NCBI GenBank assembly: GCA_025351345.1
Contig: JANXWB010000024.1
Coordinates: 1 to 53,891 of the forward strand
Reading direction: 5' to 3'
Length of the DNA stretch: 53,891 bases
Source of the DNA: Synechococcales cyanobacterium GL140_1_metabat_312
Lineage (GTDB): Bacteria; Cyanobacteriota; Cyanobacteriia; Leptolyngbyales; Leptolyngbyaceae
Shown: piece after piece, positions 1 through 53,891 of the stretch
How positions within the stretch are numbered: position 1 is the stretch's first letter
How the letters are laid out: every line of letters starts with the position of its first letter
The notes under the pieces: generated by a model
The model's database searches: none
Told to the model about the DNA's origin: nothing
What the model saw: the letters and a program-made list of their open reading frames with translations, nothing else
Position numbers and translations under genes: made by a program

Positions 1-89
1 TTAAAGTTCTGCTTGCCATTATGGATTTTGCCATTTTTGACGATATGAATTGAGTTGCAAGCAGGGCAGGGCAGTTGAGGAATCAACAT
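1..89 (-). CDS. IS1-family transposase InsA-like N-terminus (partial, runs off the left edge)
   Basis: The minus strand opens at an ATG (89-87) and reads without a stop to the window edge. It encodes a short zinc-finger-like start with CPAC followed by IVKNGKIHNGKQNF. IS1-type InsA proteins begin with a Cys-x2-Cys finger followed by a 'KNGK..GKQ.(F/Y)' segment, so this is most likely the 5' end of an insertion-sequence transposase. Only 29 codons are visible. The terminal inverted repeat and any target duplication were not found, so the element's outer limit is unknown. Identification rests on this one motif. Confidence 0.6.
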   Translation of the reverse strand, partial: MLIPQLPCPACNSIHIVKNGKIHNGKQNF

Positions 90-342
90 CTTTCAATTAG
101 GGTAACTTCATCTTTCCTATCCTTACATCTTTAGGACTACCATAAACTGAAACTATGATTTTGATTAATAGCGTACCTCACTAGACCAGTAATGGCTATA
201 TTTGCCAATGATTTCGCGTTTGATTTGATAGACAAATTAATTAAGATCTATCTATCAAGCTAACCGACAATCCCAACCAATCACGCACATTCGTATTACA
301 TCTATCTAAGCCACGGCCTCCAGCGCCATCAAAAGCGCTCAA

Positions 343-561
343 TTATAATGTCACCTCAAAACCCACCGATTCGATCGCGGCCCTAATCGTCGCACTTGAC
401 TGAACTGTTGTTACCTGGACCTGCTTGGTTTCAGGATTTGCCACAACCACAGCATCCCCATCGCCCCCCATCACAGCCGCCGTAATCTTCTTCCCACAAG
501 AGCCACACATCATATCCGACACCAAAAAACTGAGTGGAACAGCTTGAGTAGTCATAGTCAT
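343..561 (-). CDS. Heavy-metal-associated (HMA) domain protein, CopZ/Atx1-like
   Basis: A 72-residue single-domain protein. Near the N-terminus it has the metal-binding loop MMCGSCGKKI (Cys-x2-Cys), and it ends in ESVGFEVTL, the usual last strand of the ferredoxin-like HMA fold. Such proteins carry Cu(I) or a similar soft metal to P-type ATPases. The canonical loop is MxCxxC with a following alpha helix, which fits here. No metal ATPase or regulator is adjacent, so the partner and metal are not shown by context. It is transcribed leftwards, downstream of the acyltransferase gene but separated from it by about 50 bases. Confidence 0.75.
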   Translation of the reverse strand: MTMTTQAVPLSFLVSDMMCGSCGKKITAAVMGGDGDAVVVANPETKQVQVTTVQSSATIRAAIESVGFEVTL

Positions 562-613
562 ACCTTAAGAATCTGATGATTTAATCTTAGCGATCTCTAG
601 GAACAACGGAATA

Positions 614-1825
614 TCAATCGGAAGAGAGAGATTCAGCAGGCGATCGATCCTGCAATGGCTGACGCAATTTTCGATCGACAAACGTAAATACTGCGATCGC
701 TCCCGATCGAACCCTCGGAGTGGCCCAATCTACACTCAACGCTAATCCTAAGGTTCCAATGATCATGAATGGTAAGGACTCACGATAAAGATTGAGATCG
801 TGATGGACCCAAAGCCGAATGGTCCGATCGATTACAAAGTTATGAATTAAAAAGTAACTATAACTATGCGATCCAAGCCAAATAGAACAGCGCGCGAGCC
901 AATCAAACCGACATAATCTGCGGAACGCCACCATACAAAGTAATGACAATCCGATCGCAATCAAAAAATCATTCACAACCCAGCCAAATCGGTAAAATTG
1001 TCCCACAAACCCGCAACTATAGGCCGGAATTGCTAGTGCCAATACTTTGAAATCACTCCAGAAAATCACCCCCATTCCCACTTTGAACTGCTGCGCCACC
1101 GTCATTCCCAAGACAAACGTACTCAGCTTCGCCAGCATTGACAAAAATGGAAACCAGCTCGCTGTTGCCGACACAATAACGTAGGTCGGATGGCCGTCAA
1201 ATACCCAGACCGCTAAAGCCCGATACCCAAAGGTAATCAAACAGCTTACCCATAACAAATTTCTCGCTCCCCAGCGTTGCAGCAACCACCACAAGGCCGG
1301 AAACGATAGGGCAAAACTTAAGATTAAAGGAATAAACCACCAAGGTCCACTCGTCGAGAGTAAAAGTCGTCCTCCGTAGTCAAACAACAATGGGAACGTT
1401 AGCCCCGCAAAGACATGCCAAGCATCGGGAATATAACTGTGGGTCCACCATCCGATCGCCGCTAATAGTGGATACGCGATCGCCGCCACCGTCCAAAACG
1501 GCAACAATATTCGCAGACATCGCTGCACCACAAAAGACCCCGCCGACTTATGCCCCTTCAGCGACAACACCAAACTAAATCCACTGACCAGAACAAACAC
1601 ATCAACGAACTGATACCCAAACCACATCGCCGCTGTTACCGCCCGAGACCATACATCCGTCGCCAGTTCACCACTTGCCGTCCATAATAAAGACCCATTA
1701 GCAATAAGCCCCGTTGGCTTCGGCGTATAGGCATAGTCGGTAAATAACAACTGTGCGTGATAGAGCAACAGCAATACCGCCGCAAAAAAACGGATTCCCT
1801 CTAGCCAAGCCAATCGTCTCGTCAT
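614..1825 (-). CDS. Acyltransferase family 3 (integral membrane O-acyltransferase)
   Basis: A 403-residue polytopic membrane protein. It starts with LEGIRFFAAVLLLLYHAQLL, the typical opening of acyltransferase family 3 with the conserved His at residue 23 in the first membrane helix. Around ten hydrophobic segments follow. A second signature, FVLVSGFSL, lies near residue 80. The family transfers acetyl or other acyl groups to sugars of exopolysaccharide, LPS or peptidoglycan, or to lipids. The substrate cannot be told from the sequence. No polysaccharide cluster surrounds it. Confidence 0.8.
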   Translation of the reverse strand: MTRRLAWLEGIRFFAAVLLLLYHAQLLFTDYAYTPKPTGLIANGSLLWTASGELATDVWSRAVTAAMWFGYQFVDVFVLVSGFSLVLSLKGHKSAGSFVVQRCLRILLPFWTVAAIAYPLLAAIGWWTHSYIPDAWHVFAGLTFPLLFDYGGRLLLSTSGPWWFIPLILSFALSFPALWWLLQRWGARNLLWVSCLITFGYRALAVWVFDGHPTYVIVSATASWFPFLSMLAKLSTFVLGMTVAQQFKVGMGVIFWSDFKVLALAIPAYSCGFVGQFYRFGWVVNDFLIAIGLSLLCMVAFRRLCRFDWLARCSIWLGSHSYSYFLIHNFVIDRTIRLWVHHDLNLYRESLPFMIIGTLGLALSVDWATPRVRSGAIAVFTFVDRKLRQPLQDRSPAESLSSD

Positions 1826-2148
1826 GCCACGCCTCGATAAATAGATGGATAAACATTATGAACATACATATACCTTTGAGGAACTATTTCCCAGCTCTTT
1901 CAGACAGATAGGATATTCATAATTTCAGGAATCATAACCGATGAATTTGAAGGAACTAAAGTCACAGTTCTCCACGGCATTCGTAGAATAGCTAGTCCAT
2001 CTTCATGAAAATCATACTTAGTTTTTACGTAGATCTACTAGCCTCTGCTCAAGACTTCTCAGCAGTGGGCCGCATTCTTACAGTGTGGAGTTCTCTAGAA
2101 ATACGGTTGAATTTAGTCAATATTACAAATCGTTATTGGTAAACCATC
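1826..2148. other. Intergenic region, divergent promoters expected
   Basis: This gap of 323 bases separates two genes that point away from each other (acyltransferase leftward, 96-residue protein rightward), so both promoters should lie here. No open frame of note, strong hairpin, repeat or tRNA-like structure was seen. Confidence 0.5.
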
Positions 2149-2439
2149 ATGATCCTCGAATTTAATCCTAAAGATCACGCACGTCTAACCCAGCGCCGCA
2201 TTAAGCGACTAGCTAAACTTTTTCTCAATCCATTGGGATTGTGTCATCTTGAGGTCAAACTCGATCGGTTAATTGTTCATTGCACCGAAGCTTGGATGAT
2301 TGATAGTTTGATGGATGATTTGGACTACATCTCTGAAGCAGCCCGCATTATTTTGGGGGCACAGGCAATCAGCTTGTACTTTGCTAAGGAAGAAGTTTAC
2401 CAAACCGCCACTGCACCCCACCTACCGATCGCCAGCTAG
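2149..2439 (+). CDS. Conserved-looking hypothetical protein (96 aa)
   Basis: A 96-residue soluble protein that begins MILEFNPKDHARLTQRRIKRL and is rich in Leu and Ile. It has no signal peptide, membrane segment or catalytic motif that I recognise. Residues 60-85 (LDYISEAARIILGAQAISLYF) look like an amphipathic helix. Codon use and HIP1-like sites match the surroundings. It converges with the amidase gene, with 23 bases between the stops. The function is unknown. Confidence 0.6.
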   Translation: MILEFNPKDHARLTQRRIKRLAKLFLNPLGLCHLEVKLDRLIVHCTEAWMIDSLMDDLDYISEAARIILGAQAISLYFAKEEVYQTATAPHLPIAS

Positions 2440-2462
2440 ATTTACGAGTCCCATAACCTTGA

Positions 2463-3470
2463 CTAACGAGCCAAATCAGGCGGAGCCGGAGCGTCTGGCA
2501 ACGTGCAACCGATGATAATTTCCTGAGTTTTGGGATAACTATGCAGCCGTTGCAAAAAATATTCAGCGTTAAAACTTCGTGGATCAATGCGAGTTCCTGA
2601 ACGATCGACAATTTTATGGGTGGTAATGCGATCGTCCGCAATCCCTGTTTTCGAGACCAACCAGGCCAATGCTTCATACTGATTTTTAGTATAGCCACCA
2701 TGAGTCGCCTGATTATTTCGTCCCTCGGCAGGGGTCACAAGTGATATGTGATATGCAAAATTATTGACCGATGGCGGATTTTTTCCATTGGTTTGAACTG
2801 TTTCTTCTTGACGATCGGCATTTATAAATACAGAATCTCCCGCTCCGTAGGCACGATATTCTGGCGGCACAACGTAGACAATTGCGCCATTTTCCTGAAT
2901 CAAGGCGTGATAGCTGACCTGATCATCATCATCAGGATGAGATTCACTGAACAAATTGATCACCGATTCAAACGACCCAACTGTCTCGTGCAGCACCACA
3001 ATGGGTTCATGTAAGGCCGAAGCTCCGAACCAATCCACTAAAAATCGCCAACCAAAGTTTGTGAAATGAGCCACCGCCGATCGCTCTTGAACTGGTCCAC
3101 TAATTTGATTCGCTGTTGCGCGAAAACGAGTTAGGGGCAGCGTCAATAATGCCTTAAGGTCACTGGGATTGCGGGGTTGTTTTGGATTAGCGCTACAGTT
3201 TGAAATATCAAGGAGTTGGGGCGATCGCTGAGCAACGGTCTCTGGCAACCGACGAGCAACGGATGACGATCGGCGGGGCATTCGAGCAGAATTAAGGACG
3301 TTGTTAGTCTGACGCAACGCAATTGACGACGGGGTGATGGTGGCGATCGCAAACTGCCGTTGAACCGCCCTCGATAAGGTTGAGCCAAGCAAAACGCCAC
3401 CAACAGCACAAATGACGATCGCTAACCACAATGGTCTATGGAGCAACCTGTGAAGCAATTTACGGAGCAT
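2463..3470 (-). CDS. N-acetylmuramoyl-L-alanine amidase (Amidase_2/PGRP fold), membrane-anchored
   Basis: 335 residues with an uncleaved or cleavable N-terminal hydrophobic segment (about 14-30), a variable linker, and an Amidase_2 domain from about 155 to 315. Candidate zinc ligands are His161 (VLHET), His285 (THKIVDRSG) and Asp296 (TRIDP), the usual His/His/Asp set of AmiD-type enzymes. These cut the bond between MurNAc and L-alanine in peptidoglycan, acting in the periplasm on wall turnover or septal remodelling. The gene ends 23 bases from the stop of the convergent 96-residue protein gene. Confidence 0.8.
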   Translation of the reverse strand: MLRKLLHRLLHRPLWLAIVICAVGGVLLGSTLSRAVQRQFAIATITPSSIALRQTNNVLNSARMPRRSSSVARRLPETVAQRSPQLLDISNCSANPKQPRNPSDLKALLTLPLTRFRATANQISGPVQERSAVAHFTNFGWRFLVDWFGASALHEPIVVLHETVGSFESVINLFSESHPDDDDQVSYHALIQENGAIVYVVPPEYRAYGAGDSVFINADRQEETVQTNGKNPPSVNNFAYHISLVTPAEGRNNQATHGGYTKNQYEALAWLVSKTGIADDRITTHKIVDRSGTRIDPRSFNAEYFLQRLHSYPKTQEIIIGCTLPDAPAPPDLAR

Positions 3471-3592
3471 TTTCGGGCATAACTCCTGATTCCATGAATT
3501 GTTTAATCACTCTAAACCTGCGTGAGGTCATCAATATTTATGCAATCTTACTGGTAAACTATGCAAAGTGTAATTTGAATGGAAATTAAACG

Positions 3593-4261
3593 ATGGCAGC
3601 GCAGCCCGGAAATTGGTTTGCAGCGGGAGGGGAGGTTATGTGGCCCCTACTTGGATTCTCGATTTTGGCGATCGCTTTGATCTTGGAACGCCTCATCTTT
3701 TGGTCCAAAGTACTAAAACGCACCGATCGTCTAGTTCGTGAAAGCTTAAATCTTTACCGTCAAAATTCTCAAGCCTGCTTTGGTTTACTTAAAAAGCACA
3801 CCGATTTACCGATCGCCCGAATCTTTCTTGCTGCTCTTGAACTGGACCAAGCCACACCGGAAGAGTTTCGGCTAGCGTTGGAAAGTTCGGCTCAAGCTGA
3901 ATTGCCCTTGCTCAAACGTTTTAGCACCGTATTTGAGACCATTATCAGTCTGGCTCCGCTGTTAGGATTGCTGGGGACAGTGTTAGGACTGATTCGATCG
4001 TTTGCATCATTGACCCTAAATTCAGTCGGGGGCAAGAATACTTTAGAAGTGACAGGCGGCGTGAGTGAAGCGTTGATTTCGACCGCCAGTGGACTCGGGG
4101 TTGCGATCGTCACCTTACTGTTTGCCAATTCATTTCGCGGATTATACTTGCGGCAACTGGCAATAATTCAGGAATATGGTGGACAGCTAGAGTTACTTTA
4201 TCGGCGGAGACTTGATACTGGAGGCGCTCGATATACTCCAACTCAGAATCCTCGATATTAA
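3593..4261 (+). CDS. MotA/TolQ/ExbB proton channel family protein
   Basis: 222 residues with three hydrophobic segments: about 15-33, then a pair at about 125-150 and 165-185. The last two contain the family signature region PLLGLLGTVLGLIRSF and ISTASGLGVAIVTLLF. The family forms a proton-driven channel with an ExbD/TolR partner to energise TonB-like transport or outer-membrane integrity. No ExbD/TolR or TonB gene follows, so the partner must be elsewhere. The gene ends 178 bases before the hydrolase gene. Confidence 0.8.
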   Translation: MAAQPGNWFAAGGEVMWPLLGFSILAIALILERLIFWSKVLKRTDRLVRESLNLYRQNSQACFGLLKKHTDLPIARIFLAALELDQATPEEFRLALESSAQAELPLLKRFSTVFETIISLAPLLGLLGTVLGLIRSFASLTLNSVGGKNTLEVTGGVSEALISTASGLGVAIVTLLFANSFRGLYLRQLAIIQEYGGQLELLYRRRLDTGGARYTPTQNPRY

Positions 4262-4439
4262 ATGTGTATACCATCTGTACCCGATATCCATAGACCTATC
4301 AAAATAGTCCAGTTTAAAAAGTGCTAACAAACTGCACCACATTTTATCAATTAGGCCGCAGACTGGTAAATAATACAAATTGGATATTGAATTCTGCATT
4401 ACTTATCAGTTCGTATCATCCTATAGTAAATAGTACATT

Positions 4440-5330
4440 ATGCGTCCTAGTTATTTAGTCTTTTCTCAGCATGGCATGGTCGATACTCATCACGCCATGG
4501 AATCGCTTGCTAAACGGAACTCTTCTAATTTAAATTCTCGTATCGTTGCACCTAATCTCGGCTTTCTTAATACCTTATTTAACATTGAGCCGCTGATTAC
4601 AAAGGTAGAAAGAATAGCGATTCGCGAGATTAAGAACTATCCCGATGTGCCCATTCGGATCATTGGTTGTTCACTGGGCGGAGTGATTTGGACGGAGATT
4701 TTAACGCGGCATCCGGAATGGTGGCCGAATATTGAATCATGGGTATTGTTGGGTTCTCCCATTGGTGGTGCCCATTTAGCAAAAATGGCGGACCCATTGA
4801 ATTTGGTGCGTTTTGCCATCGCACAGGAATTGGGGGTCGATCGTCGGCCTTTAGCTGAAGTCATTGCTCGTCAGGTACCAACGTTGATTGTGGCTGGGGA
4901 TAGTCACTCAGGGAGTGACGGAACAGTTTTAGTCCAAACTACGCAATTCAAACACGCCCGTTTTGTTTGTGTTCCAGGAGTTAATCATTCCGGATTGAGA
5001 TTTAGTGAGGGAGTGGATAGGCAAATTCAGAATTTTTGGGCAGAAAATCCAAAAGATATTGTGTTTCCAGAGACTCGATCGATAATGGAGACCATCACCC
5101 AATTACGATCGGTGCCGGGAATGACAGACGCACATCCGAAAAATTTTGCACGATCGCAGCCAATCATGACCCTCAAAGATGGAACAATTGTAAGAACATG
5201 GAACGACTTGTTAGGAGTCAAACATATATTCTTAGAGAACGATCGGGGTGAATGTGAGTTTGGCGGCTATGTCGGTTGGGTTCATCGTGACGGACTCGAT
5301 CGGGCAATTCAAACTGTAATTCAATCCTAA
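4440..5330 (+). CDS. Alpha/beta-hydrolase fold protein (lipase-like)
   Basis: 296 residues. The nucleophile elbow is IIGCSLGG with Ser78 as the likely nucleophile. A second-half segment PTLIVAGDSHSGSDGTV supplies a candidate Asp, and VPGVNHSGL a candidate catalytic His. These are the three elements of an alpha/beta-hydrolase triad. No signal peptide is seen, so it is probably cytoplasmic. The C-terminal 80 residues extend beyond the hydrolase core and have no recognised domain. The substrate is unknown. The next two genes follow on the same strand at close spacing and may be cotranscribed. Confidence 0.7.
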   Translation: MRPSYLVFSQHGMVDTHHAMESLAKRNSSNLNSRIVAPNLGFLNTLFNIEPLITKVERIAIREIKNYPDVPIRIIGCSLGGVIWTEILTRHPEWWPNIESWVLLGSPIGGAHLAKMADPLNLVRFAIAQELGVDRRPLAEVIARQVPTLIVAGDSHSGSDGTVLVQTTQFKHARFVCVPGVNHSGLRFSEGVDRQIQNFWAENPKDIVFPETRSIMETITQLRSVPGMTDAHPKNFARSQPIMTLKDGTIVRTWNDLLGVKHIFLENDRGECEFGGYVGWVHRDGLDRAIQTVIQS

Positions 5331-5381
5331 GAAATCCAATTGATTTTAATTACTCATGTATTGATTTCGCGAGATAAACAT

Positions 5382-5840
5382 ATGATAGACAGACTACGAT
5401 CGCTCAATTCTAATAATATTTCTGCAACTGCTGCTGACTCAAATCTCACCCATCCGATCGTTTTCTTTGATGGGAAATGTGTAATGTGTAATGGCTTTTT
5501 AGATTGGATGATGACGATCGATCGGGAGGCCAAACTTCGCGTATCACCGCTTCAAGGAGAAACAGCACAAAGACTTTTACCACCGTTGCCCCATAATCCA
5601 GAAGAATGGTCAATTTATTATCTTGACGAAACAGGACTATATTCTCAATCTGAAGCTGTTGTTCAAATTTTGCGCCGATTGGGTGGGATTTGGGCCATGT
5701 TCAGTATTGGCGGAATGGTGCCATTAGCATTACGAGATACTATTTATCGGATTGTCGCTAGTAATCGCTATCGTATATTAGGAAAGCGGGATACTTGCCG
5801 GATTCCAAGTGGAGAGATTCAATCACGCTTTTTACCGTAA
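5382..5840 (+). CDS. Thiol-disulfide oxidoreductase-like DCC family protein (DUF393)
   Basis: The family signature FFDGKCVMCNG (Asp-Gly-x-Cys-x2-Cys) sits near the N-terminus, followed by the conserved LRVSPLQGETAQRL region and a C-terminal YRIVASNRYRILGKRDTCRIP. DCC proteins have a thioredoxin-like CxxC and are thought to act in disulfide exchange. The frame can be extended upstream to a TTG at 5340, but the ATG at 5382 is preferred because the conserved domain begins soon after it. It lies close behind the hydrolase gene. Confidence 0.8.
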   Translation: MIDRLRSLNSNNISATAADSNLTHPIVFFDGKCVMCNGFLDWMMTIDREAKLRVSPLQGETAQRLLPPLPHNPEEWSIYYLDETGLYSQSEAVVQILRRLGGIWAMFSIGGMVPLALRDTIYRIVASNRYRILGKRDTCRIPSGEIQSRFLP

Positions 5841-5898
5841 TGTCCGATCGAACATCAGATGTATGCCATAATTTTTCAATCCCTATACTCAATATAAT

Positions 5899-6561
5899 AT
5901 GACTATTGTTTTTCTTGCTGGAGCCAGCCGTGGCGTTGGTTTTGAGATTGCACGCATTCTTTCTCAGCAAAAGATTACTACGATCGCACTTTTACGTAAT
6001 TCGGAATCTCAATCCAAACTCGAAGCATTGAATATTCAAGTAAAATTTGGCGATGCTATGAATGAGACTGAGTTAGCCACAGCAATGAATGGGCAGTCAA
6101 TTGATACGGTTATTAGTACAATAGGTGGAACGTCTCCAGAAGGGGTGCGATCGGATTTCATTGGTAATCGCAATTTAATTGATGCAGCAGTAACTGCGGG
6201 CGTAAAGCATTTTATTTTAATTACGTCGATCGGGTCTGGCACTAGTAGTAATGCCATTCCAGCTAGTGCATTAGAAGCGTTGGGTGCGGTTTTGAAAGAG
6301 AAGGAACAGGCTGAAACGTATCTTTGCCAAAGTAGTTTAGCCTACACTATCATTCGTCCCGGTGGCTTGAAGTCTGAGCCTGCGACGGGGAATGCTGTGC
6401 TGACAGGAGATTCTACAATAGGTGGAATCATTCATCGCGCGGATGTCGCAGAGTTGATTTGTAAATGCATCGGAAACGATCGGACCCACAATCAAATATT
6501 TAGCGCTGTGGATAAAACAATGGTTTACGGTGATCGTTCATTTGAAATAGTTGAAATATAA
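5899..6561 (+). CDS. NAD(P)-binding atypical short-chain dehydrogenase (NmrA/SDR_a5-like)
   Basis: 220 residues opening with a Rossmann nucleotide-binding start, VFLAGASRGVGFEIARIL (GxxGxxG). TVISTIGGTS and a later FILITSIGSG lie at the positions where atypical SDR proteins carry structural strands. The classic YxxxK catalytic pair is not evident, which fits the NmrA-like 'atypical' group. Many of these sense redox cofactors or assist assembly rather than catalyse a known reaction. The gene lies 58 bases after the DCC gene and shares its direction. Confidence 0.75.
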   Translation: MTIVFLAGASRGVGFEIARILSQQKITTIALLRNSESQSKLEALNIQVKFGDAMNETELATAMNGQSIDTVISTIGGTSPEGVRSDFIGNRNLIDAAVTAGVKHFILITSIGSGTSSNAIPASALEALGAVLKEKEQAETYLCQSSLAYTIIRPGGLKSEPATGNAVLTGDSTIGGIIHRADVAELICKCIGNDRTHNQIFSAVDKTMVYGDRSFEIVEI

Positions 6562-6592
6562 TCTTTAGATGACGATTGGACTTGCAGTATGT

Positions 6593-7417
6593 TCAATCGT
6601 CTGGACCTTGTATAAATGAGGTGCAGTAATAGTAAATCCATTGATCTATATTCGCAAGACGATCGGCTTGACTTACTAATTCAATATCATTTTTCCAGGA
6701 ATAGATTTGAATATCTTTGAAGTGCTGAGATAATTGATCGATTTGTTCTAGAGGCCGAATATAGTAAGTATTGAGACGAAAATTATGAGATTCATCTTTC
6801 ACGATTTTATAAGATGAATTTTTGATCTCAGCGAGATTCATAGGACGGTTCAGTAGCCTTAAAATCCCTGTAACCACTAAGTTTGTATAGGTTACGATCG
6901 GATTCCAAGACCATTGCGATTTAAAACTAAACGTACGTTCAAAGCTTTGTAGATTATGGCTAGAGAAACAAAAGATTCCACCGGGTTTACTGACGCGATG
7001 AATTTCTTTCAGAATGGTGAGCCGATCGACGTGATCAACATAATCAATACCATTGAAACTAAAAAGAATAAAATCAAACTGCTGATCTTCAAAACAATGC
7101 AGATCTCGTGCATCACAAACTTGGAATTGTCTTTTAACAGTTTCGGGGAAACGTTGTTTGCAGGCATTAATCATTTCAGGTGAATAATCAATACCAATAT
7201 AATGGGCGGTCCGATCGCAGAAATATTGGGTAGTCCGTCCGGCCCCGACACCAATATCCAGCATCTTCATCGTTGGCAAATGTGCAGAAAGCCGATCGAG
7301 TATCATTTGCTCAGCGGGCTGGAGATCATTTATTTGTTCATAGTATTTGATAATATTTGCAGATTCATAAATTGCTTGATTCTGACTCGCAGGCGTAACT
7401 ATTGAATTATTCTTCAA
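6593..7417 (-). CDS. Class I SAM-dependent methyltransferase
   Basis: 274 residues with motif I MLDIGVGAGRTTQYF (SAM-binding glycine loop), the acidic residue in YIGIDYSPEMI, and CDARDLHCF and FILFSFNGIDYV for motifs II and III. This is a Methyltransf_11/25-type fold. The C-terminal 110 residues, after the Rossmann core, carry no known substrate domain, so the acceptor is unknown. It converges with the NAD-binding protein gene (31 bases apart). Confidence 0.8.
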   Translation of the reverse strand: MKNNSIVTPASQNQAIYESANIIKYYEQINDLQPAEQMILDRLSAHLPTMKMLDIGVGAGRTTQYFCDRTAHYIGIDYSPEMINACKQRFPETVKRQFQVCDARDLHCFEDQQFDFILFSFNGIDYVDHVDRLTILKEIHRVSKPGGIFCFSSHNLQSFERTFSFKSQWSWNPIVTYTNLVVTGILRLLNRPMNLAEIKNSSYKIVKDESHNFRLNTYYIRPLEQIDQLSQHFKDIQIYSWKNDIELVSQADRLANIDQWIYYYCTSFIQGPDD

Positions 7418-7440
7418 GGCTTTAGACCGAATTCCTCAAT

Positions 7441-7923
7441 CTAGGATACCTTATCTAAAATCATAGTTAGTAGATTTTTAACTTGATTTAGATCATCTCC
7501 TAATAATTTCAACTGACTTTCGATCGATTCTAATCGTTGAGGAACAGAAGATTGTTCAGTATTTAAGGGGGAAATGCTTATTGACTGATTTACTTTATCT
7601 ATAAGCACGGACCAACTATTAGCTTTTAAATTAAAGTGTTTCTTGGCTTCACTCAATGTCTTAAACTGCTTTTTTAGTTGATCAATAGTCACTCTTTCCC
7701 CTATTTCAACTGTTGCTTCCTGAGCTAAGTCTTCTTGGATCATTTCGCTCACTTGATCAATTAATCGATCGTGATTTTGTGAAATCTGTGCTGCTGCGCC
7801 CAAGATACGCGATGTTACTTTAATTTGCAACTGTGTTTCTCGTTTCAATTGATCAGCAACGTCACGAATACGATCGCCGCATGTGGATTTTTCATTTTCT
7901 GCCTTAGAGGGGTTGATAATCAT
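7441..7923 (-). CDS. Hypothetical coiled-coil protein, second gene of a pair
   Basis: A predicted alpha-helical protein of about 160 residues with heptad-like stretches, for example from DRIRDVADQLKRETQLQIKV onward and LESIESQLKLLGDDLNQVKN at the C-terminus. A longer start at 7962 is possible but would overlap the upstream gene by 34 bases and has no ribosome site. The ATG at 7923 is preceded by GCGGAG at good spacing and leaves 5 bases after the upstream stop, so it was chosen. No enzymatic motif is visible. The function is unknown and is probably linked to the larger coiled-coil partner upstream. Confidence 0.6.
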   Translation of the reverse strand: MIINPSKAENEKSTCGDRIRDVADQLKRETQLQIKVTSRILGAAAQISQNHDRLIDQVSEMIQEDLAQEATVEIGERVTIDQLKKQFKTLSEAKKHFNLKANSWSVLIDKVNQSISISPLNTEQSSVPQRLESIESQLKLLGDDLNQVKNLLTMILDKVS

Positions 7924-7928
7924 CGAAA

Positions 7929-8795
7929 TTACTCCGCTAGAATTTCTTTTATGGCTTGCCACATTCGTTGTAGTTTTTGCACCATTCCGATCGGATTAGT
8001 TGCTGGATCATCATCCACCAAATCGACCATACGTTGAATCCGGTCCATCCGCTCAGCGACAGAATATAGGCTATTAATGGCTTCATCTTTACGTTCCATA
8101 GAATCCCGGAGAACTATAGCCATCTCGGAAATTTCCTGCTTCAATTTTTGATTTTCTTTCTTGCGACGAGTTTCCCAACCCTTGACCCCTGCTTTCGATC
8201 GGCGTTCAGTTTTAAGTTCTGATTGGGTTTCATTGTATAAAGTCAAATAGCGATCGCGGTGTCCTTGAACTTCATTCAATTGAATTACCAATTCATCGCC
8301 TCTAACTTTTTCTGCCTCATACATTGTCAGATAAGATTGGGTTTGAGTTTGAGAATCCTGATGAAGCCTAAAATAAGATTGAGCTTGAGTCTTTGCTGCT
8401 TCAAGTTCATCAATTGCCGCTTTTCCCTTTAGTCCCTTTCGTTGCTCTTCAGCATAAAGAGTGAGAATCGATTTATACTGAATTTTTACTTCATTCAACT
8501 GAATTCTTAACTCATCACCTTTAACTTTTTCTGAGTCATACATTGTCAGATATGATTGGGCTTGAATTTTTGCCCCTTGAAGTTCTGAGCTTATTACTTC
8601 AACGTGTCTCGTTTTTTCTTCAACCTTCTCATTAGACTTATCTAGTTCTACCTGAGCCTCATCACGCTGGATTCTTACGTTTTTTAGTAGCTGTTGAAGC
8701 TCTTTATCAGGAGTGGGTTCTTGTCTGCGAGAAGTAGGGTTCTTTTTTGCATTATCATCAGATTCAGTTCCCCGATCGCTTCTCTTCATTGGCAT
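7929..8795 (-). CDS. Hypothetical coiled-coil protein with an internal repeat
   Basis: 288 residues, strongly charged and helical. A 24-residue unit beginning QSYLTMY and containing GDEL.IQLNEV occurs at 80-103 and again at 153-176, and a partial third copy (QSYFRL) starts at 139. A KGWETRRKKENQ motif near 205-216 resembles the basic GWETRR segment found in various small DNA-associated or phage-like proteins. A C-terminal region MVQKLQRMWQAIKEIL may be an interaction helix. No known domain is recognised. The gene is first of a two-gene unit with the protein at 7441-7923. Confidence 0.6.
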   Translation of the reverse strand: MPMKRSDRGTESDDNAKKNPTSRRQEPTPDKELQQLLKNVRIQRDEAQVELDKSNEKVEEKTRHVEVISSELQGAKIQAQSYLTMYDSEKVKGDELRIQLNEVKIQYKSILTLYAEEQRKGLKGKAAIDELEAAKTQAQSYFRLHQDSQTQTQSYLTMYEAEKVRGDELVIQLNEVQGHRDRYLTLYNETQSELKTERRSKAGVKGWETRRKKENQKLKQEISEMAIVLRDSMERKDEAINSLYSVAERMDRIQRMVDLVDDDPATNPIGMVQKLQRMWQAIKEILAE

Positions 8796-9028
8796 TGTCG
8801 TTCCTCTATTTTAGAAACTGATAGATCTATTGGGCTTACATAATGTCTTTATACACAGTATAAAATACTTATTCCGGAATCTGGCTAAAATTCGCTATTG
8901 AATAAACCTATAATCCTAATTGTAAAATTCACTATATTTTTGTGATCCCGATCGGCTATCAGACCATTCTACTCATTCCGCCTAAAAGAGCGCTAAACTA
9001 AAAGCAGAATTTCATAGGATATCGATCG

Positions 9029-9604
9029 ATGAACACCATCCTTGTCCAACTCAATCCTGATATTCAATTAACCGATCGGCAATTTCAAAAGCTTTGCCAA
9101 AACAATCGCAACCTCAATTTTGAACGTAGTGCTCAAGGAGATCTAATTATTATGTCCCCTACAGGAGGCAGTACCGGCAACCGTAATGGTCGTCTTAATC
9201 AACAACTTTTTAACTGGAGCGATCGCGATCGCTCAGGGATTGCCTTTGACTCATCAACAGGATTTAAATTGCCCAATGGAGCCGATCGATCTCCTGATGC
9301 TGCATGGATCACAAACGATCGGTGGAATGCCTTAACCCTAGATGAGCAAGATAGATTTATTCCTCTCTGTCCTGATTTCGTAGTGGAATTGATGTCGCCG
9401 AGTGATAGCCGATCGGTGTTGCAATCTAAAATGCAAGAATATCAAGACAATGGTGTGAGATTGGGAATTTTGATCGATCGCACAATCAAACAAGTCGAGA
9501 TCTATCGAATTGGAAAAACAATACAAACGATCGATCGGCCTGAAATAATTTCCGGTGAAGACGTTCTACCAGGATTTGAATTAAAAATGAATTTAATTTG
9601 GTAA
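9029..9604 (+). CDS. Uma2 family endonuclease (DUF820)
   Basis: 191 residues with the Uma2 layout: LTDRQFQKLCQNN..LNFERSAQGDLIIMSPTGG at the N-terminus, SPDAAWI supplying an acidic residue, and FVVELMSPSDS..LQSKMQEYQDNGV with the Glu/Lys residues of a PD-(D/E)xK-like core. Cyanobacteria often carry dozens of paralogues. They are predicted nucleases but their role is unsettled. The start ATG follows a short AT-rich leader. It converges with hemA. Confidence 0.85.
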   Translation: MNTILVQLNPDIQLTDRQFQKLCQNNRNLNFERSAQGDLIIMSPTGGSTGNRNGRLNQQLFNWSDRDRSGIAFDSSTGFKLPNGADRSPDAAWITNDRWNALTLDEQDRFIPLCPDFVVELMSPSDSRSVLQSKMQEYQDNGVRLGILIDRTIKQVEIYRIGKTIQTIDRPEIISGEDVLPGFELKMNLIW

Positions 9605-9615
9605 ATAATAGCTAA

Positions 9616-9665
9616 ATGTTTGGTTCATCCAGAATTAATATCTCCACCATGAACGAACCAAACAT
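9616..9665. terminator. Hairpin between convergent genes (Uma2 and hemA)
   Basis: A perfect 10-bp inverted repeat, ATGTTTGGTT at 9616-9625 and AACCAAACAT at 9656-9665, has a 30-base loop. It lies exactly between two converging stop codons, so it may stop transcription from both sides. T tracts are weak. Confidence 0.5.
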
Positions 9666-9672
9666 CTTTACT

Positions 9673-10965
9673 CTAAGCGCGAACCTTAGCTGAACTATCA
9701 CCCAGATTAAACAGAAGCGTTAACGTATCCATTGCTTGACGACGGGCTTCAATATCTTTTTGGGTTCGCAATTGCACCATCGGTTCATGCAAAATCTTAT
9801 TCACAATTCCACGGGTCAACGCCTCTACAACTTCTTTATGTTTGTCACCAAAGTCAGTCCCTAATCGAGAGAGTGCTTTTTCTAGTTCCTGAGTCCGAAT
9901 CGCTTCGACTTTATTACGCAAATTACTAATCGTTTCTACTGCATCGAGCGATCGTAACCAATTGTCAAATGATTCTACTTCCTGATCCAGCAGAACTTCC
10001 GCTTCCATAGCCATTTGGCGACGGCTTTCTTGGTTTTGGGCAACCACCGCTTTTAGATCATCTACATTGTAGGCTTTGACATTAGACAGTTCTTGGACAT
10101 CTGAATCGACATTTCGAGGAACAGCAATATCGATAATAGAAACTCGTCGATCGGGATCAAGAATACTTTCCAATTTGGCACGATCGAGAATAGGTTCCGT
10201 CGCAGAAGTGCTGGTGAACACAATATCAGCTTCGGCTAACTGCGCCATCATTTGATCCATTAAGCCTAGTTTTAGATTGGCTTCGGGGAAATCTTTCGAT
10301 AGTTCTTCAGCGCGCTTCATGGTGCGATTTAGAACCGTTACATTCGTGGCACGTTTGGACACCAAATGCTTCACCAAAAGGCGCGACATCTTACCCGCAC
10401 CCAAAATCAAAATTTTATAGGGAGCCAAATCTCCAATTTTCATTTGAGCCAGTTCGACTGCCGCCGAACTAATCGACACCGCACCTGTCCCAATGCTCGT
10501 TTCAGTGCGAACCCGTTTTCCAGCAACAAGCGCTTGCTTAAGTAATTGATTCAGAATGCGCCCGACGCTATCACATTGCTGGCCTGACTGATGACATTGC
10601 TTGACCTGTGCCAAAATCTGGCCTTCACCCAACACTAAACTATCTAAGCCTGATGCAACCCGTAAAAGGTGCATGACCGCATCTTGGTGCAACAACGTGA
10701 ATAAATAAGGCCGCAACCGATCGATCGGCAATTTACTATGAGCCGACAAAAACTGCATGATTTCGCGAACACCAGACTCAATGTCTTCCATAACAATGTA
10801 AATCTCAAGACGGTTACAAGTACTGAGGACCGCCACCTCAAGGACACTAGGACAGGCCCGGATTTGAGCTATTGCACCTTCGTATTCAGGCTCTGGAATG
10901 CTAAGTTTTTCCCGTACTTCGACGGGCGCTGTTTTATGAGTCAGTCCAACAACCGCAATATTCAT
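9673..10965 (-). CDS. hemA: Glutamyl-tRNA reductase
   Basis: 430 residues, full length for the family. The N-terminal catalytic domain contains the nucleophile Cys50 in STCNRLEIY. The NADPH domain shows [15 protein letters not shown] near 190, and a helical dimerisation domain follows. The enzyme reduces glutamyl-tRNA to glutamate-1-semialdehyde, the first committed step of heme, chlorophyll and bilin synthesis. glpX lies directly upstream on the same strand (195-base gap), a neighbourhood seen in other cyanobacteria. Confidence 0.97.
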
Positions 10966-11160
10966 ACTTTAAATGGTTGAGATTTATGTCACAGATTTCG
11001 AGAAAAAAGTGGTGATGGAATCATTGCAAGCATTGCCCATTTCCCATCACCACTTTCTATTTTAACGCTACAGGAATTGTGAATAATCACAACTTATATG
11101 ACGTATTTATTAATCATTCAGATCGATTCGTAGCACCCAACGTTCGGACTCGCTTAGGGA

Positions 11161-12177
11161 CTAGTTGACCAACTGAATGGTTTTACCCGGTTCCCACATG
11201 TGAATCGTATCGACGAATCGTGCAGTTTTTGATTCGCTGGAGACCACAAGAGTCTGAGTCCGTGCGCCGCCAGGGAAGTAGCGAACGCCTTGGAGCCAGT
11301 TACAGGACGTAATCCCAGTTCCGACAAACATTACTTTGTCACCAGAGGCAAGTTCATCTGCCGTATAAATCTTGTCAGGATCGGTAATACCCATGCTGAG
11401 CATCCGAGCAATGTTGGCTTCCTTGCTTTCGCCGATCAAGCCTGTCTTCACGATCGCCGGATCATAGATCAACTGACCTTGAAAGTGAGCGCCCATGCAT
11501 TTCAGCGCAGCCGCACTGATAACACCTTCAGGTGCCGCACCAATTCCCATGAGGGCATGGATTCCAGAATCCGAGAAACCGCAGTTAATGGCCGCGCCGA
11601 CATCACCATCGCCGATCAATTGAACCCGAGCACCCGCAGTCCGAATTTCTTTGATCAAGTCATTGTGACGTTCGCGCTTCATAACGATGACGGTGAGGTC
11701 ATTGATAGGAATATCAAGGCACTGGGACAAGATTTGAAGGTTTTCAGTCGCAGATTTGCTGATGTCTACTTTGCCTTTAGCGGCTTGAGGGGCGGCCAAT
11801 TTCTTCATATAGAAGTCAGGCGCAGCAAACAATCCACCTTTTTCAGCGATCGCCAACACGGCAATAGCACCCGCTTGACTGTAAGCGCAAAGGTTAGTCC
11901 CTTCACAAGGATCCACAGCAATGTCGATCTCTGGGCCTGTGCCATCTTTGTGGCCAAGACCCACTTCTTCGCCAATGAAAAGCATTGGCGCGTCATCTCG
12001 CTCACCTTCACCAATAACGATCCGACCGCGCATAGCGACCTTATTCATCCGTTCCCGCATGGCTTCCACAGCAGCTTCGTCTGCGCCATCTTTGTCACCC
12101 TTTCCGGTCAAACGGGAGGATGCGATCGCGGCGGCTTCCACAACTTCAATAATCTCTAAACCAAGCTTGCTTTCCAT
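11161..12177 (-). CDS. glpX: Class II fructose-1,6-/sedoheptulose-1,7-bisphosphatase
   Basis: The first residues [20 protein letters not shown] and the motifs [13 protein letters not shown] and [11 protein letters not shown] identify the GlpX-type metal-dependent phosphatase. In cyanobacteria this enzyme dephosphorylates both FBP and SBP in the Calvin cycle and gluconeogenesis. A GTG at 12183 gives two more residues, but the ATG at 12177 matches the usual cyanobacterial start. About 338 residues, near the family norm. hemA follows in the same direction. Confidence 0.95.
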
Positions 12178-12463
12178 ATCCACTGCGTCCTCAAGAATAC
12201 TGATGTTCAGCGCAAAAGGATTGCGACTTCAGTTACATAGTCTACCAATAGGCGTACCGATCGCCTGAATCTGAGAGAGTGACTTCAGTGTTAAGTTTTG
12301 TAGTCTTGTTCTAGAGGGGGTAGGGGCGTGATTTTATTTTGTTGGATCCAAGACTTGGGATGCGATCGTTTTCAGCCGATCGTCGAGCCTCAGTAAAAGT
12401 CTCCCTAGTCTTTTTGTTGACTAATCGAGAAGCAAAGAATTTTATTAACCGAGACAACGCAGA

Positions 12464-13447
12464 ATGATGATTTCTTTATTATTTGCAGCACTACTTGACT
12501 TTTTAATTGGCGATCCTTGGTCTTGGCTACATCCGGTCCAGGTGATGGGCTGGATCATTTCGATTTATAGTAAATTTACACTTAAATTCATTCAAAATTC
12601 AATTCTTCAAAAGATTGCAGGAATTGGCTTAACCTTATTACTCTTATTCGGCAGTAGCGGCATTGTATGGACAATGATTAGCATTGCAAAATTCATTCAT
12701 CCTGGGATTGCGATCGTCACTGAATCTATTATGCTTGCCAGTTGTTTTGCTGGAAAAAGTCTTCGGGATGCCGCAGAAGATGTATTGGCACCATTTAAAG
12801 ATGACAACATACAACAAGCCCGATCGCGTCTTTCTCGGTATGTAGGCCGCGACACTAAAAATCTAAATGAACCCGAAATTCTGCGTGCTGTATTAGAAAC
12901 GGTTGCGGAGAATAGTGTTGATGGCGTAATGGCACCTTTATTTTGGGCGATCATTGGACTTGTTACTCCCATTGGTCCTGCACCCTTTGCGATCGCCTAC
13001 AAAGCAGTCAACACGCTTGATTCGATGGTGGGTTATATTGCGCCGCCTTATACTCATTTGGGCTGGTGTAGTGCAAAACTAGATGACCTGTTGACCTATA
13101 TTCCCTGTCGATTAATGGTGATGACGTTAGGTATTGTTTCAAGACATCCGATCGCACTTTGGAATCAATGTCGTCAGGAAGGTTCCCAAGATCCTAGCCC
13201 AAATTCTGGCTGGAGTGAATGTGCCTATGCGGTGGTACTAGGGGTGCAATTGGGTGGATTGAATACCTATCGTGGTGTGGTGAAATTAAAACCAATTTTG
13301 GGAATTCCACGGCGATCGATTACACCAGACATTATTCGATCGGCTTTAGATTTGAATCGACGGTGCTTTTTAAGTTGGATGTTGATTGCGATCGGGATAA
13401 TCGAATTTCAGTGGCGAACTATTTTGATTTTTGTCAAAGGAGGTTGA
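12464..13447 (+). CDS. cobD: Adenosylcobinamide-phosphate synthase CobD/CbiB
   Basis: 327 residues, multi-spanning, beginning with LLFAALLDFLIGDPWSWLHPVQVMGW, a hallmark of CobD/CbiB. Further conserved blocks are AVLETVAENSVDGVMAPLFW and AYKAVNTLDSMVGY. The protein attaches the aminopropanol-phosphate arm to cobyric acid in cobalamin synthesis at the membrane. The 280-base upstream region shows no recognisable cobalamin riboswitch. Either of the two leading ATGs may be the start. Confidence 0.93.
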   Translation: MMISLLFAALLDFLIGDPWSWLHPVQVMGWIISIYSKFTLKFIQNSILQKIAGIGLTLLLLFGSSGIVWTMISIAKFIHPGIAIVTESIMLASCFAGKSLRDAAEDVLAPFKDDNIQQARSRLSRYVGRDTKNLNEPEILRAVLETVAENSVDGVMAPLFWAIIGLVTPIGPAPFAIAYKAVNTLDSMVGYIAPPYTHLGWCSAKLDDLLTYIPCRLMVMTLGIVSRHPIALWNQCRQEGSQDPSPNSGWSECAYAVVLGVQLGGLNTYRGVVKLKPILGIPRRSITPDIIRSALDLNRRCFLSWMLIAIGIIEFQWRTILIFVKGG

Positions 13448-13511
13448 TTGAGCATTGTAATTCATAGATATTTAAAGTTGTGTACGATCGATAGGACCGC
13501 TTGCTAACTCG

Positions 13512-13545
13512 ATCGGATTGTTGAGTAAATCGGATTGTTGAGTAA
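13512..13545. repeat. 17-bp perfect tandem duplication upstream of the GUN4-like gene
   Basis: The unit ATCGGATTGTTGAGTAA occurs twice back to back (13512-13528 and 13529-13545), about 50 bases ahead of the GUN4-like start. It may affect promoter spacing or be replication slippage. Confidence 0.8.
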
Positions 13546-13592
13546 CATAAGGGGCAGTCTCAGCTATCTATCCTAATCAGTCTGTTTAATCC

Positions 13593-14276
13593 ATGAATCC
13601 TCAACGTAATCTTTTACCGATCGTCCTGTCCCTCAGCACTTTGGCGCTCACACTAAGCTCTGTCCAAAGCTCCGTCCAAGCTAAAGAACCTACTGTTAAA
13701 TATGTTCCTAAGCCTTTCATCATTCCCCGAACCCCGCTTGAAACCCTAAAATCCGATCGGCTCTTGGACTATAACCCCCTGCAAACATTGCTGCGATCGG
13801 GCAAGTGGAATGAGGCGGCGGCTATGACTTCGACCCTGATGCTAAAGACGGGCGGGGGATTGGAGCAAGGTGTTTTGACTGAAACAGATACGAGATACTT
13901 TCCCTGTAACGATTTGCTGACAGTGGACAAATTGTGGCGTTATTACAGCGGCGATCGGTTTGGGTTGAGTGTACAGTCGAACATTTGGGTATCGATCGGG
14001 GGACAGAATGAGAAGAACGTAGGCCGCTTTGAACGAAGGGTTGGTTGGGGGCAAGCAGTAGAACCTGTAAGCGATCGGCTTCAAGTTCCATCCGGATATT
14101 TTCCACTTCGGCCAGCGGGGAATGGTGGTTTGACCGAGGCTTGGGTGGGTCAATGGATTGCCGAAATGCCAAAACGTCTCGTTGTCTGCCAATCTCCGCC
14201 GAAACCTACAATTAAACCTGCTGTTAAACCTGCTGTTAAACCTAAATTCCCAAAGAAAATTAAACCAAAACCATAG
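13593..14276 (+). CDS. GUN4-like domain protein with signal peptide and Lys/Pro tail
   Basis: 227 residues. A signal-peptide-like N-terminus (about 1-30, ending SVQAKEP) is followed by a domain with the GUN4 pattern: LDYNPLQTLLRSGKWNEAA, a helix, then YFPCNDLLTVDKLWRYYSGDRFGLSVQ. GUN4 binds porphyrins and activates Mg-chelatase. Genuine GUN4 is cytosolic or thylakoid-associated, so a predicted exported version is unusual. The C-terminus has a repeated KPAVKPAVKP stretch with a run of Lys/Pro. Either it is a secreted porphyrin-binding protein, or the leader is a membrane anchor. Confidence 0.7.
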   Translation: MNPQRNLLPIVLSLSTLALTLSSVQSSVQAKEPTVKYVPKPFIIPRTPLETLKSDRLLDYNPLQTLLRSGKWNEAAAMTSTLMLKTGGGLEQGVLTETDTRYFPCNDLLTVDKLWRYYSGDRFGLSVQSNIWVSIGGQNEKNVGRFERRVGWGQAVEPVSDRLQVPSGYFPLRPAGNGGLTEAWVGQWIAEMPKRLVVCQSPPKPTIKPAVKPAVKPKFPKKIKPKP

Positions 14277-14386
14277 CATTTTCATAGAGTTTCTCGATCG
14301 CTCCTTTAAATCTCACACTAGCGATTGAGGTGGCGATCGAAAATTTATCTTTAGAACTATTTGATATCACTTCCCTAATTTGAATC

Positions 14387-15226
14387 CTACGGCAACCAAG
14401 GATATTGACTAAAATCAGGTTGACGTTTTTCGAGAAATGCCTTTTTCCCTTCCGCCCCCTCTTCTGTCATGTAATACAGCATTGTTGCATTACCCGCCAA
14501 CTCTTGAATACCCGCCTGCCCATCACAATCTGCATTAAAAGCTGACTTAAGACAACGAATTGCGATCGGACTTTTTTCCAATATCTCCTGTGCCCATTGA
14601 ATGCCTTCTGCCTCTAATTGATCGATCGGCACCACAATATTCACTAGCCCCATTTCCAGCGCCGCCGCCGCATCATACTGCCGACATAAATACCAAATCT
14701 CCCTCGCCTTCTTTTGTCCGACAACTCGCGCCATATAGCTCGCACCAAAGCCGCCATCAAAGCTTCCAACCTTCGGACCTGTTTGCCCAAAGATGGCATT
14801 ATCAGCGGCTATTGTTAAATCACACAGCAAATGTAATACATGACCACCGCCGATCGCATACCCGGCAACCAATGCAATAACAACCTTAGGCATCGATCGA
14901 ATTAACCGCTGCAAATCCAATACATTCAAACGTGGCATTCCCGTCTCATCAATATACCCGCCCTCTCCGCGCACACTTTGATCACCGCCCGCACAGAATG
15001 CATATTTCCCGTCAGTATGCGGTCCCGCCCCTGTGAATAGAATCACTCCAATGCGAGTATCTTCGCGGGCATTGGAAAATGCTTCATACAACTCCATTAC
15101 AGTTTTAGGCCGAAATGCATTACGTTTGTGGGGCCGATTAATTACAATCTTCGCAATGCCATTCACTTTAAAATATTGAATATCTTCGTAATCTTTAACA
15201 GATTGCCATTCTATTGTTTTATTCAT
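14387..15226 (-). CDS. menB: 1,4-dihydroxy-2-naphthoyl-CoA synthase
   Basis: 279 residues of the crotonase fold. Conserved blocks are [15 protein letters not shown], the oxyanion-hole region [11 protein letters not shown] and [19 protein letters not shown]. It closes the ring of o-succinylbenzoyl-CoA in phylloquinone synthesis, needed for photosystem I. The Gly at position 150 (QTGPKVG) is the residue expected in the bicarbonate-dependent type I enzymes, rather than the Asp of type II. It is a single gene with no other men genes nearby. Confidence 0.95.
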
Positions 15227-15254
15227 GATTAAAGATTGTATTGACTCCTAAAAA

Positions 15255-15704
15255 TTATGAATTGAGTTTGTAAGTATATCGCCAAGTTTTACGATCGCGC
15301 AATTTGGCGATTTTACCTTGAAAAAACAAACTAATTGCGGTGCGTGTTCTCACAAAATCTAACATTACAATTGAGCCACTTGGAGCCACAATGTTTTCGT
15401 ACACAGGACCATACCGTTGTACCCGACTACAATAAATGCCTACGCCTTCGACCGTCAGCACAGCCGGAGTCCATTGGGGAATTGAAGCTGGAATAATAAA
15501 AACACCAAAGACTTGATGTCGCCCAAATTTAGGATTGACACTTACTTTTTCAGCAGTGACCGTAACCATTTTTTCGGATGAAGTCATGAATGCTTCCGTA
15601 TCACAATTGGAATCACTATTTTGACCCAACGAATCTGCCCAAATTAGAACAGTTGCGATCGATAACACTATAGAAATAACCACCGATCGTTTTTTCAAAG
15701 GCAT
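15255..15704 (-). CDS. Hypothetical exported protein (149 aa)
   Basis: A basic N-terminus and hydrophobic stretch (MPLKKRSVVISIVLSIATVLIW) suggest a signal peptide or anchor, followed by a mostly beta-rich domain of about 115 residues. Two Cys residues (NCDTEAF and GIYCSRV) might form a disulfide after export. No family is recognised. It sits between eno and menB, all on the minus strand, 28 bases upstream of menB, so coexpression is possible. Confidence 0.55.
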   Translation of the reverse strand: MPLKKRSVVISIVLSIATVLIWADSLGQNSDSNCDTEAFMTSSEKMVTVTAEKVSVNPKFGRHQVFGVFIIPASIPQWTPAVLTVEGVGIYCSRVQRYGPVYENIVAPSGSIVMLDFVRTRTAISLFFQGKIAKLRDRKTWRYTYKLNS

Positions 15705-15726
15705 TAGTTTATTTCAATAGATAAGA

Positions 15727-15763
15727 ATTCCCGTAGCCCCCTTATTAAGAAGCCTACGGGAAT
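15727..15763 (-). terminator. Hairpin downstream of eno
   Basis: A 10-bp perfect inverted repeat, ATTCCCGTAG (15727-15736) and CTACGGGAAT (15754-15763), lies just past the eno stop. On the minus strand it is followed by a modest T-rich tract, so it is a likely intrinsic terminator for eno. Confidence 0.6.
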
Positions 15764-15776
15764 CCCTATTTGAGTT

Positions 15777-17105
<1,329 letters not shown>

Positions 17106-17211
17106 TTAACGCTAGACTTCCATAATCCAACGCTTAGAATACGTTGGAATGACCCGTTAGGGAAGATTGGATAACGATCGTGAGTAAAATAATATTTGAA
17201 GGTTGAAATTT

Positions 17212-17601
17212 ATGCGGTTATTGCACACGATGTTACGCGTTAAAAATCTAGACCGATCGCTTTCTTTCTACTGTGATCAGCTTGAAATGACACTCCTCCG
17301 AAAGACGGATTATCCAGGCGGCGAATTTACCTTGGCGTTCGTGGGTTATGGCGACGAATCCGATAATGCGGTTCTAGAACTAACTTACAACTGGGGAAAA
17401 GAAGACTATACCTTAGGAAATGCTTACGGACATATTGCGATCGGTGTGGATGATATCTATGCGACTTGCGCGGGGATCAAGGGCCAAGGCGGAAATGTTA
17501 CTCGCGAGCCAGGACCCATGAAGCATGGAACAACGGTGATCGCGTTTGTGGAGGATCCCGATGGCTACAAAGTCGAGTTGATTCAGACGAAGGCGAGATA
17601 G
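17212..17601 (+). CDS. gloA: Lactoylglutathione lyase (glyoxalase I)
   Basis: 129 residues from the ATG at 17212, preceded by GAAGGT. A TTG at 17203 would add three residues. Metal ligands are His5, Glu56, His74 and Glu122, the same spacing as the nickel-type bacterial glyoxalase I. It isomerises the methylglyoxal-glutathione hemithioacetal, detoxifying a by-product of glycolysis. It is transcribed away from eno with a shared intergenic region. Confidence 0.93.
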
Positions 17602-17685
17602 CTTTTAGTCGGAGTTTTTAGCCTGAGGGTTTGTGGGAGTTTTCTACACCCTCCTAGACTCCTACCCCTCTTAGACTATGGGTAA

Positions 17686-18024
17686 CTATAAATCCTCTAA
17701 TGACGCGCCAAAAACCTCGTCTTCCAATTCCATACGTTGTTCCATCTGTCGCAAAAAATAGCCCGTTAACATCGCCGAAGCCAACAACCCGGCCAAATTC
17801 TCACGATCGGTCGTCACCCGCACGTTGAAGCCTTCACTAGGCAACACACCCAAGAGACCTTGCACATTGTGGGAAACAATTTGTTTGGCTTGAGAACTGA
17901 CGGATCTAGCTACTCGGTCCAAGACTTCTGGCGATTGAAGTTGTAAATATTTTAGTAATGAATTTGTATCCATCGACTCCACATCACTGCGCAGAAAATT
18001 TGCGTTGTCTGAATTAAATGACAT
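17686..18024 (-). CDS. DUF760 family protein
   Basis: 112 residues, acidic and helical, containing LLKYLQLQSPEVLDRVARSVS and LGVLPSEGFNVRVTTDRENLAGLLASAMLTGYFLR. This pattern is a widespread cyanobacterial/plastid family (DUF760) with no settled biochemical role. It lies on the minus strand downstream of the cyclase gene, with a gap of about 160 bases, and converges with gloA. Confidence 0.75.
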   Translation of the reverse strand: MSFNSDNANFLRSDVESMDTNSLLKYLQLQSPEVLDRVARSVSSQAKQIVSHNVQGLLGVLPSEGFNVRVTTDRENLAGLLASAMLTGYFLRQMEQRMELEDEVFGASLEDL

Positions 18025-18183
18025 TAGACCTTATCCAAGACAGTAAACGACACTGTTGAAACGACATTGTACCCAATCTATGCACGAATTACAGGCTGAC
18101 CTGTGACGGGTTTGTACGGTTTTCATCAGTTTTCCCGATAGCCGCGCTAATCGCACCCTCATTTAGGGTCATTTACTTATTAT

Positions 18184-20739
18184 TTATTTTTCAGTTAATG
18201 CCCACGATCCATTCCAGTCATCCGGCGGCGGATTGGTTAGCCAGTGACGACAGCGTTCGATGTGGAGGGCGGCGGCTTGATCGTGACGATCGATTTCCAA
18301 CACCGTCGCAAATTCGCCAATGGCTTGAGCAAATCGACGTTTTAGGTACAGATCTCGGGCGATTTGGTAGTGTTCTACGACTTGCTGTTTTTGCTCAGAA
18401 ATCGTCTCAGTTCTGAGTCCCAGCAGTTCATAAATTGCTACGGGCTGAGTTTTTCCCTTGACTCGAATGTAATCTAATTCCCGCGCCCAAAGCCGATCGG
18501 CACAGGGGCGGTACGTCGTCTCGCTAATCAAAATATCCGTACCATACAGTTTGCTCGTACTTTCCAAGCGCGCACTCAGATTGACCCCATCGCCGATCGC
18601 CGTAAATTCCATTCGCTTACTGGATCCAATGTTGCCGCTGATCACCACATCTGAATTGATCCCGATGCCAATTTTGATATCAGGCTGTCCACGACTAGCG
18701 CGTTTTAAGTTGAAATCCACGAGTCGATGACGCATTTCAACAGCAGTCTGCACCGCCATCCACTGATGATCTGCTAAGGGCAGTGGCGACCCAAATACGG
18801 CCATCAGGGCATCACCAATGTACTTATCTAAAATTCCTCGATGGGCAAATACTGCGTCTACCATCACCTCAAAATATTCATTCAGCATTTCGACGACATC
18901 CTCAGCAGCGAGGGTTTCGGTCAAGGTGGTGTAGCTGCGAATGTCCGAAAACATTACGGATACCTCTTTACGATCGCCCCCCATCTTGGCCGCGTCAGGG
19001 TTTTCCAGCAACTGCTCGGCCAGTTCTTGAGTCATGTAGCGATACATGGTGCTTTTCAATCGCTTGGCATCACTGATGTCGTCCATCACTACCAGCACGC
19101 CCAGAATATGGCTCGGGTCATCTGGGGCCGCCATTGTATTTATGGCTAAATTGACGCTGTGTTGATGGCTACCATGGGCTGGAAGAAGAGTTTGGTCGGG
19201 GTAATATTGCTGGCGATCTTTTTCAAGTCGTGGATTTAGGGACATGCTAATCCAGCGGCGAAAGTCAGCTCGCTCAATCTGAATTATATCCGTCACAGGC
19301 AACCCAGCCAAGTTGCTGCTATCCATACCCAACAGTTTTTTTGCACTTTCATTCGCCAAGACAATGTTGCCCTCACGATCGGTGGAAATCACACCATTGG
19401 AGAGCGATCGGAGAATGTCACGCTGGAGTTGTTCTTGTTGCTTGATGGTTTCAAACAGCTTTGCATTCTGTAAGGCAATGCCCGCTTGAATATTGAAGGT
19501 CTGCATGAATTCCTGATCGCTGCTGTTAAAGCTTGCCAACCAACATTCGGGAGCTTGGGGCCAGTCTCGGGGATCGTACTTAGGATAGTCTCCTTGGCGA
19601 CGTTTATTGACCAGTTGGGTCACACCAATGAGTTCGCCTTCGGGATTGTGAACGGGCATACAGAGAAGCGCGCAGGTGCGATACCCGGTAGCTTGGTCGG
19701 TTTGTTTGGCAGTTTCGGCACCGGGATTATCGTATAGGTCAAAGGAAATATTAATCGGTTCACCCGTGGCGGCGACTTGACCCGCAAATCCGGTTCCGAT
19801 TGGAATCCGAACTTCTTTTTCGCTCCCGTCCACAACAGTCATACGGGTCCAGATTTCTCCCGCCTCTTCATCCATCAACCAAAGGGTGCTGCGATCGGCA
19901 TTCATAAGCTGTTTAGCTTCATCCATCACCCGTCGCAAGGTGTCGCCTAAATCTAAACGGCTCTGGCTCAACGATTGGGTCGCCATCATCAACGAATGGG
20001 CGGCTCGTTGACGTTGTGCAGCGATGTAGAACGATCGGGAGGACTCTAAAATTAGCCGAATGCAGGGCGCAAATTCTCGGAACATTGACTCGTCTTCTGC
20101 GGTAAACCCGCCATAGTCAATCCGATCGGTTAGCAATTCTGCTGGGGTTAGTGATTCTTTTAGCTTATTAGTTTTGAGCTTATTAATCAGTTGGACCACT
20201 GCCACCAGCTCGCCCGTTTCACTCAACAATGGCAGGGCAAGCATCGTGTAGGTTCGATAGCCAGTTTTTTCATATTGCTGTTTAGCTTGATGCGATCGTT
20301 CATCATCAAAAAAATCAAACGGAATATTAATTACTCGCTTACTCTGAGCCACTTCTCCAGCAATCCCTTGATGGAAGCCAATGCGAATCTCACGGGGGCG
20401 ACCATTGCTTCCCATGACCGTGGTATGAAGTTCGTTTTTAGATTCGTCTAACAGATAAATTGTGGTCCGATCGGCATTCAGCAATTCGCCCGTTTTTTCG
20501 GTGATGGAGGTCAGCATTTCCTCCAGAATCACATCAAATCCCTGAATATCAAGGAGCGATAAGGTTTGGTTGACAATTTTTAATTTATATTCGACATCAC
20601 TGACCACTTCCCGAAACCGATCGGGAGTTAAAGGGGCTAAGAATGATGAAAAACTCCGTTCAGACGTTAATTCATGATTTCCCTGAGTGGCTAATTGTCC
20701 TAGATCCGAATCGGGTAAATGCGAATTGGAATGGTTCAT
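18184..20739 (-). CDS. cyaB: Tandem GAF-PAS class III adenylate cyclase, CyaB-type
   Basis: 851 residues. GAF-A is about 70-235 and GAF-B about 265-430, each with a VxQLxNK segment as in cyclic-nucleotide-binding GAFs. A PAS domain spans about 440-560, the cyclase about 590-775, and a helical TPR-like tail follows. Metal-binding Asp599 and Asp643, transition-state Asn720 and Arg724, and the purine pair Lys639/Thr713 all point to ATP rather than GTP as substrate. The layout and length match the Anabaena CyaB1/B2 cyclases, which are self-activated by cAMP binding to a GAF. Direct ligand binding here is inferred. Confidence 0.92.
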   Translation of the reverse strand: MNHSNSHLPDSDLGQLATQGNHELTSERSFSSFLAPLTPDRFREVVSDVEYKLKIVNQTLSLLDIQGFDVILEEMLTSITEKTGELLNADRTTIYLLDESKNELHTTVMGSNGRPREIRIGFHQGIAGEVAQSKRVINIPFDFFDDERSHQAKQQYEKTGYRTYTMLALPLLSETGELVAVVQLINKLKTNKLKESLTPAELLTDRIDYGGFTAEDESMFREFAPCIRLILESSRSFYIAAQRQRAAHSLMMATQSLSQSRLDLGDTLRRVMDEAKQLMNADRSTLWLMDEEAGEIWTRMTVVDGSEKEVRIPIGTGFAGQVAATGEPINISFDLYDNPGAETAKQTDQATGYRTCALLCMPVHNPEGELIGVTQLVNKRRQGDYPKYDPRDWPQAPECWLASFNSSDQEFMQTFNIQAGIALQNAKLFETIKQQEQLQRDILRSLSNGVISTDREGNIVLANESAKKLLGMDSSNLAGLPVTDIIQIERADFRRWISMSLNPRLEKDRQQYYPDQTLLPAHGSHQHSVNLAINTMAAPDDPSHILGVLVVMDDISDAKRLKSTMYRYMTQELAEQLLENPDAAKMGGDRKEVSVMFSDIRSYTTLTETLAAEDVVEMLNEYFEVMVDAVFAHRGILDKYIGDALMAVFGSPLPLADHQWMAVQTAVEMRHRLVDFNLKRASRGQPDIKIGIGINSDVVISGNIGSSKRMEFTAIGDGVNLSARLESTSKLYGTDILISETTYRPCADRLWARELDYIRVKGKTQPVAIYELLGLRTETISEQKQQVVEHYQIARDLYLKRRFAQAIGEFATVLEIDRHDQAAALHIERCRHWLTNPPPDDWNGSWALTEK

Positions 20740-20791
20740 ACACGTTTGGAATACTCACATCTTAAGGCACCCAGACTGCTCAGAACCCGCT

Positions 20792-22144
20792 CTATTCGGG
20801 CTTAATCATTTCACTTAGCCGTCGATATACGGTTGCGAGGGCCAGGGGATCGCCGACATTGCCCGGAAACAGGACGACGGGTAATTCAGGAAACTGTGGA
20901 TGAGTTTTCTCTGTACACACCATGGAAACTCCGGGGCTGACTTGACCTAGCAGCCGAACTGTTCGCAATGACAGTCCTTGACTGAGAGTATCATTGGAGG
21001 TGATGCCGCCTTTGCTAATTAGGAAGCCCAGGGTTGAGGGTAACTGCTTGAGAATTTCCATTAATAAACTGGAAACGCATTCCCCAAAGCGCAATCGGGT
21101 TTCTGCATCCTCAAAAGTCAATTCCTCGCGACTAGTATAAATCACCGGAGTTTGCCCTGCGGTATGAATTGTAGCTGTTTTCTCCACGATCTCCGCCAAC
21201 ATCTGTTGGAATTCTACCGATATTAGGGTGGGAGCCGAAACTAGTCGCTGGATTTCTACTTCGATCCCGATCGCACCGGGAACTTTGAGCAGTTCTTTCA
21301 GTTGTTCGGTAGTTTTTGCCACATGAGATCCGACCAGTACGGCACCGGGTTTCCCAAAGCGCACATAGGTAGCCATTTCGTCGGGGGCGATCGGTTGGGG
21401 GGGCAGCTTGGCTAAGGCTGTGAGAATGCTGGCTGCACTACGAAACAAAAAGCGTTTTCCGGACTGGGCGGCGGCTAGGATGTCTGCGGCAAAGTGATCT
21501 AAATCTGATTGCACGCTGCCATCTACGCAAGCACACTGATTGTTCGTTAATGCTTTGAGCCGATCGATTACGCCCACCCGAATGTCTTGCAAGATAAACC
21601 GATCGACTTGGGACGCTTTAATCCGACCTGCTGTTTTTTCCTCGACATAATCAGGTAAGTAGCTATGGCTGTAGTGAAATACAGAGTCGTTGGCAAATTC
21701 GGTTTGATGAACTGGGGTATCAATTCCGTTGACGTTGAGATAGTGAATGCTATCAATTGTAGTGCGGCCTCCTTCAAAAAAGGCAGGAACTAAGAAATGG
21801 GCGTCAAATGGACCCAGTTCATCGGCAATCGCATCTGTTTCTACTGGGTAATGGCCGCGCAACGTCGAATCCGATCGACTTACTACTAAGAAGTCTTTTA
21901 CCTGTTCGAGTTCGATCGCCTGTCGCAGATTTTGGCAAACTTCACGAGTGATCGTCCGAGCATGGTCGGGTGTGAGCGATCGGGTATTGGTCAAGACGAA
22001 AAAAATCGGAGCCGAATCGCGCAATCCCAGTCGCAGCGTCTCCACATCCCACTGCATTAATAACAAACAGCTATGAACTGTCTGAGATCCCGTTGGATCG
22101 TCATCAAGTACGATTATTTTTGGAGCAGGGGATTGGAGACTCAT
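20792..22144 (-). CDS. Four-carbon acid sugar kinase family protein (DUF1537)
   Basis: 450 residues with the N-terminal signature IIVLDDDPTGSQTVHSCLLL and LVVSRSDSTLRGHYPVETDAI, and a C-terminal nucleotide-binding part with ISKGGITSNDTLSQGL and VCTEKTHPQFPELPVVLFPGNVGDP. Members phosphorylate four-carbon acids such as D-erythronate or D-threonate. The usual catabolic partner (a PdxA2-type dehydrogenase) is not adjacent, so the substrate is not fixed by context. Confidence 0.88.
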   Translation of the reverse strand: MSLQSPAPKIIVLDDDPTGSQTVHSCLLLMQWDVETLRLGLRDSAPIFFVLTNTRSLTPDHARTITREVCQNLRQAIELEQVKDFLVVSRSDSTLRGHYPVETDAIADELGPFDAHFLVPAFFEGGRTTIDSIHYLNVNGIDTPVHQTEFANDSVFHYSHSYLPDYVEEKTAGRIKASQVDRFILQDIRVGVIDRLKALTNNQCACVDGSVQSDLDHFAADILAAAQSGKRFLFRSAASILTALAKLPPQPIAPDEMATYVRFGKPGAVLVGSHVAKTTEQLKELLKVPGAIGIEVEIQRLVSAPTLISVEFQQMLAEIVEKTATIHTAGQTPVIYTSREELTFEDAETRLRFGECVSSLLMEILKQLPSTLGFLISKGGITSNDTLSQGLSLRTVRLLGQVSPGVSMVCTEKTHPQFPELPVVLFPGNVGDPLALATVYRRLSEMIKPE

Positions 22145-22207
22145 AAGCGGCGCATAAACGATAAGTTCTATCCTATCCCGATTTTTATAGCCATTGGATC
22201 ATAAAAA

Positions 22208-22231
22208 TGGAGACCAGATTAACGATCTCCA
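22208..22231 (-). terminator. Intrinsic terminator after the 150-residue protein gene
   Basis: On the minus strand TGGAGATC and GGTCTCCA form an 8-bp stem with one wobble pair, followed directly by TTTTTAT. It lies between the stop of the 150-residue gene and the DUF1537 gene, separating the two transcripts. Confidence 0.65.
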
Positions 22232-22289
22232 AGTCTTTATCATTTTCTATCCAAAATCAGAGCCTATCGGCGCTATCGATCGATGTGTT

Positions 22290-22742
22290 CTACTTCCCGA
22301 TTTTTTTAGCCATGTTCCGGAACATATCCATACCATCGTTCGGTTGACCGCGCTTTTGAGGCACTTCGTTGAACACAGATGAGCTTTCCGTTGGGGCTGT
22401 CTCTGGAGACTTAGGTGCTGAATACGTGGGGGCAGTATAGGTTGACGAGGCTGAAGAGAAACTCGTTGCGGGAGTGTAAGAGGTCGAAACCTGCTTCTCC
22501 ACACGTTTCGGAGTGAAGTCGTTCCGACTATCGCTGACCGACGAGTTAAGAGCCGAAACTGTCACCGTTCTCTCAAAGTGCCCTGCTCCTCCACCTGCCG
22601 GAAAAGTCCGACGAACAGCCTTAGGTGCTTTCATGTATTCCGTATCACCCATAGATTTTGCCGACTCATCGTCGAGGAAGAAAGCATCCTTAGGTTGAGG
22701 ATCTTCTTCTTTTTTACTAAACAGACCGAAAAAGCCAGCCAT
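22290..22742 (-). CDS. Conserved cyanobacterial hypothetical protein, low-complexity
   Basis: 150 residues beginning MAGFFGLFSKKEE, then an acidic DAFFLDDESAKSMGDTEYM segment, KAPKAVRRTFP, and a Ser/Thr/Pro/Ala-rich disordered tail. The start resembles a group of small cyanobacterial proteins of unknown function that share a 'GFFGLF.K..' opening and an RRTFP motif. No catalytic residues are visible. It is probably a disordered adaptor. Its promoter region is shared with the divergent pentapeptide protein. Confidence 0.65.
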   Translation of the reverse strand: MAGFFGLFSKKEEDPQPKDAFFLDDESAKSMGDTEYMKAPKAVRRTFPAGGGAGHFERTVTVSALNSSVSDSRNDFTPKRVEKQVSTSYTPATSFSSASSTYTAPTYSAPKSPETAPTESSSVFNEVPQKRGQPNDGMDMFRNMAKKIGK

Positions 22743-23130
22743 TTGAGAACGCTCCTAAAGACCACGTAACAATTTATTAGAATACGTCTTTAATCTTATC
22801 AATAAAATGTAAATCCTTGAAGGGCTTGGAGTTTCTATTCTGAATTTTTCATGGGGGATCGTCATTATTGCCGTTCAAATTGGGGTCGCGCTGTCTCAAA
22901 CTCCATTCAATATGAGAATTGTTAAGTAATATAGCCATTATTGTCGCCGTTCCCAACATTATATGTAATGACGATGTAATGACGTTATGTGTAAGGAGGC
23001 TCCGCAGAGTTATCAGAGCTGAGATAATAAGACTAATCAGAGGCGTTGACTAAGATAGATAGATTGAAAGGTAAACACTGTTTAAATCTGTCAATGCTCA
23101 GCTCGAATAAATCCCTTTAACCTGAATGGG
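22743..23130. other. Intergenic region between divergent genes
   Basis: This 388-base stretch should hold promoters for both neighbours. It contains an 11-bp perfect tandem duplication, ATGTAATGACG, at 22963-22984. No open frame, RNA gene or strong hairpin was seen. Confidence 0.5.
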
Positions 23131-23712
23131 GTGGTGGATTCTATGATTCTGAATACTGTGTCTAGTGCAACGAACTCGATCGCAACAACCCTGGTGAACC
23201 CGATCGTCCGATCGGCTCGCTTCAATAGTTTCCGGAGTATTTCACTCGGGTTAGTCGGAATCACCGCCGCAAGTCTTACGCTTCAAGTCGCTGACATCCA
23301 ACGCTTAACGGCAGAAGTCGTGAATCGTCCAGTTCTTGAACAGCCCGAACCTGTCCGCCAACTTTTAGAAACCGGAAAATGTCCAAGCTGTAATTTAGCC
23401 GGGGCTGACTTACGTAATGCTCATTTGATCGGAGCAGATCTGCGCAACGCATCTTTAGAAGGTGCGAATCTGACGGGTGCAAACCTGGAAGGTGCAGACT
23501 TAACTGGAGCCACTTTAAAAACAGCAAATCTTACCGAAGTCATGCTTAGTAATGCAGATTTACGGTATTCAGATATGACCGATGCCAATTTAGAACGAGC
23601 GATCGCGTATAACGCCGATACTCGGGGAGCGACTTTGGTTAACTTAAATCTGGCTAATGCGCAAATTTGGAATAGTGGGATCAGTGTTGGTGGTGATGAG
23701 CCAATTAAATAA
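23131..23712 (+). CDS. Pentapeptide-repeat protein with N-terminal hydrophobic segment
   Basis: 193 residues. A hydrophobic stretch (SISLGLVGITAASLTLQV, about 30-50) suggests a membrane anchor or signal. A short CPSC follows, then about 15 pentapeptide units of the A(D/N)Lxx type from NLAGADLRNAHLIGADLRNA to LNLANAQIWN, forming a right-handed quadrilateral beta-helix. Such proteins are common in cyanobacteria and mostly lack assigned roles. The start may be the GTG at 23131 or 23134, or the ATG at 23143. Confidence 0.8.
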   Translation: MVDSMILNTVSSATNSIATTLVNPIVRSARFNSFRSISLGLVGITAASLTLQVADIQRLTAEVVNRPVLEQPEPVRQLLETGKCPSCNLAGADLRNAHLIGADLRNASLEGANLTGANLEGADLTGATLKTANLTEVMLSNADLRYSDMTDANLERAIAYNADTRGATLVNLNLANAQIWNSGISVGGDEPIK

Positions 23713-23811
23713 TCTTGGTTATTAGTTAGTTATTAATAGAACTGCTCCCGAATCAATATTGAAGGACGCAGTTCTATGACTCCATTGAGAGAATTTAACT
23801 GCTAATAGAAT

Positions 23812-24759
23812 TTAACCACCCCAAATTTTTTCCAAAATCATTGAGGGCGAAATATCTGATATCTGTGGGCTAGGGGATTTAATTCCAATGACCCGATCGG
23901 TTTGAGGCAACAATACCCTTGGGTCAGATGTGCTGCTCAAAAGCGCCAGAGTAAAGGATTTCGATGCAGCGGCAAGATGCATTTCTGGTCCTTCACAACA
24001 CAGAGATAAACTCGCCCCTGCAAATAGCGCCACCGTTTGCCCCAAACTTGTAGGGCTGGTAACTTTGAGGTTTGGGAAGCTCTGAGTTAAGTTGCCAATC
24101 CATTTGCTAGAGATACGATCGGCTAATACGATTGGCATATCAGGCTGCTTTTTCTGAAAATCCTGTATGATTGTGCCCCATTGTTCTGCGGGATAACTAG
24201 CCGCAGTCCCATCGCCTTGGCCCCAGATTAAGACGTAACTGCCCGCCTTTACTGCAAGCCGTCGCCGCTCGACCTCAGCCCAGCCCAGATCTTTTGCGGG
24301 AATATTGACGATCGGATCTTGGTAAGGAGCCGTAATCCCTAAGCTTTTCAAGACGCTGTAATATCGTTTCCCCGTAGACTGCTTTTCGCTGTCCAGCACC
24401 ACCGAACTAGTCAGGTAGAGATCACTGGGACCAGATGCTGCCCCTACTCTTGTCGGAATACCACTTAGCCAGAGCAATAGTCCAGTAGACCAGCGATCGT
24501 CAAAGGAAAGGGCCAACTGGTACTCTCGATCGCGAATCATGCCGAGTAGATTCCCCCAATCCGCCAAACTATTTCGGCCTTTGAAATCAAAAACCACAGT
24601 ATCGCGTACAGACTTACAGATGCCATACGCTTCTTTCGCACGCGGTTCAACGACCACATCAATCTGAGACTGGGGAAATTGAGCCTTAAGACCTTCGATC
24701 GTAGGAAAGAAGAGAATCTGATCGCTGATTCCGCCGGGGACGAGAGCAAGAATGCGCAT
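23812..24759 (-). CDS. Glycosyltransferase family 9 protein (heptosyltransferase-like)
   Basis: 315 residues. It opens with ILALVPGGISDQILFFPTIEGLK, as in GT9 enzymes, and has a GT-B fold with a second domain around LIWGQGDGTAASYPAEQW and FAGASLSLCCEGPEMHLAAA, the nucleotide-sugar site. The family adds heptose or related sugars to the LPS core. The typical glycine-rich GDxL motif is weaker (GGISDQ), so donor specificity is uncertain. It lies just downstream of the HlyD-family gene on the same strand (49 bases). Confidence 0.8.
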   Translation of the reverse strand: MRILALVPGGISDQILFFPTIEGLKAQFPQSQIDVVVEPRAKEAYGICKSVRDTVVFDFKGRNSLADWGNLLGMIRDREYQLALSFDDRWSTGLLLWLSGIPTRVGAASGPSDLYLTSSVVLDSEKQSTGKRYYSVLKSLGITAPYQDPIVNIPAKDLGWAEVERRRLAVKAGSYVLIWGQGDGTAASYPAEQWGTIIQDFQKKQPDMPIVLADRISSKWIGNLTQSFPNLKVTSPTSLGQTVALFAGASLSLCCEGPEMHLAAASKSFTLALLSSTSDPRVLLPQTDRVIGIKSPSPQISDISPSMILEKIWGG

Positions 24760-24808
24760 AAAATTGAATTTCTAATCTGCCAAGACTAATTGTATGGGAT
24801 TTATGGCC

Positions 24809-26323
24809 TTAACGAACGGAGGTGGCTTCGCTCAGTCGTTTTGTAATGGGTTCTGTAATAAAACTAAGGACGGTTTTCTTCCGGATGACCAATTCTGCCG
24901 TACCCGCCATGCCGGGGGAAAATTCCACTTCCTTACCATGGACCATCACAGAATTCTTACTGAGCCTAACTCGACACAGGAAGACAGGACCCGCTTCTCG
25001 GCCCTGAGCATCTTTCTCGACCACCCCATCCGCACTCACCTGAACAACTTCTCCCTCCACAATGCCAAATTCTTGGAACGAAAACGTCGCTAGCTTGATT
25101 TTGGCCCTCATTCCCGGATGGATAAATCCGATATCACGGTTTGAGACTTTGGCCTCCATCACAATTTCTTTATTCAGCGGAAGAATTGACAGAAGTTCCT
25201 CACCCTGTTGAACCGGACCTTGGGTAACTTTTTGGTTATAAATTGTTCCATCAAAGGGAGCTTTTACCGTTTCTCGTTCTTGTTGTTGCTTTTTAGCGAG
25301 ATCTAATTCACCTTTTTTCTTGGTGAGTTCTTGCCGCTGGAGAATGAGCTGAGTCAGGGTTTCACTCTTACGTTGCGGGGCTATTCCTTGGGCGACATTT
25401 TGAGCCGATTGGAACGATTGCTGGGATTGATCGAGACGGGCCTGTTGGGCTTCGATTTCGCGACCTAGGGTCATAATTTGGTTGTCCGCTTCAGTGACTT
25501 GGTTGCTCGCGGTTGTAATTTGATTTTCGGAGCTGTTGACTTGGTTCCGGGCGGAGTTGACCTGATCGACCGCATTTAAATATTCAATGTGTGACACGGC
25601 GCGCCCTTCGTTTAGGATACTCAACCGTTTTTCTTTGGTTTGGGCATTTCCCAGACTCACCCTGGCAAATTCCACGGCTTTCTGAGCACTTCCTAAGGAC
25701 TGTAACGCGTTAGCTTTTGTGATGCGAGCACTTTCGATGTTTTCACGAAACCGTGAGAGCCGAGCTTGGGCTTCATCGATCGCCGCCCTTTTACTGTTGG
25801 CATCGTTTATGGCTGCCGATTGCTTACTTTGCTCATCTTGTTGACGGGCGGCGGCGAGTTCACGTTGCTCTAGATTATTGGATGCGATCGTGCCTTGGTT
25901 TTCGGCTTCTAGACGCGTGATATTGTCTTGAATCTTTTGAATATCTTTTTGAATCCCACTTACGCTAGTCTCGCTGGTGCCGGGATCGATGTCCACTAAG
26001 ACTTGGCCTTTTTTTACGGCATCGCCCGGTTTTACCAAGACCCTTGAAACACTTCCGGGGGAAAGCGATCGCACAGGCCGCACTTCCGTCGAAGGAATCA
26101 GCTTACCCTCCGCTGTCGCGACCTCATCAATTTGGCTGAGCTGCGCCCAAGCGATCGCCCCAAACACCACCGCACTGATGGTGCCCGCCAATAGCCGAGT
26201 ATAAAGGGGTGGCAATTCTTGTACTGCTTTGCCAAGCTCGTAAGATAACGTCTCTTCAGGGTTAGCCATTTGTTGGCGAAGTTGACGAGACTGGGCCGGA
26301 GAAGCCGAGATGGAAGCTTTCAT
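24809..26323 (-). CDS. HlyD-family membrane-fusion (periplasmic adaptor) protein
   Basis: 504 residues. A single membrane segment at about 44-62 follows a cytoplasmic N-terminus. The first lipoyl half is VRSLSPGSVSRVLVKPGDAVKKGQVL, a long coiled coil spans about 130-370 (including a Gln/Asn-rich N-Q-V repeat), the second lipoyl half is VKAPFDGTIYNQKVTQGPV, and a C-terminal beta barrel follows. It would link an inner-membrane exporter with a TolC-type channel. The ABC transporter partner is not in the window. Confidence 0.88.
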   Translation of the reverse strand: MKASISASPAQSRQLRQQMANPEETLSYELGKAVQELPPLYTRLLAGTISAVVFGAIAWAQLSQIDEVATAEGKLIPSTEVRPVRSLSPGSVSRVLVKPGDAVKKGQVLVDIDPGTSETSVSGIQKDIQKIQDNITRLEAENQGTIASNNLEQRELAAARQQDEQSKQSAAINDANSKRAAIDEAQARLSRFRENIESARITKANALQSLGSAQKAVEFARVSLGNAQTKEKRLSILNEGRAVSHIEYLNAVDQVNSARNQVNSSENQITTASNQVTEADNQIMTLGREIEAQQARLDQSQQSFQSAQNVAQGIAPQRKSETLTQLILQRQELTKKKGELDLAKKQQQERETVKAPFDGTIYNQKVTQGPVQQGEELLSILPLNKEIVMEAKVSNRDIGFIHPGMRAKIKLATFSFQEFGIVEGEVVQVSADGVVEKDAQGREAGPVFLCRVRLSKNSVMVHGKEVEFSPGMAGTAELVIRKKTVLSFITEPITKRLSEATSVR

Positions 26324-26458
26324 AATAAATTTAAGTCTAGACGGGTTAAAAATACGATCGGTTTTTCTGCCGACTCATTGCCGACTCATCATGATTAGGG
26401 TACCCAGTTCTCCCTGTGGCGGCTTCACTTCGCAAGATGAATCTTCCCTTAAAAAACA

Positions 26459-26496
26459 TAAAAATAAGCGTAGCTTCAAATTGTAGAAGCTACGCT
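26459..26496 (-). terminator. Intrinsic terminator of the DUF6679-like gene
   Basis: A perfect 11-bp stem, AGCGTAGCTTC (26467-26477) and GAAGCTACGCT (26486-26496), has an 8-base loop. On the minus strand it is followed by TTATTTTTATGTTTTTT. It lies 28 bases past the stop of the small gene upstream. Confidence 0.85.
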
Positions 26497-26523
26497 CGAA
26501 TCTGTTCTATAAAACTCATTGAA

Positions 26524-26838
26524 CTAGTCTGAACTAGAATCCGAGGACGGATATTTAGTGATGTGTTCCGCTTCAGGACAATCGTCGGAAACCAAAATAT
26601 CCACATCGCCCTTGGGTACAGACGCTAGTTTTTGGGTTATGGATCCGATACTTTCTAAGCGAATCATCTCTTCCCAAGAACAGACTTCTTCTTCTTCCTC
26701 AGTTTCATAACGCACCGTGATCAAATCACCCTCAACGTCTAAGACTCTGGCGCGCTCAATCCAGCGCTGTTGGTCTCTGAGGAAAATCCAAACCTCACGA
26801 CCGTCGGTACAAATTTGGTTTATCTTTCTATGCAACAT
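26524..26838 (-). CDS. Small conserved cyanobacterial protein (DUF6679-like)
   Basis: 104 residues from the ATG at 26838, which has a strong AGGAGGG site just ahead. The frame extends 21 codons further up but without a ribosome site. Sequence features are MLHRKINQICTDGREVWIFL, IERARVLDVEGDLITVRYE, then an EEEEEVCSWEEMIRLESIGS segment, and an acidic, Ser-rich tail. I recognise this as a conserved cyanobacterial family (I believe DUF6679) of unknown function. A clear terminator follows. Confidence 0.75.
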   Translation of the reverse strand: MLHRKINQICTDGREVWIFLRDQQRWIERARVLDVEGDLITVRYETEEEEEVCSWEEMIRLESIGSITQKLASVPKGDVDILVSDDCPEAEHITKYPSSDSSSD

Positions 26839-27181
26839 GGTTAGCCCTCCTGAAACTATTTTTCTGTAAAACAACGGTGCCGCCAAGCATCTGTTGGCCA
26901 TTCACGAGGTTGTACAGCATCTCATCCATTGCTTGAACATAAGAAAAACGTAGATGTGAGAAACATAAACAGTACAAGAGGACGATTGTTTGGAAAGCAC
27001 CCGGCGATCGGAAGCGAACTCATAGATCGGATCATGTTTCATAGGTAAAAGGGTACTACCATTGTAGCGATCTTCAGGAAACTTGCCGAAATTAACTGCT
27101 GATTTTCGGTTAATTTCACACTCTTTTTATAATCCACCCTACTCATTACCTCAAATTTTCACCTAGATTTCCCGGCTTTTC
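26839..27181. other. Intergenic region with a hairpin and T tract on the plus strand
   Basis: A 9-bp perfect inverted repeat, GAAATTAAC (27088-27096) and GTTAATTTC (27109-27117), is followed on the plus strand by ACACTCTTTTTAT. Both flanking genes run leftwards, so a plus-strand terminator has no obvious gene and could end a small RNA. Nothing else was recognised in the stretch. Confidence 0.4.
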
Positions 27182-28789
27182 CTAGGGCAGCCACCGAGGC
27201 AAGAGTCCCGGAATATTTAAATCTATGGGATCGATCGGTTTTGTCACGTCTTCCCCCAAGGGCAACAGCCACAATCGGCTGGTTTGGGTTGGCTTGCCAT
27301 CTTGAGTTATGGCGGGCACCTTCTGATCTAATAAAATCCCTACGTTGTCCGGAGACAGGCTCATCTGCACTCCCCGTTGATCCGCTAACCGTAATAGAGG
27401 ATGAATGGTCGGTAATTGAGCAGCGGCTTTGGTCGGTTGTTCTTTTTGAATAGCTGCTATGTCGATCGCGGCGATGTAGGGATTCTCTATATATTGTTCG
27501 CTACTGATTAACTCTGTTAGAAGACAAAAAAGTGTCCGGCGATTGGCAGAAAATTGCGCGTTCAAAATCGAGCCTGTAGTTTTAAAGATTTCCGTCTCGG
27601 TGCCTTGATTGTTTACGAGATAGAGCGATCGGGTGAAATCGGTATTAAATTTCAGCATTGCCGCCGTACTGCCATCCGCACTCATGCCTAGCACATTGCC
27701 AAACTTTGGCAAAAACGATAGGGATTCGCTTTTGCCGTCCTTCTCTGACGCTTGATTCAGATTCACTACCGAGATTCCTTGCCCTTGCGTCACCACTAGC
27801 GCCTGACTATCTGGCGTAATCAAAAAATCCCCCGTCGGCTGGTCAAACTTCAAGATTTCTGGCGGTTCTTCAGTGCTGAGGCGAATCACCCAAGGGGTTG
27901 ATCGGGTTTTATTTTTTCGGTTGACTCGCTGCACGACGGCGGTTTTACCATCGGTCGATAGGTCAAATTTTAAAAGTTGAAACTCGCGATTGTCTAAAAC
28001 TTTAGTCACTTGCTTCGCATCGGCTATCACCGGAACATCGTCGCTCGGGGTATTAATCCGTAGTCCGGTGGTGACGGTATATAGCTCTTGTTCAACTAAG
28101 GAGGTCGGTACTGCGGGATTAGCCGATCGTGCTGTGGCCGAAAACAACATCCGATCGCCTAAAGGATAGGGTTTAAAGTCAAACACGACTAGATTGGGGG
28201 GTGTCAGCACGATTTTCTGGTTTTGGGTCAGATTAAACAGCACCAATCGGCCCTCTTCTTCATTCTCCGCTCCGATGTAAGCAAAACTCCGATCGCGGGT
28301 TTTAAAGGAGGCTTGAAACGGCTGCATTGTCTCGTGATAGTTACCCGATCGAAATCGATCTTGTCCGCCTTCAACTCGCACCTGAAAATTCTGGCCGTAG
28401 GGTAATGGACGATCGAGAGTATAAAAAAGCTTACGTCCGGACCAACTCGATCGACCGGATACGGGTGTTGGCTTTAAATTTTTATCGTCACCTGTAAAGA
28501 ACTTAATGTTATTCTCCACGCTCCCCAGATCCATCGGGCGATTGAAATTTAGGGTTAGCGCAGTATCTTGGGCACCCACTTGTCGATCGGTCCAGTTAAA
28601 CGATCGCACTTGAGGCTTGCCGCGATAGCCCAACAGCAGCAATCCCATAATTAGTATAGTCAGGATGAAAATTAGTCCGATCGCCGCCCGATCGAGCCGC
28701 AACGGAAAGCGGCCATCATTATTAAGATTATTACGGTTCGATCGGTTGTTTCCAGAGCGCGAAGGATTCAAAGTTAGGGACACTCTCAA
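27182..28789 (-). CDS. Membrane-anchored protein with Ig-like and beta-propeller-like regions
   Basis: 535 residues. A basic Asn/Arg-rich cytoplasmic tail precedes one membrane helix (about 36-54). An Ig-like (SbsA-type) domain follows at about 60-150 with LTLNFNRPMDLGSVENNI. The rest is repeats typical of WD40/TolB-like propellers, such as LVLFNLTQNQKIVL, LLKFDLSTDGKTAVV and NVLGMSADGSTAAML. The fold suggests an envelope protein that binds a ligand or partner. The function is unknown. Confidence 0.7.
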   Translation of the reverse strand: MRVSLTLNPSRSGNNRSNRNNLNNDGRFPLRLDRAAIGLIFILTILIMGLLLLGYRGKPQVRSFNWTDRQVGAQDTALTLNFNRPMDLGSVENNIKFFTGDDKNLKPTPVSGRSSWSGRKLFYTLDRPLPYGQNFQVRVEGGQDRFRSGNYHETMQPFQASFKTRDRSFAYIGAENEEEGRLVLFNLTQNQKIVLTPPNLVVFDFKPYPLGDRMLFSATARSANPAVPTSLVEQELYTVTTGLRINTPSDDVPVIADAKQVTKVLDNREFQLLKFDLSTDGKTAVVQRVNRKNKTRSTPWVIRLSTEEPPEILKFDQPTGDFLITPDSQALVVTQGQGISVVNLNQASEKDGKSESLSFLPKFGNVLGMSADGSTAAMLKFNTDFTRSLYLVNNQGTETEIFKTTGSILNAQFSANRRTLFCLLTELISSEQYIENPYIAAIDIAAIQKEQPTKAAAQLPTIHPLLRLADQRGVQMSLSPDNVGILLDQKVPAITQDGKPTQTSRLWLLPLGEDVTKPIDPIDLNIPGLLPRWLP

Positions 28790-28890
28790 GACATTCAGTG
28801 CTCTTCCATTTTAAAAGATAAACGTTACTTCCAACTTCACAACCGGGCACTCTATCCACTAGTCGGCCCAAGTGTTACCAAGTATTAGAA

Positions 28891-29667
28891 ATGAGTGAAG
28901 TACCTCGAATGAACCCAAAACTGAATTCATCACCCAATTCACGCCATCCCGCTCCCGTTGATCTAGAAGAAATTAATTGGGAAGAACACGCCCCAAAAAT
29001 TTCTCTCGATCCCGCACTATGGACAGACAATAGCCTAATCAATCCGGTTGAAACTTTCTCCATGGAAGACACGCCTGCTTTTAGTTCAACTAACTTTAAA
29101 TCAGAGGACTTTATATCAAAGGTAGGACAAAATCACGGGTCGATCGATCGAGCCAATTCTCCATTTATTCACCACGATCGGTCTCAAAACATCCATGCCG
29201 ATTCGGTCAAACTTCAACCCCATTATGTCCAAGGAATAATTCGGGGACAGCAAGCCTACATCATCACTAATCTTTGTAATCGAGTCTCCAGCACTTTGTT
29301 TCAGCCCCAAATGACCTGGAGCATTGGCCGTAATCGTGAAGCCGCAATTCCGCTACGCGATCGAATGCTGTCCCGGCACCATGCCATATTGATGTACGTC
29401 CGAAATGTGGGTTTTAATCTTCTAGATCTAAACAGTATGAACGGGTCGTATATCAATAGCGTTCGGGTAGAAAACCGGGCTAGTCTGAAGGATGGAGATT
29501 TTGTTCGGGTGGGAAATACAGAATTTTTCTTCTTTCTCAGCAAAGGGTATCGCAATTTAGATCCGCTTCATTCAGAAGTTCTAACCCGTTTAACTAATCC
29601 CGAAGTAAAATCGCCACATCTGGACTATTCAGAACTTAAAGAAGAGATCTCCTTCAATCTCCATTGA
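28891..29667 (+). CDS. FHA domain protein
   Basis: 258 residues with a disordered N-terminal half and an FHA domain at about 145-225. WSIGRNREAAIPLRDRMLSRHHAIL contains the conserved Gly-Arg, Ser-Arg-His phosphothreonine pocket, followed by FNLLDLNSMNGSYIN. FHA domains read pThr on partners of Ser/Thr kinases. No kinase lies beside it. It precedes glyS and may share a transcript (about 120 bases apart). Confidence 0.88.
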   Translation: MSEVPRMNPKLNSSPNSRHPAPVDLEEINWEEHAPKISLDPALWTDNSLINPVETFSMEDTPAFSSTNFKSEDFISKVGQNHGSIDRANSPFIHHDRSQNIHADSVKLQPHYVQGIIRGQQAYIITNLCNRVSSTLFQPQMTWSIGRNREAAIPLRDRMLSRHHAILMYVRNVGFNLLDLNSMNGSYINSVRVENRASLKDGDFVRVGNTEFFFFLSKGYRNLDPLHSEVLTRLTNPEVKSPHLDYSELKEEISFNLH

Positions 29668-29791
29668 ATCTAAAGATTCAGGTTAAACAGTTACCATTCC
29701 TGAGGCCATTCTTGAGGCTAAACGCGCACCATTCTTGAGAACAAGGTACACTAGTCCAGTTATTTTCTGCCGCTGCGGGCGATTTGGGACT

Positions 29792-31939
29792 ATGCCGTCG
29801 TTTTTATTGGAAGTTGGAACTGAAGACCTCCCTGCGTCGTTTGTGGCAGATGCGTTGAAGCAATGGGGACGTAAAATCCCGAAGAGTTTTGCTGATCTTC
29901 AGATTAATCCTACTGGTATTGAATTCTACGGAACTCCACGCAGGTTAGCGGTATTGGTGACGGGATTGCCTCTGCAACAGGCGGACCAAACCGAAGAGGT
30001 GAAGGGGCCAAACGTTCAGGCTGCGTTCAAAGATGGAGAACCCACCAAAGCCGCCCAAGGATTCGCCCAAAAGCAAGGAGTGTCGGTTGAAGATTTTGAG
30101 GTGCGATCGACGGAAAAAGGCAATTTTATTTTCGTCACTAAGCGATTAGCAGGCCGTCCCGTTTCTGACCTGTTGACGGAGCTGATTCCGACTTGGGTCA
30201 TGGGTCTTGAGGGAAAGCGGTTGATGCGATGGGGCGACGGTGATATTAAGTTTTCTCGACCTTTGCAGTGGCTAGTAGCGATGTTGGATGCGGATGTGTT
30301 GCCTATCACTTTAAGCAATGGTGCAGAAGCCACTTATAAAAGCGATCGAATTTCAGCAGGTCATCGAGTCTTACATCCAGAATGGATCTCAATTCCGACT
30401 GCCGAGTCTTACGCGGAAACTCTTCGGAGTGCTTTTGTTGAAGTGGATCCCGATCGTCGTCGCGAGGTGATTGTGCGAGAGGCAACGGCAGCGGGTGCGA
30501 GTATAGGCGGTGTGACCACGATCGATCCTGAGTTGCTAGAAGAAGTGGTGAACTTAGTAGAATTCCCGTCGGCGGTGATTGGTCAGTTTGATTCTAGTTT
30601 TTTGGAATTGCCCTCTGAAGTTGCAGTGACGGAAATGGAAAGCCATCAGCGTTATTTTCCAGTGCGACAGACCGCTAAATCAAAGGATATTTTGCCGTAT
30701 TTCGTCACGATTTCCAACGGAGATCCGGCCAAGGCTGACATCATCGCCCGTGGAAATGAGCGGGTTATTCGGGCTAGATTGTCGGATGGGAAGTTTTTCT
30801 TTGATGCCGATCGGACCCTGCCCTTGGACGGATTTTTGCCAAAATTAGAAACCTTAATGTTTCAGGCATCCCTCGGTTCAGTTCGTCAGAAGGCCGATCG
30901 GATTGTGGCTGTGGCACGATTGATTTGTCAGCAATTAACGCTAGATAGTGAAACAACCCGAACAATAGAACGGGCGGCGCTTTTGGCTAAGGCTGATCTT
31001 GTGACTCAAATGGTGGGGGAATTCCCGGATCTTCAAGGGGTGATGGGCGAGAAATATGCGCGTCATAGCGGCGAAGATGAAGCTGTGGCGATCGCCATCA
31101 TGGAGCATTATTTGCCAAAAGGAGCTGGAGATGAGTTACCCCAAACCTTAGCGGGACAAGTCGTGGGGTTGAGCGATCGGCTGGATACCTTAGTCAGTAT
31201 TTTCAGTTTGAATATGATTCCGACGGGTTCATCAGATCCGTTTGCGTTGCGTCGGGCTGCTAATGCAATTCTCAATATCACTTGGGCGGCAAATTTACCG
31301 ATCGATTTATTGGCGTTGATCAATACTATTGTCCCGGTGTTCTGCGCACAATATTCATCTGTCACTAAGCTCAACCCTGAAGATCTGAAACAACAACTCA
31401 AAGACTTTTTTCTTTTGCGCATTCAAACTTTACTGAAGGATGAACAAGCAATTGATTACGATTTGGTGAATGCAGTTTTGGGAGAAAATGATGTGGAATA
31501 TTCCGATCGTGCCCTGACCAATGTGATAGATGTTCGCGATCGGGCAGTTTTTCTACAAACCATTCGTAATGATGGGCGTTTAGGTGCAATTTATGCTGTG
31601 ATTAATCGAGCCTCAAAGCTAGCGGCAAAAGGAACGATCGCGACCACAGAATTGGATGTAATTTCAAATGTGAAACCAGAGCTGTTTCAAAAAGACTCCG
31701 AACGCAGCTTTTTTACAGCTTTGTCGCAACTCGGGACTACGCCAAATCGTAACTATACAGAATCGATCGCTGCATTAAGTGCTATTGCTCCAAGGTTAAC
31801 AAGTTTCTTCGATGGAGAAGATAGCGTATTGGTCATGGATCCGAATCCTGAGATTAAGCAAAATCGTCTTAATTTATTGGGGATTTTGAGAAATCAAGGT
31901 CGGGTTTTGGCTGACTTTGCTGCAATTGTTAAATCATAG
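29792..31939 (+). CDS. glyS: Glycyl-tRNA synthetase beta subunit
   Basis: 715 residues from the ATG at 29792 ([17 protein letters not shown]), the standard beginning of GlyS. The longer frame from a TTG at 29735 is not conserved. Other blocks are [20 protein letters not shown] and [11 protein letters not shown] near the C-terminal anticodon-binding part. It works with GlyQ (alpha subunit, not here) to charge tRNA-Gly. An imperfect inverted repeat lies between its end and the next gene. Confidence 0.96.
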
Positions 31940-31979
31940 AATCAATGTATTAACTTGATGTAGAAAGTCCGTAATTTCG

Positions 31980-32026
31980 ATTGTAGACTATCGACGGGAC
32001 TTGAGTTTGGGACGATCGTCTACAAT
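31980..32026. repeat. Inverted repeat upstream of the HicB-like antitoxin
   Basis: A 9-bp perfect inverted repeat, ATTGTAGAC (31980-31988) and GTCTACAAT (32018-32026), lies 28 bases before the antitoxin ATG. There is no T tract, so an operator for the antitoxin is as likely as a glyS terminator. Confidence 0.4.
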
Positions 32027-32053
32027 AAGATTGTCGATGATTAGGTTTGATGT

Positions 32054-32260
32054 ATGAATGAGATTATCTTTTTAGTGGAAGAAGATCCTGAAGGTGGTTT
32101 TTTTGCTCGATCGATTGGAGAATCTATTTTCACTCAGGCGGAGACGATCGCTGAGTTGCGTCTTTTTGTGCGAGATGCTGTTAATTGTCATTATGATGAA
32201 CAGAACCGCCCGAAGCTGATTCGGTTGCATATTGTGCGGGATGAGGTGATTGCTTCATAA
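32054..32260 (+). CDS. HicB-like antitoxin (intact, partner toxin dead)
   Basis: 68 residues: MNEIIFLVEEDPEGGFFARSI followed by ETIAELRLFVRDAVNCHY, the partial RNase-H-like fold of short HicB proteins. HicB normally neutralises HicA, an mRNA interferase. The stop is TAA at 32258-32260, preceded by an A, giving ATAA where these operons usually carry an ATGA stop/start overlap. The toxin frame that follows is broken, so the protein has no local target. Confidence 0.75.
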   Translation: MNEIIFLVEEDPEGGFFARSIGESIFTQAETIAELRLFVRDAVNCHYDEQNRPKLIRLHIVRDEVIAS

Positions 32261-32499
32261 AGTTGCCTCGTGATTTAGATGGTGTTGATTTGGCGCAGGC
32301 GTTGGGCTAGTTGGGATAGGTCAAAATCCGGCAGACGGGAAGTCATATTCGTTTGACGACAGAGGAGAATGGTGTTCACCATGTAACGATTCCTTGTCAT
32401 AGTCCACTTAAGCCAGGAACATTGAATGCTATTTTGCGAGATGTTGCAGAACACTTTGGTATGAGTCGAGATGGTGTTTTGGCTAGAATTCTAAAGTGA
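32257..32499 (+). pseudogene. hicA toxin pseudogene (two in-frame amber codons, lost start)
   Basis: One continuous reading frame encodes KLPRDLDGVDLAQALG, then TAG (32308-32310), LG, TAG (32317-32319), then VKIRQTGSHIRLTTEENG..HHVTIPCHSPLKPGTL, matching HicA including the GSH(I/R) core. Both stops fall where HicA proteins usually have Lys and Tyr (ALxKLGYxVxRQ). The codon at the expected start is ATA. The frame is otherwise intact to the TGA at 32497, so the decay looks recent. Confidence 0.8.
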
Positions 32500-32518
32500 T
32501 TGTCTAAATGAAGAAGAT

Positions 32519-32605
32519 CTTCCATTCTCAATTCTTCATTTTCCACACTACAAAACAAATTGCTAATCCAATACAAAATAGCCGATCGTCCTTGGATTGG
32601 CTGTT
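32519..32605 (-). pseudogene. Remnant of the 3' end of an NB-ARC/TPR (STAND) gene
   Basis: The minus strand encodes FCIGLAICFVVWKMKN and a stop at 32528, nearly identical to the last residues of the STAND protein ending at 33707 (FCVGLAICFVVWKLKN). DDR, encoded just before, also matches, with six codons missing between. Over about 56 bases the two are near 86% identical. The fragment sits left of the DUF433 and ParDE genes, so they are bracketed by two copies of the same gene end. Confidence 0.75.
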
Positions 32606-32663
32606 GGTAGAGGGACGATCGTCGTTACACTGAAAAGAGAATTAGGTTTTGAGGCTTAGTCTT

Positions 32664-32888
32664 ATGTCGAACTTACTTGAGCGCATTACGGTCAACCCAA
32701 AACAGTGCGGCGGACGTCCTTGTATCCGAGGAATGAGGATTCGGGTTTCGGATGTGTTGGATTTGTTTGCATCTGAGTTGAGTGCTGCACAAATTTTGGA
32801 AGAGATGCCTGATTTGGAAGCAGATGATCTGAAGGCTGTATTGCAATATGCAGCGCGGAATGCTCAGCATCCGATTTTGGTCGCATAA
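32664..32888 (+). CDS. DUF433 antitoxin (intact, partner toxin gutted)
   Basis: 74 residues: LERITVNPKQCGGRPCIRGMRIRVSDVLDLFA..ILEEMPDLEADDLKAVLQYA, the DUF433 fold with a DNA-binding helix-turn-helix. DUF433 proteins usually pair with a downstream DUF5615 PIN-like toxin. The ATG at 32664 is chosen over a TTG at 32649 because the conserved domain starts there. The stop is again in an ATAA context. Confidence 0.85.
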   Translation: MSNLLERITVNPKQCGGRPCIRGMRIRVSDVLDLFASELSAAQILEEMPDLEADDLKAVLQYAARNAQHPILVA

Positions 32889-32997
32889 TTATTTGGATAG
32901 ACGCACATTGTTGTAAAGTGCTTTGTGCTCTACTCTACTTGATTCGTTAGAGCTTTTACGATCGGGTGAGGTTTTGGTGGAGATTCGAGGGTGTTAG
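32885..32997 (+). pseudogene. DUF5615 PIN-like toxin remnant with an internal deletion
   Basis: From 32885 one frame reads IIIWIDAHC, matching the usual (M)IIWIDAQL start of DUF5615 toxins but with ATA in place of ATG. A second frame near the end reads DSLELLRSGEVLVEIRGC before TAG at 32995, matching the C-terminus. About 60-80 residues of the middle, including most catalytic Asp positions, are missing. The toxin cannot be functional. Confidence 0.75.
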
Positions 32998-33045
32998 ATT
33001 TTTTGAAAGCGCGATCGCAATTTATTTGTGAAGTTATTTCTTAAC

Positions 33046-33330
33046 TTAAATCCGATCGTCCCATTGTTGAGCGCCATGAATGACTGCGAGAATTTCAATT
33101 GTGGTTTCGGTAATTCGATAGGGCAAAATGAAGGGTGTTTGAGGTATGACAAGTTCTTTGGTGCCGGGGATTTTTCCGGGACGACCCATCTGGGGAAATT
33201 GCTGGAGTAGGATGACACTTTGTTCAATGCGATCGATGATGTCGTTTGCTCGGTTGGGACTGGTGTTTGAGATGTAGTCATAGGCTTGGTCGAGGTCGAA
33301 TAGTGCTAATTGAGTCCAGAGGATTTTCAT
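33046..33330 (-). CDS. ParE/RelE-family toxin
   Basis: 94 residues: ALFDLDQAYDYISNTSPNRANDIIDRIEQSVILLQQFPQMGRPG..LPYRITETTIEILAVIHGAQQW. This is the RelE/ParE fold with the conserved RPG and C-terminal IL.V.HGAQ.W. It either cuts mRNA on the ribosome or poisons gyrase. The antitoxin gene lies 6 bases upstream on the same strand, so the pair is a complete toxin-antitoxin operon. Confidence 0.88.
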   Translation of the reverse strand: MKILWTQLALFDLDQAYDYISNTSPNRANDIIDRIEQSVILLQQFPQMGRPGKIPGTKELVIPQTPFILPYRITETTIEILAVIHGAQQWDDRI

Positions 33331-33336
33331 AGTGGA

Positions 33337-33579
33337 TTAGGGTTTCGATCGCCACTTTGCAAAGGCTTGAGCGACTTCTTCTTCTGTTGCAAATTGTTCG
33401 GCATCGGCTTGTTGAATGCCTTTGAGAATGTGATTAACTTGCCATTGATAATTTTTTAAGTAAGCATCGATCGCTTGTTTGACGAGTTCACTTCGATCGC
33501 AGTTTAGGTCTGTGGCGATCTGGTCAAGGGCGAAATTTTGTTCAACGTCAAGTTGTAGGGTGAGGGTTGCGGGACTCAT
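33337..33579 (-). CDS. Ribbon-helix-helix antitoxin of the ParE pair
   Basis: 80 residues: LTLQLDVEQNFALDQIATDLNCDRSELVKQAIDAYLKNY is a CopG/MetJ-type ribbon-helix-helix that binds the operator, and the C-terminus (EQFATEEEVAQAFAKWR) should wrap the toxin. The start is the ATG at 33579. It directly precedes the ParE-like toxin. Confidence 0.88.
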   Translation of the reverse strand: MSPATLTLQLDVEQNFALDQIATDLNCDRSELVKQAIDAYLKNYQWQVNHILKGIQQADAEQFATEEEVAQAFAKWRSKP

Positions 33580-33706
33580 GATAGGTTGGGCGATGGAGTG
33601 ATTTGATTATAGTCGATCGATCTTATAAATTGAGATTAGTGAATTAAGCTTATAAATTGAGAATAGTGAATTAAGAATGTAGGATTATTTTCCATCTCTT
33701 CTATTC

Positions 33707-35611
33707 TTAATTCTTCAATTTCCACACCACAAAACAAATCGCCAATCCCACACAGAAATAAAAGATTCGATTCATTGTACGATCGTCTTCAACATTACGA
33801 ACAATCGGTTGATTGGCTTGTTTTTGGCGTTCATACCATTCGATCGCACTTTCCTTGGGTTCCTGGTCGATCGCTGGTGGGGAGCGACGTTCAGCGGCGA
33901 TGATTTGGTTGCAGGTGCGAAGGGCTTCGTTACATTGTTTGACTATGTGATCTAGTTGTAGATCTTCGTAGATGAGTTTGGCTTGTTGGAAATTGAGGAG
34001 AGCTTGTCCATGATTGTCAAGTTTAGCTTGAGCATTTGCCATGTTGAATAGAGATGCACCAATTCCCCACCGATCGCCAATTTCGCGTTTGATTTCAATA
34101 GATTGTTGATGAAAGTCGATCGCACGTTGGTATTGACCGAGAGACTGATACGCATTACCCAAGGAACAGTAACAAGCTGCTATTTGCTGATGATTATCTT
34201 CTCGTTTTCCCCATTGTTTAACGAGAGTTTCCAAAAGTTTAACTTGCTCTCTCCCGAACCCTCGTTTAGTCAAGAAATTATCAATGGTGCAATAAATCGA
34301 AAAAGCCTTCCAATAATTACTAATCTCACAAGCATGATGAAATATCTCTAACTCCGATCGACAATCTTCCAAATTCCCATCGACAGGCTTCGCGATAATA
34401 TTCGCTTCAAAATACCCGATCGCGACTTTGTGCGCAAAATTTAAGTTTCCCGAATCCCTAGCACCCAGTTTTAAATATCGTCGAATCAACGGCAAAATAT
34501 CAAACTGCCACTCTTCACCCTGTCGCTGCTCTAGCAAAAAGCTCCACCGTGCTAACTTCCGCATCTCCGGTAATGTCACCGATTCATCTGGCATCATCGC
34601 CTGCGCTACCGCCCATCCAAATTGTCCTCGCAGCACACTCGATCGCCACAACAGCACCCGCAACCACTCAGGATACAACCGCTCAAAACTCAAATCCAAC
34701 ACCTTCCCCACACTCGCTTCACCATCCCCCCGATGCGCTTCCCGAATCTCCCGCAACAGCTCCACATCGCCCTGCCCTAGCCGCAAAATCTCAGGACTCT
34801 CAAAATCATCCTTCTCCCGTCGCTTCAACAAATTCACCGCCAACGTCAACAACAACGGATGCCCGTCCGCCGCCCTCACAAACGCCTCTAAATGCTCCAC
34901 CTCCCCCACAATCTGCTCCGCCCGCAACAACGCCACACCCTGCTCCACCTCCAGCCCCCGCAACCCAATCCATTCCCACACCTTCGCCATCGGCAAATCC
35001 AAACGAAACTGACTCGTCAGCACCAAGCATCCACCGCCATTCCCCATCAACCAACCATTCAGAAACTCACCATAAGCCCTCCACAACGCCTCATCCTGAA
35101 ACAGCGTCTCCAAATTATCCAACACCAACAAACAGTTCTCCGCCAACAACCGACTCAATACCTCATTCACTAATTCCGCATCATTGCACCGTTCATAGAG
35201 TTCTCGATTTTGTTCATACCGATCGTCCCCCAAAAACTGCCGAATCATCCATCGCCCAAACGTCCCAAAATCCACAGGATCCTGAAAATTCACCCAAAAC
35301 TTTCGCCCAAATCCTTGCACCGTCTTAAAAACCTGAGCCGTCGTTGACGATTTCCCATAGCCCCCCGCCCCATACAACCCCACCAATCGACATTGCGCCC
35401 CTGTCAACAATTGCTCTAGCTGCCGCTCCTCATTCCTCACCTGCCACACATCACCATCGGGCACAGGCGGCAACCGATCGTTCACTGTCGTCGAAAGCGC
35501 TTGCGATCGTTGAACATAATTGATCGTTTGTACAATACTGCCAATCCGAATCGTCGTCGCATTGACATTCTGAAGTGCGATCTGTTGGGGCTGGGGCGCA
35601 ATATCAGTCAT
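33707..35611 (-). CDS. STAND NTPase with NB-ARC, TPR repeats and C-terminal membrane helix
   Basis: 634 residues. An N-terminal tail carries the segment QIALQNVNATTIRIGSIVQ (10-28). The NB-ARC ATPase spans about 60-400, with Walker A GAGGYGKSS (81-89) and Walker B LLVLDNLE (161-168). TPR repeats follow at about 465-560 (SLGNAYQSLGQYQRAIDFHQQSIEI), and one membrane helix lies at about 615-630. STAND proteins act as ligand-triggered oligomeric switches in immunity. The upstream small protein ends with a segment resembling 10-28, which suggests it is the effector. The 5' half is strongly G-rich on the coding strand, while the TPR half is A+T-richer. Confidence 0.85.
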   Translation of the reverse strand: MTDIAPQPQQIALQNVNATTIRIGSIVQTINYVQRSQALSTTVNDRLPPVPDGDVWQVRNEERQLEQLLTGAQCRLVGLYGAGGYGKSSTTAQVFKTVQGFGRKFWVNFQDPVDFGTFGRWMIRQFLGDDRYEQNRELYERCNDAELVNEVLSRLLAENCLLVLDNLETLFQDEALWRAYGEFLNGWLMGNGGGCLVLTSQFRLDLPMAKVWEWIGLRGLEVEQGVALLRAEQIVGEVEHLEAFVRAADGHPLLLTLAVNLLKRREKDDFESPEILRLGQGDVELLREIREAHRGDGEASVGKVLDLSFERLYPEWLRVLLWRSSVLRGQFGWAVAQAMMPDESVTLPEMRKLARWSFLLEQRQGEEWQFDILPLIRRYLKLGARDSGNLNFAHKVAIGYFEANIIAKPVDGNLEDCRSELEIFHHACEISNYWKAFSIYCTIDNFLTKRGFGREQVKLLETLVKQWGKREDNHQQIAACYCSLGNAYQSLGQYQRAIDFHQQSIEIKREIGDRWGIGASLFNMANAQAKLDNHGQALLNFQQAKLIYEDLQLDHIVKQCNEALRTCNQIIAAERRSPPAIDQEPKESAIEWYERQKQANQPIVRNVEDDRTMNRIFYFCVGLAICFVVWKLKN

Positions 35612-35656
35612 AAAGATTTGCTGAAAATGAAGGTTTTAAAATCGATTTCGTCAGAG

Positions 35657-36121
35657 TTATCCTTGCTTCTGAGTTAAATTTTCAAACTCTAAACTTTCCG
35701 CCTCAACATCAACCAACATTCTTTGTTCCGTCGCCGCTGACGATTCCTGAATCACGTCTTTAGCTTTAATTCCTTTGGTTGTCTTAATCCCCACTAACAC
35801 CTGCATCACTCGATCGGGTTCCACCGTTTGAATCTCCCGCACGATCGCCTCCAGTTCCGATCGCCAATCCTCATCCTCCACAAACTCCCCTTCCAAAACC
35901 GTCGCCACCTTCAGAAGTGCTTCTGGCGCTTGTCCCTTAGATCCTGCGATCGTCGCCAAATTCTCCTCCGTCTTCTTCCGTCCAGCAAAGCGAGAAACAA
36001 TAGAGTCCCACAACTTCTCCACCAGCTTCTCCGCTGCCTTCCCCGCCGCCCCTTCCGCAAACTTCTGCGCCGCCAAACCTGCAATAATTCCCGCCGTAAT
36101 TGGATCTGCCATGATGCTCAC
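35657..36121 (-). CDS. Small STAND partner, possible HeLo/Bell-like effector
   Basis: 154 residues from a GTG at 36121; an ATG three codons in is equally possible. It starts with an apolar, Gly/Ala-rich helix (DPITAGIIAGLAAQKFAEGA), continues as helices, and ends with QRMLVDVEAESLEFENLTQ (133-151). That 19-residue tail aligns without gaps with the start of the STAND protein 45 bases downstream (5 identities, 6 similar). A membrane-seeking helical domain with a matching tail is the design of amyloid-signalling effectors of the HeLo/Bell type. The family assignment is inference. Confidence 0.6.
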   Translation of the reverse strand: MSIMADPITAGIIAGLAAQKFAEGAAGKAAEKLVEKLWDSIVSRFAGRKKTEENLATIAGSKGQAPEALLKVATVLEGEFVEDEDWRSELEAIVREIQTVEPDRVMQVLVGIKTTKGIKAKDVIQESSAATEQRMLVDVEAESLEFENLTQKQG

Positions 36122-36197
36122 TCAAATGGTTGTATATCTATAATTCCCTCTTCATACCAAAAATATCAAATTCCGCACAGATCCCAAAACTCCAATA

Positions 36198-36379
36198 AAA
36201 CCTAAGCCTCACCCGCATGATATGAACTGCGCACCAATGGACCCGATCGCACTTGTTTAAACCCAAGCTCTGTCGCAATTGCTCCCAAGTTATCAAACTC
36301 ATCCGGGGTCCAATACTTACGCACCGAAAGATGTTCAAGGGATGGTCGCATATATTGCCCGATCGTCACCCGATCGCAA
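36198..36379 (-). pseudogene. Partial duplicate of the lipA 3' end
   Basis: 182 bases are 94% identical (10 differences, 9 of them transitions) to the end of lipA at 37184-37365, offset by 986 bases. On the minus strand it encodes the last 59 residues of LipA, ending RSSYHAGEA, in an unbroken frame with four amino-acid changes. It has no start. It lies left of the PemK-type TA pair, so the pair is flanked by two lipA ends. Confidence 0.9.
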
Positions 36380-36426
36380 GGATTTCAGGCTTTGGGTTAA
36401 AATGATGATGTCGTAGTAGTCGAGGC

Positions 36427-36717
36427 ATGATGCTTAGTATTTCGATCGCAGATCAGGTTCAACCATTGGTCGAGAAGCAATCAATGGCTGCGGGGTTCAC
36501 TACAGTCAATGACTACATTCACCATTTAATTATGCAGGAACAAACTCGTCTGGAACAAGCTGAAGTTGATTTAACAGACCCGATCGTCCTCATGCGACTC
36601 CCTTTAGCAGAGCGTCAACGAGTCTTGACCATACAGGCTGCGAGCATGATAGAACATTATGATCAAGATCCAGAATGGCGAGATTTTACAGCAGGAGACA
36701 TTGTTGAGTACGCGTAA
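36427..36717 (+). CDS. Antitoxin of a PemK/MazF-type pair
   Basis: 96 residues. The N-terminal half (LSISIADQVQPLVEKQSMAAGFTTVNDYIHHLI) looks like a ParD-type ribbon-helix-helix. The C-terminal half (LPLAERQRVLTIQAASMIEHYDQDPEWRDFTAGD) is the segment often found on antitoxins of MazF-type toxins. The toxin frame overlaps its end by 14 bases. Confidence 0.8.
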   Translation: MMLSISIADQVQPLVEKQSMAAGFTTVNDYIHHLIMQEQTRLEQAEVDLTDPIVLMRLPLAERQRVLTIQAASMIEHYDQDPEWRDFTAGDIVEYA

Positions 36718-37066
36718 ATCCCCTCAACGCGGTGAGATTTGGCTGGTTAATCTTGATCCGACGATCGGATCTGAGATTCGTAAAGTTCGTCCGGCTGTAG
36801 TCGTGAGTTCAGATACAATCGGACGGTTGCCGATTAAGTTAATAGCGCCGATCACAGACTGGAAAGATACGTTTGGCCGCAATAGTTGGCATTTAAAACT
36901 AGAACCGAATGTTGCCAATGGATTGACTAAAGTTTCTGCCGTTGATACCTTGCAGCTTCGAGGTTTGGATGAACAGCGATTCATTCGCCACTTGGGACGA
37001 ATTGAAGATGGAAAAATGAGGCGAATTGTAGCCTCGATCGCATTGATTGTGGAGTACGAAAATTGA
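36704..37066 (+). CDS. PemK/MazF-type mRNA interferase toxin
   Basis: About 120 residues: RGEIWLVNLDPTIGSEIRKVRPAVVVSSD, then LIAPITDW and TKVSAVDTLQLRGLDEQRF, the MazF/PemK barrel and interface blocks. No ATG precedes the domain. The TTG at 36704, six bases after AGGAG (36693-36697), is the best start and gives a 14-base overlap with the antitoxin gene, typical of translational coupling. Confidence 0.85.
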   Translation: MSTRKSPQRGEIWLVNLDPTIGSEIRKVRPAVVVSSDTIGRLPIKLIAPITDWKDTFGRNSWHLKLEPNVANGLTKVSAVDTLQLRGLDEQRFIRHLGRIEDGKMRRIVASIALIVEYEN

Positions 37067-37187
37067 GATGATGGAAAGCCGATCGTCCCAAGATTGCCTA
37101 TTGGTCTAAAAACGATCGCATTCTCGGCGCTTTGCAAAGTTGTACAGTTGTTCTGACCCAGAACGATCGCGATCGTCCTTGCCAAAC

Positions 37188-38090
37188 CTAAGCCTCACCC
37201 GCATGGTAAGAACTACGTACCAATGGACCCGATCGCACTTGTCTAAACCCAAGCTCTGTCGCAATTGTTCCCAAGTTATCAAACTCATCCGGGGTCCAAT
37301 ACTCACGCACCGGAAGATGTTCAAGAGATGGCCGCATATATTGCCCGATCGTCACCCGATCGCAATCCACATCTCTCAAATCACGCAACGTCTGAACCAC
37401 TTCATCAACCGATTCACCATGGCCCAACATAATGCCCGATTTAGTCGCGATCGTACTATCCATTTGTTTGACCTGAGCCAGCACTTGCAGAGACCTACTG
37501 TACTTCGCACCTCGACGCACAACGCCCTGTAATCGCTCCACCGTTTCAATGTTGTGGTTATAACAAACCGGACTTGCATTTACAACCGATTGAATCCGAT
37601 CGGTTTGCAACGTATCCGGATCCAACCCATCAAAACGACCACCCCAGAAATCAGGGGTCAACACTTCAATTAAGGTGAACGGATTAACCGATCGGATTTC
37701 GCGCATCGTGTCCGCAAACCAACTCGCCCCACCGTCGGAAATATCGTCCCGCGTCACCGAAGTCAATACCACATATTTCAAGCCTAACAACGCCACCGAC
37801 TCTGCCACCTTCTTCGGCTCATCTGGATCCAAGGGCATCGGTGCATGACCCTTATCGACTTGGCAAAATCCGCAGCTTCTCGTACAGGTCGGACCCATCA
37901 GCAAAAAAGTGGCCGTGCGTTGGCTATAACACTCCCCACGGTTCGGGCAACGGCCTTCTTCGCAAATAGTGTGAATGTTGCGTTGCTTGATAATGCGTTG
38001 GACTTCCGAAATTTCGCTGGCCTTGCCGATCGTCGGACCTCTCAACCAGTCCGGCATTGCTAATAGTTCCGATCGTTGGCTAGTGGTCAT
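37188..38090 (-). CDS. lipA: Lipoyl synthase
   Basis: 300 residues. The auxiliary [4Fe-4S] ligands are Cys43, Cys48 and Cys54 ([13 protein letters not shown]). The radical-SAM triad is Cys69, Cys73 and Cys76 (CTRSCGFC). The C-terminal RSSY motif is at 292-295. The enzyme inserts two sulfur atoms into octanoyl groups of lipoyl domains. Its last 60 codons are present again at 36198-36379. LipB is not in the window. Confidence 0.97.
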
Positions 38091-38274
38091 CTTGGTTACA
38101 AAATTAGAGATGTGAACTGAGCATATTAGGGCACAATAACTGAGCGTCCCTCTATAATACTCAAATTATAAGAGTGGCCCAGACCAGGAGTCGTAAAAAC
38201 TCCACCGATATTCGATCGTAAACTGTATTGAATCTAATATACCGAGTGCAGTCATTCGCAAGGGGAATTGAATT

Positions 38275-38826
38275 GTGGCAAGTCATAAAGTCTTAGTAAT
38301 CGACGACAGCGCGGTCATCCGAAATATGGTCCGTGACATGCTGCCGAAGGGTAACTTTGAAGTCCTCGAAGCGAAGGATGGTGTGCAGGGTATCAACTTA
38401 GTTCGCCAAGAACGTCCGACGTTGATTATGTTGGATTTCCTATTGCCTCGTATGAGCGGTTGGGAAGTGTTCCAACAGATTCAGGCTCAGGCCGATCTTC
38501 AGTCAATTCCGTTGGTGTTGATGTCGGGACGTAAAGAAGAAGTCACTGAAAAGATCAAAGAGCCATTTGAATATTTTGAGTTTGTCCAGAAGCCCTTTGA
38601 CCAAAAACAACTGATCGAAGCTATTAAGCTGTCTATGGCTAAGGCCAAACGTCGCCCAGCAGCGGCGGTTTCAAGAGCTGCTGCTCCTGCGGCAAGTCCA
38701 GTCGTTGCAGGTGGTGCTGACTTGTCCGCTCTAACCGCAACAGTGGCAAAGCTACAAGCCGAAGTCGATGCACTGAAAAAGCAACAGGCACAAATCTTGG
38801 CGTTCATCAAGGCGAAACTGAAGTAG
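38275..38826 (+). CDS. CheY-like response regulator with Ala-rich linker and C-terminal coiled coil
   Basis: 183 residues from a GTG at 38275, eight bases after AGGGGA. A receiver domain (about 4-120) contains Asp10, Asp11, phospho-acceptor Asp54 (MLDFLLPRMSG), Ser84 and Lys106. An Ala/Pro-rich linker (about 125-148) joins a short C-terminal coiled coil (LTATVAKLQAEVDALKKQQAQI). No DNA-binding output domain is present, so the coiled coil probably mediates partner contact. The histidine kinase is not adjacent. Confidence 0.9.
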   Translation: MASHKVLVIDDSAVIRNMVRDMLPKGNFEVLEAKDGVQGINLVRQERPTLIMLDFLLPRMSGWEVFQQIQAQADLQSIPLVLMSGRKEEVTEKIKEPFEYFEFVQKPFDQKQLIEAIKLSMAKAKRRPAAAVSRAAAPAASPVVAGGADLSALTATVAKLQAEVDALKKQQAQILAFIKAKLK

Positions 38827-38846
38827 GATTCAGAATTTTCAATTTT

Positions 38847-38890
38847 AAAAGCGATCGTAAAGACTTAACGCTGGACGATCGCTTTTTTGT
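38847..38890 (+). terminator. Intrinsic terminator of the response-regulator gene
   Basis: A 12-bp stem, AAAAGCGATCGT (38847-38858) and ACGATCGCTTTT (38875-38886), with a T run through 38888, starts 20 bases after the stop. The stem incorporates a HIP1-like GCGATCG palindrome on each side. Confidence 0.85.
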
Positions 38891-38911
38891 TTTGAAAATC
38901 GGGATTATCAA

Positions 38912-39247
38912 TCAAAATATAATTGGCCTGATTCTTCTGAGAACATCTTGGAGCAAGAGGTCCGGACAATCCCCCATAAACTGGGCACCTCTAGCGCCAA
39001 AATCCAACGATCGTGTCTGGTCTACCATAATCACTCCAGTCACGACCTCTCCATCTGGAATACAGACATAGAAGGAATTCCGACGTTTTGTATTACTGAT
39101 AGGACAAACAAATGCTAATCCCATTCTCTCGTTAAATCCATCATGACTAACAACCAGTGCTGGGCGATTTCCCATTTGCTCATGTCCAGCTTGCGGATCG
39201 AAACTAATCCAGATGAAATGCCCACGCTTGGGAATATAGCTCACCAA
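38912..39247 (-). CDS. MazF/PemK-type mRNA interferase toxin
   Basis: 111 residues: YIPKRGHFIWISFDPQAGHEQMGNRPALVVSHDGFNE, LAFVCPISN and VTGVIMVDQTRSLDF, the MazF barrel with the Arg-Pro-Ala block. The start overlaps the end of the antitoxin gene by 7 bases. The pair forms an intact MazEF-type module. Confidence 0.9.
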   Translation of the reverse strand: MVSYIPKRGHFIWISFDPQAGHEQMGNRPALVVSHDGFNERMGLAFVCPISNTKRRNSFYVCIPDGEVVTGVIMVDQTRSLDFGARGAQFMGDCPDLLLQDVLRRIRPIIF

Positions 39248-39483
39248 ATCTCATTCCCCATAGGCCCGCCCCAATTGACCTCAGGCTCAGGCGGATCAAT
39301 GACTCCCGCTAGAAGTTCTTCTAGGGTTAACTCTGGCAGAATCTGAGTGCGAACTAACACCAATCGCCCCTCTTCTACAGTACATTCTACTGAATCGTTA
39401 GGCTTTAAATCCAGCGCTTCAACAACGTATTTAGGAAGTCGTACGGCTAACGAGTTTCCCCATTGACCTATTTGTGAACGCAT
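39241..39483 (-). CDS. AbrB/MazE-type antitoxin
   Basis: 80 residues: the SpoVT-AbrB start SQIGQWGNSLAVRLPKYVVEALDLKPNDSVECTVEEGRLVL, then an acidic tail (LTLEELLAGVIDPPEPEVNWG) that should bind the toxin. It precedes and overlaps the MazF-like gene. Between recR and the response regulator it looks like a self-contained insertion, but no flanking duplication was seen. Confidence 0.9.
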   Translation of the reverse strand: MRSQIGQWGNSLAVRLPKYVVEALDLKPNDSVECTVEEGRLVLVRTQILPELTLEELLAGVIDPPEPEVNWGGPMGNEIW

Positions 39484-39547
39484 GTTGAAACCTCAAACTA
39501 AAGTTTGATTTCGGGTATCCAAACTATATTATAAGCTATTCTTTCAC

Positions 39548-40141
39548 CTATTCCAATTCTCGACGGCCTTCGAGCGCCCGCGCCAACGTAACCTCATCGG
39601 CATACTCCAAATCACCCCCCATGGGCAACCCAAAGGCAATTCGCGTGACTTTTGTAAATGGTTTGATTAAATGCGCGACATAGAGCGTTGTGGTTTCGCC
39701 TTCAACACTGGGGGCGATCGCCATGATCACTTCTCGCGCGTCTTGTTTGCTGACCCGTTGAACTAACGCCTTAATATTTAATTGTTCAGGACCAATGCCA
39801 TCGATCGGCGAAATCAACCCGCCTAACACATGATATTTACCTTTATATTCCCGCGTCTTTTCCAGCGCAATCAAATCCCGCGAATCACTCACGACACAAA
39901 TAATCCCGTTATCCCGCTTTGGAGAACTGCAAATATCGCACAACGGATCAGCCGATAGATGACCGCAGACAGAGCAGGTTCCGACTTGTTTTTTCGCATC
40001 AATTAGCGCTTGAGCAAGTGCCGCCACCTCGGCTTCAGGTCGCTTAAGAATGTGCAAGGCAAGCCGTTGGGCAGTTTTTGGACCAACGCCCGGTAGGTGC
40101 TGAAAATGTTCAATTAGGCGGGCAAGTGGGCGGGTATACAT
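39548..40141 (-). CDS. recR: Recombination mediator RecR
   Basis: 197 residues. An N-terminal HhH ([18 protein letters not shown]), a four-Cys zinc motif ([16 protein letters not shown]) and a Toprim domain ([15 protein letters not shown]) are in order. RecR helps load RecA on gapped DNA with RecO/RecF. Length and motifs are normal. The HIT protein gene lies 69 bases upstream on the same strand. Confidence 0.97.
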
Positions 40142-40210
40142 GAAAGAATCCAGAGAAAAATCCAGAGAACAAAACCACAGGACTAAAGCGAACCATAAGC
40201 AGAACCTCCA

Positions 40211-40639
<429 letters not shown>

Positions 40640-40714
40640 TTACGGGAGTTATTACGAAACGGCTTTTGGGCATCCTAGATCAACTCAAACCTCAGAACAA
40701 TCAGGATCTTATCC

Positions 40715-42241
40715 ATGCTATCTCGAATTTGGAGTGCGTCGCTGATTGGTATTGATGCGGTCAAGGTTGGTGTTGAGGTGGATGTTTCCAATGGAATGCC
40801 TGCTACGATCGTTGTGGGTCTCCCCGATACAGCGGTTCAAGAGAGTCGGGAAAGAGTTAAAACGGCGATTAAGAATTCGGAGTTTGTTTTCCCGATGCGC
40901 CGAATCATTATTAATTTGACTCCGGCTGATTTGCGGAAAGAAGGGCCGATTTATGATTTACCGATCGCGGTTGGGGTGTTGGCATCATCGGAACAGATTC
41001 CGATCGAAGGGCTGAGCGATACATTGTTTTTGGGTGAATTGTCGCTTGATGGTAGCTTACGGGCAGTGGCGGGAGTGTTGGCGATCGCGGCGGCGGCTGA
41101 ATCATTAGGGATTAAAAATTTGGTGATTCCCGCCGATAATGTGCGTGAGGCGGCGGTGGTGAAGGGCGTGAAGGTCTATGGATTCAAACATTTATCAGAA
41201 GTAGCGGCATTTTTGAATGCTCCAGAATCGGTGCTTCCCGCCGAAGTTGATGGGATGGCAGAACTGACTCAAGGCCGACACATTGAGTTTGATTTGCGAG
41301 ATGTGAAAGGACAAGCCCACGCAAGACGAGCATTAGAAATTTCGGCGGCGGGCGGGCATAATTTAATCTTTGTGGGACCGCCGGGAAGTGGAAAAACAAT
41401 GTTGGCGAGACGATTGCCGTCGATTATGCCGGAGATGAGTTTTGAAGAAGCTTTAGAAGTGACGCAGATTCATTCAGTGGCAGGGTTGCTGAAAAATAAG
41501 GGTTCGATCGTCGCCACCCGTCCTTTCCGAAGCCCACACCATTCTGCATCGGGTCCAGCCTTAGTGGGTGGCGGTAGTTTTCCTCGTCCCGGCGAGATTT
41601 CGCTGGCACACCGTGGGATTTTGTTTTTAGATGAACTGACTGAATTCAAACGGGATGTTTTAGAATTTTTGCGACAACCACTTGAAGATGGCCACGTTAC
41701 TATTTCACGGACTCGACAATCGGTTTCATTTCCTGCCCAATTCACCTTGATCGCTAGTACAAATCCTTGTCCCTGTGGCTATTATGGCGATCCAATTCAG
41801 GCTTGTACTTGTTCTCCGATCGTGCGTGAAAAGTATTGGGCAAAGTTGTCGGGTCCCTTAATGGATCGGATTGATTTACAAGTGCGGGTTAATCGATTGA
41901 AACCTGAAGAGATTGTTCAAGAAACTATTGGTGAAGAGTCAAGTTCTGTATATGCTCGGGTTCAGGGGGCTAGAAGCCGATCGCAACATCGCTTTAAAGA
42001 AACAAATTTGCGTTGTAATGCGGAAATGCAAAGCAAACATATGCGCGAATGGTGCAAGCTGGATGATGGCACTCGAACATTGCTGGAAAATGCAATTAAA
42101 AAATTAGGTTTATCTATGCGAGGTAGCGATCGAATTTTAAAAGTATCGAGGACAATTGCAGACCTAAATGGTGATGCTGAAATTGGTGTTCCCCATGTGG
42201 CAGAAGCAATTCAATATCGGACGATCGATCGGATGCACTAA
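40715..42241 (+). CDS. YifB/ComM-type Mg-chelatase-like AAA ATPase
   Basis: 508 residues, full length. Blocks in order are the N-terminal lectin-like part VEVDVSNGMPATIVVGLPDTAVQESRERV, Walker A GPPGSGKTML, Walker B GILFLDEL, and the zinc-like motif STNPCPCGYYG followed by CTC. ComM promotes branch migration during natural transformation. Not every member does this. It lies divergent to the HIT gene. Confidence 0.93.
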   Translation: MLSRIWSASLIGIDAVKVGVEVDVSNGMPATIVVGLPDTAVQESRERVKTAIKNSEFVFPMRRIIINLTPADLRKEGPIYDLPIAVGVLASSEQIPIEGLSDTLFLGELSLDGSLRAVAGVLAIAAAAESLGIKNLVIPADNVREAAVVKGVKVYGFKHLSEVAAFLNAPESVLPAEVDGMAELTQGRHIEFDLRDVKGQAHARRALEISAAGGHNLIFVGPPGSGKTMLARRLPSIMPEMSFEEALEVTQIHSVAGLLKNKGSIVATRPFRSPHHSASGPALVGGGSFPRPGEISLAHRGILFLDELTEFKRDVLEFLRQPLEDGHVTISRTRQSVSFPAQFTLIASTNPCPCGYYGDPIQACTCSPIVREKYWAKLSGPLMDRIDLQVRVNRLKPEEIVQETIGEESSSVYARVQGARSRSQHRFKETNLRCNAEMQSKHMREWCKLDDGTRTLLENAIKKLGLSMRGSDRILKVSRTIADLNGDAEIGVPHVAEAIQYRTIDRMH

Positions 42242-42270
42242 TTCATTACTTTACTGTGTTTAGTTCTATA

Positions 42271-42315
42271 GTTCTAGAAAAAAGATTACGCCTTGAATTG
42301 ATTTAGATGCGATCG
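42271..42315. repeat. Imperfect 45-bp repeat flanking the slipin gene (copy 1)
   Basis: This stretch matches 43413-43457 at 38 of 45 positions, in the same orientation, one copy on each side of the slipin gene. The shared core is AAAAGATTACG and TGAATTGATTTA. Confidence 0.7.
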
Positions 42316-42500
42316 ATCGCCATCCTGACAAGTGGTTTGTATAAGTTGACGGACGCGGAAGGTGGGGAGCAAGAACAACGATCGGGAAACGGTTTTTGAT
42401 TTTGGGTTGGAGGTAAAGACGATCAGCTCTACAAAACTTCCTAAATATTCGCAGGTCTATTCGTTATCCTATAGAGACTCCCTGTAACTGTATTAGACCT

Positions 42501-43325
42501 ATGGAATTCGTCATTGCTTCACTCTTAGCGCTCAGTGTGGTCGCCGCAAAAGGAATCAACATCGATCGAGAATATCAACGGGGGATTATCTTTCGGTTGG
42601 GTCGCAACTATTCGGTAAAAGGACCGGGATTGTATTGGATTGTGCCGTTAGTCGATCAAAAAGTACAGGTCGATATTCGGACTAAGACCATTGACATTGA
42701 ACCGCAAGAAACCGTCACCGCCGATAGTGTCACCATTCGCGTTAATGCCGTTCTCTATTACCGCATCATCGATCCGTCCAAAGCCATTAACCGAGTCGAA
42801 AGTTATCAAGTGGCCGTTTACCAGATTGCACTCACTACATTGCGCAATGTTGTCGGACAAAATAGCCTTGATGATGTGCTTCAAAAGCGAGACAAAATCA
42901 ATAATGCAGTTCAATCGATCGTCGATGAGGTGACGGAATCTTGGGGCGTTGCGATCGAACGAGTAGAGATTAAGGATGTCGAGATTCCGCAATCCATGCA
43001 GCGAGCAATGGCAAAGGAAGCAGAGGCACTTCGCGAAAAACGTGCCCGCATCATTAAGGCCGCCGCCGAACAAGAGGCATCCCAAAAGCTCTCGGAAGCT
43101 GCGGCCCAAATTTCAGGCAATCCGATTGCTCTAGAACTTCGTCGGATGCAAATGCTGACGGAAATTGGAGCCGAAAATAACACGACGACTCTTGTGATGA
43201 TGCCCACTGAGTTCATCAACATGGCAAGAACGATCGCCCAAGGTTCAACTCCAAGTCCCACCATAAACCCAGTCCCTGAGACTGTTCCAGTTAATGCGAT
43301 CGTTCGGACGGCTGAAGAGAGCTAG
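42501..43325 (+). CDS. Slipin / stomatin-like SPFH protein
   Basis: 274 residues: a short N-terminal hydrophobic anchor, REYQRGIIFRLGRNYSVKGPGLYWIVP and RTKTIDIEPQETVTADSVTIRVNAVLYYRI (SPFH core), then a coiled coil with AKEAEALREKRARIIKAAAEQEASQKL. SPFH proteins scaffold membrane microdomains. Its usual NfeD-like membrane protease partner is not adjacent. Confidence 0.92.
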   Translation: MEFVIASLLALSVVAAKGINIDREYQRGIIFRLGRNYSVKGPGLYWIVPLVDQKVQVDIRTKTIDIEPQETVTADSVTIRVNAVLYYRIIDPSKAINRVESYQVAVYQIALTTLRNVVGQNSLDDVLQKRDKINNAVQSIVDEVTESWGVAIERVEIKDVEIPQSMQRAMAKEAEALREKRARIIKAAAEQEASQKLSEAAAQISGNPIALELRRMQMLTEIGAENNTTTLVMMPTEFINMARTIAQGSTPSPTINPVPETVPVNAIVRTAEES

Positions 43326-43412
43326 ACCATGAAATTACGCAGACGCGAGTGATTGTATTTCGGCTTAAGCGATTGATGAAGCGTAAACATCGATCTAGAG
43401 AAAGCTGCGATC

Positions 43413-43457
43413 GTTCTTGGGAAAAGATTACGTATTGAATTGATTTAAGTGCGATCG
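43413..43457. repeat. Imperfect 45-bp repeat flanking the slipin gene (copy 2)
   Basis: Second copy of the repeat described at 42271. It lies about 50 bases from the end of the ATPase-nuclease gene. Confidence 0.7.
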
Positions 43458-43504
43458 GCAAAAATTCATTATCCTAGGAGCATCTCTCCTAATCTAGTTG
43501 CATG

Positions 43505-45256
43505 TCAGATTTTCAATGTTATTTGGGATGTAATGTTGATAACAGTGTTTGGCTCAATACAGACTTCTCCACTAGATATTTTAGTATTAATCTTATCTTT
43601 AATAGTTGGACTAATTTTTATTATCTTACTTAGATCTTCAAGATCCTTAAAAGGTCGTTTTTCAATCAATGTATCGATTGCTTTATCTTTCATCCATGTT
43701 CCTTTTAGAGCAATTTTGATTTCTTGTTTTTGGGAGCTATTTAAATCGATCGATTTTTTAACAATTTGTGTCCCCGTAACTACTTTATCACTTTGAATAA
43801 TAACTACTTTATCACTTTGAATAAAATGAATATTCTGTAGCTCTAACTTACGTTGCAAAAGTGTAGGGCAAGAAGGCGCAATCATAAATGCTAAATCATA
43901 CGAATCAGAAGCTGATCCCCTAAACCCGACATCCTGTAGCCATTGGCTAAATGTATCTAAATGGCTGCTCAAAAGCTCATAATTTTTTGCTTCTCCAAAA
44001 CATCTACCAACAGCAACACCATTATGAAGTAATTCCACATAGCAGTCAAAAGCATGTTTTTCAAGAATAGTTGTTGTTGAAACTTCAGATAAGGTATACG
44101 ATTTCTGCGTTAAAAAATTCTTCCAATGTTGACGTGACTGAGCTGCGACCAAATCACGAGCTTTCCCTTCAAAATTCTGCTCTGGTGCTTCTTTAAAATA
44201 TTTCTCATAAATTTCAAGTATAGCCCTTGAATATTCCTGACAAAAACCTCTCAAGGTTAAGTCGGATTTCAATGAGATTTGTTCAATTTCTAACCATGCA
44301 ACATTAAAATCTTTATATCCTTTAAAAGCTCCTTTAATTCGATTATTTATCTTGCTCTTAATCATTTCAAATTCAGATTGATACCCAGTATTCAAATTGA
44401 CAACATTTTGAGAAACAAGACTTTCGATCACTGGATCATCACGAAACAAATCTTTAACATTCTCATTAGTTCCTACTAAGTAAACAAACAGTCGTATCTC
44501 CGATTTGAATCGCGCTCTTACTCCCTTGAGCAAAGACCTGATAACAACTAGCGTTTGTTGCCTTTCCTTCGATTGATTTTCTAAGCCATCTAATTCATCA
44601 ATTAAACAAACAAATACGTGATGTGGAGCGACTCTCCAAATTCCATCAAACGTATCAAATAGGAACTCCAGCAAATTAATGGGAGTTGAAGAAAATAGTT
44701 TTATAAAATTAGAACGCAAGAATTGTAATTTATTCGCTGAAACAAGTCGATTCACATCATCTGGATTGAGATATCCTCCTAAAATATTTTTAGCTCTTTC
44801 TTGTACTAAATATTCTGTCGTGTGGAGTAAATTCCAAAAAATATCAGCTAAAATATAGCAATAAAACTTTATATTAAAAGGAAAATCTCCTCCTAAGTTC
44901 AATATGTCTGTAATTGGAAATCTACTTATAATAAATTTGTTCTGATAATTAGAATTAGCTTTAATTAACTCATCCAAGTATACGAGAAGAGATGTTTTCC
45001 CACTTCCCTTCATAGCTGTAATAATTCTAAAAGTGAAGAATCCGCCATGGAAGCTATGCTTTAAGTCATCCTCAAGGAGTTCGGTAATATTATTTATTTT
45101 TCGGCCAGATAAACTTATTGCAGTTGATCCCTCCCCTAAAGATTTTGGACTTCTTATATTTCGCTCGATCCAAATATCTTCGATGAAACCTTCCCCTGAG
45201 CTAATACTCATAAGAAAGTTTTGAATATTCTTTTTCTTTCCAGCATCTTCAGGCAT
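43505..45256 (-). CDS. ORC-like ATPase fused to a PD-(D/E)xK nuclease and a helix-hairpin-helix
   Basis: 583 residues. The P-loop ATPase (about 40-330) has Walker A MKGSGKTS (82-89), Walker B VFVCLIDELDGL (214-225) and a candidate sensor Asn in GTNENV (264). Next, at about 395-460, FDCYVEL..GRCFGEAKNYELL gives Asp404 and Glu422-x-Lys424, a PD-(D/E)xK nuclease pattern. A linker with a perfect 24-base duplication follows, then a ComEA-like HhH at about 504-556 (KAIDTLIEKRPFKDLEDLSKI). The winged-helix partner gene ends 5 bases upstream. The G+C is low and HIP1 sites are nearly absent, which suggests foreign origin. Confidence 0.75.
   Translation of the reverse strand: MPEDAGKKKNIQNFLMSISSGEGFIEDIWIERNIRSPKSLGEGSTAISLSGRKINNITELLEDDLKHSFHGGFFTFRIITAMKGSGKTSLLVYLDELIKANSNYQNKFIISRFPITDILNLGGDFPFNIKFYCYILADIFWNLLHTTEYLVQERAKNILGGYLNPDDVNRLVSANKLQFLRSNFIKLFSSTPINLLEFLFDTFDGIWRVAPHHVFVCLIDELDGLENQSKERQQTLVVIRSLLKGVRARFKSEIRLFVYLVGTNENVKDLFRDDPVIESLVSQNVVNLNTGYQSEFEMIKSKINNRIKGAFKGYKDFNVAWLEIEQISLKSDLTLRGFCQEYSRAILEIYEKYFKEAPEQNFEGKARDLVAAQSRQHWKNFLTQKSYTLSEVSTTTILEKHAFDCYVELLHNGVAVGRCFGEAKNYELLSSHLDTFSQWLQDVGFRGSASDSYDLAFMIAPSCPTLLQRKLELQNIHFIQSDKVVIIQSDKVVTGTQIVKKSIDLNSSQKQEIKIALKGTWMKDKAIDTLIEKRPFKDLEDLSKIIKISPTIKDKINTKISSGEVCIEPNTVINITSQITLKI
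43777..43824. repeat. Perfect 24-bp tandem duplication inside the ATPase-nuclease gene
   Basis: Two adjacent 24-base copies (43777-43800 and 43801-43824), starting TAACTACTTTATCACTTTG, add an in-frame eight-residue repeat (IQSDKVV-type) in the linker between nuclease and HhH. Confidence 0.9.
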
Positions 45257-45261
45257 TACTG

Positions 45262-45891
45262 TTACTCAATCCATTGAACTAGTTCTACATTTTTCTCGGT
45301 CACAACCAAAATCTCACCATTATTCTTCAGCATTTCAAAATGTTGCTCTACATCTTTTAAGGAGATGGAATTCTGTTCAGCAAACTTTTGACATAGGTCA
45401 TTCTTATAAATGGTAACTACACCGCAGCCTTCTTGTTCTCTTCTTTCTTCAAAGTAAAGCTCTTTAAATTTCTTCTGAAACTCGTTCCATATCATGGCTT
45501 TGGATGTAACAACTTGTCCATGAATTTTAGAAATCTCTTGAATACATCCTAATAAAGCATTGAGAACCTTATATCCTTTAGTAGATATGAATTTATACTC
45601 AGTTTGAGCTAGATTTTGAAGAAGGACTTGATTTCCTTTTTCGGTCAGGAAAAATCGACCTTTCTTTTTAGTTGGACTGCCATCCTTGGTCGCCAACGTG
45701 ATCAGGAGATTATCCAGAAGAAAATTATATATCTTGGATACCTCTGCTCCTAAATCACTTATTTCTGGACTTAAGTCCCTGATTAAGTGAGATTTGACCA
45801 TTCCATTAGTAACAGTCTCCGCTTCCTCCGCTTTAGCATATGCTTTGGTATAAAGCAGATACTTCATTTGTCCTTGAGTCAGTTCCATCAT
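45262..45891 (-). CDS. Winged-helix protein, partner of the ATPase-nuclease
   Basis: 209 residues. The N-terminal half, with LLDNLLITLATKD..KKKGRFFLTEKGNQVLLQ, fits a winged helix (wing KKGRFFLTEKG). A second helical region (KNDLCQKFAEQNSISLKDVEQHFEMLKNNGEILVV) resembles another winged helix. No enzymatic motif is visible. It is the first gene of the cassette, five bases ahead of the ATPase. It could recruit the complex to DNA or repress the operon. RBS GAGGGA precedes two adjacent ATGs. Confidence 0.7.
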   Translation of the reverse strand: MMELTQGQMKYLLYTKAYAKAEEAETVTNGMVKSHLIRDLSPEISDLGAEVSKIYNFLLDNLLITLATKDGSPTKKKGRFFLTEKGNQVLLQNLAQTEYKFISTKGYKVLNALLGCIQEISKIHGQVVTSKAMIWNEFQKKFKELYFEERREQEGCGVVTIYKNDLCQKFAEQNSISLKDVEQHFEMLKNNGEILVVTEKNVELVQWIE

Positions 45892-45907
45892 ATTTCCCTC
45901 TTATAAT

Positions 45908-45917
45908 ACCTATAGGT
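45908..45917. promoter_or_regulatory. Perfect 10-bp palindrome in the promoter of the ATPase-nuclease cassette
   Basis: ACCTATAGGT lies between a weak -35-like TTGCAA and a -10-like TATTAT on the minus strand, just ahead of the winged-helix gene. It could be its own operator. Inference only. Confidence 0.35.
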
Positions 45918-46005
45918 CATTTTTTGCAAAATATGTTCATCAAATAAATAATATCTTGTATTTGGCTCAATTTTGCCAATGTCGCTGTTGCCGAAGCATC
46001 CCTAA

Positions 46006-46254
46006 ATGAAAAATCTAAAATACCTAGCACTATATTCAAAGCAAACTCAAACGCAAAACCCCGATCGTTGGCAAAAGCTACGCCATCAGATGACCATCTT
46101 AAAACAACAATTTCTCAACCCCGATCATCACGCCCAAACCATAAAAGCAACCCTAGTCGAAGTCACCAAAGTAAAATGGGAAGAGAGTTTGATGGTGAAA
46201 GCGATCGTTACCTACCTCGACAAATTCAGCGAAACACCCGACAAAGGAGCCTAG
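46006..46254 (+). CDS. Small hypothetical protein leading a TA operon
   Basis: 82 residues, basic and helical (NPDRWQKLRHQMTILKQQFL, then VTKVKWEESLMVKAIVTYLDK). No known family. It ends three bases before the UPF0175-like antitoxin, so it belongs to the same operon. It may be a regulator or a third TA component. Confidence 0.55.
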   Translation: MKNLKYLALYSKQTQTQNPDRWQKLRHQMTILKQQFLNPDHHAQTIKATLVEVTKVKWEESLMVKAIVTYLDKFSETPDKGA

Positions 46255-46257
46255 CAC

Positions 46258-46560
46258 ATGCAACTTAAGATCGACCTCCCCGACAACCTTTCCCTAAGCG
46301 AAACCACCATCCGTACCGAACTCGCGATCGGCCTCTTCCAACAAAAAACATTGCTCATCGAGCAAGCCGCCCAACTTATCGCCATCGACGTTAATGACTT
46401 CTATCAAATCCTCGTTGATCGCAACATCCTTACCCCGCCCAGCAACCCTGACGATGACCCCGACGAACTCATTCTCGCCCATCTCCGAATCTCCCTGCAA
46501 GAAGTCAAAGAAAGCAAAGTAAAACCTGCTTCCGAACTGTGGGATAACATCAATGATTGA
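46258..46560 (+). CDS. UPF0175/RelB-like antitoxin
   Basis: 100 residues. The N-terminal part (SLSETTIRTELAIGLFQQKTLLIEQAAQLIAIDVNDFYQILVDRNI) matches the UPF0175 helix-turn-helix. The C-terminal part (ELILAHLRISLQEVKESKVKPASELWDNI) matches the toxin-binding tail of RelE-type antitoxins. It overlaps the toxin start by 8 bases. Confidence 0.8.
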   Translation: MQLKIDLPDNLSLSETTIRTELAIGLFQQKTLLIEQAAQLIAIDVNDFYQILVDRNILTPPSNPDDDPDELILAHLRISLQEVKESKVKPASELWDNIND

Positions 46561-46933
46561 ATCCGCTCCTCCGCCAATTCAACTCCTCACCGCCCCCGAT
46601 TTTCAAGCCCAAATTCGTCGCTTGAATAAACGCTATCGAAACCTCCGCACCGACCTACAATCTCTCTTCGATGAACTCCAAACGGGTAACTGTCCAGGCG
46701 ATCAAATCTCCGGTACCCCCTTCACCGTATTCAAAATCCGCGTCAAAAACAGCGACATTCAAAAAGGCAAAAGTGCTGGCTATCGGGTTATCTACCAGAA
46801 AAGAGACGATCGTTCCATTCTACTCATCACCATCTATTCCAAATCCGACGAAAGCACAATCCTCGCCAGCAACATCCGTGATATCGTTGATGCCTACAAC
46901 AACTCAAATGCTCCTCCCACTCAGAAACCCTAG
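46553..46933 (+). CDS. RelE/HigB-like toxin
   Basis: 126 residues: QIRRLNKRYRNLRTDLQSLFDELQTG..FKIRVKNSDIQKGKSAGYRVIYQKRDDRSILLITIYSKSD, the RelE-type core with a basic face and C-terminal aromatic/Ser residues. It likely cleaves mRNA. The start overlaps the antitoxin end, so translation is coupled. Confidence 0.82.
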   Translation: MIESAPPPIQLLTAPDFQAQIRRLNKRYRNLRTDLQSLFDELQTGNCPGDQISGTPFTVFKIRVKNSDIQKGKSAGYRVIYQKRDDRSILLITIYSKSDESTILASNIRDIVDAYNNSNAPPTQKP

Positions 46934-46950
46934 ACCAAGGAGCCTAGTCC

Positions 46951-47205
46951 ATGAAAGCGATCGCACCTGAAGAATACCTAGACCATACCCAAGAATCTAA
47001 AGCCCTCGCCGAACAGGACCATGCACTTGAAGATAACAACTTCGATGAACCCTTAGAAGATCTTAAGGAATCCAGTGAAAGCTATTCAATACTATTGGGG
47101 TTAGTAACGATCGAAACCCAAGTAACATCCCGCAGCCTAACCCATAAAAAACCATCGGCAGAACCTACCGATGATCTCCAGTTTTTCTTAGACCATTGCC
47201 CTTAA
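46951..47205 (+). CDS. Hypothetical acidic protein (84 aa) after the RelE-like toxin
   Basis: 84 residues, strongly acidic in the middle (ALEDNNFDEPLEDLKESSE). It begins 17 bases after the toxin stop, on the same strand. No family is recognised. It may belong to the operon or be an unrelated small gene. Confidence 0.5.
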   Translation: MKAIAPEEYLDHTQESKALAEQDHALEDNNFDEPLEDLKESSESYSILLGLVTIETQVTSRSLTHKKPSAEPTDDLQFFLDHCP

Positions 47206-47224
47206 ATCCCAAATCAATCAAACC

Positions 47225-48034
47225 CTAGAACTCCTCTTTTGCCGGACGCAACAGCCCCGGAACAACCACTGCCAAGACACCCGCGCCGAAGAATGCAATC
47301 ACATTTCTAGCCAACGGCAACCAATCCGTCGTCCGAGTCACCACCGGACCAATCCCAAAGGCAAAGAACAAAATGCCCCACAACGGCGACAAAATAAGCG
47401 ACCACTGCCAAGAGAAAAACTGACCTTCCTTCCGGGGCTGACCCGCAAACCCCGCCACAATTCCGCCAACCGCCGACGAAATGAACGTCAAAATCCACTG
47501 TTCTTGAGGCAACCCCGGCACCACACTACAGCCGCCCTGACGCAAACATAATTCCAAGGTCTCAATGGTTTGGATAATAGACTGATCTTCACCATTATCC
47601 GCCACAAAAAACTGATTCCCAAAGCGCGTCTGAAGCTCAATCCAAAAGGTTCGGGACAACAACGGATACAGTTGCTCACCCACACTAAAATTTAGAATAT
47701 TGCCGCCCCGCGCATCCGCCACCAACATCACACTCTTATCGTCTAATCCCCAAAACTTCTTCACCGCACGCCCCGGAGTCCGATCGAACTGGGTCAATAT
47801 TCGCAGTTTCCAGCCCGTTTCCTCCTCGAATTTCGTCAACTCCGTCCCCAGGCGATCTTCCTGAACCGGAGTCAGCACCCGAGCCAAATCAATAATGTTA
47901 GTAGGATGATCGGGCAACAAATCTGGATTCTCATACGCCAGAACTGGGCTACACCAGAGAACAAGAGCCGCCAAAACCACACAGCACCCTTTTACAAATG
48001 ACTGGGACCATGCAAGAGAAGAAAAAAGTTTCAT
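47225..48034 (-). CDS. TPM-domain envelope protein with C-terminal membrane helices
   Basis: A signal peptide begins MKLFSSLAWSQSFVKGC and ends near PVLAYENPD. The ATG at 48034 is chosen over 48085 because it starts a normal signal. The TPM (TLP18.3/Psb32/MOLO-1) domain spans about 45-180 (LLPDHPTNIIDLARVLTPVQEDRLGTELTKFEEET). Three hydrophobic segments follow near the C-terminus. Psb32-type proteins help photosystem II repair; this one may be related, but the role is not fixed. Confidence 0.8.
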   Translation of the reverse strand: MKLFSSLAWSQSFVKGCCVVLAALVLWCSPVLAYENPDLLPDHPTNIIDLARVLTPVQEDRLGTELTKFEEETGWKLRILTQFDRTPGRAVKKFWGLDDKSVMLVADARGGNILNFSVGEQLYPLLSRTFWIELQTRFGNQFFVADNGEDQSIIQTIETLELCLRQGGCSVVPGLPQEQWILTFISSAVGGIVAGFAGQPRKEGQFFSWQWSLILSPLWGILFFAFGIGPVVTRTTDWLPLARNVIAFFGAGVLAVVVPGLLRPAKEEF

Positions 48035-48125
48035 TCGGATAGAGGTCACGGGCGAAGGTTTACATTTGTTAATAGTAATTCTCATCTTACGAGGGTCTGT
48101 GATTCCCCGTCAACGGATCAACACA

Positions 48126-48503
48126 TCACCGCCGTCTGCGCCCCCCTCTGAAAAATGATCGCCATGCCGCTGTCATTCCCACAACCAGGCTCTTCGTCCC
48201 CACATTCGCCCGCTCCACCTGATACTTCACCTCCGTCAAACTCTCATCCACCTGCTTCACCACATGACTCGCATGTTCTAATCCCTGACTCATATCCTCT
48301 GTCAAATCCGAAAGCTCCAGTCCCGTCTTTCGCATTGCTTCTAGGGTTGGGGGCAGCTCACGCGACAGCAAGTCAAACAGCTTCTGCGCACTTTGAGCCG
48401 CCTTACTTAGCTCCTGAAACGCAGGCACCGCCACAATTAACACCGCCGTCAAACTCATGGCGACCAAACACAACGAGAGTGCTAACCAAAAAAGCGGATC
48501 CAT
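48126..48503 (-). CDS. DUF948-like membrane-anchored coiled-coil protein
   Basis: 125 residues: one N-terminal membrane helix (FWLALSLCLVAMSLTAVLIVAV) then heptads (LSRELPPTLEAMRKTGLELSDLTEDMS, VVKQVDESLTEVKYQVERA) and a basic tail (RGGRRRR). The layout resembles the DUF948 family. It starts one base inside the preceding gene's stop (TAATG), so the two are translationally coupled. Confidence 0.7.
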   Translation of the reverse strand: MDPLFWLALSLCLVAMSLTAVLIVAVPAFQELSKAAQSAQKLFDLLSRELPPTLEAMRKTGLELSDLTEDMSQGLEHASHVVKQVDESLTEVKYQVERANVGTKSLVVGMTAAWRSFFRGGRRRR

Positions 48504-48880
48504 TATTTATCGTCCACAGGGTAAGCCATCAACCTAGAGGACGATGATTTACGATCGGGAATAGTCGATCGGAGATCCTCTAAATCTGGTGTCCGTTGAC
48601 TGGCTTCCATACCCGCTTCAACCCCTGCCGCGATCGCCTCCTTAAGCCGAACCAACGTATCATCCCACCGTTGAATTGCGTTTTCCGTCAGACGATCGCT
48701 CTGAACCTGAACCACCACCAAAAGATCATCCGCCAGCTCAGGCAGTGCTTCTGCTGATTTTTTCAAAATGCGTCGGGTCTCATGACCAGGACGGGGTGCC
48801 ATCAACAGCCCAGCGATTGCACCCGCCGCCGCACCAAATACAATTCCACTTAAAAAACGACCAGAACGGTTATTGGACAT
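48503..48880 (-). CDS. YtxH-like gas-vesicle/general stress type protein
   Basis: 125 residues: RFLSGIVFGAAAGAIAGLLMAPRPGHETRRIL is the YtxH signature (Gly-rich membrane segment followed by AP..G.E.R). A charged helical remainder follows (ADDLLVVVQVQSDRLTENAIQRWDDTLVRLKEAIAAGVEAG). Such proteins are membrane-associated with unclear roles. It is the first gene of the pair with the DUF948-like protein. Confidence 0.78.
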   Translation of the reverse strand: MSNNRSGRFLSGIVFGAAAGAIAGLLMAPRPGHETRRILKKSAEALPELADDLLVVVQVQSDRLTENAIQRWDDTLVRLKEAIAAGVEAGMEASQRTPDLEDLRSTIPDRKSSSSRLMAYPVDDK

Positions 48881-48936
48881 AGGAGATTACGCCGTCATGC
48901 TATCGATTCTTACCAATCTTATCGTACTTGTTTTGA

Positions 48937-49302
48937 TCATCGGATGCGCCGGGACATGGGTTTTTGCCGATCGTTCCTAGGAAATGGATTAAATCGATTT
49001 ATTCGGGACCAATGACGCTGCGCACCATAGATTGAAGTCAAAAATAAAATCAAAAGTTGAAAGGCTGGGATCAATTGCAGTTGTAAGGACTGCTGAAGCT
49101 GCTGATAATGCGTTTGGAGATCAGCGAACGACGAATTTTGAATAGGGGCTAGGTCATGTTGAAATGATTGCTCGGCTCGAATTAGACCTTCGTTCAGCCG
49201 AATTAACGATCGTCGCCATTGGATAATCTGCCCTGCAGTCCACAGGCAAAGTACACAGAGCAAACAATTGAAGGTAATAACAAAAATGAAAATGGGCAAC
49301 AT
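48937..49302 (-). CDS. Hypothetical membrane protein (121 aa)
   Basis: Two hydrophobic segments (IFVITFNCLLCVLCLWTAGQI and LIPAFQLLILFLTSIYGA) enclose a helical, Gln-rich stretch. No known family. It is transcribed in the same direction as the YtxH/DUF948 pair, 57 bases upstream, and may belong to that envelope operon. Confidence 0.55.
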   Translation of the reverse strand: MLPIFIFVITFNCLLCVLCLWTAGQIIQWRRSLIRLNEGLIRAEQSFQHDLAPIQNSSFADLQTHYQQLQQSLQLQLIPAFQLLILFLTSIYGAQRHWSRINRFNPFPRNDRQKPMSRRIR

Positions 49303-49566
49303 AAGATTATGAAAAAAAGATTGTGAAAAAACTGTAAAAGCTGCGCACCAATATCAGCTTATCAAGCAATTTGACGATCGGAAACCTGAGAGATCCTATT
49401 TCATAATGTTTTATATTTTGATTTAACAACTCAAAACTTATCGTAATTCGTTCGATTTGTTACCGAGTTTATCAAGTCATTGAGCTATGGTTGTGCCATG
49501 CAAGCCCAGAAACCATAAATAATTCTTACAGAATAAATCCACGTCTGACTGATTGAGGTGATTCTT

Positions 49567-49755
49567 ATGTTTGATTCAAAGTCCGCCATCGCTGTACCCA
49601 GAACGATTCAAGAAGTTGCTGAAGCTGTCCGTCTATTCAAATCTCATGACTGGAGCCAAGATGAACTCTATGAACTTTGGCAAGCCATTCGATCGGCAAC
49701 TTTAGATCTGTCTGATTTAGAACTAGACCGAGTTTCGGGTGGAGATAGTTATTAG
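49567..49755 (+). CDS. Double-glycine leader-like peptide with a three-residue core
   Basis: 62 residues from the ATG at 49567, preceded by GAGGTGA. It ends LDLSDLELDRVSGGDSY. The 'LSDxELxxVxGG' block is the classic processing site of Nif11/bacteriocin-type leaders cleaved by a peptidase-containing ABC exporter, but only Asp-Ser-Tyr follows the GG. The mature peptide would be three residues, so it may be a truncated precursor or a leader used in trans. No modification or export gene is nearby. Confidence 0.6.
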   Translation: MFDSKSAIAVPRTIQEVAEAVRLFKSHDWSQDELYELWQAIRSATLDLSDLELDRVSGGDSY

Positions 49756-49865
49756 ACACCGAGAATATTAGGTAGGGGAATCCGATCTGATTGGGTTAGA
49801 TTAAGGGGTGCCAAAATGTCGCAAAATATAGGGCACAAAGGCGTTCCAACCACCCCCAATTTACT

Positions 49866-51824
49866 ATGGCAACCGTTCTAGAACAGGGTAATATCTCGAT
49901 CCATACCGAGAGTATCTTCCCCATTATTAAAAAATGGCTGTATTCCGACCATGAAATATTCCTACGGGAATTGGTCTCGAATGCTGTTGACGCGATGAAG
50001 AAGCTGAGTATGGTGTCCCGGTCCGGCGAATATGCGGATGACGCTGGGGAGATGGAAATCACTATCGCAATTGATAAGAATAAAAAAACGCTGTCGATTT
50101 CGGATACCGGAATTGGAATGACAGCCGATGAAATCAAAAAATATATTAACCAAGTCGCATTCTCCAGCGCTGAAGAGTTTGTCCAGAAATACCAAGCGAC
50201 TAGTGACGAACAAATTATTGGTCACTTTGGGCTAGGGTTTTACAGCGCCTTTATGGTGGCGAGTCAAGTTGAGATTGAAACACTTTCATACAAAGCTGAT
50301 TCCCAAGCTGTACATTGGTCCTGTGATGGTTCAACTAGCTTTTCTATCTCCGAGTCCGATCGGACAAAACGCGGCACGACAATTACCTTGACGCTTCTTG
50401 AAGAAGAGAATGAATATCTAGAAGATTATCGCATTCGCACCTTGGTGAAAACCTATTGCGATTTCATGCCATTTCCAATTAAATTAGTGGTAATTGAAGA
50501 AGAAGCGGCCACTGAACCCGAACAAATCAACAAACAAATTGCCGCCTGGAAAGAATCTCCCAGCAATCTTACCGATGAGCAATATCTGGAGTTCTATCGT
50601 TACCTCTATCCTTATCAAGAAGATCCATTGCTTTGGGTTCACTTGAATACAGATTATCCATTTGTTGTGAATGGTATTTTGTATTTCCCAAAACTGAAGC
50701 CAGATGTCGATGTCACAAAAAGTTCGGTTAAGCTCTTCTGCAATCAGGTCTTCGTTTCTGACAATTGTGAAGAAGTAATTCCTCGGTTTTTATTGCCCTT
50801 GCGCGGTGTGATTGATAGTACAGATATTCCATTAAATGTATCGAGAAGCTTCTTACAAGCCGATCGAACCGTGACTCAAATTGGAAATTACATTGCTAAA
50901 AAAGTAGGCGATCGCTTAAAAGATCTATATCGTGACGATCGAACTAGCTATATCAAATCCTGGCAAGACCTAGGAACGTTTGTCAAATTCGGTTCAATGA
51001 ATGACGATAAATTCAAAAAGCAAATCGAAGACATTGTTCTTTTCCAAACCACCCTAAAACCTGCCGATGCGCCAAAGGTCGAAGTTGAGACCGCAGATGG
51101 CGATGTTTGGAGTAGCGAGAATTCGGGCAACACTGTTGATGGAAAAACTTACACAACATTGAAGGAATACCTCGATCGTAATAAAGGAACTCAAGAAAAT
51201 CGGGTTTTCTATTGTAATGATCCGATCGCTCAAGCTACTTATGTGAGTTTGTACCAATCACGCGGGATTGAAGTGCTGTTCTTAGATTCATTTATTGACA
51301 GTCACTTTGCAACGTTCTTGGAGCGCGAATACAGTCAGATCAAGTTCTCCCGTGTAGATTCAGAATTGGATGACTCATTAATTGAGAAAGATCAAACAGA
51401 AGCGATCGATCCAGAAACAAATAATACGTTGAGCGATCGGATCAAGACACTCTTTAACTCAGCCCTGAACAAACCGAAACTAACCATTCGGACAGAAGCG
51501 ATTAAAACCGATAATCCCGGCAGCACACCTCCGGCTATGGTTCTTCTTCCTGAGGAACAGCGCCGAATGCAGGAAATGATGGCCATGATGCAGCAGCAAC
51601 AAGCGCAATTCCCTGAAGAGCATGTCCTGTTAATCAACACAGCTCACCCATTGATTCAAAATCTAGCCACAATGCAAAAGAGTGGTTCGGCTGAATTGGC
51701 GGATACTATCTGCGAACATGTTTATGATTTGGCGTTGATGGCCCAGAAGGGATTTGATGCGGAAGGAATGAAGTCTTTTGTGGAACGATCGAATCAAGTT
51801 CTAACTGAATTGACTACTCGTTAA
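49866..51824 (+). CDS. htpG: Chaperone HtpG (Hsp90)
   Basis: 652 residues. The GHKL ATPase domain includes FLRELVSNAVDAMKKL, ISDTGIGMTADEI and GHFGLGFYSAFMVASQ, followed by middle and C-terminal domains. In cyanobacteria HtpG is linked to heat, cold, oxidative and high-light tolerance. A strong terminator follows the stop. Length is normal for the group. Confidence 0.97.
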   Translation: MATVLEQGNISIHTESIFPIIKKWLYSDHEIFLRELVSNAVDAMKKLSMVSRSGEYADDAGEMEITIAIDKNKKTLSISDTGIGMTADEIKKYINQVAFSSAEEFVQKYQATSDEQIIGHFGLGFYSAFMVASQVEIETLSYKADSQAVHWSCDGSTSFSISESDRTKRGTTITLTLLEEENEYLEDYRIRTLVKTYCDFMPFPIKLVVIEEEAATEPEQINKQIAAWKESPSNLTDEQYLEFYRYLYPYQEDPLLWVHLNTDYPFVVNGILYFPKLKPDVDVTKSSVKLFCNQVFVSDNCEEVIPRFLLPLRGVIDSTDIPLNVSRSFLQADRTVTQIGNYIAKKVGDRLKDLYRDDRTSYIKSWQDLGTFVKFGSMNDDKFKKQIEDIVLFQTTLKPADAPKVEVETADGDVWSSENSGNTVDGKTYTTLKEYLDRNKGTQENRVFYCNDPIAQATYVSLYQSRGIEVLFLDSFIDSHFATFLEREYSQIKFSRVDSELDDSLIEKDQTEAIDPETNNTLSDRIKTLFNSALNKPKLTIRTEAIKTDNPGSTPPAMVLLPEEQRRMQEMMAMMQQQQAQFPEEHVLLINTAHPLIQNLATMQKSGSAELADTICEHVYDLALMAQKGFDAEGMKSFVERSNQVLTELTTR

Positions 51825-51845
51825 TCAATAGATTGATTGATCTTA

Positions 51846-51896
51846 TAAAAGGCTGTGCATTCTAAGCTAGATGGTTTAAGAATGTCCAGCCTTTTT
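51846..51896 (+). terminator. Intrinsic terminator of htpG
   Basis: A long hairpin: AAAAGGCTG and CATTCT pair with AGAATG and CAGCCTTTTT around a central loop, with the T run at 51891-51896. It lies 22 bases after the htpG stop. Confidence 0.9.
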
Positions 51897-52111
51897 ATTC
51901 GTTCTTTTAAATGCTTTACGGTAATCTGTCCAAGTAAATTCTTCAATTCTAGTCCTTTTGGTCCAAGAAGATTCACGATCGCCCACATAGCCGAAAGCTT
52001 GATTTTATCCCATCATCTACTTAACAAAACGTAATCTTTGGCCGTAACGATTAAAGACTCGTGATACAATTCCAGTAGAAATAACCTGCTGTTTGGGAAG
52101 GAATAAATACC

Positions 52112-52249
52112 ATGGAAGCAATGATGCTATTGGCAAAGCTGCCTGAAGCCTACGCGATGTTCAATCCCCTCGTGGATGTCCTACCAGTCATTCCGGTGTT
52201 CTTTTTGCTGCTAGCGTTTGTCTGGCAAGCCTCGGTTGGGTTCCGCTAA
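52112..52249 (+). CDS. psbK: Photosystem II reaction-centre protein PsbK
   Basis: 45 residues, too short for most ORF finders. The segments [20 protein letters not shown] and [15 protein letters not shown] match PsbK: a short propeptide cleaved before KLPEAY and a single membrane helix. PsbK stabilises photosystem II near CP43. A terminator-like hairpin follows. Confidence 0.95.
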
Positions 52250-52277
52250 ATGGTATCGCCATTCAGTTGACGGTAAA

Positions 52278-52303
52278 GGGCGATCAAATCGATCGTCCTA
52301 ATT
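52278..52303 (+). terminator. Intrinsic terminator of psbK
   Basis: An 8-bp stem, GGGCGATC (52278-52285) and GATCGTCC (52291-52298) with one wobble pair, is followed by TAATTTTT. It starts 28 bases after the psbK stop. Confidence 0.7.
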
Positions 52304-52508
52304 TTTATTAAAAATGTTTTGTTAAGTCCGTTTCGTCGAGCTAACTATTCCCTTAATTTAAGTAATCTGGACTGAGAAATCGGGTCGTCCGAGTATATGG
52401 CTCGGTAAATGGGGAAAGGTACTTTCAAATGAACACCCTACAGAACCAGTACCTGAATGAAAGAGATAATAAAATCGTTCTACATTCTTAACTCACTATT
52501 CTACCTGT

Positions 52509-52583
52509 TCAACTTGTCCAATCTTAAAGATTCAAATTAGCAACTTGTTCAAAATCACGGTGATTTCGAGTCAGTAAAGTCAT
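52509..52583 (-). pseudogene. C-terminal remnant of a VapC (PIN) toxin
   Basis: The minus strand reads TLLTRNHRDFEQVANLNL, stop, DWTS. VapC proteins end 'TLVTRN.RDF..v.gL.(L/V)EDW'. The match to TRN.RDFE and DW is clear, with a TAA where Glu is expected before Asp-Trp. Only about 24 codons remain; no start or N-terminal PIN residues are visible. Confidence 0.65.
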
Positions 52584-52829
52584 TAATTAAACCAAATTGA
52601 ACCAATTCATAGACCGACTAGAGGTCATGGGTTTATTTCAGGTGAATCGATCGGGATGATTGCGATCGTCTTTTGGCATTGAATTAAAAAAATGATTGCA
52701 ACTTACTTACCAAAGCGACCAGACTACTGCTTTTAAATTTATTACTTAACCAAGATAGTCGTTATGCAAAATAGGGAACCCTAAGCAAATCCAGATAGAT
52801 AGTATCTATATAAAACTAGGAAACCTATA

Positions 52830-53168
52830 ATGAATCGTCGCCCCATCATCACGACGCCAAGAATCAGCACTATGCCCCGCGCTCAAACTGAATCTCGACT
52901 ACATTTAGAACGGTACCAAATATCGATCGAACAAAGTCGTCTCGAAAAAGAGCTTGAATCGTTAGAATTCAGACAAGTTGAAATTAAAACACGTCTAACT
53001 CAGCTTGCCGACCAAGCGTCGATTACGGCAGCTCTGCAAGAAAATGTAGCCAAAGAACATGCAGCAAAACAGAATAAAAGCACATCCTCACAGGGAGCGA
53101 TCGGTAGTTACCCAGCCCAAAAAACATTTAATTCTGAATCCTATCAAACCTTCTTGCTAGATTTCTAG
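52830..53168 (+). CDS. Small coiled-coil protein, GvpV-like (tentative)
   Basis: 112 residues: a basic, Pro/Arg/Ile-rich start with RISTMPRAQTESRL, then a helix with Leu/Glu/Arg heptads (LEKELESLEFRQVEIKTRLTQL), then a Ser/Gln-rich tail. The TMP..(T)ESRL start and following coiled coil resemble GvpV-type small proteins of cyanobacterial gas vesicle clusters, but no other gvp gene is present and the match is weak. It may simply be an unassigned coiled-coil protein. Confidence 0.4.
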   Translation: MNRRPIITTPRISTMPRAQTESRLHLERYQISIEQSRLEKELESLEFRQVEIKTRLTQLADQASITAALQENVAKEHAAKQNKSTSSQGAIGSYPAQKTFNSESYQTFLLDF

Positions 53169-53238
53169 GTGCAGAATTTACTCTGTTCTCTGGTAAATTA
53201 TCTCATGTCAGTGATTAGGACAATTTTCTGAAATTAGT

Positions 53239-53769
53239 GTGAACTTCATGCCGGGAACTCAGGCCCTTATAATTCCGCCGATCGACAACTTGGCAAATGA
53301 TACGATCGCTCAGGCAACCAATCTTGGGATATTGAGAACATCTGTAAGTCGTCAAGATTCGGTAGGGCAAGATGATGGTTGGGACTTTTATCAATTCTCA
53401 ACTTCTGAACCATCATCATTAACTGTTACACTAACAAATCTTCAAGCTGATGTTGATTTAATTGTATTTCAAGATCTCAACGGAGATCAAATTCTAAATA
53501 GCTTAGATTGGTATAAATCTGGAACCTTGGGCGGAATCTCAGATGAAAAACTTACATTCCAAGATCTAAAAGCAGGGACTTACTTCATCGAAGTCTATGG
53601 TTATAATCCTTATGGTTTCGATCGATCAAAAGCGCCCTCAAGCAACTATCAGCTCTCCATTCAACTCCCCAACCTCCTACCCAAAACGCCACAATTACAA
53701 TTTAATGAATTCAAATTAGAAGATGCCTCTGGGGATAGCAGCAGCACAACCATTATGCGGATGAAATAA
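53239..53769 (+). CDS. PPC-domain (bacterial pre-peptidase C-terminal) protein
   Basis: 176 residues. The segment AQATNLGILRTSVSRQDSVGQDDGWDFYQFSTSEPSSLTVTLTNLQADVDLIVFQDLNGDQIL has the PPC pattern (NDT..AT.LG, D..DFY.F, L...AD.DL.(V/L)..D.NG) of calcium-binding beta-sandwiches that hang from secreted proteases and other cell-surface proteins. The product is short, so it is a stand-alone PPC protein. The start may be GTG (53239) or ATG (53248). Confidence 0.8.
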   Translation: MNFMPGTQALIIPPIDNLANDTIAQATNLGILRTSVSRQDSVGQDDGWDFYQFSTSEPSSLTVTLTNLQADVDLIVFQDLNGDQILNSLDWYKSGTLGGISDEKLTFQDLKAGTYFIEVYGYNPYGFDRSKAPSSNYQLSIQLPNLLPKTPQLQFNEFKLEDASGDSSSTTIMRMK

Positions 53770-53891
53770 TGGAGATAGCCTGTGGGCTGCATAATTTCCG
53801 TGTGTTTAATCGTCAAGGAAAGGAGATTAAATGCCTGAAATCAGCCTGATCTAGAGAAGAAGTTGAATAGAGATGGATAAGAAAGAGAATA

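Follow-up and report, generated by a model that had tools for sequence, protein, structure and literature searches.

A candidate horizontally moving, two-gene restriction-type module of cyanobacteria built around a predicted ORC/Cdc6-like ATPase

Two adjacent genes on the minus strand of the window, the 53,891-nucleotide stretch of cyanobacterial DNA analyzed here, are best explained as a self-contained restriction-type module of two genes that moves horizontally, a reading to which we assign a probability of roughly 0.6. Judging from sequence, a role in defense against phage or other foreign DNA is likely. The first gene (45262..45891) encodes a 209-amino acid protein that is predicted to contain two winged-helix domains joined by helices, and the second (43505..45256), separated from it by 5 bases, encodes a 583-amino acid protein predicted to be composed of an ORC-like ATPase, a PD-(D/E)xK nuclease, and a helix-hairpin-helix (HhH) region. 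A first-pass annotation of the same DNA had placed the module at 43505-45891 with identical protein lengths and gap. Its interpretation carried through in part, as its domain calls and its inference of transfer were borne out, while defense islands did not prove to be the rule and its term "undescribed" applies only to the exact arrangement. The present reading builds on the conserved adjacency of the two genes in cyanobacteria, on the prediction of an ORC-type ATPase fold and of a PD-(D/E)xK layout whose catalytic residues are intact, and on a partner with two predicted winged helices. Each gene is present as a single copy in its own genome, and promoter-like or terminator-like sites at 43300-46300 did not exceed the number found in shuffled sequences.

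The 583-amino acid protein was modeled with AlphaFold2 (mean pLDDT 87.0, pTM 0.63) and aligned with its relatives (36 rows, the window protein and 35 further sequences). An ORC/Cdc6-type AAA+ ATPase domain was delimited at approximately residues 3-354 (44195..45250). Residues 9-354 of the model superimposed on Aeropyrum ORC2 (1w5t_A) with a VIA-align Z of 16.9 and an rmsd of 4.0 over 252 residues, the best 25 rows of that comparison were ORC/Cdc6 throughout, and Foldseek matched the ATPase region to ORC/Cdc6 with an E-value of 1.9e-5. The defense ATPases BrxC and RdrA were also among the VIA-align fold matches (Z 13.2 and 12.9, respectively). The Walker A motif GSGKTS (residues 84-89) and the Walker B motif LIDELDGL (assigned to residues 217-221), both listed in the first-pass annotation, are present and near-invariant in the alignment, with Asp in place of Glu221 in locus L047. 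With this predicted fold and both Walker motifs, the protein can be placed in the ORC/Cdc6 clade, in line with the ORC-like ATPase first proposed. The winged helix that usually follows the ATPase on the same chain in ORC/Cdc6 proteins is absent from the model, in which a nuclease-type domain comes next. The VIA-align match list was occupied by ATPase matches and scarcely probed the remainder of the protein, so the lack of a family from the list bears on the ATPase only.

The predicted nuclease domain spans approximately residues 358-480 (43817..44185). In the model, this region consists of a helix (358-377), strands at 401-411 (broken at 404) and 414-423, a helix (430-442), and a strand (455-460), which corresponds to the helix-strand-strand-strand-helix-strand order of the PD-(D/E)xK core with its D...E-x-K signature; Asp404, Glu422, and Lys424 are invariant in all 36 aligned rows. 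A Foldseek search with the whole protein returned a match to the Pyrococcus repair endonuclease 2vld, which we take to be NucS (E-value 4.7e-3, probability 1.00, 115-118 columns, TM 0.31-0.32 on the target; range on the model not given). The predicted fold is founded on this one modest match together with the element order and the conserved residues, which support the initial nuclease call and place a predicted nuclease layout across residues 395-460. The linker that follows is of low confidence (pLDDT < 50 at residues 487-500), and a 24-bp perfect tandem duplication was found in the DNA encoding the linker between nuclease and HhH (43777..43824). Four helices were modeled in the C-terminal HhH region at residues 510-561 (43574..43729). 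With E-values up to 0.1, Pfam HHH_3 matched 8 of the 36 members and the NCBIfam ComEA-type HhH model TIGR00426 matched 7; neither matched the window's own protein, so the ComEA-like HhH of the first-pass annotation is supported at the level of the family. In locus L047, WD40-type repeats occupy the position of the HhH. Since the only fitting solved nuclease in the Foldseek list is an archaeal repair enzyme and the HhH is of the ComEA type, the pair could alternatively be an accessory factor of DNA repair, recombination, or competence with no part in defense, which the distribution described below renders improbable.

The model of the 209-amino acid protein (mean pLDDT 87.3, pTM 0.57; alignment of 37 rows) is divided into a first part with helices at 6-18, 29-39, and 47-60 and strands at 64-67 and 79-82, and a second part with helices at 163-174 and 178-190 and strands at 194-199 and 202-207. 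By VIA-align, the N-terminal half resembles MarR-type and ORC winged helices and the C-terminal half resembles the winged helices of SAMD1 and KAT6A, with Z of approximately 9-10.6, middling values for so small a fold. These matches support the winged-helix partner named at the outset and suggest two such domains. Foldseek gave no match to this model at E ≤ 0.001, and the absence of a family outside residues 1-108 carries no weight, as VIA-align scarcely probed that part. If the resemblance of the first domain to MarR-type repressors (Z ~10) reflects its function, the protein might mainly be an autorepressor that silences a toxic nuclease, making the pair a toxin-antitoxin or abortive-infection-like unit in which the 209-amino acid protein is no structural subunit; such a unit would be compatible with the defense reading. 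That the gene is encoded first and at near-constant spacing (3-5 bases in 34 of the 36 loci with an upstream partner, 16 bases in the other 2) also fits this idea. We nevertheless consider it unlikely, as the upstream regions share no operator-like motif other than AAGAGGAA, which is Shine-Dalgarno-like (ribosome-binding-site-like) and occurs in 8 of 29 regions, with the best 8-mer from shuffled sequences reaching 7. Moreover, in locus L018 a related winged-helix protein (hhalign 92.4%) precedes a different AAA ATPase, which fits a partner of ATPases better than a repressor alone.

Sequence searches with the window pair yielded little. Pfam gave no match below 0.1 for the 583-amino acid protein and sub-threshold matches only for its partner, the best PADLOC model was mad8 (E-value 0.0097), leaving no convincing known defense model, the best PHROGs match was at 0.0079, and no relatives of known structure were found by sequence in the PDB below an E-value of 0.1. 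A single-sequence scan of the genome contig collection found no relatives. When a collection holding one genome per species was scanned with a profile, 41 related loci were obtained, cyanobacterial without exception; because the scan patterns came from the nuclease region, relatives lacking those motifs would be missed. The gene pair is so far known from cyanobacteria only, and no relatives were found in the viral, phage, and plasmid collections. The partner gene lies directly upstream in 36 of the 41 loci, and the remaining five are cut or broken copies. Broken copies include L062 and L063, which are reduced to remnants, and L056 and L057, which are split. The 669-amino acid ATPase of locus L018 was considered as a close relative of the 583-amino acid protein and rejected (hhalign 13.5%). 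The pair is patchy, being present in 8 of 386 genomes of a phylum sample and at full length in 3 of 42 genomes of a family-level sample, the window's own genome included in both counts. This patchiness, together with the broken copies and the base composition, is not what would be expected of a core repair gene.

The composition of the cassette points to transfer, as the first-pass annotation had inferred. The cassette has a G+C content of 33.8%, compared to 45.5% in the remainder of the window, and only 2 of 516 sliding windows of equal size are as low; it contains a single CGATCG, the count first reported, against 281 in the window (5.2 per kb). Across loci, the G+C content of the module is below that of its flanks in 34 of 35 cases. 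HIP1 is an octamer, and HIP1-type sites are CGATCG. One HIP1 octamer was found in the 34 modules with enough flanking sequence, compared to 58.2 expected from those flanks; G+C-matched ORFs in the flanks are likewise HIP1-poor (7 in 37,554 bases), so composition accounts for part of the scarcity. The phylogenetic groups of the module cross families, and Nostoc mirabile carries two copies on separate branches. The cassette thus appears, from these sequence features, to move horizontally between genomes. Within Nostoc/Brasilonema and within Okeania/Trichodesmium the site is common to relatives, and there the module looks inherited in place. The two flanks of the window match different contigs in congeners, and a clean empty-site comparison was therefore not obtained.

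Movement of this kind also raises the possibility that the pair is itself a mobile element or a derivative of one, in which a TnsC-like ORC ATPase and a TnsA-like PD-(D/E)xK nuclease serve their own transfer and the winged-helix protein selects the site. TnsC is among the closest folds to the ATPase (VIA-align Z 12.6-14.2), the cassette occupies many unrelated sites, phage-integrase-family genes lie close to it in L029 and L031, and it is flanked by 35-bp direct repeats (94% identical) in L050 and by a 15-bp perfect inverted repeat in L054. We judge this explanation to be distinctly unlikely, as no integrase or transposase was recognized within the unit, no terminal repeats are common to the five loci examined, its own genome holds one copy, and two groups of relatives apparently inherited it in place. 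A comparison in Planktothrix likewise shows replacement with remnants of other cargo and not a clean insertion: at the nearest module-free site, whose flanks are 98% identical, approximately 276 bp with a GmrSD_N fragment were found, so the site is not cleanly empty.

The preferred reading of a restriction-type module draws its link to defense mainly from this Planktothrix site. Among nine genomes with the flanking glycosyltransferase, two carry the module and six, both carriers included, contain restriction-type genes or fragments at this position, making the site a turnover spot. In addition, a C5-cytosine methyltransferase adjoins one of the two Dolichospermum copies. In the window, a ParE-like/UPF0175-like pair lies near the module (46258-46933) and a putative MazEF-like pair lies at 38912-39483; the TA-rich neighborhood first described is borne out in part only. 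Neighbors were also surveyed in 24 of the 41 loci, with near-duplicate contexts mostly dropped and the window's own flanks left out. This resulted in 126 flanking proteins that were complete, unmasked, and at least 100 amino acids long, with up to three per side. These matched 170 PADLOC families at 1e-5, and none of the 25 families listed matched more than 3 of the 126 proteins; as the survey was run without a control set, neither enrichment of defense genes nor its absence is claimed. Many of the neighbors listed are housekeeping genes, such as those for EF-Ts, PdxA, and cytochrome oxidase, which would also suit a repair factor. Apart from the Planktothrix site, the survey of defense islands suggested in the first-pass annotation revealed no obvious islands as a rule. 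No single conserved housekeeping context holds the module, yet two groups of relatives share a site. With so many housekeeping neighbors elsewhere, a defense function is considered likely rather than established.

The predicted architecture suggests that the module is probably a stand-alone, ATP-gated restriction nuclease that recognizes modified or otherwise foreign DNA. The two proteins would form a single complex, in which the 209-amino acid partner may supply the winged helix usually found on the ATPase chain itself in ORC/Cdc6 proteins. The partner would bind DNA and assist in loading an oligomer of the ATPase onto the duplex, cutting by the fused nuclease would be licensed by ATP binding or hydrolysis, and the HhH could contribute grip on the DNA. 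No DNA methyltransferase is present among the recurrent flanking clusters listed, and for this reason the module probably acts in the manner of a Type IV restriction enzyme or of an abortive nuclease, with modified or structurally foreign phage or plasmid DNA, and not an unmodified site, as its target. A more speculative proposal is that this is an immune nuclease confined to cyanobacteria that would tell self from foreign, with no methyltransferase of its own, through HIP1-type CGATCG sites or their methylation, which would be found throughout host chromosomes and missing in invaders. Reading of the site would fall to the tandem winged-helix subunit, and on DNA that lacks the site the ORC-type motor would set off the nuclease. 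The winged helices of SAMD1 and KAT6A, to which the second domain of the 209-amino acid protein is similar, have been solved with DNA. Transfer and low G+C content account equally well for the lack of HIP1 in the modules; we consider this proposal very improbable.

If the module functions in defense, it would represent a very small ORC-motor restriction unit of two genes and 2.4 kb, in which one chain combines motor and nuclease and the other carries the DNA-reading winged helices. It would then be tractable as a model of the way in which ATPases of the ORC clade (BrxC, SspC, RdrA, TnsC) gate attack on DNA, and would provide a portable candidate system for cyanobacteria, in which defenses beyond restriction-modification are, to our knowledge, little explored.

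Among known systems, MADS is matched only through the mad8 model noted above, with no other mad models matching the window pair; among the 126 flanking proteins of other loci, mad2 was matched by three, mad3 by two, and mad8 by two (≤ 1e-5). The Sll1717-family P-loop ATPases (NCBIfam NF047389) show weak similarity over residues 77-322 (E-value 2.4e-6), but the score of 26.9 bits is below the cut-off of 75 and the match breaks off ahead of the nuclease and HhH. Relatives commonly contain ATPases of the Sll1717 family, which were found in 28 of 39 genomes at an E-value of 0.001, 11 of them above the cut-off. TnsA has a PD-(D/E)xK fold, and the cyanobacterial pair resembles Tn7-type TnsC/TnsA in pairing an ORC-like ATPase with such a nuclease; unlike in Tn7-like transposons, neither protein has an integrase domain and no common ends were found in the five loci. 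BrxC and BrxD of BREX share the ORC/Cdc6 fold, and weak Pfam BrxC_BrxD matches were found in 7 of the 36 members, but the 583-amino acid ATPase has its own nuclease. A winged helix follows the BrxC ATPase (PMC12839542). No match to PglZ (PF08665) was found in the window's whole genome, compared to 2 positives among 14 control genomes, and on this basis the module was not assigned to BREX. Prokaryotic relatives of CR effectors contain an ORC-clade NTPase with a C-terminal REase, the order also seen in the 583-amino acid protein; in the description on which this comparison is based (PMC10853773), an HhH and a winged-helix partner are not mentioned. The same text describes ORC/Cdc6 and REase conflict systems, in which an Orc/Cdc6-clade ATPase cooperates with winged-helix proteins and an active nuclease of the restriction fold in mobile neighborhoods, together with ASCH or KAP partners, HerA/FtsK, or a REase insert that is inactive. 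The combination of an ORC/Cdc6 ATPase with a restriction-type nuclease is therefore already known, and it is the exact two-gene arrangement that was not found in the literature searched, in so far as its text was available. When the listed recurrent flanking clusters were inspected by eye, no HerA/FtsK, ASCH, KAP, or inactive REase insert stood out, and the two-gene unit is seen in 36 loci. The cyanobacterial pair resembles these conflict systems in coupling a predicted ORC/Cdc6 ATPase, a predicted REase, winged helices, and signs of movement, and differs from them in consisting of two genes only, of which the upstream one encodes the winged helices and the other an ATPase fused to both nuclease and HhH.

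The pair lies on the minus strand of the window, with the 209-residue winged-helix partner (45262–45891) encoded first and the larger, 583-residue protein (43505–45256) second after a gap of 5 bases; the first-pass annotation had placed both genes exactly, including strand, lengths and spacing. Searching Pfam with the 583-residue protein gave no match below 0.1, and the one profile that stood out was the Sll1717 ATPase model of NCBIfam, matched at E = 2.4e-6 with a score of 26.9 bits, below its cut-off of 75. PADLOC returned mad8 alone for the pair (E = 0.0097). Adjoining the module, at 46258–46933, are UPF0175-like and ParE-like genes that likely form a toxin-antitoxin pair.

The AlphaFold2 model of the larger protein (mean pLDDT 87.0) comprises an ORC/Cdc6 AAA+ domain at residues 9–354, which matches 1w5t_A (Z 16.9, rmsd 4.0, 252 residues); further fold matches of the ATPase model were to TnsC (Z 12.6–14.2), BrxC (Z 13.2), and RdrA (Z 12.9). 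Residues 358–480 were modeled as a helix (358–377), short strands, strands to 411 and at 414–423, a helix (430–442), a strand (455–460), a helix, and a strand; in the model this is the PD-(D/E)xK order, with the predicted catalytic residues within or beside two long strands. Foldseek matched the Pyrococcus repair endonuclease 2vld (E = 4.7e-3, probability 1.00), and as the table carries no aligned range, we infer that the match falls on residues 358–480. Asp404, Glu422, and Lys424 are invariant in an alignment of the window copy with those of 35 loci (36 rows; L064 contributes a C-terminal part only), and the Walker residues are near-invariant, the exception being Glu221 to Asp in L047. Four modeled helices at residues 510–561 are compatible with HhH profiles, which were matched at E ≤ 0.1 in 8 of the 36 members with Pfam and in 7 with NCBIfam. 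The copy at L047:10001–12451 carries WD40-type repeats where other members carry the HhH, suggesting that the C-terminal part is an exchangeable module. The nuclease-HhH linker varies in length across the alignment; it contains a perfect tandem duplication (24 bp ×2) at 43777–43824 in the window and another (63 bp ×2, 92%) in a Planktothrix copy at L019:8614–8739. In our judgement, the module very probably cuts DNA in some way.

The partner was modeled (pLDDT 87.3) as two winged helices and helices joining them. VIA-align paired the first with MarR-type and ORC winged helices and the second with SAMD1/KAT6A, all at middling Z, and Foldseek gave no match to the partner model at 0.001 or better. 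In ORC/Cdc6 proteins, a winged helix follows the ATPase on the same chain, whereas in the modeled module the nuclease takes that place and the winged helices come from the preceding gene. The two proteins would thus form one complex, which would load on DNA and cut it under ATP control. One Planktothrix locus with the module also holds a second winged-helix/AAA ATPase pair (L018:2466–5231), whose winged-helix protein is related to the partner (hhalign 92.4%) and whose ATPase matches the 583-residue protein in the P-loop surroundings only (hhalign 13.5%); a broader family of such pairs may exist.

Matches were present in 8 of 386 genomes of the phylum sample, counting the window's own and a partial one (G207), and in 6 of 42 of the family sample, three full length (own included) and three weak, with the C-terminal end matched. 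A profile scan of a collection of 84,980 species (per its description), with patterns drawn from the nuclease region, resulted in 41 loci, every one titled cyanobacterial; because of the origin of the patterns, relatives lacking the nuclease-region motifs would be missed. No relatives were found in the viral contigs, phage records, and plasmids searched. The partner lies directly upstream of the larger gene, in constant order, at 36 of the 41 loci. Two of the others are truncated by a contig end (L059, L060), one starts mid-protein behind an in-frame stop, 71 bases from a contig end (L064), and two are C-terminal remnants internal to contigs (L062, L063). The intergenic gap is 3–5 bases in 34 of the 36 pairs and 16 bases in two (L058, L065), and in two of the 36 (L056, L057) the larger gene is split.

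In a tree built from 35 of the larger proteins alone, the window copy groups with those of an uncultured cyanobacterium and Acaryochloris, adjacent to Planktothrix and one Microcoleus; its end branch is long and its position was flagged as unsure by the program. Microcoleaceae copies are scattered over the tree, and the two copies of Nostoc mirabile (L028, L034) sit on separate branches. Module G+C is below that of its own flanks in 34 of 35 loci (mean difference 7 points). The full HIP1 octamer, GCGATCGC, occurs once in the 88,996 bases of 37 modules, against 58.2 expected from their own flanks for the 34 with enough flank; as G+C-matched flank ORFs of low G+C (n = 34) have 7 in 37,554 bases, composition accounts for part of this scarcity and not all. 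The modules in both counts are kin and thus not independent events. Across the whole window (53,891 bases), CGATCG occurs 281 times but GCGATCGC only 22 times, so HIP1 apparently has a variant context in this genome. Flanks are common to relatives within Nostoc/Brasilonema and within Okeania/Trichodesmium, and the module therefore appears to have been inherited in place there. Phage-integrase-family genes lie close to two copies (L029, L031). In Scytonema (L050), 35-bp direct repeats, 94% identical, stand on either side of the module (9060–9094 and 12049–12083), possibly a duplication made on insertion; none were seen in four other loci examined.

The chief support for the defense role proposed in the first-pass annotation is a site in Planktothrix. 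A flanking query matched all 10 genomes of the genus, the glycosyltransferase gene being present in 9 and the tenth (73% complete) giving short repeat-like matches only. The module adjoins this gene in two of the nine (G255, G262), and the site sequence was retrieved from the other seven. G429 has a DUF6615 protein, a type II methyltransferase, and a REase; G425 an LRR-Roc-COR protein and a G429-type methyltransferase (identified only by eye and from matching DNA); G428 a C5-type methyltransferase and a protein with a sub-threshold AlwI match; and G424 about 276 bp with a 52-residue GmrSD_N fragment, its flank 98% identical. In G430, G157, and G426, the scanned ORFs encode proteins with no match, and G426 has a tubulin-like gene in addition. 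A type II restriction-modification pair adjoins the module in G262, and in G255 the module is accompanied by a G429-type methyltransferase fragment (DNA match; reading frame by eye). Restriction-type genes or fragments are therefore present in six of the nine, and the slot (L108–L114, L018, L019) is a cargo-exchange site. Several occupants (proteins of 254, 356, and 790 residues, the DUF6615 protein, and the LRR-Roc-COR protein) have few or no defense-model matches and could be undescribed defense genes.

Ordinary neighbors at many other loci, such as EF-Ts, PdxA, cytochrome oxidase, radical SAM, and proline dehydrogenase, count against the defense reading. PADLOC on 126 neighbors from 24 loci placed no family in more than three among the matches listed (including mad2, three; mad3, mad8, AriA, PbeA, and PD-T4-6, two each; type II methyltransferases, one), as raw, uncontrolled counts. 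The MADS models mad2, mad3, and mad8 match some of these flanking proteins, with a best E of 1.5e-43 (mad3). Of the two Dolichospermum copies, one (L023, which is one locus with L052) has a C5-cytosine methyltransferase next to it and the other (L055) does not. As the recurrent flanking clusters listed include no DNA methyltransferase, the module more probably recognizes DNA that is modified or structurally foreign than acts as a classical restriction-modification system. We put the probability that the module is a defense system at roughly 0.6; some of the rival readings are compatible with defense, so the odds of the readings need not sum to one.

A BREX assignment was rejected, as a search for PglZ across the window's whole genome found nothing (among 14 control genomes, 2 match). 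In the portions available, PMC10853773 describes mobile neighborhoods with Orc/Cdc6 ATPases, REases both active and inactive, HerA/FtsK, and winged-helix proteins, as well as effectors in which a C-terminal REase is fused to an ORC-clade NTPase, and PMC12839542 covers BrxC and BrxD, both ORC/Cdc6 ATPases. Because an ATPase-REase-HhH protein with a tandem winged-helix gene was not found described in those portions of either, the module appears to be a variant of the known ORC/Cdc6-ATPase and REase kind in a new arrangement.
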